Assembly: GCA_002688775.1 (NCBI GenBank) | Contig: NZDH01000013.1 | Coordinates: 1 to 55,067 of the forward strand | Reading direction: 5' to 3' | Length of the DNA stretch: 55,067 nucleotides | Source: Candidatus Woesearchaeota archaeon | GTDB lineage: Archaea; Nanobdellota; Nanobdellia; Woesearchaeales; GW2011-AR4 | Shown here: piece after piece, positions 1 to 55,067 of the stretch | How positions within the stretch are numbered: the first letter of the stretch is position 1 | Layout of the letters: every line of letters begins with the position of its first letter | The notes under the pieces: generated by a model | Told to the model about the DNA's origin: nothing | Databases searched by the model: none | What the model saw: only the letters and a program-made list of their open reading frames with translations | Position numbers and translations under genes: made by a program

Positions 1-9
1 AAAAGGGGG

Positions 10-2823
10 ATGGAAGAATTCAAGGACCGATCAAGAAGAAAAGATACATTTTCCTATGAACATGAAGGATTCAGGCCTGAATATGATATTGGGCCGTCTT
101 ATGAAGGCTATTCTGATGAAGAAAGAATATTTGGGATGGTCTTTGAGATTATTGGGGATGACATAGATCCAAGAGACATAAAGCAGCACTGCAATGATCC
201 AAACAAGATTGCCGACATTGTAATTGAAAAATTCAGGGAAAAAGCCGGAGAAGTGCAAAATTTCTGCAGCAAGCTTGATAAAGACGAGTCAGACTGCACT
301 GAAAGATCAAAACAAGACTGCTCAAGAATAGGTACTCCTTTTGTAAGGGAAGACGCCGGTGAATTGGAAAAGATACAGTCAATTGCTTCATCGTGTCCTC
401 CGAATAAAGCTGCAATAGTGGAAGCATGCAAGTCAAGAAATAAGTTCATCCTTGATGACCAGCTGCAGTATATAGATGAATCATGCAGAAAAAGATTTGA
501 TTTTGAAGGTGACAGATTATTAAGGGAATGCGAAAGATTCAAACAAAACCAGGATTGCAATAAAGAAGATTTTCTGAGAAGATGTTTGGGTGGAACCCAA
601 AGGGACGATTTTATCCCAGTTGACAATTCAGGCAGAGGAAGTGTCGGTTTTCTATATGCAGAATGGGAATGCTATGATGGCTATACTGAATCTCATGGCG
701 GACAATGCATATCCCAAGGCGAATGGAGCAACGATGCAAGAAAAACTTGTGAAAATCACTGCAACCCTGACACAGGCAAATGCGGAGTAAACAGTTTCAG
801 CGTAAGGGACGAATGCCGAAGAGGCTCAGATACAGTTTGTCCTCCGATCGCATTGCCATTGTGCGTTGAAGGATATAAACTTGTAAAGCATTTTGATCAA
901 AATGGCTGCGAATCTTATGATTGCGTCTTTGAAGAAACTGCATGCCCTCAGGATGCAAGGGAATGCCCTGACGGAAGTTTTGTTTCAAGAGTTGGCCCTA
1001 ATTGTGAATTTGAAGCTTGTAAAAAAGAAGGAAACTGTGCTTATTATGACAGGAATGGGGTTAAGGAAGAGCACTGCGCTAATTGCGGGAATGGAGTTTG
1101 TGAATCTTATGAAGGATGCACTTCATCTAGTTGCAGCGAAGGTGTTTGTACTAGTGATTGTGGAGGATTGTATTGTCCACAGGATTGTGAACCAGTTGGA
1201 TGCACAGAAGATGCAAAAATCTGCCCTGACGGAACTGCTGTCGGAAGAATACCTCCTGACTGCAATTTTGAACCATGCCCTTCAAATTTTGAATGCACCA
1301 CAAAATCAGATTGCGGAATCGGAACCTGCCATGATGGATCTACTTTTGACCAGTATAACTGCCTAAACAACCAATGTGTTCCAATTAATTATATACAGGA
1401 TCCTTGTTATGTTCCCTGCCCTGAACCTGTAAGGCCTCAATGTCCTCCTGATTCATTTATAGAAGAAAGATTTGATGAAAAAGGCTGCGTATTTTATGAA
1501 TGCAAACAGCCAGAATGCCCACAAGTTCAGGAACCAACATGCAATCCAGATTCTACTTTAGAAACTTATTATGACAGTGCAGGGTGTATAACAGACTATC
1601 AATGCATAAAGAACGAAATAGCATGTCCTGAAATTGCCAAACCAAGCTGTGGAGAAAATGAAAGCATTACATCAAGATATGATGACTCAGGATGTGTTGT
1701 TGCTTTTGAATGTATCACTATAACAAGTACAAGCCAGATTACAGGCAATGTTATAGCTGCCACTTATGAAGATGTCTTAGGTAATTGTGAACATTCCTGG
1801 CTAGAACAGGAAAGGAGCTGTTCAAACACGCCTTCTTCATGCGACAGGAATTCTTTTATTGAAAAATGCAAAGAACAGGAAAGGCTGCATTACTCCGACA
1901 GCGACTTCAGGAACAGGGATAATTGCGAACTGGAATCAGAAGCTGAGCTAAGGCATGTTGAGCAGAGATGTTCAAGGATGGAAGAAGACAAACAGCGCTG
2001 CTTTGAAGACAGCAAAAGAAGATGTGAAGAAAAAACAGGATTGGCGCAAAAGTGTACTGGAACCTTGACTGAGGAGAATTTAAGGAAGTTCATAGTCAGG
2101 GAAGCCGAGATAAGATGCAAATTCGGCGACATAATAGAAGATGAGGATGATGTAAGGGGGGCTGATAAAGTCGAGATTGTTTTGGCAGTCCTGAACACAG
2201 CAACCCAGGATGATATAACTAAACTGGAATTATTCATCGATGACTTGCATGAAGAATTAAGATTACAGGATACCACTGTTTACAAAGGAATAATATCCCC
2301 TAGCAGTTTTGGTGACATAAAATTGCTTCCATTCGTTGCTAACGCCAAGATAAGCACTTTCGCAAGTTCTGACAGGTCAAGAGAAGTAAAAACAGAAATT
2401 GTTGCAGGGCATAAAGTTAGAGAAGCTGCAGGCAAATTAGCTTCATTAAGAGATTCTGATGTTCCAAATGAATATCTTTACATCATAGAAGACAAGGCAG
2501 GCGATGTCCTTGATGTTTCAGATGAATTAGAAGCCATTGAAAAGAAAGAAGATGACAAAGGCATCGGATACAAATTAAGATTATTGTTAGGGCTTGCAAA
2601 AGCTGCTGAACGAGAGGAGATTAACCAGCTTACATCAAGCAAGGAAAAACTAAGTGATTCAATCTCAACATTGACTAATCTGATTGACGAAGTCCCAAGC
2701 GACGTTGCAAAAGCAATTCTCCGAGAACAAGTTGATAATCTAAAGAGCCAGCTTGATGAAATAGAAGTTCTGATCGAAGTCAAGCAAAAGAAAGCAAAAG
2801 GTTTGTTTGGGATTTTTGGGTAA
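10..2823 (+). CDS. Cysteine-rich multi-module surface protein, probably 5' partial
   Basis: Predicted secreted or surface protein of unknown function; I do not recognise a named family. From about residue 280 to 570 there are six modules of roughly 30 residues with the pattern CP-x(4-6)-C, a variable stretch, then GC or NC with a final C four to six residues later, for example CPQDARECPDG and CTEDAKICPDG. A compact Cys-rich segment (CGNGVCESYEGC) sits between modules 2 and 3. A stretch reading ITGNVIA follows the last module, and the C-terminal third is charged and mostly helical. The reading frame is open upstream of the first ATG to the window edge and no signal peptide follows that ATG, so the true start is probably outside the window. 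Many cysteines imply disulfides and an extracytoplasmic place, which is inference. Confidence 0.75.
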   Translation: MEEFKDRSRRKDTFSYEHEGFRPEYDIGPSYEGYSDEERIFGMVFEIIGDDIDPRDIKQHCNDPNKIADIVIEKFREKAGEVQNFCSKLDKDESDCTERSKQDCSRIGTPFVREDAGELEKIQSIASSCPPNKAAIVEACKSRNKFILDDQLQYIDESCRKRFDFEGDRLLRECERFKQNQDCNKEDFLRRCLGGTQRDDFIPVDNSGRGSVGFLYAEWECYDGYTESHGGQCISQGEWSNDARKTCENHCNPDTGKCGVNSFSVRDECRRGSDTVCPPIALPLCVEGYKLVKHFDQNGCESYDCVFEETACPQDARECPDGSFVSRVGPNCEFEACKKEGNCAYYDRNGVKEEHCANCGNGVCESYEGCTSSSCSEGVCTSDCGGLYCPQDCEPVGCTEDAKICPDGTAVGRIPPDCNFEPCPSNFECTTKSDCGIGTCHDGSTFDQYNCLNNQCVPINYIQDPCYVPCPEPVRPQCPPDSFIEERFDEKGCVFYECKQPECPQVQEPTCNPDSTLETYYDSAGCITDYQCIKNEIACPEIAKPSCGENESITSRYDDSGCVVAFECITITSTSQITGNVIAATYEDVLGNCEHSWLEQERSCSNTPSSCDRNSFIEKCKEQERLHYSDSDFRNRDNCELESEAELRHVEQRCSRMEEDKQRCFEDSKRRCEEKTGLAQKCTGTLTEENLRKFIVREAEIRCKFGDIIEDEDDVRGADKVEIVLAVLNTATQDDITKLELFIDDLHEELRLQDTTVYKGIISPSSFGDIKLLPFVANAKISTFASSDRSREVKTEIVAGHKVREAAGKLASLRDSDVPNEYLYIIEDKAGDVLDVSDELEAIEKKEDDKGIGYKLRLLLGLAKAAEREEINQLTSSKEKLSDSISTLTNLIDEVPSDVAKAILREQVDNLKSQLDEIEVLIEVKQKKAKGLFGIFG

Positions 2824-2863
2824 GTGAGAGTTCTGGATGGTTTTTGGATGTACTTTTACAAAA

Positions 2864-3157
2864 TTAAAATTTATTAAGTTTAAGATAGACTAGTATCCTA
2901 TCAATAATTGTATATGAAGTAACTATTAAAATCAAATAATAAAACCATTTTGTTGTTTGTGTTAAAACTTCCATATTTAATATCCAATAAACTAGAAAAG
3001 CAAGAATAAACAAAGCATTGAAAAGATCTTTATGTTTAAGATATAACTTATCTATGTCTGGGAATATTTCAATTTTTTTAATATACTCAATTTTTAGTAA
3101 CCTAAGAATCCAATTACCCAACCTAGATAAGCTATCCCCCACCGTTTCAGAATACAT
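2864..3157 (-). CDS. Small hypothetical membrane protein
   Basis: About 97 residues, no family recognised. There are two hydrophobic stretches near the C-terminal half (around FNALFILAFLVYWIL and WFYYLILIVTSYTII), so it is probably an integral membrane protein with two segments. I chose the ATG at 3157 rather than the TTG at 3178 because this avoids overlap with the upstream gene, whose stop lies 2 nt before. It is probably co-transcribed with the 71-residue membrane protein directly upstream. Function unknown. Confidence 0.5.
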   Translation of the reverse strand: MYSETVGDSLSRLGNWILRLLKIEYIKKIEIFPDIDKLYLKHKDLFNALFILAFLVYWILNMEVLTQTTKWFYYLILIVTSYTIIDRILVYLKLNKF

Positions 3158-3159
3158 AA

Positions 3160-3375
3160 TCACAAATTTATAGAACAAATATGCAAAATAGCAATGAAAA
3201 ACAGATAGATAACAGCTTGGATAAAAATTATGGTTAAAATTGATGTAGATGGGTTGGTTAAGATTTCGTTATTCTCCTGATATAAAACATACACAAAAAC
3301 AGACATAAATGCACTTAAAACTGCAGAAACAACAATCAATATTAATTCTTTGGAACTCAGATTATCTTTAGCCAT
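3160..3375 (-). CDS. Small hypothetical membrane protein
   Basis: 71 residues with two predicted membrane spans (IVVSAVLSAFMSVFVYVLY and LTIIFIQAVIYLFFIAIL) joined by a short loop; no known motif. An AT-rich TATA-like stretch lies about 25 nt before the ATG, which fits a leaderless transcript. The next gene starts 2 nt after its stop, so the two likely form a two-gene unit. Function unknown; small size keeps confidence moderate. Confidence 0.45.
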   Translation of the reverse strand: MAKDNLSSKELILIVVSAVLSAFMSVFVYVLYQENNEILTNPSTSILTIIFIQAVIYLFFIAILHICSINL

Positions 3376-3524
3376 AATATTATCTTTGATTCTTAATATA
3401 AAAACATTTTGTAAAAGTAAGGCTCAAACATTTTTGGCACAGAAAAAGTGGTAGCCCCTTCTGGCATTTAACACCACTTCCACCAACCCCCAAACTTTTT
3501 TCCCATATTATAAATAACCACTAC

Positions 3525-3556
3525 CCACTGGACATGGACGCGTGAACTATTTAAAG
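3525..3556 (+). promoter_or_regulatory. CCACTGGACATG element plus TATA box (copy 1)
   Basis: CCACTGGACATG at 3525-3536 is followed after about 12 nt by the TATA-like CTATTTAAAG. The same 12-mer with a nearly identical spacing and TATA box occurs before the homing endonuclease (37387-37398) and, on the other strand, before the XerA-type recombinase (54731-54752). Here it points into the degenerate tRNA-Leu copy. It may be an activator site or an upstream promoter element; that is inference from the repetition. Confidence 0.6.
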
Positions 3557-3593
3557 CTGGAATTCTATCATTGTTGATAAAAATAAAGAAAAA

Positions 3594-3646
3594 ATGGCCG
3601 AGAAAGGCCATAAGACGCTGGACTAAAAATCAGTTAACGTTGACCC
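3594..3646 (+). pseudogene. Degenerate partial tRNA-Leu copy
   Basis: This stretch aligns base for base with the D arm, anticodon arm and first half of the variable arm of the intact tRNA-Leu 100 nt downstream (shared blocks GCTGGACT and CGTTGACCC). It lacks an acceptor stem and T arm, and its anticodon stem is broken. It looks like a truncated tandem duplicate of the tRNA gene that has decayed. It sits just behind a TATA box, so it may still be transcribed. Confidence 0.65.
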
Positions 3647-3688
3647 ATGGTAAATTATACAAAGGACATATTTATAGTTTTCGGTAAA

Positions 3689-3805
3689 GCCGGGGTGGCT
3701 GAGTCTGGCCTAAGGCGCTGGACTTAAGATCCAGTTAGCGTTGACCCTAACGCTACGAGGGTTCAAATGCTAATGGAGGAGTAGCTGTAATTCCCTCCCC
3801 CGGCG
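3689..3805 (+). tRNA. tRNA-Leu(TAA) with a 24-nt T-loop intron
   Basis: Acceptor GCCGGGG (3689-3695) pairs fully with CCCCGGC (3798-3804). The anticodon loop CTTAAGA carries TAA between five-base-pair stems, and the long variable arm has a perfect 7-bp stem (TAGCGTT/AACGCTA), as expected of a class II tRNA-Leu. The T stem GAGGG (3757-3761) pairs with CCCTC (3793-3797), but 24 extra bases interrupt the T loop. Removing 3768-3791 restores the canonical loop TTCAAAT. The junction folds as bulge-helix-bulge: central helix TTCA/TGTA with one T-T mismatch, three-base bulges AAT and ATT, and inner helix GCTA/TAGC. The apparent discriminator base is G rather than the usual A. A TATA-like TTTATA lies about 15-20 nt upstream. 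Confidence 0.88.
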
Positions 3806-3828
3806 CCGAAAATAAACTAGAATTTAAC

Positions 3829-5265
3829 TTATCTACTATAACCCCTTCTTCTGTGATGATAACCGCCACCACGATGAGACCTTCCGCCTGAATGTGATGG
3901 TCTTTCTCCTGAACGGTGTGATCTTTCACCGGAATGAGATCGTTCTCCTGAATGAGACCTCTCACCTGAATATGATGATCTTTCACCTGAATGATGGGAT
4001 CTTCCTGAGCCATGAGAACTTCTTCCTCTATATCCTCCTCCATGGGATCTTCCGCCTGAGTGGCCTCTGTATCCACCTCTATGTCCGCCTCTATTTGAAT
4101 ATCCTCCTCTGCGATCGCCACGGCCTTGTCCGGAATCTCTGGATCCGGCAAAGAAAGCAACTCTCTCAAATTGAGGAACCTGAACCTGCTCTATGACTAT
4201 TGACCTGTCACTCATCACATTTCTGAAGTTTTCATGGTCTGCTTCTGCAATGAGTGAGATGACTGTGCCTTCCTGTCCGGCTCTTGCTGTCCTTCCGATC
4301 CTGTGGATATATTCTTTTGAAGTTTTTGGAGAATCATAATTGATGACATGGCTTACATTCTTTATGTCCAATCCCCTTGCTGCAACATCGCTTGCGACCA
4401 AAATATCAATCTTCTTATTATGAAATAGGTCAATTGCCCGCTTTCTCCTGTTTTGCGTCAATCCGCCATGCAAACCTTCTGAGTTTACGCCTTGTTTGTA
4501 AAGATTTTTGCTCAATACATCAACTCTTCTCCTTGTTGCGCAAAATATCAAGGTCAACCCAGGCGATTCATGCTTCAGAAGATGCATCAATAGTGAAAAT
4601 TTATTTTTTGATTCAATATCATAGAATTGCTGTTTCATCTTGCTTTCTTCAACATAAGACTGGACCTTGACTTTGACAGGATGTTTCATGTGATGCCTTA
4701 CAATATCCTGCACCTGTGTTGATATTGTAGCGCTGAACAGCAATGTCTGCCTGTCTTTAGGTATCTGGGAGATTATTTTCTCAACATCTTCTATGAATCC
4801 CATCTCAAACATTTTATCAGCTTCATCAAGAATTAAGGTCCTGACTTGATTCAGTTGAATCGTCCGCCTCTGGACATGATCGAGCATTCTTCCGGGTGTT
4901 GCAACAACAATGTTGGCGCTCATCAGGGAATGAATTTGCGGATTGATAGAAACCCCGCCATAAACCTGGATAATCTTCACACGCATGTGCTTGGCAAATT
5001 TTCTCATTTCTGTTGCGACTTGTTCGCACAATTCGCGGGTAGGAACTAATATTACAGCCTGCAATCTATAAGCAGGATTTATCTTTTCCAGTGTTGGAAA
5101 TCCAAACGCCGCAGTCTTTCCTGATCCTGTCTGAGACTGCCCAATAACATCCTGCCCTTTCTGGATTAAAGGGATTGCTTTTCTCTGGATGTCTGTCAAC
5201 TCAGAAAATCCTAATTCCTGAAATGCTCTAGCCAGTTCTGGCTTTAAGTTTATGTCTAAGTTCAT
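3829..5265 (-). CDS. DEAD-box ATP-dependent RNA helicase
   Basis: Unwinds or remodels RNA using ATP, probably in ribosome assembly or RNA turnover in an AT-rich archaeon. All superfamily 2 motifs are present in order: Q motif (FSELTDIQRKAIP), Walker A (SQTGSGKT), PTREL, TPGR, DEAD, SAT, and HRIGRTAR. The two RecA-like domains fill roughly residues 1-370. The C-terminal ~100 residues are a Gly/Arg/Ser/His-rich tail with repeated SGERSH units, likely an RNA-binding or phase-separating region. The ATG at 5265 is preferred over the TTG at 5277 because a TATA-like box lies about 25 nt before it. It is convergent with the tRNA-Leu gene. Confidence 0.95.
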   Translation of the reverse strand: MNLDINLKPELARAFQELGFSELTDIQRKAIPLIQKGQDVIGQSQTGSGKTAAFGFPTLEKINPAYRLQAVILVPTRELCEQVATEMRKFAKHMRVKIIQVYGGVSINPQIHSLMSANIVVATPGRMLDHVQRRTIQLNQVRTLILDEADKMFEMGFIEDVEKIISQIPKDRQTLLFSATISTQVQDIVRHHMKHPVKVKVQSYVEESKMKQQFYDIESKNKFSLLMHLLKHESPGLTLIFCATRRRVDVLSKNLYKQGVNSEGLHGGLTQNRRKRAIDLFHNKKIDILVASDVAARGLDIKNVSHVINYDSPKTSKEYIHRIGRTARAGQEGTVISLIAEADHENFRNVMSDRSIVIEQVQVPQFERVAFFAGSRDSGQGRGDRRGGYSNRGGHRGGYRGHSGGRSHGGGYRGRSSHGSGRSHHSGERSSYSGERSHSGERSHSGERSHRSGERPSHSGGRSHRGGGYHHRRRGYSR

Positions 5266-5458
5266 TTTTACGTTCAATTAATCTCAGAAATATAGCATTT
5301 ATTTGAAGACTGAACCACTAATCATCAATATGTATATTCCTGCTCTTCTAAAGCTGATATAATCCCAGCTTTTTGTTGTTATTACTATATCTCCATTATA
5401 GGGCCCGCTTTTTAAAGGTTTCTATTGTATTTAGAATTTATAAACTTCTTAAAATTGG

Positions 5459-5698
5459 CTAGCCTTGAGAAAGTGGTTGCAATACATACCCCATTCCATG
5501 TCTAGCAACATAACCTGAGCACTGCATAGCCAATAAAACAGATACAACATTACATGTAGCTTCAAGATCCCTAACAATTACAGCAGCTTCTTCTTTAACT
5601 GTAGTAAGCCCTAATTCTTGACCTGGAGAGTATCTCTCTAATAAAGTAGAATGTAACAATTCTGCTATAGCCAATGTGTCAGGATCAGTTTGTTTCAT
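5459..5698 (-). CDS. Hypothetical protein
   Basis: 79 residues, predicted mostly helical, with no membrane span and no motif I recognise. Its composition (few lysines, a normal spread of acidic and hydrophobic residues) is compatible with a real small protein. It stands alone between the helicase and trhO, 31 nt downstream of the trhO stop on the same strand. Nothing in the context indicates a role. Confidence 0.4.
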   Translation of the reverse strand: MKQTDPDTLAIAELLHSTLLERYSPGQELGLTTVKEEAAVIVRDLEATCNVVSVLLAMQCSGYVARHGMGYVLQPLSQG

Positions 5699-5729
5699 TA
5701 ATTTCAGAAAACAAGTTTATTTTATAAAT

Positions 5730-6626
5730 TTAACTATCTTGAATCAAAACACACACTTTCCTTCTCTTAGGAGCAACACGACATCCTTCACAACAGCTTG
5801 TATTGTGTTTTTCTTTGCATCCGTCACAGGAAATAAACAATTTATCGCAGTCAAGGTTATGGCAGTTCATTATTTCATCTGATTTGACTCCGCACCAAAC
5901 ACAGTTGTCGATCGGCTCATGGTTTTTATTCATCGGTACAGCCAGCCTGTCATCAAAAACAAAGCACTTTCCTTCCCAATAAGTGTCAGGAAATTCATTG
6001 CAGAAACTTAAGATACCTCCTTTAAGCTGTGATACGTTGCTGAAACCATGCTCTTTCAGGAAAGCAGACGCTTTTTCGCATCGAACGCCGCCAGTGCAAT
6101 AAGTAACTATTTTTTTATCTTTAATATCTTCGATTTCATTTAATTTTTCCGGCAATTCCCTAAAAGTGCACATACTTACAGTTCTTGCATTCCTGAACTT
6201 GCCAATTTTTGCTTCATAATCATTTCTCATATCAACCAAAACAATGTCTTCTTTTTTGTCAAGTGATTCTTTCAGTTCTTTTGGCGTCATATAGCTGGCA
6301 GTATTCTTAAGATCGACATCAAAACCAAAATTAACAATCTCTTTCCTTAACCTGACAAACATTTTTCTGTAAGCAGGTTTATCTACGAGCTGTTCTTTAA
6401 AATCAATATCAGAAAACAAAGGATTGCTTCTCAAATTTTTCTTATATTCTTCAACAATATCTTTTGGGCCGCAAACACAGCCATTAATACCCTCTTCACC
6501 CACCATTATCCTGCCTTTTAATCCTAATTCTTTGCAGAATTCAAGATGCTGCTGCTGGAATTCCAGAGAATCATTTATTTTAACGTATTTGTAAAAAGAA
6601 ACTACAAGTTTTTGAGTATCTTTCAT
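5730..6626 (-). CDS. trhO: tRNA uridine-34 5-hydroxylase TrhO (rhodanese family)
   Basis: Family members make 5-hydroxyuridine at the wobble position of tRNA. An N-terminal acylphosphatase-like/ferredoxin-like domain (with MVGEEGINGCVCG) precedes a rhodanese domain whose active-site loop TYCTGGVRC places the catalytic cysteine at about residue 177. The C-terminal ~70 residues carry paired cysteines (CVWCG, CDGC, CCEGC) typical of this family, probably a zinc-binding tail. Length (298 residues) is usual. The ATG overlaps the stop of the upstream metalloprotease gene by 4 nt, implying translational coupling. Confidence 0.9.
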   Translation of the reverse strand: MKDTQKLVVSFYKYVKINDSLEFQQQHLEFCKELGLKGRIMVGEEGINGCVCGPKDIVEEYKKNLRSNPLFSDIDFKEQLVDKPAYRKMFVRLRKEIVNFGFDVDLKNTASYMTPKELKESLDKKEDIVLVDMRNDYEAKIGKFRNARTVSMCTFRELPEKLNEIEDIKDKKIVTYCTGGVRCEKASAFLKEHGFSNVSQLKGGILSFCNEFPDTYWEGKCFVFDDRLAVPMNKNHEPIDNCVWCGVKSDEIMNCHNLDCDKLFISCDGCKEKHNTSCCEGCRVAPKRRKVCVLIQDS

Positions 6627-7819
6627 ATTCTTGCTCTTATGATCTTTCTCAATTTTACCAATTCAGGAAAGTCATAGAAGAATTTGGCCTTCTGGTCTGA
6701 AATCTTGTTCCCATTTGGCTTTTCCTGAAGAACAAATGCAGTCCAGGATTCTGCTATGTCTTCTCCGGGGTTTGTTGCAGCATAGTCAGTCACAAACCTT
6801 GATTCATATTTGATGTAAAAATTATCCAAAGCTTCGTAATATTCATCATCATCTTCAATTTCCTGAAAACCCAGGAATTCATCATAGGTGCCTTTCCAGA
6901 ATTTGCTGAAGAATAGGTTCATATAGGAACTTTTTTTGGTGCAGCCTTCCCGGGTAAAGAAGTTAGGATTGCAGTTTTTCTCAAGCCTGATAAAATCATC
7001 ATCTGAAAGGTCTGCATTCAGTATCAGATCAACCTGTTTTTCATTCAATGTCAGCAGATGCCCGAATTCATGTATCAAAGTGTATGTCAATTCTTTCTTG
7101 TCAAGCTCATTGCCGCTCACAAAAGCATCCTGGATGTCAATCATCAAATCCCAATTTTTCAGGTTTTTTTCATTCTGGTTTACTGCAGCAAAAGTCTCTT
7201 CTTTTCCGTCAGTCCCGACATGATATTCGACCAAGAATGGCGTATTGGACAATGGAATGAGGGATTTATACCTATCCCAGATTATTTGGTGCTTGTCAGA
7301 ATCATCCTGCAATGTCTTCAATGAATTGTCATCCAATGCCGGCTTTTCATATAATTGGATAGCCTCGCCGTTGATATTGTATTTAGCCAGGATTGTAATA
7401 TCTTCAGGTACTATATCCTTGAAATCCTCTTCGCCCTCAAAAAAATCCTCGCCTATGTCCTCTGCATTTTGGCTGATCTCTTCCTCTATCCTGAGGCATT
7501 CCTCTTCAGTATCACAATCTATGTAACATAATTTCTCAACCGGATCGTATTTTTCACCTTCAAAACAGTCTTCCGGCTCCATGAAGAAGTATTCATCATC
7601 ATAAAATTCTTCTTCATCATAGAATTCATCATCAAATTCTTGTTCAACATCTCCTACCTTATCAACTTCTTCTACCTTATCAACAACTTCTTCATTATAT
7701 TGTTCTTCAGCGTAAAAATCCAGGTTCTCATCTGTGTAATAAACAGGATCAATTGTACATCCAATCATGAAAATAGCTGCAAAAATCAGGATAACAAACA
7801 GAGTATTGCTTGATTTCAT
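6623..7819 (-). CDS. Putative lipoprotein zinc metalloprotease
   Basis: An N-terminal hydrophobic segment ending FMIGC gives a lipobox with Cys at about residue 21, so the protein is probably lipid-anchored outside the membrane. A very acidic linker (residues ~35-140, many E/D/Y) follows. The catalytic signature LIHEFGHLLTLN near residue 250 is an HExxH zinc-protease motif with a third candidate ligand downstream. The family is not assigned; the arrangement resembles gluzincin-like surface peptidases. It overlaps trhO by 4 nt. A lgt gene for lipid attachment is present at 24252-25043. Confidence 0.75.
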   Translation of the reverse strand: MKSSNTLFVILIFAAIFMIGCTIDPVYYTDENLDFYAEEQYNEEVVDKVEEVDKVGDVEQEFDDEFYDEEEFYDDEYFFMEPEDCFEGEKYDPVEKLCYIDCDTEEECLRIEEEISQNAEDIGEDFFEGEEDFKDIVPEDITILAKYNINGEAIQLYEKPALDDNSLKTLQDDSDKHQIIWDRYKSLIPLSNTPFLVEYHVGTDGKEETFAAVNQNEKNLKNWDLMIDIQDAFVSGNELDKKELTYTLIHEFGHLLTLNEKQVDLILNADLSDDDFIRLEKNCNPNFFTREGCTKKSSYMNLFFSKFWKGTYDEFLGFQEIEDDDEYYEALDNFYIKYESRFVTDYAATNPGEDIAESWTAFVLQEKPNGNKISDQKAKFFYDFPELVKLRKIIRARI

Positions 7820-7951
7820 TTGTTGTAAACTATCCTTTATCGATTAATAAATTTATTGATTTCAATCATAACATTTAAATAAAATGCCCAAATCCTATGA
7901 AAAAAATGTTAAAACGAGTTCGGCTTGTTTTTACGGAATGGGGTTGTTAAT

Positions 7952-8380
7952 ATGCAAGTCAAAAAAGGAAACAAGATAAAAGTTGATTATACCGGAACAT
8001 TGGAAGATGGCACGGTATTTGACACATCTAAAGACAAGCTGCCTTTGGAATTTGAAGTAGGCTCTGGCCAGGTCATCAAGGGTTTTGATGAGGCTGTCAC
8101 AGGCATGGAAAAAGGGCAGGAAAAAGAAATAAATCTGAAGCCATCAGAAGCTTACGGTGACATAAATGCATCATTGGTAAATAAAATTCCAAGGGACAAA
8201 TTGCCGCCTGAACCAGAGCCAAAAGAAGGGATGGCATTGCTTTTGAAATCACCGGAAGGAAAGCAGTTTCCGGCAAAGATAACTCAAGTATCAGATAAAG
8301 AGATAACTATTGACATGAATCATCCTTTGGCTGGAAAAACTTTGAAGTTCAAGATAAAAGTTGTTGAGATTGCTGCTTAA
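7952..8380 (+). CDS. FKBP-type peptidyl-prolyl isomerase (SlyD-like)
   Basis: Catalyses cis-trans isomerisation of prolyl bonds and acts as a folding helper in the cytoplasm. The FKBP core is clear: VDYTGTLEDGTVFDTS, VIKGFDEAVTGM and a final hydrophobic strand. The insert between EAYGDINASL and HPLAGKTL is the IF (insert-in-flap) chaperone region of the short archaeal and SlyD-type FKBPs. I chose the ATG at 7952 (142 residues) over the in-frame TTG at 7925, because the protein then starts at the conserved first strand. The gene is convergent with the next one and their stop codons share a TTAA. Confidence 0.92.
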   Translation: MQVKKGNKIKVDYTGTLEDGTVFDTSKDKLPLEFEVGSGQVIKGFDEAVTGMEKGQEKEINLKPSEAYGDINASLVNKIPRDKLPPEPEPKEGMALLLKSPEGKQFPAKITQVSDKEITIDMNHPLAGKTLKFKIKVVEIAA

Positions 8381-8625
8381 AGACTTTCTAACCAGTTGTA
8401 CAGCCAGGCAAATATGAAAAACGCTACAAAGCATTCTACAAACCCGTATGCAAAACCTATAAGGCTGCCTAAAAAACTAACAGTATATCCAGGATAGACA
8501 CTGCCTATCAGATTAAGATATCCCATGGCATAGCCGTTAAACATTGAAATCCAGGTTATGACTAAAAAGAACAACCCGCAAATAATTCCGCCGGCCAAAC
8601 CAAATCTTGTTGCATTAAATGTCAT
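8377..8625 (-). CDS. Small membrane protein (holin-like annotation family)
   Basis: 82 residues with two hydrophobic spans (GLAGGIICGLFFLVITWI and SLIGFAYGFVECFVAFFIF). It resembles the small membrane proteins often labelled bacteriophage holin in archaeal and bacterial genomes, with a central GYTVSFLGSLIGFAYGF signature. True lytic function is unproven and unlikely from context. A good ribosome binding site (GAGGTG) lies 8-10 nt before the ATG. Its stop overlaps that of the FKBP gene. Confidence 0.65.
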   Translation of the reverse strand: MTFNATRFGLAGGIICGLFFLVITWISMFNGYAMGYLNLIGSVYPGYTVSFLGSLIGFAYGFVECFVAFFIFAWLYNWLESL

Positions 8626-8637
8626 TTTTCACCTCGT

Positions 8638-8982
8638 TTAACAATTACTTTCACATTCAAAAGCTTTGTTAGCATCATCTTCATATTGTGCTACACAATT
8701 ATCAACACAAGATTTGCATTCTTCGAATTGTTCGTTGCTTACAAATTGACAGCTTCCATCGATTGTTTCACAGTTGGCAAACTGCCTGCATTTATCCCCA
8801 AGCTTGTAGATTTCCGTGCAGAAATCCGGAACATTTGAGCCGCATTTGATATCAAGCCCATGGCAGTTTTCAATTCCGCATTTTGGTTCTGGTGCAGGAG
8901 TGTCATCTATAACTTGTGTATCGCAGCTGCTGATAATCAAGACACTCAAGAAAAATAATAAATAAATTATTTTTTTATTCAT
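8638..8982 (-). CDS. Small cysteine-rich lipoprotein
   Basis: 114 residues. A lysine-containing start followed by LLFFLSVLIISSC forms a lipoprotein signal with the lipobox Cys near residue 20. The mature part carries about a dozen cysteines, which suggests a disulfide-stabilised surface protein. No family recognised. The 3' neighbour on the same strand starts 12 nt downstream, so the two may be co-transcribed. The start codon abuts double-hairpin repeat A, which therefore occupies this gene's promoter region. Confidence 0.65.
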   Translation of the reverse strand: MNKKIIYLLFFLSVLIISSCDTQVIDDTPAPEPKCGIENCHGLDIKCGSNVPDFCTEIYKLGDKCRQFANCETIDGSCQFVSNEQFEECKSCVDNCVAQYEDDANKAFECESNC

Positions 8983-8984
8983 GT

Positions 8985-9137
8985 GTCAAAAACCACCTTT
9001 AATCTTTTTGGTTCTAGCTCTTAACGAAAACCACATGAAGTGGTTTTTGAGCATGCTCGGAAATATATCATATGGCCAACCATAATTGGACTACGTCCAT
9101 CAGTCACAGATTGATGATATATTTTCCGACATATTAA
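8985..9137 (+). repeat. Double-hairpin intergenic repeat, copy A
   Basis: Two consecutive inverted repeats. Stem 1 is GTCAAAAACCAC (8985-8996) with GTGGTTTTTGA (9040-9050). Stem 2 is CGGAAATATATCAT (9058-9071) with ATGATATATTTTCCG (9114-9128). The stems are joined by the palindrome GAGCATGCTC, and the element ends GACATATTAA. Copy B (38891-39058, opposite strand) shares all stem sequences but not the loops. It fills the gap between two divergently transcribed genes. Confidence 0.8.
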
Positions 9138-9175
9138 ACAAAAGTTTTATATCTATATAAATTTTGCCCACCATC

Positions 9176-9802
9176 ATGAAACTTAACATTGCAGTCATAT
9201 ACGGTTCTGTGCGTACTGGCAGACAGGGAATAAAAGCAGCAAAATTCGTAGCTAAAAAACTTGAAGAAAGAGGCCATAAAGTAGCTTTAGTCGATCCATT
9301 GCAGTATAAGCTTCCTTTTCTTGACAAGATGTACAAGGAGTTTGAAAAAGGAAAAGCTCCTGAAATGATGGAAAAGCTTGCTCAAATCCTGGAAAACGCA
9401 GATGGTTTCATTGTTGTCAGTGCTGAATACAACCACAGCCTGCCTGCTGTACTTAAGAATCTGCTTGATCATTATCAATCTGAATATTTCTTCAAGCCAA
9501 GCGGCATTGTGACTTATTCCGCAGGCCCTTTTGGAGGCGTAAGAGTTGCAGTGCATCTAAGGGCCATAATGGGTGAACTAGGTTCTGTCAGCATCCCTTC
9601 TATGTTCCCTATCTCAAAAGTGCACGACTCTTTTGATGATGATGGAAACCCAAAAGATGAAGCATATAACAGAAGAATTGTCAAATTTCTTGATGAATTT
9701 GAATGGTATGGCTGCGCTTTAAAAATTGCTCGTGACAAAGAAAAGGTTTCTGAAGATAATGTGCCCCTTACGCAATCAATGTGCAGGAAAAGGCCGTATT
9801 GA
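9176..9802 (+). CDS. NADPH-dependent FMN reductase
   Basis: Flavodoxin-fold enzyme of the NADPH-dependent FMN/azo/quinone reductase family. The N-terminal strand and phosphate-binding loop (IAVIYGSVRTGRQG) bind FMN, and the middle motif VVSAEYNHSLPAVLKN followed by GGVR is diagnostic. It probably reduces FMN or quinones in the cytoplasm. About 208 residues, normal for the family. The ATG at 9176 is preferred over the TTG at 9164 because a TATA box (TTTTATAT) lies about 25 nt upstream, giving a leaderless mRNA. Repeat A ends just before this promoter. Confidence 0.92.
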   Translation: MKLNIAVIYGSVRTGRQGIKAAKFVAKKLEERGHKVALVDPLQYKLPFLDKMYKEFEKGKAPEMMEKLAQILENADGFIVVSAEYNHSLPAVLKNLLDHYQSEYFFKPSGIVTYSAGPFGGVRVAVHLRAIMGELGSVSIPSMFPISKVHDSFDDDGNPKDEAYNRRIVKFLDEFEWYGCALKIARDKEKVSEDNVPLTQSMCRKRPY

Positions 9803-9839
9803 CAAAATTATTATTTCTTCTTTCAGAATTATTTTTAAT

Positions 9840-9897
9840 CTACCTAACAGATCCAGCTCTTGTTATGTTTTCAGAAATTAATTTATAGTCTTTCCCG
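9840..9897 (-). pseudogene. Remnant of a ppcA 3' end
   Basis: On the minus strand one frame reads GKDYKLISENITRAGSVR then a stop. The intact ppcA ends with KDHRLLSENITRAG plus seven residues, so eight residues (SENITRAG) are identical, and the DNA is about 70% identical over 55 nt by eye. There is no start or body, so this is a decayed C-terminal fragment of a second ppcA. It overlaps the last codons of the hydrolase pseudogene in another frame. Confidence 0.75.
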
Positions 9898-11708
9898 ACC
9901 CATTGCCCGTACCAGAAAATCGATTATTTTTTCTCCATACCAAAATGTAGATAGTGCCTGGGATACATGCGTCATATGAATTTGTTCAGAATGGGCATGG
10001 TAGAATGTATTTTGCACCAATCTTGCTGTCTCCAAACCCCTTTCTGTTAGGGTCATCTTATCATATTTGGCAACTTGAGTATAGAAGTAAACTTTGTTTC
10101 TCATCTGAGCAGGCATTCTTTTGTAGTACTGCCTTGGATAGACACATTCCCAATATCCAGTTAATTCTTCAGGAGTCACTCCGGAATTTTCATACATCTT
10201 TTTGATATTCTGGGTTGCCACTCCTGACATTGATTTTACCGGATCGTCGCTTGGGACAACAAAGACGCCGGTGGATAATCTTGAATCCATGCACAGCAGT
10301 ATAGGGGGGAAAACACTGGAGATACTCGCCCCCAATATTCCAAAACTAGAATAGCCTCTTTGTTGCAGCCAGTTAGTTGCAACGATTGAGTCATTTACAG
10401 TCTGGATTATCTGTTCAACTGAGCCGTATACGCTAGCCGAAAAATTGGATCCTGCCCGTCAATTGAGTCATTTTTTCTTAAGTCATGCCCAGGCAGCATC
10501 ATTATCAGGCTGGAGATTCCCCTCTCTTTCAGCTTTCTGGCGAAATTATGAAAGTGTCCAGGTTCCGTGCTTCTGAAAGGAAAGTATAAAACAACTTTTT
10601 TGCTGTTTGGAGCCTCAATAAAGCTCGCATATACTTTGCCGTCAGTCCTTACTCTTGTATCCCGATGAAAAAACCTGTCCATGTATACTGAATCAAAAGA
10701 CAGCACGTTGCCGGAAAATTTAAATGCCGGATTTTTCGAGGGAATGAAATATGCTCCCGGGTTTGACAGTATTGTTGATGAAATTTCACTGAGAATTCTT
10801 TTTTCTCTATCTGTGATTGGAGTGCCGTCAGGCGCTGGCTCAGCTTCAATCCCGGAAATGGCCGTGCTCCTGTGCATGTTATTATTAAGTTTGCTGATCT
10901 GGACATCAAAATTTAATTGTTCTCCCAGGGAAGCGCAGAAACAGAATACGCAAATAAGATTATGCAGCAAATAGATGTGCTGTGTAGTGACCAATCTAAG
11001 GGCTGTTGCTATATATGGATCTTTGACAGAATGCGCTATTTGGAGGTCTTCTTCCAGGTCCGACCTTATAGCATGAAAGACGCCATAGCAGTATGCCTTC
11101 TCCTGTCCATACAATTTCATATACTTGCCATAATTTCCTTTTTGCAGGGCATTTGCTTCACCTCTTAAAATTGAAATCAGGCTTTTTTTGAATAATCCGG
11201 GTCTCAATGCCTTCTGGAGATATTCGAAAGTATGGATCAGCCTTAAGAATCTGTGAATTCCGGAATATGGAATGTCAGTCAAAGGGATTGCACGAACATC
11301 ATCTCCAGCATTCCCGACAACCAGCTTGCTTCGAAGAATTGATATGTCTTTAGAATGTTCTGCCAACTGGCTTAACGGAACTTGACCTCTGTTTAAAAGG
11401 TCAAAATATAATCGGGTCTGAGGCTTGTTTGTCCTTACAAAAACCGCAAAAACGTGCTGGATTAATCTTTCCTTGATTTGCAGCAGATGATCCAAATCTA
11501 TACTAATTTGTCTTACTAATTCGAGCTCGCTTTTTCTGGATAAAGTTCCCAGATCATGCCAATCAATCTGCCCCAATACCAATCTTTTTAGGTATTCATA
11601 TTTGAGTATATCAAAACTATTGTTGGCCGCATCTACTTTGGCATTTTGTATCCTCAATAAGGCCATTGCATAATAATTGAAATTTTTGAGTACCCTGCCT
11701 AAGTTCAT
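9883..11708 (-). pseudogene. Alpha/beta hydrolase gene split by a frameshift
   Basis: Two reading frames (11708-10407, 433 residues; and from about 10455 to 9883 in the -1 frame) together read as one alpha/beta hydrolase. The first ends in a strand and LIMMLPGHD, and the second continues with a helix and the nucleophile elbow GILGASISS, followed by an aspartate-containing strand region. Inserting one T into the T5 run near 10438-10442 would join the frames smoothly (DPIFSASVYGSVEQII). The gene may be broken, use programmed slippage, or reflect a sequencing error. It starts with an ATG about 25 nt after a TATA box. Substrate unknown. Confidence 0.7.
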
Positions 11709-11797
11709 GATATATTTTTTAAATTAGTAGTATAAATTTCTTTTGATTTCATTAAATGACTTCAAATTTGCTAAGAATTATAGCGAAAAATGGATTC

Positions 11798-13273
11798 CTA
11801 CCCCAAAAATCCCCTAATAAATCCTGCTCGTGTTATATTCTCGGAAAGCAACCTATGATCTTTCCTCTTCAGGTCTTCAAGGATTATGGAAGTTACTTTC
11901 TTGTGTTTTTTGTCAACATCATATTTGACAATTCCGCTGATTTTATCAATCTTATCAACAATTTCTTTGGGAAAAACACTCAAATTGTCTTTATTCAGGT
12001 ATTTTAGTGAATCTCGTAAATCATTGTCAAAGTTTGCGTAAATGTCCTTGATATAATCAATGTCTTTTTCATCCAAAGCATTCAACCCGATGATTTCAGG
12101 AGGCAGACCATAAGAATAAAGTGAAGCGCAAAAGGTTATTGCCCTTGGAAGTTTCAGATCACCAACACTTCTTGAATAGCCGAACAAGCCGATATGCAAT
12201 TTTCTTTTTCTTCTTGGAGGAATGTAAGGGGACATGTTATTTATTGACTCACCAAGAAGCTTGACTTGCTTTCTGTACTCGCTCATCAGTTTTTCAATGA
12301 TTGAAACGCATCTTTTCTCATCAACACTGACTGGATTTGATGGCCTTGTCTCATTCAAAAACTTAACAGCATCAGTTACATCATCCATGCCATAGTCATA
12401 CTTGAATGCTGACTGCAAAGTGTAAGTGTAAATGCTTGGATAGCCCTGCACACAATTCTTTATGTTTGTTGGCTTGAAATTTCCCCTGAAAGGAGCGCTT
12501 CCGCATCCAAGAATAGGAAGAATATCGATAGAAAGTTTTTCCTGAATATCTCTTAGCTTCTGAAGAGATACCTTGAGCATTAAAACTGTTGCAAGATTTC
12601 CGTAATTTAATGCGGGATCGCTTCTCGCCAGCCAAACTCTCTGATATTCCTCAGTCTTCTCTTCTTTCAAAAAAGGCTCAACAATATTTTCAGGATTAAG
12701 GATTGATTCCTTGTCCTCAATCAAAGGGATTATCCTCAATGACTCAGGCTTGAACTTGCCGATCCATTGCGCAATGGTCATGTCATTTCCCAGCTTATTA
12801 TGCTGCTTACCCACAACATACTGCTTGTAATATTTTGATATTCGGACTAGCTCCCTGTAATCAGTTGTCATCGGCAGGGCAATCTCGAAAATAGGTGCTA
12901 TATCATCATCGTAAAACGCTTTTGCAGCATCAAAATTTCTTGGTATGCTTTCCAAAGTCTCAAGCAATATTTTCGCTTCATTTTTCTCAACAGAAGGGTT
13001 TGGAACTCTTAAAGTAAGAAAAACATCCTTTCCAAGCTTGTTTTTCCTGAAATAATGTTCATACTTGCTTAATAATTTTTTAACAACAAAATTATCAACT
13101 TCTTTCCCTTCACAATCCCATAACTGTTCCTGGGAATGCATATGTGAAAAAGTATAGAAGACTTCCTTTATCTCGTCTTCACCGCCAAGCTCTGAATTGC
13201 CGGAAAAAAACGGATGATTGACATTGTCAGGATGCTGAGTCGACATTGTCCTGGACACGTTATGCTTTGCCAT
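11798..13273 (-). CDS. ppcA: Archaeal-type phosphoenolpyruvate carboxylase
   Basis: Carboxylates phosphoenolpyruvate to oxaloacetate, an anaplerotic or CO2-fixing step in the cytoplasm. The short (491-residue) archaeal-type enzyme is identified by its N-terminus (STQHPDNVNHPFF), GCGSAPFRGNF, LHIGLFGYSRSVGDLKLPRAI-like core and the C-terminus SENITRAG. The TATA box (CTATTTAAACC) lies about 25 nt before the ATG, so the mRNA is probably leaderless. A 68-nt diverged copy of this promoter and first codons lies at 13842-13909, and a remnant of the 3' end lies at 9840-9897. Confidence 0.95.
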   Translation of the reverse strand: MAKHNVSRTMSTQHPDNVNHPFFSGNSELGGEDEIKEVFYTFSHMHSQEQLWDCEGKEVDNFVVKKLLSKYEHYFRKNKLGKDVFLTLRVPNPSVEKNEAKILLETLESIPRNFDAAKAFYDDDIAPIFEIALPMTTDYRELVRISKYYKQYVVGKQHNKLGNDMTIAQWIGKFKPESLRIIPLIEDKESILNPENIVEPFLKEEKTEEYQRVWLARSDPALNYGNLATVLMLKVSLQKLRDIQEKLSIDILPILGCGSAPFRGNFKPTNIKNCVQGYPSIYTYTLQSAFKYDYGMDDVTDAVKFLNETRPSNPVSVDEKRCVSIIEKLMSEYRKQVKLLGESINNMSPYIPPRRKRKLHIGLFGYSRSVGDLKLPRAITFCASLYSYGLPPEIIGLNALDEKDIDYIKDIYANFDNDLRDSLKYLNKDNLSVFPKEIVDKIDKISGIVKYDVDKKHKKVTSIILEDLKRKDHRLLSENITRAGFIRGFLG

Positions 13274-13315
13274 AGATTAAAGGATTAAGTTTTGGTTTAA
13301 ATAGGTTGCTTTTAT
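13248..13315 (-). repeat. ppcA promoter and start, copy 1 of a 68-nt direct repeat
   Basis: Covers the first nine codons of ppcA, its start codon and the TATA box. It matches 13842-13909 at roughly 88% by eye, with differences mainly transitions. The two copies bracket the toxin-antitoxin pair. Confidence 0.85.
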
Positions 13316-13402
13316 GTTGGATAGTGAAAAATTACACATCTCTCAAATTGTCAGCCCGAAACGTTTATATAGGTTAGAATCACTAAACTGATAGATGGAG
13401 AT

Positions 13403-13591
13403 ATGGTTGAAACAATAGCTGTAAATAAAAAAGCAATAAGCGACCTTGTAAGAATTAAGGAAGAATTTGATGCTATAGTTGAATCTATTGAACTTATGAA
13501 CAATCCTGAAATTCAGGAATCAATAAGAAAAAGCAAAGAAGACATCGAAGCTGGAAGAGTGCACAAGCTAAAAGATGTTCTCAAAAAATGA
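13403..13591 (+). CDS. RelB-like antitoxin
   Basis: 62 residues, charged and helical, the small upstream partner of a RelE-like toxin; it should neutralise the toxin and repress the operon. The N-terminal segment (VNKKAISDLVRIKEEFDAIVESIELM) resembles the short archaeal RelB-type antitoxins. ATG at 13403 follows GGAG; an overlapping ATG at 13395 leads to an early stop. A TATA box (TTTATATA) lies about 30 nt upstream. The last codons overlap the toxin start by 4 nt, so translation is coupled. Confidence 0.8.
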   Translation: MVETIAVNKKAISDLVRIKEEFDAIVESIELMNNPEIQESIRKSKEDIEAGRVHKLKDVLKK

Positions 13592-13842
13592 ATTATGAAG
13601 TTGTATTAACAGACTCTTTCTTAAAGGATTTGAAGAAATTAAAGAACAAAGCGCTTGAAGATCAAGTTTTGAGCAAATTGCATGAACTTGAAGAGAAACC
13701 TGAAAGAAACAAGAGATTACATTACGATTTAAAGGATTATTATAGAATAAGAGTTGGAAAACTTCGGATTCTTTATACAATTCAAGGCAGTAAAGTTTAT
13801 GTTGAAGTTCTAGTCACAGGACACAAATATGAAGAAGTATAG
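13588..13842 (+). CDS. RelE/ParE-type toxin
   Basis: 84 residues with the RelE fold signature: DSFLKDLKKLKN near the N-terminus, RLHYDLKDYYRIRVGKLRILYTI, and the final VLVTGHKYEEV. Family members are ribosome-dependent mRNA interferases or, for the ParE branch, gyrase poisons; the YRIRVGKLRILY core with a C-terminal aromatic and basic residues favours an mRNA interferase. The start overlaps the antitoxin stop (ATGA). Homology to the ppcA 5' remnant begins exactly at its stop codon, an abrupt junction that suggests the pair was inserted. Confidence 0.85.
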   Translation: MNYEVVLTDSFLKDLKKLKNKALEDQVLSKLHELEEKPERNKRLHYDLKDYYRIRVGKLRILYTIQGSKVYVEVLVTGHKYEEV

Positions 13843-13909
13843 TCCTTGACACATTATGCTTCGCCATAGGCTGAAGAATTAAGTTTTGGTTTAAATAGGT
13901 TGCTTTTAT
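13842..13909 (-). pseudogene. Remnant of a ppcA promoter and first codons
   Basis: On the minus strand this reads a TATA box (CTATTTAAACC), then ATG and MAKHNVSR, identical in protein to the ppcA start but with different synonymous codons, then runs into the toxin stop codon. It is the second copy of the 68-nt repeat at 13248-13315. With the 3' remnant at 9840-9897 in the same orientation it frames the intact ppcA. Confidence 0.8.
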
Positions 13910-13953
13910 CTATTTTAACAACCTTTAAATAATCCCTCTTTTACTCCAAAAGC

Positions 13954-16137
13954 ATGGTTGAGATTAGCTCTGCTGTAAAAAAGATCAAAAAGTTTGGGAC
14001 TTTCTCTGGTGTTTTCCTGCCGTCTTCTTTAGCTATCCTGGGAGCAGTCATGTATTACATTGCTCCTCAGGTGATTGGCGGTGTAGGGCTTCTCAAGACA
14101 TTGCTGATAATACTTATCGCTCATTCTGTCACAATTGCAACTGCATTCTCGATTTCTTCGATAGCGACAAACATCAATGTCAAAGCTGGTGGTCTGTACT
14201 ACTTAATTTCCAGAAGCTTAGGATCGGAATTTGGAGGGGCATTAGGAATCCAGCTTTACCTGGCGCAGACAATTGCAGCAAGCTTTTATGCGATTGCATT
14301 TGCAAGGGGTATCAACAGCATTCTTGTTTCATTAAACCTTATTGTGCCGGAACAACTGATAGCATTGATTGCTTTAGGTATTTTTGGATTGATAGTTTAT
14401 ATCGGTGCACGTTTTGTCATAAAAATCCAATATGCAATACTTGCTGCACTTTTATTGAGTTTAGTGTCAATCTTTCTAGGCCCAAACACTCAAACTCTGA
14501 CTTTATCATTTTTTGGACCAGGCACTTTGCCATTCTGGATAGCATTTGCAATGTTTTTTCCGGCAGTTACAGGTATAGACGCTGGAGTTGGCATGAGCGG
14601 CGAGCTTAAGAATCCAAGAAAAAGTTTAGTCATCGGAACTTTTTCTGCAATTATAGTCACTATGGTTGTCTATGTCGCACTAGCTGTTAAATTATCCTTA
14701 GCAGCTCCTGCTGGCGAACTTGCCTCAAACCCATTTGTCATTCAGTCAATTGCAATTTTTTCTCCTTTAGTTTTGTTAGGAATAATCATGGCAACATCAT
14801 CATCAGCTTTAAGCAGCCTTTTGACAGGCCCGCGCTCTTTAAGGGCCATGGTGAAGGATAAAGTATTGCCTAATTCATTTCATTTTCTGGGCGGCTCAAT
14901 AGGGGAAAGCTCAGAGCCCAGAATAGCGATTTTATTCAGTCTTGCTATCGGATTGGGAGTTATCCTAATAGGTTCTCTTGAACTAGTTTCACAGATAGTG
15001 GCAATGTTTTTCCTGAGCGTGTATGGGTGGATTAATGGAGCTGCATTTTTTGAGAAAATCTCCCAAAATCCAAGCTATAGGCCGTTATTCTACACACCCC
15101 CGATTATTTCATTCTACGGCATGTTTGCATCATACGCAATCATGTACTTGTTTGACCCTAGAATTATGATCTTAGGCATAGGTTTTCAATTAATAATCTT
15201 CTTTTACCTCTATAAATCAAAAAAATCGATGAAAGTTGAAGGTGTTTGGGAAGGTGTATTTTTCCAGTTGCTAAGGCTTCTTCTCAAGCGAATGGCCAAA
15301 ACTGAAAAAGGCAAGAAGAATTGGCGTCCTACAATACTTGCTTTCTGTGCAAACGACTTGAACAAGGATGCCCTTGCAAACATTCTTCATTGGATAGGCT
15401 CACAAAGAAGCGTAACAAAAATGTATTTCTTGAAAGAGGGAAATCTAAAAAATAATGCAAAAGAGCGAAAAAGAATCGAGGATTCCATAGGTAAATATGT
15501 TGAAGAAAAGAAACTGGAAATATTTCCAAGAATCATACTGAATGATGATTTTGAAGGGGCTGTCAGCAGCCTTATACAAGGAGAGACTCTGGGCAATATG
15601 CCGCTTAACACAGTACTAGTTGACTTTGACAAGAATATAGAGATAGACAAGCTTGTAGCAGATACTGAAAAGCTCAAGAAAAATGTGATTATTCTGCGAA
15701 ACCAGACTGGATTTACTAGTTTGAAATATGTGGATGTTTGGTGGAACTCCGGCAGGAATGGAAACTTCATGATTTTACTGGCTTATTTGATTACGCATTC
15801 AAAGCAATGGCTTGAACAAGGTGCCATAATCCGTATTTTCAAGTTAGTCGAAGATTCAAATCAGGTTGAAAAGGAAAAGCAGCTCTTGGAAAGCATGATA
15901 GCTGAATCCAGGATTGAAAATACTGAACTGCACGTTTTCCACGGAAATGAAAGAAACCTAAAAGAGCACATATTCAGGAGCTCAGAGCACTCTGATCTTG
16001 TCATTTTAGGGCTGCCAAATTTTAATAAAAAGGGCTATGACAAAAAAATCATCAAAAACATTGACGATTTCACAAAAAAACTCAAAGTCAGCTTAATAGT
16101 CCATGCAAATGTAGAAATTGACTTTAGGGTGAACTAA
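13954..16137 (+). CDS. SLC12/APC-type cation-chloride or amino-acid transporter
   Basis: Membrane transporter of the amino acid-polyamine-organocation superfamily, closest in look to SLC12 cation-chloride cotransporters. The first membrane helix FSGVFLPSSLAILGAVMYY resembles the SLC12 TM1 with its unwound Gly-x-Phe. About twelve hydrophobic segments fill residues 20-430, followed by a ~300-residue soluble domain starting WRPTILAFCAND, like the SLC12 C-terminal domain with USP-like strands. Substrate cannot be told. A TATA box (TTTAAATAA) lies about 25 nt before the ATG. Its stop abuts the livF stop on the opposite strand. Confidence 0.85.
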   Translation: MVEISSAVKKIKKFGTFSGVFLPSSLAILGAVMYYIAPQVIGGVGLLKTLLIILIAHSVTIATAFSISSIATNINVKAGGLYYLISRSLGSEFGGALGIQLYLAQTIAASFYAIAFARGINSILVSLNLIVPEQLIALIALGIFGLIVYIGARFVIKIQYAILAALLLSLVSIFLGPNTQTLTLSFFGPGTLPFWIAFAMFFPAVTGIDAGVGMSGELKNPRKSLVIGTFSAIIVTMVVYVALAVKLSLAAPAGELASNPFVIQSIAIFSPLVLLGIIMATSSSALSSLLTGPRSLRAMVKDKVLPNSFHFLGGSIGESSEPRIAILFSLAIGLGVILIGSLELVSQIVAMFFLSVYGWINGAAFFEKISQNPSYRPLFYTPPIISFYGMFASYAIMYLFDPRIMILGIGFQLIIFFYLYKSKKSMKVEGVWEGVFFQLLRLLLKRMAKTEKGKKNWRPTILAFCANDLNKDALANILHWIGSQRSVTKMYFLKEGNLKNNAKERKRIEDSIGKYVEEKKLEIFPRIILNDDFEGAVSSLIQGETLGNMPLNTVLVDFDKNIEIDKLVADTEKLKKNVIILRNQTGFTSLKYVDVWWNSGRNGNFMILLAYLITHSKQWLEQGAIIRIFKLVEDSNQVEKEKQLLESMIAESRIENTELHVFHGNERNLKEHIFRSSEHSDLVILGLPNFNKKGYDKKIIKNIDDFTKKLKVSLIVHANVEIDFRVN

Positions 16138-16842
16138 TCAACGTCCACCAAGATAGATTTGCTGTATTCTCTTGTCCTTTAATAATTTCTTACCGCCGGT
16201 AAGTGCTATTTTGCCATCCTCTAGGACAATTATTTTATCAGCAATCTTTGTCGCCTGCTTTGCATTCTGCTCAACAATGATGATAGTGACGCCTTCATCA
16301 TTGATTTCCTGTATTTTTTTGAACAGCCCTTTCATTATTTTTGGACTTAATCCAAGCGAGGGCTCATCCAAAAGTAATAATTGAGGATCCTGCATCAATG
16401 CCCTGCCGATTGCAACCATCTGCTGCTGTCCTCCTGACAGGTTAAACGCATAATCATCAAGCTTCTTTCTTAAATCAGGAAAATGCTCTAAAACTTCTTT
16501 CATCCTTTCCTCGATCATTTTTTTATCGCTTGTCAGGAAAGCCCCCATCTCAAGATTTTCCCTCACAGTCAAGGAATTGAATACCTGCCTTCCCTGCGGA
16601 ACAAAACTGACACCTAATTGGATCAATTCGTGAGTCGGAATCTTTGTAATATTCTTGTTCCTCAACATTATTTTCCCCTTGTAGATATTGACTAGGTTGA
16701 ATATGCTCTTCAGCAATGTGGATTTTCCTGCGCCATTAGGACCGATGATGACAACAATATCATTCGGCTTTATATTTAAGTTAATGCCAAACAAAATCTG
16801 CATTTTGTCGTATCCGCTCTGAAGATTTTTTATTGACAGCAT
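16138..16842 (-). CDS. livF: Branched-chain amino-acid ABC transporter ATP-binding protein LivF
   Basis: One of two ATPases driving a branched-chain amino-acid importer at the inner face of the membrane. Walker A (GPNGAGKST), Q loop (VPQGRQVFNSLTVREN), signature LSGGQQQM and Walker B (LLLLDEPSLGL) are complete. The 234-residue length and the VPQGRQ loop are typical of LivF. It is last in the livK-(HAD)-livH-livM-livG-livF array, separated from livG by 131 nt of AT-rich DNA. Confidence 0.93.
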   Translation of the reverse strand: MLSIKNLQSGYDKMQILFGINLNIKPNDIVVIIGPNGAGKSTLLKSIFNLVNIYKGKIMLRNKNITKIPTHELIQLGVSFVPQGRQVFNSLTVRENLEMGAFLTSDKKMIEERMKEVLEHFPDLRKKLDDYAFNLSGGQQQMVAIGRALMQDPQLLLLDEPSLGLSPKIMKGLFKKIQEINDEGVTIIIVEQNAKQATKIADKIIVLEDGKIALTGGKKLLKDKRIQQIYLGGR

Positions 16843-16973
16843 TTTTAATTTTTGTAGTTTTTTTATTTATTTTTTAATTTGATTTATTAGACTTTTTAAT
16901 TTTATTTTATTATTGAATTTTTCGTTATTGTACTGGGCTCCCAATGATAATAAAATTTTAAATTTGAAAAAAC

Positions 16974-17660
16974 CTATTTGCCTAGATAAGCCTCCAAAAC
17001 TTTCTTATCCTTAACTATCGCTTTCGGTTTTCCCACCCTCAAAACTTTTCCTTCGTCCATTACAATTACAAAATCGCTGATGTCCATCACGAATTCCATG
17101 TCATGCTCAATGAGCAGCACAGTCTTTCCCTGTTTTTTTAGTTTTTTCAGTATAGATTTAAATTCCTGTCTTATTTTTGGATTCACGCCAGCTGTTGGCT
17201 CATCGAGCATCAAGAGTGAATGCGGCATCAGCAAAGCTCTTGCCAATTCTAAAAGCCTTTGCTGCCCATAGGAAAGCTCGCTTGCAATTGTATCAAGCGG
17301 TTTTTCCAGATAAACACTATCCAGGACTTGCTTCATCTCTTCTTCATCTGTTTTTTTCGCAATAAGAAGATTATCCTTTATTGACATGTTCTTAAAAACT
17401 TTAGTAAGCTGAAAAGTCCTGCTTATTCCTGATTGTGCAATCTTGTAAGCAGGCAGATTTGTTATATTCTTGCGAATCAATCTAATTGTTCCTTTGTCAA
17501 TCTTTGTCAGCCCGCTTATTATATTGAATGCTGTTGTCTTTCCAGCCCCATTTGGCCCAATCAAAGAAGTTATTGTATTTTCTTCTACTTCAAACGTGCA
17601 TCCATTGACTGCCTTGACCCCTCCAAAACTTTTTGATACGTTTTTCAGAGATAACATCAT
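16974..17660 (-). CDS. livG: Branched-chain amino-acid ABC transporter ATP-binding protein LivG
   Basis: Second ATPase of the importer. It has Walker A (GPNGAGKTT), the LivG-type loop ISRTFQLTKVF, signature (LSYGQQRLLELARAL) and Walker B (LLMLDEPTAGVNP). At 228 residues it lacks the longer insert of bacterial LivG (usually ~255). Its ATGATG start overlaps the livM stop codon by 4 nt, so livM and livG are translationally coupled. Confidence 0.93.
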   Translation of the reverse strand: MMLSLKNVSKSFGGVKAVNGCTFEVEENTITSLIGPNGAGKTTAFNIISGLTKIDKGTIRLIRKNITNLPAYKIAQSGISRTFQLTKVFKNMSIKDNLLIAKKTDEEEMKQVLDSVYLEKPLDTIASELSYGQQRLLELARALLMPHSLLMLDEPTAGVNPKIRQEFKSILKKLKKQGKTVLLIEHDMEFVMDISDFVIVMDEGKVLRVGKPKAIVKDKKVLEAYLGK

Positions 17661-18508
17661 ACATCAACCCTTCCGAATATCCCTCTCGGCCTGTAGATTA
17701 ATATCAATATCAGGATAACTAAGAATAACATATTCCTCATTGGACCGATCAATTCAGGCGTTACAACCACAAATCTCAATAAAGTTATTAAAACTGATAA
17801 AATAAAACCAGCAACAATTGTTCCTTTTATAGAAGCTAGACCGCCTGAAATTAATATTGCAAGTATAAAAACAAATAATTCCAAATCAAATAGTGTAGGA
17901 TCGATAAAGTTCAGGTGATGCGCAAACAGACTCCCTGCAATCCCTGCAAAAAATGTCGATATCGCAACAGAAAGTATCTTGTAAAAATAGGTGTTTTTGC
18001 CAAGAATTGCAGTAGCTGTCTCATCATCCCTTATTGCCTGGAAAATCTTTCCTGTTTCTGAATTTGTAAGGAAATAAATAATTATGATAGCTATAGTCAC
18101 TACACCTATCGTAAATAAAGTGTAATAAAAATTATTCCTGAATATGTCTGGAATTCCAGGCAGGCCCAAAGCGCCCCGTGTCAAGGAAATCCAGTTTCTT
18201 GATACTGCTATTGCGATGAAGACCAGCCCTAAAGTCACCATTGCAAAATAATCCCCTTTCAGTCTTACAGTTATTGAAGCAATTATCGCGCCTAAAATAG
18301 ATGCTACAACTCCGGCCACAATGATGGCAAAATACCACGGCACGCCATTTATCGTCAGTATTGCTGAAGTATAAGCCCCTACTCCAAAAAATACCATATG
18401 ACCCAGATTAACCAATCCGGTGAATCCTATTGTAAGATTTAGCGAGACAGCTACCAGGAAATAGATAAACAAAAAGGTTACAAATGAAAATAGGAATTCA
18501 TGTATCAT
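17657..18508 (-). CDS. livM: Branched-chain amino-acid ABC transporter permease LivM
   Basis: Membrane-spanning half of the importer channel with about eight hydrophobic segments. The family motif NLTIGFTGLVNLGHMVFFGVGAY near residues 24-46 and the EAA-like loop (ETATAILGKNTYFYK) that docks the ATPase are present. It overlaps livH by 11 nt and livG by 4 nt, so the three form one operon. Confidence 0.93.
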   Translation of the reverse strand: MIHEFLFSFVTFLFIYFLVAVSLNLTIGFTGLVNLGHMVFFGVGAYTSAILTINGVPWYFAIIVAGVVASILGAIIASITVRLKGDYFAMVTLGLVFIAIAVSRNWISLTRGALGLPGIPDIFRNNFYYTLFTIGVVTIAIIIIYFLTNSETGKIFQAIRDDETATAILGKNTYFYKILSVAISTFFAGIAGSLFAHHLNFIDPTLFDLELFVFILAILISGGLASIKGTIVAGFILSVLITLLRFVVVTPELIGPMRNMLFLVILILILIYRPRGIFGRVDV

Positions 18509-19388
18509 CTCTTTTCTTCACCCCGAATATTCCTTGCGGCCTGAACAATAAAAACAACAACAAGATTGTGAATGAAATAACATCCTTATAGCCGCTTGGC
18601 AGGAACCAGATCCCCAGATTCTCGACTAATCCGATAAATAATCCGCCGACAATGGCGCCAGGAACAGATGTTATTCCGCCGACAACAGCACTGATAAATC
18701 CTTTAATTATGATTATGATCCCCATTCTCGGGTACAGATTCTGCTCCAGCCCTATCAGAATTCCCGCAACACCGCCTAAAAAAGCTGCAATTAAGAATGT
18801 ATAGAAGTAAATTTTTTCCGGGTTTATACCGACAATCTGGGAAACTTCCTTGTTGTCAGCCAGTGCTCTCATGGATTTTCCAAGTCTTGTCTTTTTTAGT
18901 ATAAACCACAATAATAAGAATAAAACAATTGCCGTTATTATTATTGAAATCTGGATAAATGTTATTGTCAGGAATCCAAAAGTATAAGTGATATTGGACT
19001 TGCTTAAGTTTAAAACTTTTGTACTTGATCCGAATAATGCCTGCATCAATGATGCAGACAGCATAAGAAGTGCCACCGAAGCAATAAGCAAGACAATTCC
19101 TGTTGCGCTTCTCTTTCTCAATGGCCTATAAACAAGCCAGTTCATCAGCCAGACTGTAAGCAGAGCTGAAATTATGGCCAATACAGCGCTCAAGATATAA
19201 TGCACCCCCAGGATATTTAGGAATAAGAAAAAAATGTAGGCCGATACAGTTAATATAGCGCCTTGCGCAAAATGAAGAAACTTGATGACATAATACACCA
19301 AAGAAAAACCAGATGCTGCTAATGCATATATTGAGCCGGCAATCAGTCCATTAATTATCAGTTGTGGAAGTATTTCGAATGAAACCAT
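18498..19388 (-). CDS. livH: Branched-chain amino-acid ABC transporter permease LivH
   Basis: Second channel subunit, 296 residues with about eight membrane segments. The N-terminal NGLIAGSIYALAASGFSLVYY is the LivH hallmark, and the loop RALADNKEVSQIVGINPEKIY is its ATPase-contact segment. It is the first of the three overlapping liv genes; livK lies upstream with a HAD-phosphatase gene in between. Confidence 0.93.
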   Translation of the reverse strand: MVSFEILPQLIINGLIAGSIYALAASGFSLVYYVIKFLHFAQGAILTVSAYIFFLFLNILGVHYILSAVLAIISALLTVWLMNWLVYRPLRKRSATGIVLLIASVALLMLSASLMQALFGSSTKVLNLSKSNITYTFGFLTITFIQISIIITAIVLFLLLWFILKKTRLGKSMRALADNKEVSQIVGINPEKIYFYTFLIAAFLGGVAGILIGLEQNLYPRMGIIIIIKGFISAVVGGITSVPGAIVGGLFIGLVENLGIWFLPSGYKDVISFTILLLFLLFRPQGIFGVKKRDDT

Positions 19389-19480
19389 TTCACTCTGTCT
19401 AGTATTAAGTTATTTAAATTTTTGGATTGTTAGATTCAATCGTCAGGAGAATTAATAATTAAGGGGCTGGCTTGATTCTA

Positions 19481-20143
19481 TTAGTTATTAAAGATGAAAT
19501 CCATTATTTTTTCTTTTTCTTTTAATGATTCGACAAACAAATCTGGTTTTTTTGCTAGTAATTCTTCCTTTGTAGAAGTACCAGATGGGACGGCTATAAC
19601 TTTCATTCCAGCTCTCTGAGCTGACTCTACACCATAAGTAGAATCTTCAACAACCACGCAATTATTAGGATTAATTCCCAATTTCTTTGCTGTAGCTAAA
19701 AAAACATCTGGATTAGGTTTTGGCTTTGAAACTTCGTTAGCTGCAACAGTAACGGAAAAATAATGATTTAGATTAAAATGGTTAAATAGACTGTCCACAA
19801 CTTTTCTAACGCTCATTGATGATACTGCTACTGCTATTTTTCCATTTAGTTCTTCAAGAAGTTCCACAGATCCATCAAATATTCTGATTATTTCAAAAGA
19901 TTTACTTTGGATTTCATCCTTTTGATTTGATAGTTTATCAAACAATTTATCATCATAATTAATATTCTCAGAATCAAGCGCATCTTTAAGGATAGTTCTT
20001 GTGCCCGTTCCAATTCGGCTAGCTATGAAGTTATCTTCAACATTGCATCCTACACTACTTAATGCCTTTTTAGATGCTTGGACAATAGCTTGTCTAGTAT
20101 CAGCCAAAGTACCATCCCAATCAAAAATAACCGCTTTAATCAT
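19481..20143 (-). CDS. HAD-superfamily phosphatase
   Basis: 220 residues. Motif I (FDWDGTLADT) with nucleophile Asp, motif II (VAVSSMS), motif III Lys (KPKPNPDVFL) and motif IV (CVVVEDSTYGVESAQRAGM) mark a class-I-cap HAD hydrolase of the beta-phosphoglucomutase/phosphoglycolate phosphatase group. Substrate is not predictable. It sits between livH and livK on the same strand, 92 nt and 110 nt from them; no direct link to amino-acid uptake is evident. Confidence 0.88.
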   Translation of the reverse strand: MIKAVIFDWDGTLADTRQAIVQASKKALSSVGCNVEDNFIASRIGTGTRTILKDALDSENINYDDKLFDKLSNQKDEIQSKSFEIIRIFDGSVELLEELNGKIAVAVSSMSVRKVVDSLFNHFNLNHYFSVTVAANEVSKPKPNPDVFLATAKKLGINPNNCVVVEDSTYGVESAQRAGMKVIAVPSGTSTKEELLAKKPDLFVESLKEKEKIMDFIFNN

Positions 20144-20253
20144 AGATAAAAATGAAAATATAATGCTATATAATTATTTCCAATATTATAGTTTGCAGCC
20201 TCTATTTTTTTATTTTACACTCCAGACAAAAATCCTAAAAATAAGAAAAAAAT

Positions 20254-21408
20254 TTACTTTAAGGTTTCTATTTTGCCGTCCTTTGCCTGTCTCACTGCAA
20301 AGTCAAGCAATACATCTCCCCTTTCATCAAATGTGATCTTGCCCAATGCACCTTCAAAGTCTTCAACACCGTATAAGTAATCCCTTATCTTTTCACCGTC
20401 ATAGCCTACTGCTTCTATTGCTTCTGCTATCAGATACACAATATCATAAGATCCTGACATGTAAGCAGGGAATGGTGCGTCTTGGTTAGCTTGTTCTTTA
20501 TACTTCGCAAGAAGTGCTGAAGCTTTCGGAGCATCTTCATCAAACCTTTGTTCTACCCCGATGATGCCTTCCAGTTCTTCATTCTCTGCAATCAGATTTC
20601 TTCCGATAAGAACTTCTGCAGTTATTAGCTGCTGTGTCAGTCCAGCTTCTTTGATCTGTCTTACCAATAAAACACCTTTTTGCTCAGATTGAGGGACTAT
20701 ATAGATTACATCTGGCTTAGCTGCTTTTACTTTAGTGACTTGTGTTCTAAAATCAGTGTCTTCTGGATTGAATGTCTCATCAGAAACTATCTCGCCGCCT
20801 AATTCTGCGAAATTATCATTAAAGACTTCTCTTAAACCTTGAGCATAATCTGTTGCTTCTGTTATAACAGCAGCTTTCTCAGCTGCTAACTCACTTATGG
20901 CATATTCAGCAGCAACAACGCCGGCAAAAGCATCGCTTGGCGCTGTTCTGAATACAAAATCTCCGGCATCTGTTACATCCGGGGATGTTGCGCTTGGTGA
21001 AATTAAAATAACCCTGCCTGCTTCTGTAATAGGAGCTGCTCCTAAAGTCTCTCCTGAGCAAACTCCACCTATTATGACCTGGACCTTGTCAACATCAACA
21101 AGTTTTTGAGCACCGGCATTTCCATCTTTAGGATTGCATTTTCCATCTTCGTAAATTATCTGCAATTTCCTGCCATTTACACCGCCCTTTGCATTTATCT
21201 CATCTACCGCTATCTTTGTAGTTCTTTGTATAGGTAAACCATAAGAAGCAGCATCTCCACTTAAAGGATAAATTACTCCAATTTTATAAGAACCCTGCAA
21301 TTCAACCTCTTCTTCAGCTTCTTCTTCCCCTATAGGCTGCTGCACTATTTGGCATGCGCCTAGAATCAAGACAATGAAAATCATAAAACCCAGTAATGTT
21401 CTTTTCAT
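20254..21408 (-). CDS. livK: Branched-chain amino-acid-binding lipoprotein LivK
   Basis: Extracellular solute receptor of the importer, type I periplasmic-binding fold (IGVIYPLSGDAASYGLP near the N-terminus; YEDGKCNPKDG; FNPEDTDFRTQV). The signal peptide ends LILGAC, a lipobox, so the protein is lipid-anchored. I chose the ATG at 21408 (384 residues) over the TTG at 21423: a GGGGGG purine run lies about 8 nt before the ATG and the lysine-rich signal start fits. Length is typical of LivK. Confidence 0.92.
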   Translation of the reverse strand: MKRTLLGFMIFIVLILGACQIVQQPIGEEEAEEEVELQGSYKIGVIYPLSGDAASYGLPIQRTTKIAVDEINAKGGVNGRKLQIIYEDGKCNPKDGNAGAQKLVDVDKVQVIIGGVCSGETLGAAPITEAGRVILISPSATSPDVTDAGDFVFRTAPSDAFAGVVAAEYAISELAAEKAAVITEATDYAQGLREVFNDNFAELGGEIVSDETFNPEDTDFRTQVTKVKAAKPDVIYIVPQSEQKGVLLVRQIKEAGLTQQLITAEVLIGRNLIAENEELEGIIGVEQRFDEDAPKASALLAKYKEQANQDAPFPAYMSGSYDIVYLIAEAIEAVGYDGEKIRDYLYGVEDFEGALGKITFDERGDVLLDFAVRQAKDGKIETLK

Positions 21409-21537
21409 ATTGAATCCCCCCAAAACATACTTTTTAATTATTAAATAGAACTCATATTTAAAAGTTTCGGCAGTTTTTTTTGATTTTTATGTTAATTTAT
21501 GGTTACATAATTTGATAAAAACCATCTTCCCAATGCC

Positions 21538-24159
21538 TTACCTGATCACAGGCTTATAAAACCTCATTAGGAGTGTATTGCCAACAACCGATACAGAAGA
21601 AAATGCCATTGCAATTCCAGCAATTATTGGATTTAAAAGCCAGCCGGTGAATGGGTATAAGATTCCTGCAGCTATTGGAATTCCCAAAGTATTGTAAGCA
21701 AATGCCCAAAAAAGATTTTGTTTTATTTTTCTTAATGTATACCTGCTCAAATCAATTGCTGTGACTACATCCCGTAAATCATTCTTTATCAAAACTATAT
21801 CGCCGGTTTCTATGGCGACATCAGTTCCGGAGCCTATTGCGATCCCCAAGTCAGCTTGCGCGAGGGCAGGAGCATCATTTATCCCGTCCCCGACCATTGC
21901 AACCTTTTTCTTCTCTTTTTGTAATTTTTTTATTTCATTTGCTTTGTCTTGCGGCAGGACCTCTGCCAATACATGGCCTATTCCAAGCTGTTTAGCAATT
22001 GCTTTGCCGGTTCTTTCATTATCGCCGGTGATCATCACAATCTCCTTATTCATTTTATGCAATTCTTCTATTGCCTGTTTTGAATTGTCCTTTAATGTGT
22101 CTGCAACTGCAATTAAACCGATCAATTTTTTATTTAAAGCAATCAACATTACGGTCTTTCCTTCCTCTTCTAATTTTTTGACTTTATCTTCCAAGGAAGA
22201 AATATCAATTCTGCTTTGCTCCATCAATTTCCTATTGCCAAGGTATATTCTGTTATTTTTATAAAATGCCTCAACACCTTTTCCCGTTATAGAATTGAAT
22301 TTTTTTGGCTCATCAACCTTTAACTTTTCATTTTTCGCCTTGTTTACAATCGCCTCTGCCAGCGGATGCTCGGATCTTTTCTCTGCAATGGCTGCGAACT
22401 TCAGCACTTCTTCCTCGCTATTTTTTCCAGCTGCAACAATATCTGTAACTTCCGGCTTTCCTTTGGTTAAAGTTCCGGTCTTGTCAAAAACAATTGTCTG
22501 GACGCTTTGAGCTGACTGAAGGCTTTCAGCGCTTTTGAATAAAATTCCATTTTTAGCTCCTAGCCCAGTTCCAACCATGATGGCTGTCGGAGTTGCCAAT
22601 CCCAAAGCGCAGGGGCAGGCAATAATCAAAACGGCAATAAAAACAGTCAGGGCAAAAACAAATCCCAAACCTGCAAAATACCAGACAAGGAAGGATATTA
22701 TGGCTATCACAACAACAATCGGAACAAAATATGAAGAAATCACGTCAGCTAGTTTTTGGATTGGAGCTTTGCTGCCCTGGGCTTCTTCAACCATCTTGAC
22801 TATATGCGCCAGAACAGTGTCTTTTCCTACTTTTGTTGCCCTAAATTTGAAGCTGCCGGTCTTATTAATAGTTGCACCGATTAGTTTGTCACCCTTCGAT
22901 TTCTCAACAGGGATGCTTTCCCCTGTAATCATGATTTCATCAACAGAGCTGCTGCCGTCAACAAGAACACCGTCAACTGGTATCTTTTCACCTGGTTTCA
23001 CGATAATAATATCCCCAACAACAACATCATCAACAGGTATTTTCTGCTCTTTTCCTTTCCTGATCACAGTCGCGGTCTTTGCCTGCAGGCCCATAAGCTT
23101 TCTTATCGCTTCTGAAGTCTTGCCCTTGGCTATCGCCTCAAACAGTTTTCCCAGCAAAATAAACATTATAAGCAGACCCGCTATTTCATAGTACAGATCA
23201 TCCGCGCCATAATTTTTGTTTCCGGACCATATCAAAATTGAAACGACAAGGCTGTAGGCATAAGCTGCGCCTGTTCCGCCGGCCACCAGCGTGTCCATGT
23301 TGGCTGTCCTGCTTTTTATCAAAGCCCTGAATCCTTTCAAATAAAAGTCATAGCCGACAAGGATTATCGGGGTGGTGAGCACGAATTGTATCAATGCAAA
23401 GTTCCTCTCGACAAATTCAGGTATTGTCAATCCAAGGTGGGGGGCCATCACAAAATACAGCAACGGCATGCCTAAAACAAAAGATATCCAAAATTTTAAT
23501 TTTAAAGTATTGATTTCTTTTTCCCTTGCTTCCTTTTCCCTGTCAACATTCTCTTCAAATTCTTCAGGCTCATATCCGGCATCAACTATTGTTTTTTTTA
23601 TTTTGTCAACAGTAATTTTGGAAGGATCATATTCAACAATGGCCCTTTCAATTGCAAAGCTGGCATCAACATTCTTTATTCCATCTAATTTTCTTAAGCT
23701 ACTTTCAACAATGCCGGCGCAATGCTGCGAAGACATCCCCCTCACTCTTAATGTGACATTTCCTGCCTTCGAATCCTTTTTAATAACATTATAACCGACA
23801 TCTTTCACAGCCTTTTCAAGGTCATTATCGCTGACTTTGCCAGGGTCAAACTCCACACTGGCTTTCTCAGAAGCAAAGTTGACATTCGCGCTTTTGACCC
23901 CTGAAACTTTTTTCAGTGATTTTTCAATGGTAACAGCGCATGAAGCGCAGTGCATACCTTTTATAGGAAGAATTATCTTTGTTGATTTTTCATTTGTTTT
24001 TTTATTTTTATTTTCTATTGATTCGTTTTTTATTGATTTTTTATTAAATTGATTGTAACAATTCTTGCTGCAGAAATGATATTTTTTCCCGTCCCTGACT
24101 AGCATAAACTTGGCTTTCTTCCCATCTACTTCCATTCCGCAGATTGGGTCTTTAGCCAT
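21538..24159 (-). CDS. copA: Copper-transporting P1B-type ATPase with YHS and two HMA domains
   Basis: Pumps Cu(I) out of the cytoplasm. Domains in order: a YHS metal-binding module (residues 1-40, DPICGMEV and CSKNC), HMA domain 1 with intact CxxC (GMHCASC, Cys 71 and 74), HMA domain 2 with the first Cys replaced (GMSSQHC), about eight membrane helices with the CPC motif ([12 protein letters not shown]), the DKTGTLTKG phosphorylation loop, the HP motif (SEHPLAEA), and [16 protein letters not shown]. Length 873 is long for the family because of the added YHS. No copper regulator gene is adjacent. Confidence 0.95.
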
Positions 24160-24251
24160 TTTTTATTTTATATTGATTATTTTTATTATCTCTGCCATAA
24201 TTTAATTTTCATTACCACTTAAATATTCTTTCCTTATTATCAGGAATTTGT

Positions 24252-25043
24252 TTAATTTTTTTCCCTATACAGTCTAAAAAGCATGTACCCTCCAATCAAA
24301 AACAAAGGAATGCTCAACAGCTGCCCCATTGTGAAATAATTGAAGATGAATCCAATCTGTGGATCAGGTTGCCTGAATAATTCAACGATTGTCCTGAACA
24401 ACCCATACATTGTGACAAAGCTCCAAAACAAAAACCCTCTGGGCAGTTTCTTGTCTTTGATGACCCACAGCACAGCAAATATTGCTAGATTCTTGAACGA
24501 TGCATATATCTGGGAAGGGTGCCTGCAGCCGTCAGGAATATCACCTATATATTGATTAGTGGAATAGTCAATGCACCAGCCGACATTCGTTATTCTGCCA
24601 AACAACTCCCCATTCATAAGATTGCCAAGCCTTCCCAACGCTAAACCAAGTACAACCGGAATCACTGCAAGGTCTGCCAAATCGTAAAAATGAATTTTCT
24701 TTTTTTTGCTGAACAGATACGAAGCAACTATTGCGCCTATCAGACCTCCGTGAAAACTCAGGCCGCCGTTCCATACAGCAAATACATCAAGAGGATTCTG
24801 GAGATAGAACAATGGATTGTAAACAAAGACATAAACAAGCCTTGAACCCAACACAACTCCTATAATCGAATAAAGCATCAAGTCTGCAACATCGTCTTTT
24901 GTAATGTCAATTTCTTTTCTTTTTGCAAGATAATAAATCAGAAAATAGGCTATTACAAAACCCAATGCATAAAACAGGCCATAATATCGAATCTGAAAAG
25001 GCCCGAGCTCAAGCAATACCGGATTTATATTGTGCAAAAACAT
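24252..25043 (-). CDS. lgt: Prolipoprotein diacylglyceryl transferase Lgt
   Basis: Bacterial-type membrane enzyme that attaches diacylglycerol to the lipobox cysteine of prolipoproteins. Seven membrane segments over 263 residues. Diagnostic blocks are IRYYGLFYALGF, GGLSFHGGLIGA (catalytic-region His) and GRLGNLMNGELFGR (the Lgt signature with Arg and Asn), then RHPSQIYAS. All expected blocks are present, so it looks functional. Several lipobox proteins lie in this window (7819, 8982, 21408). It starts 2 nt after the upstream membrane-protein gene ends. Confidence 0.93.
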   Translation of the reverse strand: MFLHNINPVLLELGPFQIRYYGLFYALGFVIAYFLIYYLAKRKEIDITKDDVADLMLYSIIGVVLGSRLVYVFVYNPLFYLQNPLDVFAVWNGGLSFHGGLIGAIVASYLFSKKKKIHFYDLADLAVIPVVLGLALGRLGNLMNGELFGRITNVGWCIDYSTNQYIGDIPDGCRHPSQIYASFKNLAIFAVLWVIKDKKLPRGFLFWSFVTMYGLFRTIVELFRQPDPQIGFIFNYFTMGQLLSIPLFLIGGYMLFRLYREKN

Positions 25044-25044
25044 T

Positions 25045-25830
25045 TTATTTCCTCATCATCGAATAAAACGATATCCTGTTTATTAAAATTACCAGATAAA
25101 ACACTACATCCAGTATGATGATAGATGACCGTTTAAAATATTGGTATGTTGCCAGATATAAAGTATAGTTTTTGGATGTAAACAATCTTATCAGATACCC
25201 GCTGCCTAAAAATAAGAGCCACAAAAGCAATGCAAGCAAAATCATTGCCAAGATTGTTTCCCTGTAAGTCCTTACCTTTGTAAAGGCAAATCCAAAGCTC
25301 TTTTTAATGGTGTCTTTTATCGAGTTTCCTTCATAGAACAAAGAATGCGCTATGTTGACAACAATGTACAAGAACAGCAAAAACGGCACAGCCAAAAATA
25401 TAAACACAAATGGGGCATAAGATTCCTTTACATTAATTAGTATGGAATTCAATACGAGCATTATCGCAAAAAATATTCCTGTAATTATTATGTTCAGCAG
25501 GTAAAACTGGCCAAGTTTTTTAAGTGAAAATTCTGTCTTTCCAAATAAAGATTTTACAAAATCCAGAATGCTGTACTTAAAGAATGAATATATGAACAAA
25601 ACTATGAGATAATAAATTAATGAAAAACCTATAAAAATAAAAATAGTAGAAAATGTCTGGGGCAGATAAAGCCCTCCAGCAAATAATTTAAAAAATCGTT
25701 GCGATACGAAAAACGAAATAATAAACATTACATCAAACAGTACAATCAATCCAGTCTTATTCAGGTTGGATTTTGCAAGCCTGAAACTTTTGACAAAATA
25801 TGAATTCTTGACAGTATTTATTAATTTCAT
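25045..25830 (-). CDS. Multi-pass membrane protein of unknown function
   Basis: 261 residues with about six hydrophobic segments, including paired stretches VLFDVMFIISFF and TIFIFIGFSLIYYLIVLFIYSF. No catalytic motif seen; it resembles the uncharacterised six-helix membrane proteins common in Woesearchaeota-like genomes. Start taken as the ATG at 25830 rather than the TTG at 25833. It lies 1 nt from lgt and is probably co-transcribed with it, which may hint at a role in the cell envelope (inference). Confidence 0.7.
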   Translation of the reverse strand: MKLINTVKNSYFVKSFRLAKSNLNKTGLIVLFDVMFIISFFVSQRFFKLFAGGLYLPQTFSTIFIFIGFSLIYYLIVLFIYSFFKYSILDFVKSLFGKTEFSLKKLGQFYLLNIIITGIFFAIMLVLNSILINVKESYAPFVFIFLAVPFLLFLYIVVNIAHSLFYEGNSIKDTIKKSFGFAFTKVRTYRETILAMILLALLLWLLFLGSGYLIRLFTSKNYTLYLATYQYFKRSSIIILDVVFYLVILINRISFYSMMRK

Positions 25831-25909
25831 CAATAAAAATCATTCTAATTCAATATATAAATGTTTCATTTTAGGGTCAAGGTATTGTTAATGGATGCTA
25901 AGTGATTTT

Positions 25910-26209
25910 TTAAGCCTTCTTAACAAATTTCAAATATGCGCCTAAGATAATTGCGTTGATACCGAAAACTAGCAAACCCAAAATAAAATATAATCCCCCA
26001 AAGATGTTCATATTTGGAATATCAGTAATTGCATATGCCCTCAAAGTACTGATAAAAATAATTATCAAAGTTATTAAAATAGGTGTTGAGAATGCCCAAG
26101 AATTTTTAATTTTTTTATTATTGATTATTTTTATACCCAAAACTACTGAAATGGCTAATATGATTATCTGGGAGATGAAAATGAGATAATCCAAAAATAG
26201 TCCATCCAT
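25910..26209 (-). CDS. Small membrane protein of unknown function
   Basis: 99 residues with three hydrophobic segments (LIFISQIIILAISVVLGIKII, FSTPILITLIIIFISTL, GGLYFILGLLVFGINAIIL). No family recognised. The ATG is followed by MDGLFLD; the neighbours on both sides are on the same strand but separated by about 77 nt each. Function unknown. Confidence 0.6.
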   Translation of the reverse strand: MDGLFLDYLIFISQIIILAISVVLGIKIINNKKIKNSWAFSTPILITLIIIFISTLRAYAITDIPNMNIFGGLYFILGLLVFGINAIILGAYLKFVKKA

Positions 26210-26286
26210 ATTCAGTTTAATGTTAGTTTGTCTATTTATAAGTTTCTAAAGGCCTAAAAATTATTGAATATACCATTTTAAGCTGA

Positions 26287-27123
26287 TTATTTATAATACC
26301 TCTTCGCATCCTGCTCAACTTTATACACTTTCTTTGCATCTCTGATAATGCTGAGATCAAGCTCTTTGACCAGCATCCCTTCCTTATTGTGATCAAGAAT
26401 GTCTGTTGTCCCGTAAAACGGCATTGCAATCTGGGTCTTACCTAGCAATACGTCTTTTCCGTGGCTTGATTTTGAAGTTCCGGCTGCGTTTGCATAAACG
26501 AAAAATACTTCGCTTTCAATCGCCCTTGCAGGGACAAATGTAACAACTTCAACAGGTTTTTTATTTTTGAAATACTTCTTATTATATATAGGGCTATAAA
26601 CTTCTGAGTAAGAGCACCAGAATGAAGGGCAGAATACGATTTCAGCTCCTTTCAGCAATAATCTTCTTGTTACTTCTGGAAAAAGCAGGTCTTTGCAGAT
26701 TTCAATTCCGATATTGCCTATCTTTGTCTTAAACACAGATACTTTAGTGTCAGCCTTGACATAAAGCGCTTCTGAATTGCTCTGGAGATGATTTTTCTTG
26801 TAATTCCCGAGAATTTTACCCTTGTCGTCGAACAGATAGCTCACATTGTAGAAATTCCCGTTGATTTTCTCCTTTATGCTGCCCATGACAGCAAACATGC
26901 CGTAATTTTTTGTTAATTTTGAAAATATTTTTTTTGATAATATTGGAATTTTAGGATTGTACTCTTGTTTATTCAATGGACCAGTAAGAAAAATCTCAGG
27001 AAAACAGATGATATTGCAGTTTAATCTGCTCGCTTTCCTGAAAAACTGCTCAGCTTTAGCTAGATTCCTCTCGAAGCTAGGATGAACTAAAGATTGCACA
27101 GCGCAGACTTTAGTTTTTGGCAT
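26287..27123 (-). CDS. Carbon-nitrogen (nitrilase-superfamily) hydrolase
   Basis: Hydrolyses a C-N bond (amide, carbamoyl or nitrile) in the cytoplasm. The nitrilase triad is visible: Glu in FPEIFLTGP (about residue 42), Lys in YKKNHL (about 104), and the nucleophilic Cys in IGIEICKDLLFPEVTRRL (about 143). 278 residues is normal for amidase or N-carbamoylputrescine amidase-like members. Substrate unassigned. It is divergent from the RHH-ATPase cluster. Confidence 0.9.
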   Translation of the reverse strand: MPKTKVCAVQSLVHPSFERNLAKAEQFFRKASRLNCNIICFPEIFLTGPLNKQEYNPKIPILSKKIFSKLTKNYGMFAVMGSIKEKINGNFYNVSYLFDDKGKILGNYKKNHLQSNSEALYVKADTKVSVFKTKIGNIGIEICKDLLFPEVTRRLLLKGAEIVFCPSFWCSYSEVYSPIYNKKYFKNKKPVEVVTFVPARAIESEVFFVYANAAGTSKSSHGKDVLLGKTQIAMPFYGTTDILDHNKEGMLVKELDLSIIRDAKKVYKVEQDAKRYYK

Positions 27124-27370
27124 TTTGATTTTTATTTTATTGAATTTTTAATTTATTTTTTCTATTTTTAATTTTTTAATTGGTTTTTATTATTGGGGAT
27201 TAGCCACAGATACAATAACTATAGCTTCACAAAAACTATCACAATTATTTGTGCTTTCGTTTCTTATGTATTGTACTGGGCCCCCTTAATAAAACTATTT
27301 TAAAAAAACAACCAAAAACAAACCTTTGTCTTTATTTAAACCTTTCTCAACCAAAAACCTTATATACCAC
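27124..27370. other. Intergenic stretch without a gene
   Basis: This AT-rich divergent gap between the nitrilase-type hydrolase and the RHH gene holds no open frame I can support. It contains TATTGTACTGGGC at 27269-27281, a 13-mer also found upstream of livF at 16926-16938, and AT-rich promoter-like runs. Confidence 0.5.
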
Positions 27371-27391
27371 TTATATTATAATCTAATATAA
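27371..27391. promoter_or_regulatory. Inverted repeat, candidate operator of the RHH gene
   Basis: TTATATTA, spacer TAATC, TAATATAA: a perfect 8-bp inverted repeat centred about 40 nt before the RHH start codon. Ribbon-helix-helix proteins often bind such palindromes to control their own gene. The extreme AT content makes a chance palindrome possible. Confidence 0.4.
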
Positions 27392-27419
27392 TCCATATAA
27401 AATATATTTTATAATATAA

Positions 27420-27554
27420 ATGAAAAGACCAATTAGCGCGACAATTGATACAGAATTGATCAATTGGATTGAAAAAGAGCTGCACAACAAAGAAAGATAC
27501 AGGAATAAGTCTCACTTGATCGAGGTTGCGCTATACATACTAAAAAAGAGGTGA
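27420..27554 (+). CDS. Short ribbon-helix-helix (CopG-like) DNA-binding protein
   Basis: 44 residues, from ATG at 27420 to TGA at 27554. The order is strand (RPISATIDT), helix (ELINWIEKELH), then helix (KSHLIEVALYILKK), the classic RHH plan with the SHLIEVAL second helix. Such proteins bind DNA as dimers. It ends 3 nt before the secretion ATPase start and shares its ribosome binding site region (GAGGTG), so it is almost certainly the first gene of that operon and a candidate regulator. Confidence 0.75.
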   Translation: MKRPISATIDTELINWIEKELHNKERYRNKSHLIEVALYILKKR

Positions 27555-27557
27555 AGA

Positions 27558-29861
27558 ATGGCTTTATTCGGAGAAACCAAAAAACCCTTCAGCTATGATA
27601 TCTTAAGGGAAGGTGAAGAAGTTATTTTGATGATTGACCTAGAGCAATATCCGCATATTCCTTCTTTAGAAGACGATCCTGTCTGCATGTCAAGGACTGT
27701 TGATATTCTCTCAGAAGCAGGGACTGTGACGAAGATTGTCTACAGTCAAAAAAGAAACTACGAATATGATTACAACCAGACTTTGATGGTCCAGGAAATA
27801 GCAAAATTACACACCCAGCTTACAAAAAGAAGGGACATCTTTAGTTTTGGTAATTTGCTTGCAGATCCAAACTGCACAAAATGGGCTGCCAATTGGTATT
27901 CGAACATGCAAAACATCTCAGCTGATATGCTGAAAAGAGACCCAATCGGGGCTTATGTCGAGTTAAAAAGGACAATAAGGGATGAAAGGATAAGCATAGA
28001 CAAGTCAACTGATCCAAACTATTCAAAATGCGCCCAAAAATATATTGCAGTTTTGCATTATTTAATGCGCCTGATGGAAAAGACAAAGATAATATCAGCT
28101 GCAGCGCAATATATCGCCGGCTACAAGCTTGATGACCGCTCCATTTACAGGAAAATCTTCTCTCCTGACATAAGGCCGGACTTCATGTTCACAAAACTCA
28201 TGGCCACTTATCCTATTGATGGGAATGAAATTGACAGTTATAACATAGACAAGAACACAGAAGTTACAATTTTTGAATTGCCGAACAATGTGCAATATTA
28301 TTATCATTTGATTCCTCCTGAATTCAAGCTGAGCGAGGAAAAATACGAGATTCTTGACACTGCAAGAAAAATAATGTCAGAGCACAAGCCAACAAGGCAG
28401 GAATTCATTGATCCTGAAAGGATGAGGCAGGTTTTCTACAACATTGGCTCTGACCTAATCGAAGAGCTTGTGCAATACAGGAATCTGAGATTAACATCAT
28501 CAGAGATTGACGAATTGACGAAGATCTTAGTAAGATACACAGTTGGATTTGGATTGATAGAAGTATTGCTGCAAGATGAAAAAGTACAGGACATAACAAT
28601 AAACTCACCCATGGGAGAAGTCCCGATGTTCATTGTGCACCAGGATTACGCTGACTGCAGAACAAACATAGTGCCAACATCACCGGAAGCTGAATCATGG
28701 GCATCAAAGTTAAGATTAATTTCAGGCAGACCTTTGGATGAAGCAAACCCTATCCTTGACACAGAGCTTACCATTCCAGGAGCAAATGCAAGAATTGCAG
28801 TTGTCTCAGCCCCGTTAAACCCAACCGGATTGGCATTTGCATTCAGAAGACATAGGGACAAGCCATGGACTTTGCCTTTGTTCATACAAAACAAGATGCT
28901 TAATCCGTTGGCAGCTGGAATTTTGAGTTTCTTGATTGACGGCTCAAGATCACTGTTAATAGCTGGAACAAGAAGCGCCGGCAAGACAAGTTTGTTAGGC
29001 GCAGTCTTGGTTGAATTAATGAGAAAATATCGTGTCTTGACTATTGAAGACACTTTAGAGCTGCCGACAAACTCACTAAGAAAATTAGGATACAACATCC
29101 AGTCAATGAAAGTAGCAGCTGCATTGACAAAAGGTAGTTCGGAAGTTCCGGCTGACGAAGGCATAAGGACAACATTAAGGATGGGTGATTCTGCTTTGAT
29201 CATAGGGGAGATAAGGAGCAAAGAAGCTCTTGCCCTGTATGAAGCAATGCGTGTTGGCGCCTTAGCAAATGTAGTTGCAGGCACAATCCATGGTGATTCG
29301 CCATATGGGGTATTTGACCGAGTTGTCAATGACTTGCAAGTTCCGAAAACCAGCTTCAAGGCAACAGATGTCATAATTGTAACAAACCCAGTCAGAAGCG
29401 CAGATGGACTGCATCGCTGGAGAAGACTGACACAAATAACAGAAGTAAGAAAGCATTGGATTGATGATCCATTAGTTGAGAATGGTTTTGTTGATTTGAT
29501 GAAATACAATTCAAAAAAAGACAAGTTAGAAGTCGGAGAAAGCCTTATCAACGGCGACTCTGAAATTCTGAAGGCAATCGCCGGCAGCGTAAAGGAATGG
29601 GCTGGCAATTGGGATGCTGTCTGGGACAACATAACCCTAAGGGCAAAAACAAAAGAAGCGCTTGTTAATTTCGCGTCTAAGAACAAGATGCCAGAGCTCC
29701 TGGAAGCAGATTTTGTAATTCACTGCAACGACCAGTTCCACAAGATATCTGAAAATATAAAGGAAGAAGTTGGCTCGCTTGACTCAAAAAGAATTTTCTT
29801 TGAATGGAACGAATGGCTCAAAAGGCATGTGAAGAAGCTAGGTTTTCATAAAAGGCTTTGA
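27558..29861 (+). CDS. Type II/IV secretion system ATPase (ArlI/TadA-like)
   Basis: Hexameric motor ATPase for a type IV pilus-like or secretion machine on the cytoplasmic side. The N-terminal ~330 residues are a lineage-specific domain. The core has Walker A (AGTRSAGKTS, about residues 469-478), an Asp-box-like segment (TIEDTLELP), Walker B with GEIRSKEALALYEAMRVGA (from about 546), and a His-box-like GTIHGDS. 767 residues is longer than ArlI (~550). ATG at 27558 follows GAGGTG. The platform protein partner is at 35047-37233. Confidence 0.9.
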   Translation: MALFGETKKPFSYDILREGEEVILMIDLEQYPHIPSLEDDPVCMSRTVDILSEAGTVTKIVYSQKRNYEYDYNQTLMVQEIAKLHTQLTKRRDIFSFGNLLADPNCTKWAANWYSNMQNISADMLKRDPIGAYVELKRTIRDERISIDKSTDPNYSKCAQKYIAVLHYLMRLMEKTKIISAAAQYIAGYKLDDRSIYRKIFSPDIRPDFMFTKLMATYPIDGNEIDSYNIDKNTEVTIFELPNNVQYYYHLIPPEFKLSEEKYEILDTARKIMSEHKPTRQEFIDPERMRQVFYNIGSDLIEELVQYRNLRLTSSEIDELTKILVRYTVGFGLIEVLLQDEKVQDITINSPMGEVPMFIVHQDYADCRTNIVPTSPEAESWASKLRLISGRPLDEANPILDTELTIPGANARIAVVSAPLNPTGLAFAFRRHRDKPWTLPLFIQNKMLNPLAAGILSFLIDGSRSLLIAGTRSAGKTSLLGAVLVELMRKYRVLTIEDTLELPTNSLRKLGYNIQSMKVAAALTKGSSEVPADEGIRTTLRMGDSALIIGEIRSKEALALYEAMRVGALANVVAGTIHGDSPYGVFDRVVNDLQVPKTSFKATDVIIVTNPVRSADGLHRWRRLTQITEVRKHWIDDPLVENGFVDLMKYNSKKDKLEVGESLINGDSEILKAIAGSVKEWAGNWDAVWDNITLRAKTKEALVNFASKNKMPELLEADFVIHCNDQFHKISENIKEEVGSLDSKRIFFEWNEWLKRHVKKLGFHKRL

Positions 29862-29919
29862 GTTTTACTTTTTTCTAGTTTAATCCTCAAAAAACCGCAA
29901 ACTTTAAATATAAGTCTAT

Positions 29920-29947
29920 GGTATACCTTAGTATATCAAGGTATACC
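29920..29947. promoter_or_regulatory. Double GGTATACC palindrome, candidate autoregulatory operator
   Basis: Two perfect GGTATACC palindromes start at 29920 and 29940, exactly 20 bp (two helical turns) apart. They lie between a TATA box (CTTTAAATA, about 29902-29910) and the start codon at 29950 of a tandem-duplicated DNA-binding protein. Two half-sites for a protein with two DNA-binding units would be a natural match. Confidence 0.6.
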
Positions 29948-29949
29948 TA

Positions 29950-30291
29950 ATGAAAAGAGAGATTACAACAATAAAACTTAGCAAAAGTACTGTTGGAATT
30001 CTTAATAAGTCAAAGATCCATCCCAGGCAGCCCTATGAAGAAGTAATTCTAAGGTTAATTCCAAAAAAGCAGATGTCCGGAAACGGATTTAATCTGCCCT
30101 TGACAAAAAAAGACATCACGACAATCAAGATCAGCAAAAATACTGTGCAGTTATTGAATAATCTAAAGATTCACCCTCGTCAATCTTACGAAGAAGTTGT
30201 TCTAAGGCTTTTATTGAAAAACGAAAAAACAGGAAAAAGAGCTAGATTTGGAATTAATATAGAAAATGAATTCAAATTTAAGTATAGGTAA
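29950..30291 (+). CDS. Tandem-duplicated VapB/DUF7557-like DNA-binding protein
   Basis: 113 residues made of two near-identical units, each with a strand (TTIKLSKSTV, TTIKISKNTV) followed by LKIHPRQSYEEVVLRLL-type helices. The unit resembles archaeal VapB-like/DUF7557 antitoxins (RHH-like), normally found singly. No toxin gene (PIN domain) follows; the next gene encodes a large ectodomain protein and overlaps by 26 nt. It is more likely a repressor of this cluster than a true antitoxin (inference). Confidence 0.7.
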   Translation: MKREITTIKLSKSTVGILNKSKIHPRQPYEEVILRLIPKKQMSGNGFNLPLTKKDITTIKISKNTVQLLNNLKIHPRQSYEEVVLRLLLKNEKTGKRARFGINIENEFKFKYR

Positions 30292-32284
30292 ATCTGGAAG
30301 AGGAAAAAAAGTGGTATTCAGATTATTGATTCTAATAATTGTATCACTTTTATTGGTTATTCAAGTAAATTCATTTACAACTAACAATAGTAAAAAAACG
30401 TTTGATTTCGATATCACTTCTGGAAAAAACACCAATATTTCAAGCTCTAACTTTAAGACCTATTCGGTACTGGGAGATATAACCGGAACTGTAACCTCTA
30501 CAAACTATAAAACCGATTTAGGATTATTAAGAACTCTGCCTTATCTAGACGAGGAATCCTGCCAGACTAATTTAGAATGTGTAGGTGGATTTTGCTGCAG
30601 CAATGTCTGCAAAAGCTCAGCATGTCCTACTGATGATGATTCCGGCAGTGGAAGTAGTTCAAGTTCTGGCGGGGGCGGCGGTGGAGGTGGTGGTTTCTTT
30701 GTCAAGAAAGTAGAAAGTTTCACAGTAGACAAAGATGTTATCAAGGCAACAATTAAACAAAATGAAACATATGACACAATCATCTCCATTGAGAATGACG
30801 GCAGTGTATCATTGTCTTTTGATGTGAATGTTTCTGATTTGGAAGGAATATTGTCGTTAAGCGAAACACAATTTACAATCTTGCGCAACGGTGTTAAGAA
30901 CATAAGCGTTCAGATATCTGCATCAGATAAAAGGCCAGATATATACACAGGCAACATTACGATAAAAGCCAGCAGCATAATAAAATCAATACCTGTTGTC
31001 GTGCAGATTCAAGCTGAGAAAGCATTGTTTGACTTGCAGATCAACATAACTTCTCAGTCAAAAAGGATATTCAAGAAAGATAATCTGGTTGCAAACCTGA
31101 CTCTGATAAACTTAGGAGACCTCAAACCAATTGATGTCCTGCTATTGTATACTATACAGGATCTTGAAGGAAAAGAACTTGTATCAATCAATGAGACAGT
31201 CACTGTCGATGACAAGATTTCGCTAGTCAGGCAATTTAATCTGCCTCCAAATATTTCATTTGACACATACCTATTGCACACCCAGGTCATTTATGGCCTG
31301 GAAACTGCTTTTGCAGGAGACATATTCTTCGTCATAAAAGAACCTACATGCTTTGATAGCATAAAAAATCAGGATGAGGAAAAAACTGATTGTGGAGGTA
31401 TATGTGAGCCATGCAAAAATGCATATGAAAAAACTTTTAGTCTTTTATCATTATTAATAAGCAAGTTCAAGGCATTGTTGATTGCAGTATTGATTCTCTT
31501 GATCATATTAGCCCTGCTGCTTTTCATAAAGAAAAACAAGGCAAGATTCCAAAGAAAACTCAAAGTAAGAGAAAAACAAGTAATACAGGAAAAAGTAGTA
31601 ATAAAAGAAAAGATAGATGTGCAGAAAAAACAGGAAATACCAAAGATAGCAGAAACACCAAAGACGCAAACCAAGAAGAAACCAGAAATATCCACTGTTG
31701 AGCCAAGCAAAGAGATCAATAAACTGTTCACATTAGTTAATTCAGCATTGATAAGGGGCCATAAGGTCGAATACATAAGGAATGTATTATTGTCAAATGG
31801 GTTCCCAGAAAATATTTCAGACAAGATAATCAAGCAGGCGATTTACAGGTCAAAGGTAATTGATGATTACATAGAAAAAGCATTAGATCAAGGGCACGAG
31901 ATAGTGCAGATTGAAAAATCATTATTAAAATCCGGCTGGTCCGAAAACGAGATTGACAGGCATTTGTCAAAATCAGTCAATGAAAGGTTTAACGAACCTA
32001 TCAAAGGAAAAGATAATCTGTTTAGATTGATAAATTCAGCATTGATTAAAGGCCACAAAGCCGAATACATAAGGGATATTCTATTGTCCAACGGCTTGCC
32101 GAAAGATTTTGTGGACAAGATAATAAGAAAAGCAATGCATAGACACAGGACGATAAGTGATTATATAGAAAAGTCATTGAATAAAGGACATAATCCAACT
32201 CAAATCAAGAAATTATTGCTAAAGTCTAGATGGCCTGAAAAGGAAATTGACCAGCATTTGTCAAAAGCAGTTGAAGGGTATTAG
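30266..32284 (+). CDS. Large membrane-anchored ectodomain protein with C-terminal repeats
   Basis: 672 residues. A signal-anchor-like hydrophobic stretch (residues ~18-33) leads into an extracellular part with a Cys cluster (CQTNLECVGGFCCSNVC), a Ser/Gly-rich linker (nine consecutive Gly) and two beta-sandwich-like domains (COG1470/NEW3-like). A Cys-bearing segment (CGGICEPC) precedes a membrane helix at about 398-422. The cytoplasmic part is Lys/Glu-rich and ends in two ~85-residue repeats (from about 483 and 582; NSALIRGHKVEYIRNVLLSNG-type). It bridges the envelope, so it could link an outside structure to the inner motor. Confidence 0.75.
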   Translation: MNSNLSIGKSGRGKKVVFRLLILIIVSLLLVIQVNSFTTNNSKKTFDFDITSGKNTNISSSNFKTYSVLGDITGTVTSTNYKTDLGLLRTLPYLDEESCQTNLECVGGFCCSNVCKSSACPTDDDSGSGSSSSSGGGGGGGGGFFVKKVESFTVDKDVIKATIKQNETYDTIISIENDGSVSLSFDVNVSDLEGILSLSETQFTILRNGVKNISVQISASDKRPDIYTGNITIKASSIIKSIPVVVQIQAEKALFDLQINITSQSKRIFKKDNLVANLTLINLGDLKPIDVLLLYTIQDLEGKELVSINETVTVDDKISLVRQFNLPPNISFDTYLLHTQVIYGLETAFAGDIFFVIKEPTCFDSIKNQDEEKTDCGGICEPCKNAYEKTFSLLSLLISKFKALLIAVLILLIILALLLFIKKNKARFQRKLKVREKQVIQEKVVIKEKIDVQKKQEIPKIAETPKTQTKKKPEISTVEPSKEINKLFTLVNSALIRGHKVEYIRNVLLSNGFPENISDKIIKQAIYRSKVIDDYIEKALDQGHEIVQIEKSLLKSGWSENEIDRHLSKSVNERFNEPIKGKDNLFRLINSALIKGHKAEYIRDILLSNGLPKDFVDKIIRKAMHRHRTISDYIEKSLNKGHNPTQIKKLLLKSRWPEKEIDQHLSKAVEGY

Positions 32285-32383
32285 GTTTAACAGAGTTCTT
32301 CACCAAAAGCTTTATATATAAGTAAAATAGTTTATAGAATTAATATAAGTAATTTAGGTTATATTAGCTAAATATTTTAAAAA

Positions 32384-32581
32384 TTGCTTACTAAAAAAGA
32401 AAGGCAGATTCTGGAACTTCGCAAAAGAGGGCTTAAGCAAACACAGATAGCCTCAAAACTAAAGATTTCTCAGCCAGCAGTTTCAGCATTTGAAAGCAAC
32501 GCCAAAAGAAAAATACGCGCTGCCAGGAAAATTATAGATTTTGTCAAAGAAATAGGTGGAATCAAAGACTATGAAGAATGA
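32384..32581 (+). CDS. Tfx-type helix-turn-helix regulator
   Basis: 65 residues with a sigma-70 region 4-like/Tfx helix-turn-helix: LTKKERQILELRKRGLKQ, then QIASKLKISQPAVSAFESN. Tfx-family proteins are archaeal DNA-binding regulators. Translation appears to begin at TTG (32384), behind a TATA-like TTTATATATAAG about 60 nt upstream. Its stop overlaps the start of the fibre-like protein gene, indicating one transcript and possibly control of it. Confidence 0.75.
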   Translation: MLTKKERQILELRKRGLKQTQIASKLKISQPAVSAFESNAKRKIRAARKIIDFVKEIGGIKDYEE

Positions 32582-34994
32582 TTTAACTAAATCAACAAAA
32601 AGAAAGATATTTTCCTACTTTTCATTAGCTGCATTAATTTTGTCAATCTTCATATTATTAATCCCATTTATATTGGCAGCTCCAAACTCTATAAACGTAC
32701 AGGGAAAATTAACAAATCCTTCAGGAACAATACAAACAGGAACTTTCAATTTCTCATTCAGGTTTTATGATAATTATACTGCTGGAACCAAGCTGCTTGA
32801 GAAGAATGTGACTTCAACAACAGATGCAAGAGGTGTTTATGACATTATAATTCCAGATGTCAATCTCACTTTTAAGGATCAGCTTTACCTTGGTGTTGAA
32901 GTCAATACAGATGGTGAAATGTCACCTAGAGTTAACTTAACTAGCGTTCCTTATACTTTTAGGGCCAATACAAGTGAAGCTCTAACTCCAAACTCAAGCC
33001 ATTTTGTGACTAACTTGAGTGTTAATGGCAATGTCACGATTGGTGATGGAACAACAACATTGCAGATAACAACACAATTGTTTAATCTTTCTGCTATTGG
33101 TGATTTGAATCTTAATGGAAGTATTAACGCCCATTCTTTTATTGCAGCTAATAGTGTCGGCATTGGAATAGCCACACCATCAGAAAAATTGACAGTAATT
33201 GGCAATGTAAATATCAGCGGTTACATTAACATGAGTGGTAACTTAGTTACAGCAGGAACTGTTTTAGATAATGGTTCTTTGAATAAAAGTATTGATTTAA
33301 GCAGTTATATAACATCAGTAACTAATGATTCTTTGTGGAATGCAACTGGAAGTGATATATTCAATAGAGAATTCGATGGCAGAGTTGGCATTAACACAAC
33401 AACACCAGCCCATACTTTAACAGTTCATGGAAGCTTGAATGTAACTGGAAATGCTTCAGGACCTGGTACATTGTTCGTTGATAGTGATGGGAAAGTCCGA
33501 ATTGGAGCTACCCCCCATACATCATCAGCAACCGGAATGCCTTTGTTAGATATTATAAGTAATGGAACAGGTATAATAAATACGCTTAATGTTTTTAATA
33601 GTCAAAATACAGGAGGAAGTGGAGTTTATATTAATCTTGGCAGTTCTCTTCCAAGTTCAGAACATTGGTCCAGGATTTCTGCTACAAGAGAAATTGCGGG
33701 CAATCGTCGATCTACATTGCAACTTCAGACACACTCAAGTGATTCAAATACATGGAACACTGGCATTTATATGGATGGTCTTGGCAATGTCGGAATTGGG
33801 ACGGCGAACCCGGGGAATCTTCTCCATCTCTACTCAGACGCCACCGGTCAGCCAGGAGTAGATGTCACATTCGAACATGACAGCACGAGCCCCGCGGATC
33901 ATGATTTTAATCTTCGATTGTATGTGAAAGGAGACGATAGTGGGGGAACGTCGCGGACTACGCACCTAATCGAATTTCCGATCAGTGATGTTACAGAGGG
34001 TACAACCGACAGCAGTATGGCGTTTTGGGTTATGAATAATGCCGCTGGTGATGCGGTCACAGTAGCTAGTCTGACATCGGCTGGCGTGTGGCAAGATTCG
34101 TCGGCAGCAGCTAACAAGGCATACGAAGGCAGTGCGGTAGAAATATGGGGTGATGTCTTAGGAAAGATAGCAGAGCTTGAGACAGGTATATACCACAGCT
34201 CGTCTTTGCCAGAAGGTGAACCAGTCTTAGAACGTCACGCAGGTCCAACGGCAGAACAATTCTGGGACATCTTCGGTCTTGGTCTAGATCCATACAATCC
34301 AGATAATATTATAGGCATCGGAGCCAAAGACCTAGGAGCTTTAGCTTTAGCAGGAGTTCAAGAGTTAGACAAAAGATCTACCGGTCTCTACACAGCAATC
34401 TCCACCTCACCCTACACAGGAAGCACTACACCATCTATATATATAGACAGTGAAGGCAACATAGGCATAGGCACCACCACCCCAGCATACAAGCTTGTTG
34501 TTATTGGAAATGTAAATATTAGTGATAGCTTGAATGTAACAAATACAGTTCAAGCAACAACATTTATTGGTGGTGGAATAGTTACTGACATATATTTTGC
34601 AGTTGGAGAGTTAACTGACCAAAAAACAGGAAGCACAACTTTAGCTCCACTTCATGGCATGGCTATTAACTTCACTCCAAAAACTCCAAAAAACAGAATT
34701 CTTATTCAGTTTAGAGGGGCGTTCAGCCTTACCGATACAAATGGCGACTACTTGAGTTTAGTGCTGTATAATAACAGCGCTGCGCTTAATTCAAATGCAG
34801 CAGCCACCAGAGTACGGTCTACTACTGCAGGAGATGAAGTTGATGCGCATCAGGCTGTCATAGATTGGGTGATTGACGATGCCCCAGTAGTCCAGCACGA
34901 AATAGAAGTGTTTTGGGCTGTCAGTGGTTCAACATCTGAATATGAAGCTGTAGGACATATGAGGACCCTTACAATAATGGAGCTTACTAAATGA
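32571..34994 (+). CDS. Phage-tail-fibre-like surface protein with an S74-like domain
   Basis: 807 residues from the ATG at 32571, with AGGTGG about 12 nt before it; a GTG at 32556 is an alternative. A signal peptide (ILLIPFILAAP) precedes a beta-sandwich (INVQGKLTNPSGT) and repeated tail-fibre motifs of the form VGIGTxxP...LTVxG (GVGINTTTP, NVGIGTANP, NIGIGTTTP). From about residue 505 a segment with GVWQDSSAAANK, ERHAGPTAEQFWDIFGLG and ALAGVQELDKR resembles the peptidase S74 chaperone domain; Ser511 and Lys516 keep its S-x4-K dyad spacing. A further beta-rich C-terminal domain follows. The middle (about 33800-34120) is visibly more GC-rich than the flanks. Confidence 0.7.
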   Translation: MKNDLTKSTKRKIFSYFSLAALILSIFILLIPFILAAPNSINVQGKLTNPSGTIQTGTFNFSFRFYDNYTAGTKLLEKNVTSTTDARGVYDIIIPDVNLTFKDQLYLGVEVNTDGEMSPRVNLTSVPYTFRANTSEALTPNSSHFVTNLSVNGNVTIGDGTTTLQITTQLFNLSAIGDLNLNGSINAHSFIAANSVGIGIATPSEKLTVIGNVNISGYINMSGNLVTAGTVLDNGSLNKSIDLSSYITSVTNDSLWNATGSDIFNREFDGRVGINTTTPAHTLTVHGSLNVTGNASGPGTLFVDSDGKVRIGATPHTSSATGMPLLDIISNGTGIINTLNVFNSQNTGGSGVYINLGSSLPSSEHWSRISATREIAGNRRSTLQLQTHSSDSNTWNTGIYMDGLGNVGIGTANPGNLLHLYSDATGQPGVDVTFEHDSTSPADHDFNLRLYVKGDDSGGTSRTTHLIEFPISDVTEGTTDSSMAFWVMNNAAGDAVTVASLTSAGVWQDSSAAANKAYEGSAVEIWGDVLGKIAELETGIYHSSSLPEGEPVLERHAGPTAEQFWDIFGLGLDPYNPDNIIGIGAKDLGALALAGVQELDKRSTGLYTAISTSPYTGSTTPSIYIDSEGNIGIGTTTPAYKLVVIGNVNISDSLNVTNTVQATTFIGGGIVTDIYFAVGELTDQKTGSTTLAPLHGMAINFTPKTPKNRILIQFRGAFSLTDTNGDYLSLVLYNNSAALNSNAAATRVRSTTAGDEVDAHQAVIDWVIDDAPVVQHEIEVFWAVSGSTSEYEAVGHMRTLTIMELTK

Positions 34995-35046
34995 AGATAG
35001 ATAATTAAGAATAAATAAATCCAAAAAAAAGAGGAATTAGATTATC

Positions 35047-37233
35047 ATGCAACGTGAAATAGATAAGCAGAAATTGTTGTCTTTAATGGAGATTTACAAG
35101 AAGCACCTAGAGAAAGAACTGGGAACCAAGATGGAAGACCGGCCAAGAAAGCCAACAACAATTGAATACAAGGAATTCAAGGCAGAGTTTCTTCCGAAGC
35201 ACATGGGCTGGTATGAGAAATTATGCAACTTAAGTGAAAAACTGCTGAAGATAAAGCCTGATCAAAAAAAAGCAGCTGTAATCCAGGAAGCAATTGATAT
35301 AACTCATCTTAGCATAACTCCTGCTGGCGCTACATCATTCTCTATATTAATTCCTTTATTGGCAGCTGTATTTGGCTCATTGCTTGCATTTGTAATTTTC
35401 CAGTCGACATTTTTTGTTTTGTTGTTCCTTGTCATCTCATTGTTCATGATAAAACCATTAGGAAAGGCGCCAGAATTTATGGCTAACAACTGGCGTCTAA
35501 AGGCCTCAAATCAAATGGTGTTGTGTATTTTTTACACAGTCACATACATGCGGCACACTTCAAACCTTGAAAGGGCAATTGAGTTTGCAGCAGAACATCT
35601 TGCACCTCCACTTTCATTGGACTTGAAAAAAGTGCTTTGGGATGTTGAAACTGAAAAATATTCATCAGTAAAAGAATCTCTGGACATATATCTTGAAACA
35701 TGGAAAAAATGGAATGTTGAGTTTATCGAGGCATTCCACTTGATTGAAAGTTCCTTGTATGAAGGAGATGAAGCCAGAAGGCTTAATGCGCTTGACAAAT
35801 CACTGGATGTTATTCTTGACGAGACTTATGAAAAGATGCTGCATTATGCCCATAATCTGCAGAATCCAATCACAATGCTGCACATGCTCGGCATTATCCT
35901 GCCGATATTGGGCTTGGTGATCCTGCCATTAGTTGTCAGCTTTATGGAAAATGTAAGATGGTATCATCTTGCTGTAATTTATAATGTAATATTGACTGTA
36001 GTTGTTTATTATCTTGGAAAAAATATTCTTTCAAAAAGGCCAACAGGATATGGCGACACAGACATTTCAGAAGAAAATCCCGAGCTTAAAAAATATAAAA
36101 ATATCCTGATAAGGTTAGGAAACAAAGAAATCCAAATCACCCCATTGATAATCAGCGTATTTTTAGGGGTGATATTGCTCATAATCGGCTTAAGCCCGTT
36201 AATTTTCCATGCAATCGGTGTTGCTGATTTTGGAATTGGTGGAGAAGATCCTACAACATCCTGCCAGCAACGATACTGCCTCTTAGGCTATAGGATAAGT
36301 GCCACTACAAGTCAAGAAATAGGCCCATATGGTTTAGGAGCTTCACTCCTAAGCTTGTTTTTGCCATTAAGTTTAGGTATAGGGATAGGATTATATTACA
36401 GGCTTAGGTCAAAAAATATCATTAAAATAAGGGAAAAGGCAAAAAAGCTCGAATTGGAATTTGCAGCTGCTTTATTTCAGCTTGGAAACAGGCTTGGTGA
36501 TAATCTGCCTGTTGAAATTGCAGTCGGTAAAGTAGCAAATGTCATGGAAGGCACAATTTCAGGAAGTTTTTTCCAATTAGTCAGCTTAAACATAAGAAGG
36601 CTGGGCATGAGCATAGATAAAGCAATTTTTGATCCTTTGCATGGAGCTTTGGTTTCATTTCCGAGCAATTTGATTGAAAGTTCTATGAAGGTTTTGACGC
36701 AGGCAATTAAAAAAGGACCATTAATTGCTGCACAGGCCTTAACAAATGTTGCCCGTTACATCAAAGAAATACACAAAGTAAATGAAAGGCTGAAAGACCT
36801 GATGGCCGACATTATTTCTTCTATGCAATCCCAGATTAAATTCTTGACACCGGCAATCGCAGGAGTTGTAATTGGAATTACCTCAATGATAACTGCTATT
36901 TTAGGCAAGCTGAGCATTCAGCTCCAGGAAACAGTGAGTTCTGTCGGAGGGGCAGAGGGAGGAGCGCCTACATCAATACTTGGATTGTTCGGCGATGGCA
37001 TCCCAACGTATTTCTTCCAGCTGATTGTCGGAATCTACGTTGTCCAGATCACATATATCCTGACAATCATAGCAAACGGCGTTGAAAACGGCTCTGATAA
37101 ATTGAATGAAAGATATCAACTGGGAAATAACTTGATCAGAAGCACAATTCTTTATGTGATTATATCTGCCGCTGTAATGTTAATATTCAACATAATTTCT
37201 GGAAGAATTCTGAGTGCTACTGTTGGTGGTTGA
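35047..37233 (+). CDS. Type II secretion/pilus platform protein (ArlJ/TadC-like)
   Basis: 728 residues, two copies of the T2SF (GspF) domain with membrane segments around residues 95-140, 275-320, 355-385 and 430-450, and a final group at 595-725. Helical cytosolic regions such as YAHNLQNPITMLHMLGIILP and ALFQLGNRLGDNLPVEIAVGKV are typical of ArlJ/TadC platform proteins, which the ATPase at 27558-29861 would drive. A GAGG ribosome binding site is about 13 nt upstream. It closes the cluster. Confidence 0.88.
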   Translation: MQREIDKQKLLSLMEIYKKHLEKELGTKMEDRPRKPTTIEYKEFKAEFLPKHMGWYEKLCNLSEKLLKIKPDQKKAAVIQEAIDITHLSITPAGATSFSILIPLLAAVFGSLLAFVIFQSTFFVLLFLVISLFMIKPLGKAPEFMANNWRLKASNQMVLCIFYTVTYMRHTSNLERAIEFAAEHLAPPLSLDLKKVLWDVETEKYSSVKESLDIYLETWKKWNVEFIEAFHLIESSLYEGDEARRLNALDKSLDVILDETYEKMLHYAHNLQNPITMLHMLGIILPILGLVILPLVVSFMENVRWYHLAVIYNVILTVVVYYLGKNILSKRPTGYGDTDISEENPELKKYKNILIRLGNKEIQITPLIISVFLGVILLIIGLSPLIFHAIGVADFGIGGEDPTTSCQQRYCLLGYRISATTSQEIGPYGLGASLLSLFLPLSLGIGIGLYYRLRSKNIIKIREKAKKLELEFAAALFQLGNRLGDNLPVEIAVGKVANVMEGTISGSFFQLVSLNIRRLGMSIDKAIFDPLHGALVSFPSNLIESSMKVLTQAIKKGPLIAAQALTNVARYIKEIHKVNERLKDLMADIISSMQSQIKFLTPAIAGVVIGITSMITAILGKLSIQLQETVSSVGGAEGGAPTSILGLFGDGIPTYFFQLIVGIYVVQITYILTIIANGVENGSDKLNERYQLGNNLIRSTILYVIISAAVMLIFNIISGRILSATVGG

Positions 37234-37372
37234 GAAAAAATGGGGAAAAAACTAATTTTAAATAAAATACTTAATTTTTTCAATAATAAAATCCTTATAT
37301 TTCAAATCTCCTAACAACTATTTCAACTACCAAATTATGATTTCTAGTTCTCTAATATATAGTTTAGTGTAG

Positions 37373-37418
37373 CACTGGACATTTTACCACTGGACATGTC
37401 CGTATGAAATATTTAAAC
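37373..37418 (+). promoter_or_regulatory. CCACTGGACATG element plus TATA box (copy 2)
   Basis: CACTGGACAT occurs at 37373-37382 and CCACTGGACATG at 37387-37398, followed after about 12 nt by AATATTTAAAC, a TATA box about 50 nt before the homing endonuclease start. The order and spacing match copies 1 and 3 closely. Confidence 0.6.
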
Positions 37419-37465
37419 TCTAAATCATTTATGTAGTCTCAACTAAAAACAATCGGTGATTTAAA

Positions 37466-38209
37466 ATGGAATTTGATTTATCTCAAATAAAATTAAGTAA
37501 TAATGATATTAAAAGATGTCTAGTTTTGCCTAAAAAACCTTCTAAAGAATTGGCAGAATTTATTGGGATATTGACGGGTGATGGTTATATAAGCAATGAC
37601 AAAAATAAAAATTCATATATTGTTGAAATAGCTGGAAATAAAATATTGGATAAAGAATATTTAGAGAGTTACATAACCAATCTTATCAAGAGATTGTTTA
37701 ATATCAAACCCAAATTATATTATAAAAGCCAACAGAATACAATGTATGTTAGAATGTTGTCAAAGGGACTATATAGTTATCTCTTAACAATTGGTTTCAA
37801 AACTGGCAAGAAAGAACAAATTGGGATTCCAACTTGGATATTGCATGATAATGGATTAATGTTTTCTTTTATTAAAGGAGTAATAGACACAGATGGCTCC
37901 CTAATGTTAATTAATAAAAAATCAAAAAAATCAAAGTTTTATCCTATTGTGTGTATAAAAGTAAAAAGTAAAGTTTTAGTAAGAAAAATTGGAAGATTTC
38001 TAAAGAAATTTGGATTTAGAGTTAATATAATAGAAGATGAATTAAGAGCGGATAAAAGAGGCTACAAAGAAACCATAATTTCGTCTGTAATTCTTTCTGG
38101 AAGGTCAAATTTAAATTTGTGGGTGAATATTATCAATTTTAGAAACAAGCGACATCTCGATAAGTATAATCGCTATAAAATGAGTATAAATGGGGCGGAC
38201 GGAATTTGA
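37466..38209 (+). CDS. Free-standing LAGLIDADG homing endonuclease
   Basis: 247 residues with two dodecapeptide motifs, LAEFIGILTGDGYI (about residue 29) and FIKGVIDTDGSLML (about 134), so a monomeric two-motif enzyme that cuts a long asymmetric DNA site. No intein splicing blocks are present, so it is free-standing. A GGTGAT ribosome binding site precedes the ATG. The last codons overlap the 3' tRNA-like half on the opposite strand, and the shared CCACTGGACATG promoter lies upstream. Family members spread introns, inteins or themselves. Confidence 0.9.
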   Translation: MEFDLSQIKLSNNDIKRCLVLPKKPSKELAEFIGILTGDGYISNDKNKNSYIVEIAGNKILDKEYLESYITNLIKRLFNIKPKLYYKSQQNTMYVRMLSKGLYSYLLTIGFKTGKKEQIGIPTWILHDNGLMFSFIKGVIDTDGSLMLINKKSKKSKFYPIVCIKVKSKVLVRKIGRFLKKFGFRVNIIEDELRADKRGYKETIISSVILSGRSNLNLWVNIINFRNKRHLDKYNRYKMSINGADGI

Positions 38210-38355
38210 ATCCGTGATTTTGGAAGACCACTAAACGTGAATCTTTCACCACGGTATCTGGTAATCATCGCCCGTAGGCTCATAATACCATGATACTTCA
38301 GCCGTTTAAGCTGCTTTTTTGAAGCAAGTGCTCTCCCAGGCTGAGCTACCGTTCT
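38191..38355 (-). tRNA. tRNA-like locus: 5' and 3' tRNA halves, unresolved
   Basis: On the minus strand, 38355 starts AGAACGG, then TA and a textbook D arm (GCTC-AGCCTGGGA-GAGC, with G18G19). About 115 nt later comes a perfect T arm (ACGGA TTCAAAT TCCGT) and CCGCCCC plus A (38191-38215), with C48 before it. A TATA box (38373-38382) lies about 20 nt before the 5' end, so the locus is probably transcribed. The two acceptor strands make only four of seven pairs; all three mismatches are A opposite C. I could not form an anticodon stem. It may be a multi-intron tRNA, split halves, or an integration-scarred tRNA. Confidence 0.5.
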
Positions 38356-38443
38356 GGTTCTACAAGCATGCACTTATAAAATCCCCATAAGCTACCCAAC
38401 CTTAAAACTCAGAACAAGTAACAAATTTAAAAGACTTTCGGAT

Positions 38444-38854
38444 TTAAACCTTCTCTTCATCAGGATCTTCAATGTCCTCTTCTTCAACATCCAACGCTTC
38501 TCCTTCTTTTTCTTGAGGAGCTTCTTTACCTTTTTCAGAATCAGCATCTTTGGTCAGCTCAGCTTTTCCAACAACCTCAAGCTTTCCCATCCTGCCGGTT
38601 GTAAGCTGCATTTCCCCCTGCCATTCATTCACATATCCACTTGAAAGTTTAACCTTATCTCCTGCCTTTACTTTATCAATATCTTCGTTCCACAATGTAA
38701 GCCTTATATCCCCTGTCTCATCCTTTCCGATTGCAGTTGCAACTTTTCCAGGTTTTCCGAATTTCTGAAATTCCCTTGTTTCACCTACATCAACAACATC
38801 AAGAGTGATATCTACATTTCCCTGTTTTGGTTTTAAGTCTTTTATTTGCATCAT
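38444..38854 (-). CDS. OB-fold single-stranded nucleic-acid-binding protein
   Basis: 136 residues. The first ~100 form an OB fold like the archaeal RPA/SSB and SOSS-B type (DLKPKQGNVDITLDVVDVGE, GDIRLTLWNEDIDKVKAGD, LSSGYVNEWQGEMQLTTGR). The acidic tail (residues ~100-136) is like the flexible C-terminus of SSB proteins. It probably binds single-stranded DNA in replication and repair. Start at either of two adjacent ATGs (38854, 38851). Repeat B lies directly upstream. Confidence 0.85.
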   Translation of the reverse strand: MMQIKDLKPKQGNVDITLDVVDVGETREFQKFGKPGKVATAIGKDETGDIRLTLWNEDIDKVKAGDKVKLSSGYVNEWQGEMQLTTGRMGKLEVVGKAELTKDADSEKGKEAPQEKEGEALDVEEEDIEDPDEEKV

Positions 38855-38890
38855 ATATTGATTATATAGACGAATATTTAAATTTATGCC

Positions 38891-39058
38891 TTAATATGTC
38901 GGAAATATACCATCAGTCTTCGACTGATAAACATAAATCCAATGTGCATGCACAAGATGGTATATTTCCGAGCATGCTCAAAAACCACCGTTATGTACGG
39001 GATGGCTCACGTGGCTTTCAGCCCATCATGCCATCCGTCTCTGACGTTGGTTTTTGAC
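38891..39058 (-). repeat. Double-hairpin intergenic repeat, copy B
   Basis: Reverse-oriented copy of the element at 8985-9137. Reading the minus strand: TGTCAAAAACCA with TGGTTTTTGA, the palindrome GAGCATGCTC, then CGGAAATATACCATC with GATGGTATATTTCCG, and GACATATTAA. The loops differ from copy A; loop 1 here holds a nested hairpin (GGATGGC with GCCATCC and an inner GGCT-GAA-AGCC). One T-A pair in stem 2 of copy A is C-G here. It too lies between divergent genes. Confidence 0.8.
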
Positions 39059-39157
39059 AAATAAACAACCACAACCTTTAAATAACGAATTGACATCCTT
39101 AGATTCACTGCGCATACTCGCAATATATACAAAATATTTGCAGAGAGTGTGTGTGGA

Positions 39158-39211
39158 ATGAAAATTCTACGCAAAGGTATTTGGATTGGAATAGTTTTGA
39201 GGTCTATTTAA
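39158..39211 (+). CDS. Possible 17-residue leader peptide
   Basis: ATG at 39158 to TAA at 39211, ending 1 nt before the ATG of the next gene. It lies in an unusually long leader (TATA box CTTTAAATAA at about 39074-39083), and its last codons contain the GAGGT ribosome binding site of the downstream gene. It may be a leader peptide or an incidental frame. Confidence 0.25.
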   Translation: MKILRKGIWIGIVLRSI

Positions 39212-39212
39212 A

Positions 39213-39923
39213 ATGCAGGGAATTACTAAACAAGGATTGGAAGACCATTTGATGGATGACAAAAAGCATCATTTTTTTAATCCTACTGGAGATATAATTG
39301 TTTCTGATGAAAATGTAGGTGGATTTATTCCATTTCATAATAGAGATTATATTTTTTCGCATGATAGGACAGTAGAAATAGCAGATGGGAGCGTTAGTAT
39401 AAGATTAACTCCTGCATCTGGAGCTCTTCTGACAGAATTGATGAATAAAGGTCAAGTCCCTCTAAACGAAGCACTGGAAATAATTGGAAAAGCTGTTAAT
39501 AATTCCTATAGATATGATATTAGCGGTGCTATTAAAAGAGTAAGGAATAGTGCTTTAGGTAGACGTGCATATTATGCAGGAAAAGGTTATTCAGAAGATA
39601 GATGTAGGATACCTATGACTGAAGCTCGTGAATTTGTGAGAGGCGTTAGAGGGTACAGGCCACAAGGTGACGAAACTCTAGTAGGTTATTGTACTCACGC
39701 TGGGAATCATATAAGAGCATTACTTTCACAGTTTGTAGTAGACCCAAAACTTAGATATATAAATGTATTTGATCGTACTCTTAGAGCGGCTACTCATGAT
39801 ACGACCTTAGTCTTCGATATTGAGTCGCAGCATTGGGCTGTAATTAATTCAAAGAGTCCGCTCAAACCATTTAATTTGGTTCCATTTGAAAGATTAAAGG
39901 AATTTGGATATCCCTACACTTGA
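39213..39923 (+). CDS. Hypothetical protein
   Basis: 236 residues, soluble, mixed alpha/beta by appearance; I do not recognise a family. It contains several conserved-looking polar clusters (DYIFSHDRTVEIADGSV, CTHAGNHIRALLSQF, HDTTLVFDIESQHW) and no membrane segment. GAGGT 9-14 nt upstream supports the ATG at 39213. A leader of about 100 nt separates it from the TATA box, unlike most genes here. It precedes rtcB by 45 nt. Confidence 0.6.
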   Translation: MQGITKQGLEDHLMDDKKHHFFNPTGDIIVSDENVGGFIPFHNRDYIFSHDRTVEIADGSVSIRLTPASGALLTELMNKGQVPLNEALEIIGKAVNNSYRYDISGAIKRVRNSALGRRAYYAGKGYSEDRCRIPMTEAREFVRGVRGYRPQGDETLVGYCTHAGNHIRALLSQFVVDPKLRYINVFDRTLRAATHDTTLVFDIESQHWAVINSKSPLKPFNLVPFERLKEFGYPYT

Positions 39924-39968
39924 TTTTAGAACATTGTTTAATAATTAAAAATTTTAAGGAGACAATAA

Positions 39969-42947
39969 ATGAGAGAACTACCTGAAAAACCAAAGGAGAT
40001 AAGGCAGATTAGTGAAACAGTTTGGGAAGTGCCAACATCTCACAAAAAAGGAATGTTGGTGCCGGCCAGGATTTACGCAACAAAAAAGCTGCTTCAGGAT
40101 ATGGACGCTGGTGTATTTAATCAAGTAACTAATGTAGCTTGTCTTCCGGGAATACAAAAATACGCTTATTGCATGCCAGATGGTCATTGGGGTTACGGTT
40201 TTCCCATCGGCGGTGTTGCTGCTTTTGATTCAGAAACAGGAGTTATAAGTCCAGGTGGAATTGGTTTTGATATAAATTGCTTAGTAAGAGATTCAAAAAT
40301 AATGACAGAACATGGTTATAAAAGGTCTATTCAAGATTTTGAATCTGATTTTATTGATGTAGATAACCTTAATTCAAATTTTATACTAAAAACTAGGAAT
40401 TGTATACAATCTGTTCTTTCCTTTGATATGTCCCAAAAGTTGTTTTCTTCCAAAGAAATAGCATTTTTTATGAAGAAAAAACATTTTGGTTCAATATTTC
40501 AAATTCAAACACGATTAGGTTATACAATTCAAGTTACAGAAGATCATCCAATACTAACCAAAAAAGGAATGATAAAAGCAGAAAATGTAAGAAAAGGTCA
40601 TGAAATAGCTATTCATCCATTCGAAGGTGTCAATTTTGAAGAATTAAAGGATGGACTACTAATAAAATCAGAAACAATTTTTACAAAACAAGAGAAAGAT
40701 GAACTTAAAAAAAGAGATTTACTTTATCTTAAATTAAACAATCCAAAGATTCCGATTATAGCTAAATTATTTGGCTATTTGTTGGGGGATGGTAGTATCT
40801 ACCTTTCTGGAAAGAAAGGATTTGTTTGTGCTTATGGTTCTGAAGAAGATTTAAAAGAAATACAAGATGATTTTAAAAAATTAGGCTTTTCTGCAAAAAT
40901 TTATTCAAGAAAAAGAAATCATAAAATACCAACTAAGTATGGGGATATAAAGTTTGAAGCAGATAATTTTGAATTACACTTACCATCAAATTCATTAGCA
41001 AAGTTATACTTTGCACTTGGATACCCTCAAGGTACTAAAACAGCTGTTTCTTACTTAATCCCCAACTGGATATTAGAAAGTCCATTATGGATCAAAAGAT
41101 TGTTCCTATCAGGATTCTTTGGAGCTGAACTTTCAAGCCCTAGAACACACACAAAAACTGGTTTTGATTGTCCTACTGTTTCAATTAATAAAAATACTGT
41201 ACTTTTGGATAATGTGAGAGAATTTTGCATTCAAATAATGAATTTATTAGAAGAATTTGGAATAAACACCCATAAATTATTAGAAAGAAAAGATTATAAA
41301 AATAGATTTGGTCCAACTCATAGAGTAAAATTACAAATATCTTCTGAAGAAAAAAATTTATTAAAATTATGGTCAAAAATCGGATTTTCTTACAATAAAA
41401 AGAGAGAAACATTATCCCATATAGCTATTGTCTATATCAAAGAAAAGAAATTATTGACAAAAATAAGGAAAAATACAGCAATTAAAGTCAAAGAATTCAG
41501 AAAAAAGGGTTTAAAAGTAAAAGAAGTCAAAAAATTATTGGAATCTCCTTTTACAAATAAAAGATTTATCCATAGACATTATTATGAAAATGCTGGTCAG
41601 AGAATTACTTTATCTTTCATATCCTTTAATGATTTTGTAAAAAACAAACTTAAAGAAATTAAAAAATATGGAACTTTATTTGACCAAATAGAATCCATTT
41701 CTAAAAAAACCTACGATGACTACGTCTATGATTTTAATATCCCGAAAACCCATAATTTTATTGCAAACAATATAGTTGTATCAAACTGCGGAATGCGTTT
41801 GGTTACAACAAATCTTACTTTCAAAGACGTCCAGCCAAAACTAAGAGAATTAGTAGACACTATGTTCAAAACCGTACCTGCAGGAGTTGGTTCAAGAGGT
41901 TTTGTTGATGCTTCTAAAGAACAATTTAAGGAAATCATTACAGATGGCTCAAAATGGTGTGTTGAAAATGGCTATGGCTGGCAAGAAGATCTTGAAAGAA
42001 CAGAAGGTTATGGGAAAATTGACTGGGCCGATCCTGAAAAAGTAAGCCAAAAAGCTCTAGATCGTGGAATTAAACAATTAGGAACTTTAGGTTCTGGAAA
42101 TCATTATCTTGAAATCCAAGTTGCAAGAGCAGAGAATATTTTTGATCAGGAATTAGCTAAAAAATTTGGAATACACACGCCAGACCAGGTTGTCATTATG
42201 GTTCATTGCGGCTCAAGAGGATTTGGTCACCAAATCGGAACAGATTACTTAAGAATTTTCGAGCCTCTGATGAAAAAGCACGGAATCAATATTGCAGATC
42301 GTGAACTTGCATGCGCACCATTCCAAAGCAAAGAAGGCCAGGACTATTACAAAGCAATGGCTTGCGCAGCTAATATGGCTTTTGCCAACAGACAGGTCAT
42401 TTTGCACAGGATAAGGGAAGGTTTTTCAAAAGTTTTCAGCACAGAAGCTGAAAAGCTTGACATGCACATGGTCTATGATGTTGCACACAACATTGCAAAA
42501 TTAGAAGAACACGATGTTGATGGACAAAGGAAAAAATTAGTTGTCCATAGAAAAGGATCAACACGAGCATTTCCCCCTAATCATCCTGAATTAGCTGATT
42601 TATACAGAGAAACAGGCCAGCCAGTAATCATAGGCGGTTCAATGGAAACAGGATCATACTTGCTTGTTGGAACTCAAAAAGCAATGGATGAAACATTTGG
42701 AAGCACAGCCCATGGTTCAGGAAGAACAATGTCACGTACAGCTGCAAAAAGATTAGTAAGGGGGGATAAACTCCAAAAGGATATGGAAAAAAGAGGGATA
42801 TACGTAAAAGCAGTATCTATGCCAGGATTGGCTGAAGAATCAGGTATTTCATACAAAAACATAAATGACGTAATAGATGCTGTTGCAAAAGCTGGAATTT
42901 CAAAACCGGTTGTTGGATTGAAACCAGTTGGAAATGTGAAAGGATAA
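39969..42947 (+). CDS. rtcB: RNA ligase RtcB with an intein
   Basis: GTP-dependent 3'-phosphate RNA ligase that joins tRNA exons after intron removal, in keeping with the intron-bearing tRNA here. The host protein is about 489 residues after splicing. N-extein blocks include MPDGHWGYGFPIGGVAAFD and GVISPGGIGFDIN; the C-extein begins CGMRLVTT and has SGNHYLEIQ, HCGSRGFGH, YDVAHNIAKLEEH and GSMETGSYLLVGT. The intein sits directly before the metal-binding cysteine. AGGAG precedes the ATG. Archease, its activator, is two genes downstream. Confidence 0.95.
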   Translation: MRELPEKPKEIRQISETVWEVPTSHKKGMLVPARIYATKKLLQDMDAGVFNQVTNVACLPGIQKYAYCMPDGHWGYGFPIGGVAAFDSETGVISPGGIGFDINCLVRDSKIMTEHGYKRSIQDFESDFIDVDNLNSNFILKTRNCIQSVLSFDMSQKLFSSKEIAFFMKKKHFGSIFQIQTRLGYTIQVTEDHPILTKKGMIKAENVRKGHEIAIHPFEGVNFEELKDGLLIKSETIFTKQEKDELKKRDLLYLKLNNPKIPIIAKLFGYLLGDGSIYLSGKKGFVCAYGSEEDLKEIQDDFKKLGFSAKIYSRKRNHKIPTKYGDIKFEADNFELHLPSNSLAKLYFALGYPQGTKTAVSYLIPNWILESPLWIKRLFLSGFFGAELSSPRTHTKTGFDCPTVSINKNTVLLDNVREFCIQIMNLLEEFGINTHKLLERKDYKNRFGPTHRVKLQISSEEKNLLKLWSKIGFSYNKKRETLSHIAIVYIKEKKLLTKIRKNTAIKVKEFRKKGLKVKEVKKLLESPFTNKRFIHRHYYENAGQRITLSFISFNDFVKNKLKEIKKYGTLFDQIESISKKTYDDYVYDFNIPKTHNFIANNIVVSNCGMRLVTTNLTFKDVQPKLRELVDTMFKTVPAGVGSRGFVDASKEQFKEIITDGSKWCVENGYGWQEDLERTEGYGKIDWADPEKVSQKALDRGIKQLGTLGSGNHYLEIQVARAENIFDQELAKKFGIHTPDQVVIMVHCGSRGFGHQIGTDYLRIFEPLMKKHGINIADRELACAPFQSKEGQDYYKAMACAANMAFANRQVILHRIREGFSKVFSTEAEKLDMHMVYDVAHNIAKLEEHDVDGQRKKLVVHRKGSTRAFPPNHPELADLYRETGQPVIIGGSMETGSYLLVGTQKAMDETFGSTAHGSGRTMSRTAAKRLVRGDKLQKDMEKRGIYVKAVSMPGLAEESGISYKNINDVIDAVAKAGISKPVVGLKPVGNVKG
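40278..41786 (+). other. Intein with LAGLIDADG endonuclease inside RtcB
   Basis: Residues 104-606 (503 residues). It begins with Cys (CLVRDSKIMTEHG), has the B-block TEDHPILT, an endonuclease region with AKLFGYLLGDGSIY and a weaker second motif (LFLSGFFGAEL), and ends YDFNIPKTHNFIANNIVVSN followed by the +1 Cys. The penultimate residue is Ser where His is usual, which may slow or alter Asn cyclisation. The insertion point next to the catalytic Cys matches the known site in Pyrococcus RtcB. Confidence 0.92.
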
Positions 42948-42948
42948 A

Positions 42949-43692
42949 ATGGCAGTTTTATTAAACATCTTAATCGCAGTCTTTATTGTGAGTCTTGTCT
43001 CTGTTCTTGGCATACTTATTTTCATCAGAAAAAAGATTTTGAATAAATTTTTGTTTTACATTGTAAGTTTTGCAGCAGGTTCTCTATTAGGGGCTGCGTT
43101 TCTTGATTTATTGCCAGAAGCACTGGAATCTGGATATAATGAATCAATCCCTATCTATATCTTGATTGGAATATTGTCATTTTTCATACTAGAAAAGTTT
43201 CTGCACTGGCATCACCACCATACTCATGAAAAAGAGACTCACGCATTTACTTACTTAAACATTATAGGAGATGGTGTCCATAATTTCCTTGACGGCGCCA
43301 TAATCGCTGTCAGTTTCATAAACAGCACAGCGCTCGGCATTGTAACGACAATCGCGATTATAGCCCACGAAATACCGCAGGAAATAAGCGACTTTGCAGT
43401 CCTGATTTATGGCGGTTTTTCCAAGACAAAAGCATTAGTTTACAATTTTTTAACAGCTTTGACGGCATTCATTGGCGCGTTAGTAGCTTTCTTCTATTCC
43501 GGATTGATTGAAAATTCAGAAACTTTTTTGTTGACAGTTGCAGTTGGATTCTTCATCTACATTGCCAGCACTGACTTGATTCCTGAAATCCACAAGGAAA
43601 AGGACCTTAAAAAATCATTTGTGCAGTTTGTCTTCCTGGTATTCGGAATATTTTTTATTTGGGTAATAGGGATAATCTTTGGCCAAGTTTGA
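42949..43692 (+). CDS. ZIP-family metal transporter
   Basis: Imports zinc or another divalent metal across the membrane. 247 residues with about eight segments, a cytosolic His-rich loop (HWHHHHTHEKETH), and the ZIP binuclear motifs DGVHNFLDG and AHEIPQEISDF in helices IV and V. It starts 2 nt after the rtcB stop and overlaps archease if the latter uses an upstream TTG. Its place between rtcB and archease may reflect the metal (Mn/Zn) need of the ligase, which is only a guess. Confidence 0.92.
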   Translation: MAVLLNILIAVFIVSLVSVLGILIFIRKKILNKFLFYIVSFAAGSLLGAAFLDLLPEALESGYNESIPIYILIGILSFFILEKFLHWHHHHTHEKETHAFTYLNIIGDGVHNFLDGAIIAVSFINSTALGIVTTIAIIAHEIPQEISDFAVLIYGGFSKTKALVYNFLTALTAFIGALVAFFYSGLIENSETFLLTVAVGFFIYIASTDLIPEIHKEKDLKKSFVQFVFLVFGIFFIWVIGIIFGQV

Positions 43693-43696
43693 TCAA

Positions 43697-44125
43697 ATGG
43701 AAAAATACAAATTTCTTGAGGAAGTAGCATTGGCTGATATAGCTTATGAAGCATATGGCAAGGACTTGAATGAATTATTTGAAAATGCAGCACTTGCAAT
43801 CTTCGAATTAAGTGCAAACCTGGATACGGTTGGCACAAGCCAAAAGATTGAATTTGAGCTTGAAAATGCAAGAGTTGAAAACTTATTGTATGATTTTCTG
43901 TCAGAAATATTGTTTTTAAAGGATTCAAAATACATGGTCTTTAAGAAAGTGAAAGTCTCAATAAAAGAAAACAAAAAATTGCAGTTAAAAGCAGTTCTTG
44001 AAGGCGACACAATTAATGCAAAAAAACAGCAATTGGAAAATGACATAAAAGCAATAACAATGCACATGTTTGAATTAAAGAAGCATAAAGATGGCTACAA
44101 GGCAACTGTTGTTGTTGATATTTAA
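43697..44125 (+). CDS. Archease, RtcB activator
   Basis: About 142 residues. Archease speeds guanylylation and turnover of RtcB. The N-terminal block YKFLEEVALADIAYEAYGKDLNEL matches the family, although the usual His of HTAD is replaced (ALAD keeps the Asp). The C-terminus VVVDI retains the conserved terminal Asp. ATG at 43697 gives the usual length; a TTG at 43679 overlapping the ZIP gene is an alternative. The convergent ilvE-like gene shares a TTAA as stop. Confidence 0.88.
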   Translation: MEKYKFLEEVALADIAYEAYGKDLNELFENAALAIFELSANLDTVGTSQKIEFELENARVENLLYDFLSEILFLKDSKYMVFKKVKVSIKENKKLQLKAVLEGDTINAKKQQLENDIKAITMHMFELKKHKDGYKATVVVDI

Positions 44126-44946
44126 TCCACAAATTTACTTTCACTATACTCCTTGAACAATTTCTGTAATTCTTTGATTTTAGGCCCTACATTTTCCATC
44201 ACTATATCCTCATTAATTTGTCTGATAGGCATTAATTTTAAGCTTGTTCCGCTTAATAAATATTCATCATATTCTTTTATTTTCGCAAGCGGAATATCTT
44301 CTTCTTTTATTTCAATTACATCTTTTGCAATATCAAGAATTGTTTTTCTAGTCATTCCCTGCAAAACCTTTTGTTTTGGAGGAGCTATCAAAGTGTTTCC
44401 TTTAATAACAAAAAAACTGCTTCTAGTTCCTTCCTGAATATTGCCATCTCTATCAACTAGCAAAGCGTCAATAGCTCCATTTTTAGCAGCTTCTGTATAA
44501 GCCATATAGCTCATAAGCAAGTTTTTAGTCTTAGAATTTGGCATGAATCTTTCTCCTTCAAAAGTTATTAATTTAGCGCCTTGATTGTACAACTTTTCAG
44601 GATGAAAGGTCAACCCAACAGGAAACAAGAACAATAATGGCTCTGTATTTTTTTCTTGTCCAATTAATAACATTCTTATCAAGGCGTCCTTTAGATTATT
44701 TTCTTTAACCAGCTTTCTGATCCATTCCCAAACTTCATTTTGCTTAAAATTATGCTGTATTCCGATTGTTTTTGCTGAATCAAACAAATTTTGGATTACT
44801 GAGTCTGGACAAAACATTTTTCCTTGAACAACCTTTACATTGGAATAAACAGAGAAATCAAAAAACAGTGCTTTGTTATAAACAGAGATATTTGCATCTT
44901 CTTTTTTTATTAATTCTCCATTCCTGATTACAAATTTTGCATCCAT
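44122..44946 (-). CDS. Class IV (branched-chain-type) aminotransferase
   Basis: PLP enzyme of the IlvE/D-amino-acid transaminase/aminodeoxychorismate lyase fold. Marks: N-terminal VIRNGELIKKEDANISVYN, the PLP Lys region NSKTKNLLMSYMA, GNIQEGTRSSFFVIKG, and VLQGMTRKTILDIA. Most likely a branched-chain aminotransferase, fitting the liv importer, but D-amino-acid transaminase cannot be excluded. I chose the ATG at 44946 (274 residues): TTTTAAATA lies about 20-25 nt upstream and the ORF from 45006 would add an unconserved, hydrophobic head. Confidence 0.85.
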   Translation of the reverse strand: MDAKFVIRNGELIKKEDANISVYNKALFFDFSVYSNVKVVQGKMFCPDSVIQNLFDSAKTIGIQHNFKQNEVWEWIRKLVKENNLKDALIRMLLIGQEKNTEPLLFLFPVGLTFHPEKLYNQGAKLITFEGERFMPNSKTKNLLMSYMAYTEAAKNGAIDALLVDRDGNIQEGTRSSFFVIKGNTLIAPPKQKVLQGMTRKTILDIAKDVIEIKEEDIPLAKIKEYDEYLLSGTSLKLMPIRQINEDIVMENVGPKIKELQKLFKEYSESKFVD

Positions 44947-44987
44947 GCAATCTTGTAATATGGGTCTATTTAAAATATTTATGTCGA

Positions 44988-45022
44988 AAACTATATAAAA
45001 AAGCATCAGTAACCATCAATTA
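44988..45022 (+). promoter_or_regulatory. TATA box and start region of the gcv operon
   Basis: CTATATAAAAAAG at about 44989-45001 lies about 25 nt before the gcvT ATG, which predicts a leaderless mRNA. It faces the aminotransferase promoter, so the two genes share a short divergent control region. Confidence 0.6.
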
Positions 45023-46143
45023 TGGGGTTGGAACAGTTGAATGAATCACTAAAGAGCACTCCTTTGCTAAATGAACACATCAAACTAAATGCTTCTATGG
45101 TTCCGTTTGGGGGCTGGAATATGCCTGTCCAATATACTAATGTTATTGATGAGCATATGACCACAAGAACGAAGGTTGGACTGTTTGATATATGCCACAT
45201 GGGTGAATTTCTTGTCTCTGGTCCGAACTCTTTAGAGTTCTTGCAAAAAATGGTTACTAACGACATATCAACATTAGATGTAAATCAGGCATGCTATAAC
45301 TGCTTATGCTATGAAAATGGCACTGTCATTGATGACCTTTTCATATATAATTTGGGCAACAGCATATTCTTAGTTGTTGTTAATGCATCGACTATTGAAA
45401 AAGATTTCAATTGGCTGGAAAAACATAAATTTGATGGCATTAAATTAAAAAATGTAAGTGATGAAGTAGCCAAGATCGATATTCAAGGCCCTAAAGCGCA
45501 GGAAACCCTGCAAAAACTAACAATTTTCGATTTAAATAAAATTAAGCGATTCAGATGCGAGTTAATCAAATTTAATGATTTTGATGAAAGAATTCTAACA
45601 TCAAGAACAGGTTACACTGGTGAAGATGGCTTTGAAATATACTTTAATCCAAAAGATGCAGTTTTGGTGTGGAACAAAATTCTGGAAGCCGGAAATGAAT
45701 TTGGTATCAAGGCATGCGGGCTTGGAGCACGTGATACTTTAAGGATCGAATCTTGCTATAGTCTTTATGGCCATGAGATTAATGAAAGCCTAACACCGAT
45801 TGAAGCAGGTCTTGATTTTGTTGTAAAATTGAACAAAGATTTTATCGGAAAACAAGTTCTGGAAAAGCAAAAAGCCAACGGAACAGAAAAAAAGTTGATT
45901 TGCTTTGAGATGATAGAAAAGTCAATACCTAGGGAAAATTATGATATAATTTCAAACAACGAAAAGGTTGGATTTGTAAGTTCAGGAACTTTCTCGCCTT
46001 TATTTAAGAAAGGAATTGGAATGGGATTTATAAAATCCGATATGGGCATAGTTGGTAATAATATAAATATCTCTATCAGGGGAAAACCATATAAAGCAGT
46101 CATAGTTAAAAGACCAATATACAATTTTAGGGGTGGAAAATAA
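45022..46143 (+). CDS. gcvT: Glycine cleavage system T protein
   Basis: Aminomethyltransferase: moves the methylene group from lipoyl-bound aminomethyl to tetrahydrofolate and frees ammonia. 373 residues with the N-terminal folate-binding block MVPFGGWNMPVQY, GLFDICHMGEF, the Asp-containing loop and C-terminal barrel (GTFSPLFKKGIGMGFI). First gene of gcvT-gcvH-gcvPA-gcvPB; its stop overlaps the gcvH start by one base (TAATG). Confidence 0.95.
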   Translation: MGLEQLNESLKSTPLLNEHIKLNASMVPFGGWNMPVQYTNVIDEHMTTRTKVGLFDICHMGEFLVSGPNSLEFLQKMVTNDISTLDVNQACYNCLCYENGTVIDDLFIYNLGNSIFLVVVNASTIEKDFNWLEKHKFDGIKLKNVSDEVAKIDIQGPKAQETLQKLTIFDLNKIKRFRCELIKFNDFDERILTSRTGYTGEDGFEIYFNPKDAVLVWNKILEAGNEFGIKACGLGARDTLRIESCYSLYGHEINESLTPIEAGLDFVVKLNKDFIGKQVLEKQKANGTEKKLICFEMIEKSIPRENYDIISNNEKVGFVSSGTFSPLFKKGIGMGFIKSDMGIVGNNINISIRGKPYKAVIVKRPIYNFRGGK

Positions 46144-46544
46144 TGAAATTTATTGGAAATATTCCTGACAACTTAAGATACACAAAAGAGCACGAATGGG
46201 TTAAACTTGAAAATGACACAGCCATAATAGGTATTACAGATTACGCGCAACACGCTTTAACAGATATTGTCTTTGTTGAGTTGCCGGAAAAAGGGAAAAA
46301 AGTCGAGCAATTAAAGCCATTATGCATTGTTGAATCAGTAAAATCTGTATCAGATGTCTTTGCACCAATATCAGGGGAAGTCGCTGAAGTCAACAGCGAA
46401 TTAAGCGAAAAACCCGAAAATATCAATCAAGATCCCTATGAAAATGGGTGGATTGCAAAATTAAAAGTCGTTAACAATGACGAATTAAACAATCTGATGG
46501 ATTCTGAGAATTATAAAAAATATCTGGAGGGTTTAAAAGAATAA
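46143..46544 (+). CDS. gcvH: Glycine cleavage system H protein
   Basis: Lipoyl carrier that shuttles the aminomethyl group between P, T and L proteins. 133 residues; lipoylated Lys67 lies in CIVESVKSVSDVFAPISGEV. All strands of the hybrid barrel domain are present. The ATG overlaps the gcvT stop and a GGGGTGG purine run precedes it. Confidence 0.96.
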   Translation: MKFIGNIPDNLRYTKEHEWVKLENDTAIIGITDYAQHALTDIVFVELPEKGKKVEQLKPLCIVESVKSVSDVFAPISGEVAEVNSELSEKPENINQDPYENGWIAKLKVVNNDELNNLMDSENYKKYLEGLKE

Positions 46545-46545
46545 A

Positions 46546-47931
46546 ATGCATTATATCCCAAATACAGAAGAGCAAAAAGAGCAGATGCTCGAAAGTATAG
46601 GCGTTAAAAATATCCTGGACCTTTTTATGGATATACCTCAAAATTTAATCATAAAAGATAATCTCAATATTCCTGGTGCTTTATCAGAAATTGAAGTTAA
46701 AAGATTGATGGAAAATATTGCCAATAAAAACAAAACTATGGTTTCTTTCCTAGGGGCGGGAGCTTATAATCATTTCATTCCAACTGTAGTTAATCATCTT
46801 TTGTTAAGGGGGGAATTCTTTACTGCCTACACACCATACCAACCAGAAATAAGCCAGGGAATGTTACAGGCTATTTTTGAATACCAGACAATGATATGCA
46901 ATTTAACTGGAATGGATGTTGCAAATGCATCAATGTATGACAATAGCAGCGCTTTGGCCGAAGCTGCAATCATGGCCTGCAGAATCAAGAGAAAAGATAA
47001 AATTTTGATTTCAAAAACAGTTCATCCTGAGCATAGGGAAGTTGTCAAAACATATACAAATGCGAATTCTATTGAGTTGGTAGAGCTAGGCTACTATGAT
47101 GGACAAACTAGTATTGGACCTCATAAAGATTTTGCAGCAATTATAGTCCAACAACCCAATTTCCTTGGAAGCATTGAAGATCTGGACAAAATTTCAAAAT
47201 TTGCACATGAAAACAATGCTTTGCTTGTTGTAAGCGTAAATGAACCGACATCATTAGGCATACTAAAAAGTCCGGGCAGTTTTGATGCAGACATTGTTGT
47301 AGGTGAAGGCCACTCTTTTGGAAATGCATTGAGCTTTGGCGGGCCTTATGTTGGATTTATGGCAACAAAAAAAGAATTCATGAGGCAAATTCCGGGAAGA
47401 TTAGCTGGACAAACATTAGACAGCGAGGGAAGAAGGGGTTTTGTGCTAACTCTGCAGGCAAGAGAACAGCACATCAGAAGAGAAAAAGCCACATCTAACA
47501 TATGCACAAACCAAGCCTTGAATGCCCTGGCAGTTACAATTACTTTAGCAACACTGGGAAAAGAACTAAAGACTTCATCCCTGCATAATTTGCAAAAAGC
47601 CCATTATGCTGCAAATAAATTAAAAAATACTGGCAAACTGCTTTTTACAGCTCCATTCTACAATGAATTCGTAGTTAAAGTTAATGATATTGATAAGGTT
47701 AATGATATATTAATTAAAAATGATATTATTCCTGGTCTAGATTTAGGAAAATTTTATCCAGAATTGCAAAATTGTATGCTCATTTGCATAACTGAAATGC
47801 ACTCTAAAGAACAAATCGATAAATTAGTTAGTTATTGCAATGAATGGGTGAGCCCGAGCGATGTGGCAGAACAGCGAGGGCGAGCACAAACTATTGTGAG
47901 CGACGAAGTCGCGAACGGATTGAAAAATTAA
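46546..47931 (+). CDS. gcvPA: Glycine dehydrogenase (decarboxylating) subunit 1
   Basis: Alpha subunit of the two-part P protein, which decarboxylates glycine. It has the PLP-fold transferase core without the PLP lysine, with blocks YTPYQPEISQGMLQAIFEYQ and GPYVGFMAT and the C-terminal domain. The last ~28 residues (from VSPSDVAEQRGRAQ) do not look like the family and are encoded by a GC-rich hairpin stretch (GCGAC-GAA-GTCGC), probably a repeat that has extended the reading frame. It starts 2 nt after gcvH. Confidence 0.93.
   Translation: MHYIPNTEEQKEQMLESIGVKNILDLFMDIPQNLIIKDNLNIPGALSEIEVKRLMENIANKNKTMVSFLGAGAYNHFIPTVVNHLLLRGEFFTAYTPYQPEISQGMLQAIFEYQTMICNLTGMDVANASMYDNSSALAEAAIMACRIKRKDKILISKTVHPEHREVVKTYTNANSIELVELGYYDGQTSIGPHKDFAAIIVQQPNFLGSIEDLDKISKFAHENNALLVVSVNEPTSLGILKSPGSFDADIVVGEGHSFGNALSFGGPYVGFMATKKEFMRQIPGRLAGQTLDSEGRRGFVLTLQAREQHIRREKATSNICTNQALNALAVTITLATLGKELKTSSLHNLQKAHYAANKLKNTGKLLFTAPFYNEFVVKVNDIDKVNDILIKNDIIPGLDLGKFYPELQNCMLICITEMHSKEQIDKLVSYCNEWVSPSDVAEQRGRAQTIVSDEVANGLKN
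47845..47925 (+). repeat. GC-rich hairpin insert in the gcvPA 3' end
   Basis: A locally GC-rich stretch inside the AT-rich gene, with GCCC...GGGC and a perfect GCGAC-GAA-GTCGC hairpin. It encodes the unconserved C-terminal tail of GcvPA. Its wording (repeated GAGCGA and GCGAGC) recalls the element at 49565-49676, so the two may belong to one repeat family. Confidence 0.45.
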
Positions 47932-47961
47932 ATTCAACAAAAACAAATTTCAAACCAAAAA

Positions 47962-49407
47962 ATGAAATTAATATTTGAAATTAGCAAAAAAGGAAGGAAA
48001 GCAGTGCAGTTTCCTGAATTAGATGTTCCTGAGCAGGAAAATCTGCTGCCGCAAGATCTTTTGAGAGGGGAATTAGAACTGCCTGAAGTGAGTGAAGTTG
48101 ATATTATAAGGCACTACACAGCATTATCAAGAAGGAATTTTGGAGTAGACAATGGATTTTATCCTCTAGGAAGCTGCACAATGAAATACAATCCAAAAAT
48201 TAATGAGGATTCTGCAAGATTAAATGGATTTGCACAGCTCCACCCTTATACACCTGAAAATCTTTCTCAGGGTGCTCTGCAAATAATGTATGAATTAGAG
48301 CAATATTTAATGGAAATCACAGGAATGGATCAATTTACTTTACAGCCAGCAGCAGGCTCGCATGGAGAACTAACAGGAATGATGATTGTGAAAAAATATT
48401 TTGAAGGTATTAATGAAAAAAGAAGCAAAATCTTGATTCCGGATTCAGCCCATGGCACAAATCCAGCTTCTGTCACTTTGTGTGGGTTTGAGAGTGTTGA
48501 AGTAAAAAGCAACGACAAAGGAGAAATTGATCTTGAAGATCTAAAATCAAAGCTAAACAAGGATGTTGCAGCTATTATGCTTACAAACCCAAATACTCTT
48601 GGTTTGTTTGAAACTCAAATTCTTGAAATAACAAAAGCAATGCACCAAAATGGAAGCCTTGTTTACATGGATGGTGCTAATCTAAATGCAATGGTTGGCA
48701 TCACCAAGCCAGGTGATTTTGGAATTGATATTCTGCATGTTAATTTGCACAAAACATTCTCCACACCTCATGGCGGAGGCGGACCAGGATCTGGCCCTGT
48801 TGGAGTAACAAAAGAGCTTTCAAGATTCTTGCCAAGACCAAAGATAGAATTTATTGACAATAAATATAAGATAAACTATAACATGCCGGATTCAATTGGC
48901 AGGGTAAGGGCATTCTATGGAAATTTTGGAATCTTGGTAAGAGCATACACTTACATAAGATCCAACGGTTTTGAAGGCATTAGGGCCGTAGGAGAGAACT
49001 CAGTACTAAATGCTAATTACCTTCTTTCAAAATTGAAAAAGCATTACCATGTGCCTTTCAATAGAATCTGCCAGCATGAATTTATTCTGACAGACAAGAA
49101 TCTAAGTAACGGCGTAACGACTAATGACTTGGCTAAAAGGCTTTTGGATTTTGGAGTGCATGCACCTACAATTTACTTTCCGCTTATAGTACATGGGGCA
49201 ATAATGATCGAGCCTACAGAAACAGAAAGCAAGGAAACTTTAGACAGATTTGCAGAGATAATGATGAAAATCAAGGAAGAATCAGAAAAGGAGCCTGAAA
49301 CGGTAAAGGCAGCCCCTTTAGCAACTCCTGTTTCAAAGCTGGATAATGTCCTTGCAGCAAGAAAACCAGTCTTAAAATTCGAGGATAAGATAATCATACC
49401 GCAATAA
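47962..49407 (+). CDS. gcvPB: Glycine dehydrogenase (decarboxylating) subunit 2
   Basis: Beta subunit of P protein carrying the PLP Schiff-base lysine in NLHKTFSTPHGGGGPGSGP. 481 residues, usual length; substrate-binding segments FYPLGSCTMKYNPKINE and QPAAGSHGELTGM are intact. With GcvPA it forms the active site. It is 30 nt from gcvPA and ends 308 nt before lipA, a gap filled by structured DNA. Confidence 0.95.
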   Translation: MKLIFEISKKGRKAVQFPELDVPEQENLLPQDLLRGELELPEVSEVDIIRHYTALSRRNFGVDNGFYPLGSCTMKYNPKINEDSARLNGFAQLHPYTPENLSQGALQIMYELEQYLMEITGMDQFTLQPAAGSHGELTGMMIVKKYFEGINEKRSKILIPDSAHGTNPASVTLCGFESVEVKSNDKGEIDLEDLKSKLNKDVAAIMLTNPNTLGLFETQILEITKAMHQNGSLVYMDGANLNAMVGITKPGDFGIDILHVNLHKTFSTPHGGGGPGSGPVGVTKELSRFLPRPKIEFIDNKYKINYNMPDSIGRVRAFYGNFGILVRAYTYIRSNGFEGIRAVGENSVLNANYLLSKLKKHYHVPFNRICQHEFILTDKNLSNGVTTNDLAKRLLDFGVHAPTIYFPLIVHGAIMIEPTETESKETLDRFAEIMMKIKEESEKEPETVKAAPLATPVSKLDNVLAARKPVLKFEDKIIIPQ

Positions 49408-49431
49408 ATGTTTTTAATCTTTTAATTTAAC

Positions 49432-49676
49432 AAAAAATTCCAACAACAATGGATTCAAACACGGCTTTTCTTGATGAAAAGCCTATTCGCAAAAGAAAAA
49501 TCCATACTTTGTATGGATTTTTCCTCTGCACTCAGTTTTCATCCTTGTTGGAATTTTTTAGAAAGAAAAAATCCAGCCGTGGCGAGACGAGCCGGGGGAT
49601 GCCCCATCCGGGGTGGCGAGTAGGTTTTCGAGCAAAGCGAGAAAACCGTCGAAGCCATGGTTGGCTGGATTTTTTC
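49432..49676 (+). ncRNA. Two long hairpins, candidate structured RNA or double terminator
   Basis: Structure 1: a perfect 15-bp stem AAAAAATTCCAACAA (49432-49446) with 49545-49559, enclosing two perfect hairpins (GGCTTTTC/GAAAAGCC at 49463-49483; a 13-bp stem at 49495-49523). Structure 2: a perfect 14-bp stem GAAAAAATCCAGCC (49565-49578) with 49663-49676, enclosing a GC-rich, heavily paired interior in an otherwise AT-rich genome. Each ends in T6. It may terminate gcv transcription, precede lipA as a regulator, or be a mobile repeat. Confidence 0.55.
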
Positions 49677-49714
49677 TCAATGTATACCTTACTTAACATA
49701 ATCAAATAATTAAC

Positions 49715-50623
49715 ATGATAACTGAAACACAAAAGAGGAGGAAGCATCCTGATTGGTTGAAGATTAGAATTCCTTCTGGAGAGACTTTTATTAAAGTCAG
49801 GAATCTTGTAAAAACTAATCGCTTGCACACAATTTGTGAAGAAGCCAAATGCCCGAATTTATCAGAATGTTGGAGTCATGGAACAGCAACTTTCCTGATA
49901 CTTGGTGATACTTGCACAAGATGGTGCAGCTATTGCAATGTTAAGACTGGAAAACCAGGTCAATTAAATACGCATGAACCCAAGTTAGTGGCTGATGCAG
50001 TAAAAAAACTCAATCTTAAGTATGTTGTCATCACGTCTGTTACAAGGGATGATTTAAAAGATGGCGGGGCACTTATATATGCAGAAACCGTGAGGGAAAT
50101 CAAAAAGCAAGCACAGAATTGTTCTGTTGAATTATTGATACCTGACTTCAAAGAAATGACTGGACAAATTCTGGTTGAAGGAAAGCTAAATATTGGTGCT
50201 TTGAAAGCTGTAATCAGCGCAAAGCCTGATGTACTGGCACATAATATTGAAGCTGTTCGACGGGTTTTTGCAAAAGTAAGGCCAGGCGGCAATTATGATG
50301 TTTCCTTGGAATTATTGAAGAAAGTAAAAGAAATTGACCCAAATATGCCGACTAAGTCCAGCATTATTGTTGGCTTTGATGAAACTTTGCAAGAGATCAA
50401 GGAAACAATGCAAGACTTAAGAGACAATGATGTAGACTTCTTAACCTTAGGCCAATATTTGCAGCCATCGATGAAGCATGCAAAAATAGAAAGGTACTAT
50501 ACTCCCGATGAATTCAAAGAGCTTAAAGAAATCGGCTATAAACTTGGATTTAAGCATGTTGAATCAGGCCCATTAGTAAGAAGCTCTTATCGTGCAGATA
50601 AATTAAACGCAATAATAAAGTAA
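49715..50623 (+). CDS. lipA: Lipoyl synthase
   Basis: Radical SAM enzyme that inserts two sulfurs into protein-bound octanoyl. Both Fe-S clusters are ligated: auxiliary Cys 41, 46 and 52 (CEEAKC, then CW) and SAM Cys 67, 71 and 74 (CTRWCSYC). The C-terminal Ser motif (RSSYRAD) closes the protein. 302 residues, normal. It starts behind structured DNA and is followed after 1 nt by lipM. Confidence 0.95.
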   Translation: MITETQKRRKHPDWLKIRIPSGETFIKVRNLVKTNRLHTICEEAKCPNLSECWSHGTATFLILGDTCTRWCSYCNVKTGKPGQLNTHEPKLVADAVKKLNLKYVVITSVTRDDLKDGGALIYAETVREIKKQAQNCSVELLIPDFKEMTGQILVEGKLNIGALKAVISAKPDVLAHNIEAVRRVFAKVRPGGNYDVSLELLKKVKEIDPNMPTKSSIIVGFDETLQEIKETMQDLRDNDVDFLTLGQYLQPSMKHAKIERYYTPDEFKELKEIGYKLGFKHVESGPLVRSSYRADKLNAIIK

Positions 50624-50624
50624 A

Positions 50625-51449
50625 ATGGAATTTAGAGTTATTCATACAGGAAAAAACAGTGCATTTACCAACATGGCAATAGATGAAGCCATTTTAACAC
50701 ATTGCCAAATTCCAACATTAAGATTATATCAATGGCAGCCATCAATCTCAATTGGGTACAACCAGGATGCAAATAATGAGATTAATATCAACAAAAGTAA
50801 GCGATATAAGATCCCAATTGTAAGAAGAATAACTGGTGGAAAAGCGATATTGCACGATAAAGAGCTAACTTATAGCTTTATTTTGCCGCAAGATTCTTTA
50901 TCTTTGCCACAAAGTATCGCAGAATCCTATAGGATCATTGCTAAAGCTCTTGTAAATGCATTTGGGATCATTGGTATAAAGGCGGAATTAAAAAAACAGC
51001 CGGAGAAAATCTCTACACCGATATGTTTTAACAGCTCGAATTGGTACGAGCTTCTGGTAAACAACAAGAAAATTTCCGGATCAGCCCAAAGAAGACTGAA
51101 CGGCATGATTCTCCAGCATGGATCGCTATTGATCGATTTTGATTATGAAAAAAATGCATCTTTATTCAAATCAAGCCAAATTATAGACAATACAGAAAGC
51201 TTAAAAAAAAGAATAACATCAATAAAAAAAGAATTAAATAAAGATATATCATACAAGGAATTAGCAGCTGCAGTAATACTTGGCTTTCAAAGAAATTTTA
51301 ATATGCAATATTATAATGACCCCTTAACTCATGAAGAATTGAAACTAGCGAATAAATTAAGCCATGAAAAATACTCAACAGATTCTTGGAATTTGTCAAA
51401 GAATGATGCAACAAAGACTGAAAAACTTATAAATACCTTAAATTTCTAA
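50625..51449 (+). CDS. lipM: Octanoyltransferase LipM-like (BPL/LplA/LipB fold)
   Basis: Transfers octanoyl to GcvH for LipA. The biotin/lipoate ligase fold is clear (RRITGGKAILHDKELTYSF). The Cys at about 134 in TPICFNSSNWYELLVNNKK and the GSAQRRLNGMILQHGSLL block match LipM rather than LplA, which lacks that Cys. LplA activity cannot be excluded. It lies 1 nt after lipA and 7 nt before lpd, so all three are one unit. Confidence 0.82.
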   Translation: MEFRVIHTGKNSAFTNMAIDEAILTHCQIPTLRLYQWQPSISIGYNQDANNEININKSKRYKIPIVRRITGGKAILHDKELTYSFILPQDSLSLPQSIAESYRIIAKALVNAFGIIGIKAELKKQPEKISTPICFNSSNWYELLVNNKKISGSAQRRLNGMILQHGSLLIDFDYEKNASLFKSSQIIDNTESLKKRITSIKKELNKDISYKELAAAVILGFQRNFNMQYYNDPLTHEELKLANKLSHEKYSTDSWNLSKNDATKTEKLINTLNF

Positions 51450-51456
51450 TTGTTTT

Positions 51457-52767
51457 ATGCATGATGCTGTTATAATCGGGTCAGGACCTGCAGGATATGA
51501 ATGTGCCAGAATTGTCTCTGAATTAGGCGGAAAGGCGGCAATTATAGAAAAGGATAAGCTGGGAGGAACATGCACTAATCATGGGTGCATTCCGACAAAA
51601 ACATTGCATGCTTCTGCAACTTTATTCTCAGAATTAAAAAAAGCATCAAAGTTTGGATTTATAATCCCAAATGTTTCTGTAGATTTTAAAGCCTTTATGG
51701 AGAGAAAAAACAAAGTTGTCAGGTTAATTTCAGCCGGGATCAAGAAAATTATGGATGACAACAAAGTTGAAATCATAAAAGGTTTTGCTAAAATAAAAGA
51801 CAAAAACACAGTAGTGGTTGGAGACAAAGAAATAAAAGCTAAGAACATAGTTATTGCAGCCGGAGCATCACCTAGATCTTTAAATGGAATTCCCAATAAC
51901 AAGTTTGTATTGAATTCATCACAAATTCTTGAATTAAAGGAAATGCCATCATCCCTGATCATTATTGGGGGCGGATATATTGGTTGCGAATTTGCCTTGA
52001 TTTTTGCAAGCCTTGGTGTAAAAGTTACAATTATCGAGATGCTGAAAAGAATTGCTTCTGTAGAAGACAAAGATGTTTCATCGCTCTTGACTACCTTGAT
52101 GCAAAGGCAGAATATAGATATTTTTACAGAAGCAAAGATAATCAATCTGGAAGGGAATAAGATTAAATTTGAGCAGAATAAAAAAGAAAAAAGCATTCAG
52201 GCAGATAATATCCTTGTCTCAATTGGCATGGATCCTAATATCGATAAGGCAGAACTGGATAAATTAGGAATAAAATATTCAAAGGGCATCGATATTAACA
52301 AAAAAATGCAGACATCTGTTCCAAACATTTATGCAATAGGGGATGTAACTTGCAAGATTATGCTTGCACATTACGCTTATGCCCAAGCAGTCATTGCTGC
52401 AAAGAACATAATGGGCCAAAATGCTGAATTTAATGATTCCACTGTCCCGAGTGCAATATTCACAATCCCAGAAATTTCATCTGTTGGCGAAAGAAATGAA
52501 AATCTCAAATCCGTAACATTCCCGTTTGCTGCAAATGGCAAAGCAAGGGCAATGGATGAAGCAGATGGCTTTGTAAAGATCTATTATGAAGATGGTTACC
52601 TAAAAGGATTCTGCGCAATCGGACCTCATGCATCAGATCTTGTATCAGAAGCAACGCTTGCAATCAAGAACAGGATCAAACTAGAAGATATAAAGGATAC
52701 AATACATACTCATCCTACTTTGTCAGAAGCTTTTTCAGGCGCAGTTGAGATGGCTTTGAAGGATTAA
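51457..52767 (+). CDS. lpd: Dihydrolipoyl dehydrogenase (L protein)
   Basis: Reoxidises the dihydrolipoyl group of GcvH with NAD+. FAD-binding GSGPAGYECA, redox Cys39 and Cys44 (GGTCTNHGCIPTK), NAD-binding GGGYIGCEFA, and the C-terminal His-Glu pair (HTHPTLSEAF) are all present. 436 residues is slightly short of the usual ~460. It completes the glycine cleavage set. Its stop overlaps the ParA stop on the other strand in a TTAA. Confidence 0.95.
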   Translation: MHDAVIIGSGPAGYECARIVSELGGKAAIIEKDKLGGTCTNHGCIPTKTLHASATLFSELKKASKFGFIIPNVSVDFKAFMERKNKVVRLISAGIKKIMDDNKVEIIKGFAKIKDKNTVVVGDKEIKAKNIVIAAGASPRSLNGIPNNKFVLNSSQILELKEMPSSLIIIGGGYIGCEFALIFASLGVKVTIIEMLKRIASVEDKDVSSLLTTLMQRQNIDIFTEAKIINLEGNKIKFEQNKKEKSIQADNILVSIGMDPNIDKAELDKLGIKYSKGIDINKKMQTSVPNIYAIGDVTCKIMLAHYAYAQAVIAAKNIMGQNAEFNDSTVPSAIFTIPEISSVGERNENLKSVTFPFAANGKARAMDEADGFVKIYYEDGYLKGFCAIGPHASDLVSEATLAIKNRIKLEDIKDTIHTHPTLSEAFSGAVEMALKD

Positions 52768-53702
52768 GCGTTTTGCGCCTTTTTTTGTTTTCTTGAATGT
52801 TCTATAAAATGAGATTTTATCGTATTGTTGATGTTTGTAATGAACTTATAACCAAATGTAACTTTATCTCCGGCTATCATCATCTCCCTCTTTTTTCCAT
52901 TTACGAAGTAGTCTTTGATCGCCTTATCCCTCTGCTGTTGAGATAAATTCAAGTCATACATGTGCTCATTCTCCAGGATTAATTTCACAAATTTCCAGTA
53001 ATCCTCTGCACCATAAGACCTTTTGTCATAAGTGAATATTGACATCTTTGCTTTTGGAGCTTCCTTAAGCTTCGAGTTTACTCTAATCGGATCTGTAACC
53101 AGTAATAGCGAATATTCCTTTTTCATCTTGGACAATATCTCGATGCATATCTTGTTTCTTTTGTCATACATTGTTGGAAGAATTGTGCTGATCTGTACCT
53201 TGTTTTTGTTCGATTTATTGAATTCAACTATCCTTTTTACTGTTTTCTGCAACGAATCAAATCCCAAGACATCAGTTGAAGAAGGGATAATGACTTCGCT
53301 CGCATATGCCAGCACACTCTTGGTCAAAAATCTCCATGATGGCGGGCAGTCAAGTATGATGTAATCATAATCAAGTTTTTTTGAAAATTTTTTTTGCAGA
53401 AAGTTTATGTCTTTTTCTTTTGAGATTTGGCTTTCAGCATCAGCCATCTTGTGATCGCAATGAATTATGTCAAGATTTTTTCCTAACTTGCTTACGCAGT
53501 CCCTTAAATCAGCATCTTCCATCAGAAAATGATAAAGATTGTATTTTGCATCTGTCTTGTGGCACACACTTATGTCGCCTTGCGGGTCAAGATCAATAAG
53601 AATTACTTTTTTATTGTTCCTTGACAATCCTGCAGCCAGGTTGACAGCTGTAGTTGTCTTTGCAACACCGCCTTTTTGATTGAATATAGCTATTTTTCTC
53701 AC
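52764..53702 (-). CDS. ParA/Soj-family partition ATPase
   Basis: Deviant Walker A (KGGVAKTT, residues 10-17) and LIDLDPQGD mark a ParA/MinD-type ATPase used in chromosome or plasmid partition. 312 residues with a basic C-terminal tail. No ParB partner is adjacent. Translation starts at GTG (53702) behind a GAGGTG box. Its closeness to a XerA-type recombinase suggests a chromosome-maintenance or integrated-element neighbourhood. Confidence 0.88.
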   Translation of the reverse strand: MRKIAIFNQKGGVAKTTTAVNLAAGLSRNNKKVILIDLDPQGDISVCHKTDAKYNLYHFLMEDADLRDCVSKLGKNLDIIHCDHKMADAESQISKEKDINFLQKKFSKKLDYDYIILDCPPSWRFLTKSVLAYASEVIIPSSTDVLGFDSLQKTVKRIVEFNKSNKNKVQISTILPTMYDKRNKICIEILSKMKKEYSLLLVTDPIRVNSKLKEAPKAKMSIFTYDKRSYGAEDYWKFVKLILENEHMYDLNLSQQQRDKAIKDYFVNGKKREMMIAGDKVTFGYKFITNINNTIKSHFIEHSRKQKKAQNA

Positions 53703-53858
53703 TAATTTGCACCTCTTTGAAAATTATTTAAAAGTCTAGACTTTGTTCTATTAGCTTATATTTAAATGTTGCGATTTCGTATATTAATATAGTTATAAGT
53801 ATACTGATTATTTGGGTTATTTATGGTGAAAAGAAGCAGTTTTGCTGGTAAAAGTGAG

Positions 53859-54683
53859 TTAAGTTAAACTATCCAGTGGACTTTTAACAGAAATCATTGA
53901 AGGTGAAGCTATATGTAAATACATCAGTGTCGTTTGTACACTATTATGGCCCATAAGAGGTTGGACAGAAGTCGCATCATAACCATCTTCAACTAAATGA
54001 GTTGCAAAAGAATGCCTTAAAGTATGTGGATGAACATTTTTTTGAATTTTAGATAATTTTGCAGCGCTCTTAATTATCCTATAAACACTCATCACAGAAA
54101 GATGATTTTTAAATCCTTTAAATAAATAGGATTCATGATTTATTTCTTTATTTGAAATAAAATGTTTTAATTCTTCTTTCAAATTATTAGCAATTATAAA
54201 CAATCTATCTTTGCTGCCTTTTCCCTTTCTAACCCATCCATAATTTTTATCAAATTCCAAATCTTTGACTTTTAAGTTTACCAATTCACTTACTCTTAAT
54301 CCTGTAGAATACATTAATTTAACTATTAGTTTATGTTTTGAATTTGATATTGAATAAATTAATTTTTTAATTTCATCTTTAGTTAATACTATCGGTAATT
54401 TTTTCGGAGTTTTAGAATATCTTATTCCAATCATTAATTTTCTATTTAATATTTCTCTGTAAAAGAAATTCAAAGCATTAAGATAAACATTTAAAGTACT
54501 TCCAGCAGAATTTTTTTCAATTAATTTGTCCAAAAAATCTATTACATCCTTCTTTTTAACTTCTTTAGGTTCTTTATTGCATTCTTTGAAAAACGTCCCA
54601 ACGCAATGATCATATGTCTTGATAGTTCTGGGACTTAAGCCCCTTCTTAGTCCTGTTTTTCTAATTAATTCTGGAATATTCAT
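53859..54683 (-). CDS. XerA-like tyrosine recombinase
   Basis: Site-specific recombinase, 274 residues. N-terminal SAM-like domain (SPRTIKTYDHCVGTFF) and catalytic domain with Arg130 (STGLRVSEL), Lys158 (GKGSKD), His220 and Arg223 (HPHTLRHSF), His246 (GHNSV) and Tyr255 (MYLHI): the full R-K-H-R-H-Y set. It probably resolves chromosome dimers at a dif site, or integrates an element. The promoter holds the CCACTGGACATG element (copy 3). Confidence 0.92.
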   Translation of the reverse strand: MNIPELIRKTGLRRGLSPRTIKTYDHCVGTFFKECNKEPKEVKKKDVIDFLDKLIEKNSAGSTLNVYLNALNFFYREILNRKLMIGIRYSKTPKKLPIVLTKDEIKKLIYSISNSKHKLIVKLMYSTGLRVSELVNLKVKDLEFDKNYGWVRKGKGSKDRLFIIANNLKEELKHFISNKEINHESYLFKGFKNHLSVMSVYRIIKSAAKLSKIQKNVHPHTLRHSFATHLVEDGYDATSVQPLMGHNSVQTTLMYLHIASPSMISVKSPLDSLT

Positions 54684-54730
54684 CTTATCTCTTAACTGAA
54701 TGTAACACTTTTAGTTTATATACAATACCC

Positions 54731-54752
54731 CACCATGTCCAGTGTCCAGTGG
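54731..54752 (-). promoter_or_regulatory. CCACTGGACATG-type element (copy 3)
   Basis: On the minus strand CCACTGGACA overlaps a second ACTGGACATGG, giving a tandem of the same word seen in copies 1 and 2. A TATA-like TATATAAAC follows about 15 nt on, 30 nt before the recombinase start. The flank ATAACCACT is shared with copy 1. Confidence 0.6.
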
Positions 54753-54759
54753 TTATTGA

Positions 54760-55005
54760 CAATATAGAAAAGAAATAATTACAACTTCAGAATAGATATA
54801 AAAAATGGAGTTATGGGCCTCAAAATTCAGCCGAATTACGCCGTAAATCCCAAGAATTTGAAGGATGTTATATATAAACAGTTATACTCAATACTTTCAT
54901 CACCTTTTTGGGACTCGCTTTTGATTTTTGTCGTCTAAAATTAGTCTTCTACGAAGTTATTTATTTTGAAAATTCCACCCCTCTAAGTGTTATAAAAAAG
55001 AAAAC
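54760..55005. other. Stretch without a recognisable gene
   Basis: AT-rich DNA upstream of the recombinase gene. I see no supported open frame, tRNA or strong hairpin here, only TATA-like runs (for example near 54870). Confidence 0.5.
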
Positions 55006-55067
55006 TTAATCTCTATTTAGGACATCAACTTTTACTCCTAAAGCGCCACGTAATTTAATGATTCTGT
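55006..55067 (-). CDS. 3' end of an unidentified gene, cut by the window edge
   Basis: A minus-strand frame open to the window edge reads RIIKLRGALGVKVDVLNRD then TAA. The tail resembles the C-terminal LGVKVDV end of small nucleotidyltransferase-like (MNT) proteins, but only about 20 residues are visible, so neither reality nor family is secure. Confidence 0.3.
   Translation of the reverse strand, partial: RIIKLRGALGVKVDVLNRD

What the first reader, a model, noticed from the sequence alone, without database searches (positions are those of the whole stretch)
38191..38355. tRNA 5' and 3' halves with acceptor strands that fail to pair
Both halves look like intact tRNA modules and a TATA box precedes the 5' half, yet the acceptor pairs at only four of seven positions, each mismatch being A opposite C. 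No anticodon stem could be formed. Options: a multi-intron tRNA whose true exons I missed, split tRNA halves that work in trans (as in Nanoarchaeum), RNA editing of the A-C mismatches, or a chimera left by integration of the adjacent homing endonuclease region.
Basis: partly seen in the sequence, partly recalled or inferred. Interest (0 to 1): 0.65.

Follow-up and report, generated by a model that had tools for sequence, protein, structure and literature searches.

The report
Phenylalanine tRNA gene with four introns
The apparent broken tRNA is a complete phenylalanine tRNA gene of a tiny archaeon (Woesearchaeota), read from the minus strand and cut into five pieces by four small introns, one of them inside the acceptor stem and seemingly helped out by a leader segment that temporarily pairs with the tRNA body; close relatives carry up to five introns in the same gene, more than the three usually quoted as the maximum.

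Summary
The two "halves" are real, but they belong to one minus-strand tRNA-Phe(GAA) gene, window 38386-38191, with four bulge-helix-bulge (BHB) introns: acceptor stem 4/5, 27/28, 37/38 and 46/47. The 5' end was missed. The mature RNA starts with GGGG at 38386-38383, and intron 1, which holds the supposed TATA box, separates it from CGG. Splicing turns the mismatched AGAACGG into GGGGCGG, which pairs 7/7 with CCGCCCC. ARAGORN calls the spliced sequence tRNA-Phe(gaa). Orthologues at the same locus carry 0 to 5 introns at shared positions. Over 41 introns the BHB central helix pairs in 147 of 164 positions, against at most 75 in any shifted register.

Beyond that: (1) four introns here and five in relatives exceed the maximum of three stated in the papers I could read. 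(2) The acceptor intron recurs in 25 of 353 genomes of the order, with a 5' leader complementary to the D-arm and compensatory changes, including in a tRNA-Pro with a different D-arm. (3) LAGLIDADG homing-endonuclease genes often sit beside tRNA genes in these archaea. No RNA data exist; splicing is inferred.

The parts
38383..38386 (-). Exon 1: GGGG (tRNA positions 1-4)
   Evidence: Splice alignment; intact GGGGCGG in relatives without this intron
38352..38382 (-).
   Evidence: BHB bulges GG|A and AA|C; hairpin with compensatory changes across 26 distinct sequences; splicing restores 7/7 acceptor
38328..38351 (-). Exon 2: CGG TA GCTC AGCCTGGGA GAGC A C (positions 5-27)
38306..38327 (-). Intron 2, 27/28, 22 nt; central helix GAGC/GCTT
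   Evidence: absent in G010, whose gene reads GAGCACACGG directly
38296..38305 (-). Exon 3: ACGG CTGAAG (positions 28-37, anticodon GAA)
38256..38295 (-). Intron 3, canonical 37/38, 40 nt
   Evidence: absent in G002, G011, G014, G016 and G017 (CTGAAGACCG uninterrupted)
38247..38255 (-). Exon 4: A CCGTG GTG (positions 38-46)
38218..38246 (-). Intron 4, variable loop 46/47, 29 nt; central helix GTGG/CCAA (CCAC in relatives)
   Evidence: absent in G003 and G017
38191..38217 (-). Exon 5: TC ACGGA TTCAAAT TCCGT CCGCCCC A (positions 47-73; no encoded CCA)
38394..38401 (-). 5' leader strand GGTTGGGT, complementary to the D-arm 5' strand GCTCAGCC at 38346-38339; proposed outer helix of the acceptor-intron BHB
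   Evidence: MFE folds; compensatory pairs
38425..38432 (-). Likely TATA box TTTTAAAT of the tRNA gene
   Evidence: Conserved upstream of most orthologues of the genus at this locus (leaders printed); inference
37466..38209 (+). Free-standing LAGLIDADG homing-endonuclease-like gene, convergent with the tRNA gene and overlapping its last 19 bases; absent from this place in most relatives
   Evidence: LAGLIDADG_3 45.5 bits; 74% identical orthologue at the same place only in G011

Best explanation
The feature is a complete, single-locus tRNA-Phe(GAA) gene on the minus strand (38386-38191) with four BHB introns. Inferred pathway: transcription from the TTTTAAAT promoter gives a precursor with a leader of about 20 nt. 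The leader segment GGUUGGGU pairs with the D-arm strand GCUCAGCC and thereby closes the outer helix of the BHB around the acceptor-stem intron (cuts GG^A and AA^C). The genome's tRNA splicing endonuclease cuts this and the other three BHBs. Exons are presumably joined by the RtcB ligase, whose gene lies next door. The acceptor GGGGCGG/CCGCCCC can then form, the D-arm leaves the leader, and RNase P and CCA addition finish the tRNA. Shown: exons, intron positions, restored pairing, BHB register, conservation, leader/D-arm covariation. Inferred: actual splicing, its order, and the role of the leader.
For: ARAGORN calls the spliced sequence tRNA-Phe(gaa). Orthologues at the same locus, between the OB-fold gene and the large membrane-protein gene, have the same exons with 0, 2, 3, 4 or 5 introns at overlapping positions, so each of the window's introns is absent from some relative. 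The central helix pairs in 147/164 positions over 41 introns, against at most 75 in shifted registers and a permutation maximum of 98. Splicing at 4/5 gives a 7/7 acceptor in 22 of 22 distinct tRNA-Phe loci with a called GGGN exon and an intact 3' end, with many different acceptor sequences; the contiguous reading gives 3-5 of 7. The 3' strand was not part of the search model, and 14 of these loci were not used to build it. The leader/D-arm and intron helices show 93% paired cells and 66 double-change cells, against 17 in shuffles and 14 or fewer when slid. The genome holds a splicing endonuclease (PF01974) and RtcB. No other tRNA-Phe appeared among the 19 tRNAs found in the 73%-complete genome.
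Against: No transcript or splicing data. Assemblies are metagenomic. Three of the window's four central helices contain one mismatch (3/4 pairs), so relaxed BHB motifs must be cleavable. The minimum-energy fold of intron 1 pairs GG with CC in a register other than the proposed BHB.
Confidence: 0.96

Rival explanations
1. Split tRNA: the two halves belong to different trans-spliced tRNAs whose partners lie elsewhere.
For: Halves fail to pair when read contiguously. In relative G014 the 5' half is missing beside an intact 3' half.
Against: All exons of one tRNA-Phe lie in order at this locus and splice to a perfect cloverleaf. The same holds in relatives. In G014 no 5' half was found elsewhere.
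Confidence: 0.01
2. A decayed tRNA pseudogene or a chimera left by insertion of the adjacent homing endonuclease gene.
For: The HEG overlaps the last 19 bases of the gene.
Against: Exons are intact, with every stem fully paired after splicing. Introns keep hairpins with compensatory changes. The same multi-intron gene exists without the HEG in G002, G010, G016 and G017.
Confidence: 0.02
3. RNA editing of the A-C mismatches in an otherwise contiguous tRNA.
For: The three mismatches are all A opposite C.
Against: The nucleotides concerned are the intron end AGAA, which varies in relatives (AGTT, ATTA, ATAA) while GGGN upstream always completes the acceptor.
Confidence: 0.005
4. The leader/D-arm helix is incidental: the acceptor intron is spliced without it.
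For: Relaxed BHB motifs (hBH, HBh') are known substrates (PMC4090602). Some leader-pair variation is G-U only. The test of own against swapped leader/D-arm pairs is weak because most D-arms are alike (8.0 against 7.2 of 9).
Against: Compensatory double changes at five of nine leader pairs, and the tRNA-Pro copies carry a different leader matching their different D-arm. The leader is shorter in loci of the genus without the acceptor intron.
Confidence: 0.15

Closest known systems
Multi-intron pre-tRNAs of Thermoproteales (Pyrobaculum, Thermofilum)
   Same: Several BHB introns at canonical and noncanonical positions in one tRNA gene, removed by the archaeal splicing endonuclease
   Different: Reported maximum is three introns (PMC4033280, PMC8450103, PMC4390854); here four, and five in relatives G016 and G011. 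The host is a Woesearchaeote in which only one endonuclease gene is detected, not an alpha-beta pair.
Split tRNAs (Nanoarchaeum equitans, Staphylothermus, Aeropyrum)
   Same: A leader sequence pairs to build the BHB at an exon junction
   Different: Here the leader is in cis, on the same transcript, and pairs with the tRNA's own D-arm rather than with a partner leader.
Circularly permuted tRNAs (Thermofilum pendens, Cyanidioschyzon merolae)
   Same: BHB-dependent assembly of a disrupted tRNA
   Different: Exon order here is the normal 5' to 3' order.
Free-standing homing endonuclease genes next to introns
   Same: A LAGLIDADG gene adjacent to, not within, an intron-bearing gene
   Different: The introns are protein-spliced BHB tRNA introns; no evidence yet that this enzyme moves them.

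Membership tests
Archaeal BHB-intron tRNA gene | Removal of introns yields a complete canonical tRNA | tested here: met
   ARAGORN tRNA-Phe(gaa), all stems fully paired
Archaeal BHB-intron tRNA gene | BHB motif at each junction (4-bp helix between two 3-nt bulges) | tested here: met
   147/164 over 41 introns in the right register; the window's introns have 3, 4, 3 and 3 of 4 pairs, i.e. relaxed at three of four
Archaeal BHB-intron tRNA gene | Splicing endonuclease encoded in the genome | tested here: met
   PF01974/PF02778 protein, 190 aa, closest solved sequence N. equitans 3iey_A
Archaeal BHB-intron tRNA gene | Spliced transcript in the cell | not testable with these tools
   No RNA data
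Split tRNA | Halves at separate loci, complementary leaders | tested here: not met
   All exons in cis and in order
Circularly permuted tRNA | 3' half upstream of 5' half | tested here: not met
   Normal exon order
Group I intron in tRNA | Self-splicing ribozyme core | tested here: not met
   Introns are 22-40 nt; no Rfam family at gathering score in the window
LAGLIDADG homing endonuclease (neighbour 37466-38209) | LAGLIDADG domain | tested here: met
   PF14528 45.5 bits, cut-off 22.5; activity and target site not tested

The most novel reading that the evidence does not exclude
A leader-assisted acceptor-stem intron: a conserved 5' leader sequesters the tRNA's own D-arm to build the splicing motif around the intron at 4/5 (3/4 in tRNA-Pro), so that splicing must precede cloverleaf folding and RNase P. 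It is part of an intron-dense tRNA-Phe with up to five introns, whose turnover may be driven by homing endonuclease genes that settle beside tRNA genes.
Probability: 0.6. Interest if true: 0.7.

Novelty: new variant of a known kind. Interest (0 to 1): 0.55.

Why it matters
It explains why standard callers miss the tRNA-Phe of these archaea and raises the number of introns seen in one tRNA gene above the three cited in reviews. It also describes an intron in the acceptor stem that seems to need a leader acting as a temporary partner of the D-arm, an in-cis counterpart of split-tRNA leaders. The association of homing endonuclease genes with tRNA genes gives a testable agent for tRNA intron gain, an open question since large-scale tRNA intron transposition was proposed in Thermoproteales (cited in PMC4390854).

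Tried and rejected
ARAGORN and Rfam gathering scan of the raw window: nothing. Permissive Rfam scan of the region: only chance hits. Reading the central part as a second, independent tRNA: rejected once relatives showed it to be the anticodon arm plus introns. Search for a trans 5' half in G014: none convincing. Search for a second (beta) endonuclease subunit by profile and by the genome's own protein: one gene per genome, apart from a second full copy in G013, a contig-end fragment in G002 and one hit at E 0.09 in G017; a very divergent beta subunit cannot be excluded. A first attempt to parse introns in the distant loci automatically was abandoned in favour of the acceptor test. Literature: no paper found on four or more introns in one archaeal tRNA or on Woesearchaeota tRNA introns; the key papers of Sugahara and colleagues are not held (for the 2007 one), so acceptor-stem introns may already be listed there.

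Full report
WHAT WAS CHECKED. The reported modules are at 38191-38355 on the minus strand. Contiguous reading gives AGAACGG against CCGCCCC, four pairs and three A-C mismatches, as described. ARAGORN and Rfam find no tRNA in the window. The window is contig C18 of a 1.04-Mb, 73%-complete genome. Named relatives of its neighbour gene are Candidatus Woesearchaeota metagenome assemblies.

COMPARATIVE KEY. A DNA search of 59 related genomes hit the same locus, between the OB-fold gene and the large membrane-protein gene, in several genomes of the genus. The sequences differ by clean insertions. G010 has an uninterrupted acceptor strand GGGGCGG; G014 and G016 run straight through the anticodon loop (CTGAAGACCG); G002 has GGGGCGT opposite ACGCCCC. 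A splice-aware alignment then gave for the window: GGGG | CGGTAGCTCAGCCTGGGAGAGCAC | ACGGCTGAAG | ACCGTGGTG | TCACGGATTCAAATTCCGTCCGCCCCA, with introns of 31, 22, 40 and 29 nt at 4/5, 27/28, 37/38 and 46/47. ARAGORN calls the joined sequence tRNA-Phe(gaa). Relatives at this locus: L052 none; G003 two; G002, G012 and G027 three; G010, G013, G017 and L046 four; G011 and G016 five. Positions used include 4/5, 14/15, 18/19, 20/21, 27/28, 37/38, 46/47 and 59/60.

BHB TEST. In the archaeal motif the four nucleotides before the last two of the 5' exon pair with the four before the last two of the intron. Over 41 introns 147 of 164 such positions pair. Shifting the 3' boundary by any amount from -8 to +5 gives 40-75, and shuffling partners gives 73 +/- 7, maximum 98. 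Where the joined sequence left the exact boundary open, the slide with the best pairing was chosen, which favours the observed value slightly; most introns had a single possible placement.

THE ACCEPTOR INTRON. Folding the 5' regions of eight loci showed the intron hairpin and, unexpectedly, a helix between the 5' leader (GGUUGGGU in the window) and the D-arm strand GCUCAGCC. On eight sequences the structure has 95.5% paired cells and 12 double-change cells against 3 in shuffles. A covariance model built from them found the element in 25 of 353 genomes of the order, 20 genera. With 26 distinct sequences there are 93% paired cells, 66 double changes against 17 in shuffles, and far lower values when slid; this alignment was fitted to the structure, which favours it. 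The independent check is the 3' acceptor strand, which the model does not contain: splicing at 4/5 makes it pair 7/7 in all 22 tRNA-Phe loci with a GGGN exon and an intact 3' end, 14 of them new, while the contiguous reading gives 3-5. One further locus (L170) gives 6/7 in the model's register, and one (L165) is cut by a contig end. Two hits (L171, L172) are a different tRNA, read here by eye as tRNA-Pro with the intron at 3/4; its leader AAGCUACC matches its own different D-arm GGUAGCUU. I read the leader as an in-cis helper strand that builds the outer helix of the splicing motif. That it is needed, and that splicing precedes RNase P, is inference.

MACHINERY. The genome has one recognisable splicing endonuclease gene, with N- and C-terminal domains and nearest to an N. 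equitans subunit. Nearly all related genomes also show one gene. Reviews link noncanonical and multiple introns to enzymes other than the homotetramer (PMC4033280; PMC4090602), so a single alpha-type gene here would be unexpected, but a divergent beta subunit cannot be excluded. RtcB, the exon ligase, is encoded at 39969-42947 and carries an intein.

HOMING ENDONUCLEASES. The gene at 37466-38209 is a LAGLIDADG protein. A 74% identical gene sits at the same place only in G011. Of 30 loci with homologues, 12 have a tRNA within 200 bp and 15 within 1.5 kb (and the tRNA-Phe of L101 and L102), while eight endonuclease-gene loci have none. With about 45 tRNAs per 1.2 Mb (my assumption) about one in 45 would be expected within 200 bp. 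Two acceptor-intron tRNAs, G013 tRNA-Phe and G266 tRNA-Pro, have a LAGLIDADG-like gene ending just upstream of or at the leader. This suggests, but does not show, that such enzymes target tRNA genes and may help introns move. The loci are not all independent and were chosen by similarity score.

KNOWN OR NEW. Intron-containing archaeal tRNAs, noncanonical positions and multiple introns are known; the papers read give three as the maximum (PMC4033280; PMC8450103; PMC4390854; PMC3218864; PMC3293823). Four and five introns, and a leader-assisted acceptor-stem intron, were not found in the library, which lacks the main subscription papers. I therefore call it a new variant of a known kind.

Noticed in passing
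window 37466-38209; L101-L130: LAGLIDADG homing-endonuclease genes of Woesearchaeota are frequently adjacent to tRNA genes (12 of 30 loci within 200 bp).
   Followed up: partly
L084 / L079 (G014, JACPMW010000006.1): Only the 3' part of tRNA-Phe (from intron 27/28 on) follows the OB-fold gene; promoter and 5' exons are missing and no trans 5' half was found. Deletion, misassembly or a true split gene.
   Followed up: partly
window 39969-42947: RtcB tRNA ligase with an inserted intein (Intein_splicing and LAGLIDADG domains), next to the multi-intron tRNA gene.
   Followed up: no
L049 6160-7165 (G012): At the place where the window has the homing endonuclease gene, G012 carries two small genes that by eye look like a nucleotidyltransferase/HEPN toxin-antitoxin pair, so the 3' flank of tRNA-Phe seems to be an insertion spot.
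   Followed up: no
L170 (G030): By eye a third tRNA-Phe with five introns, including an insertion of about 45 nt in the T-arm.
   Followed up: partly
L015 (G000:C7:57863-57983): Another tRNA of the same genome, by eye with two introns, one in the T-loop, missed by ARAGORN.
   Followed up: no
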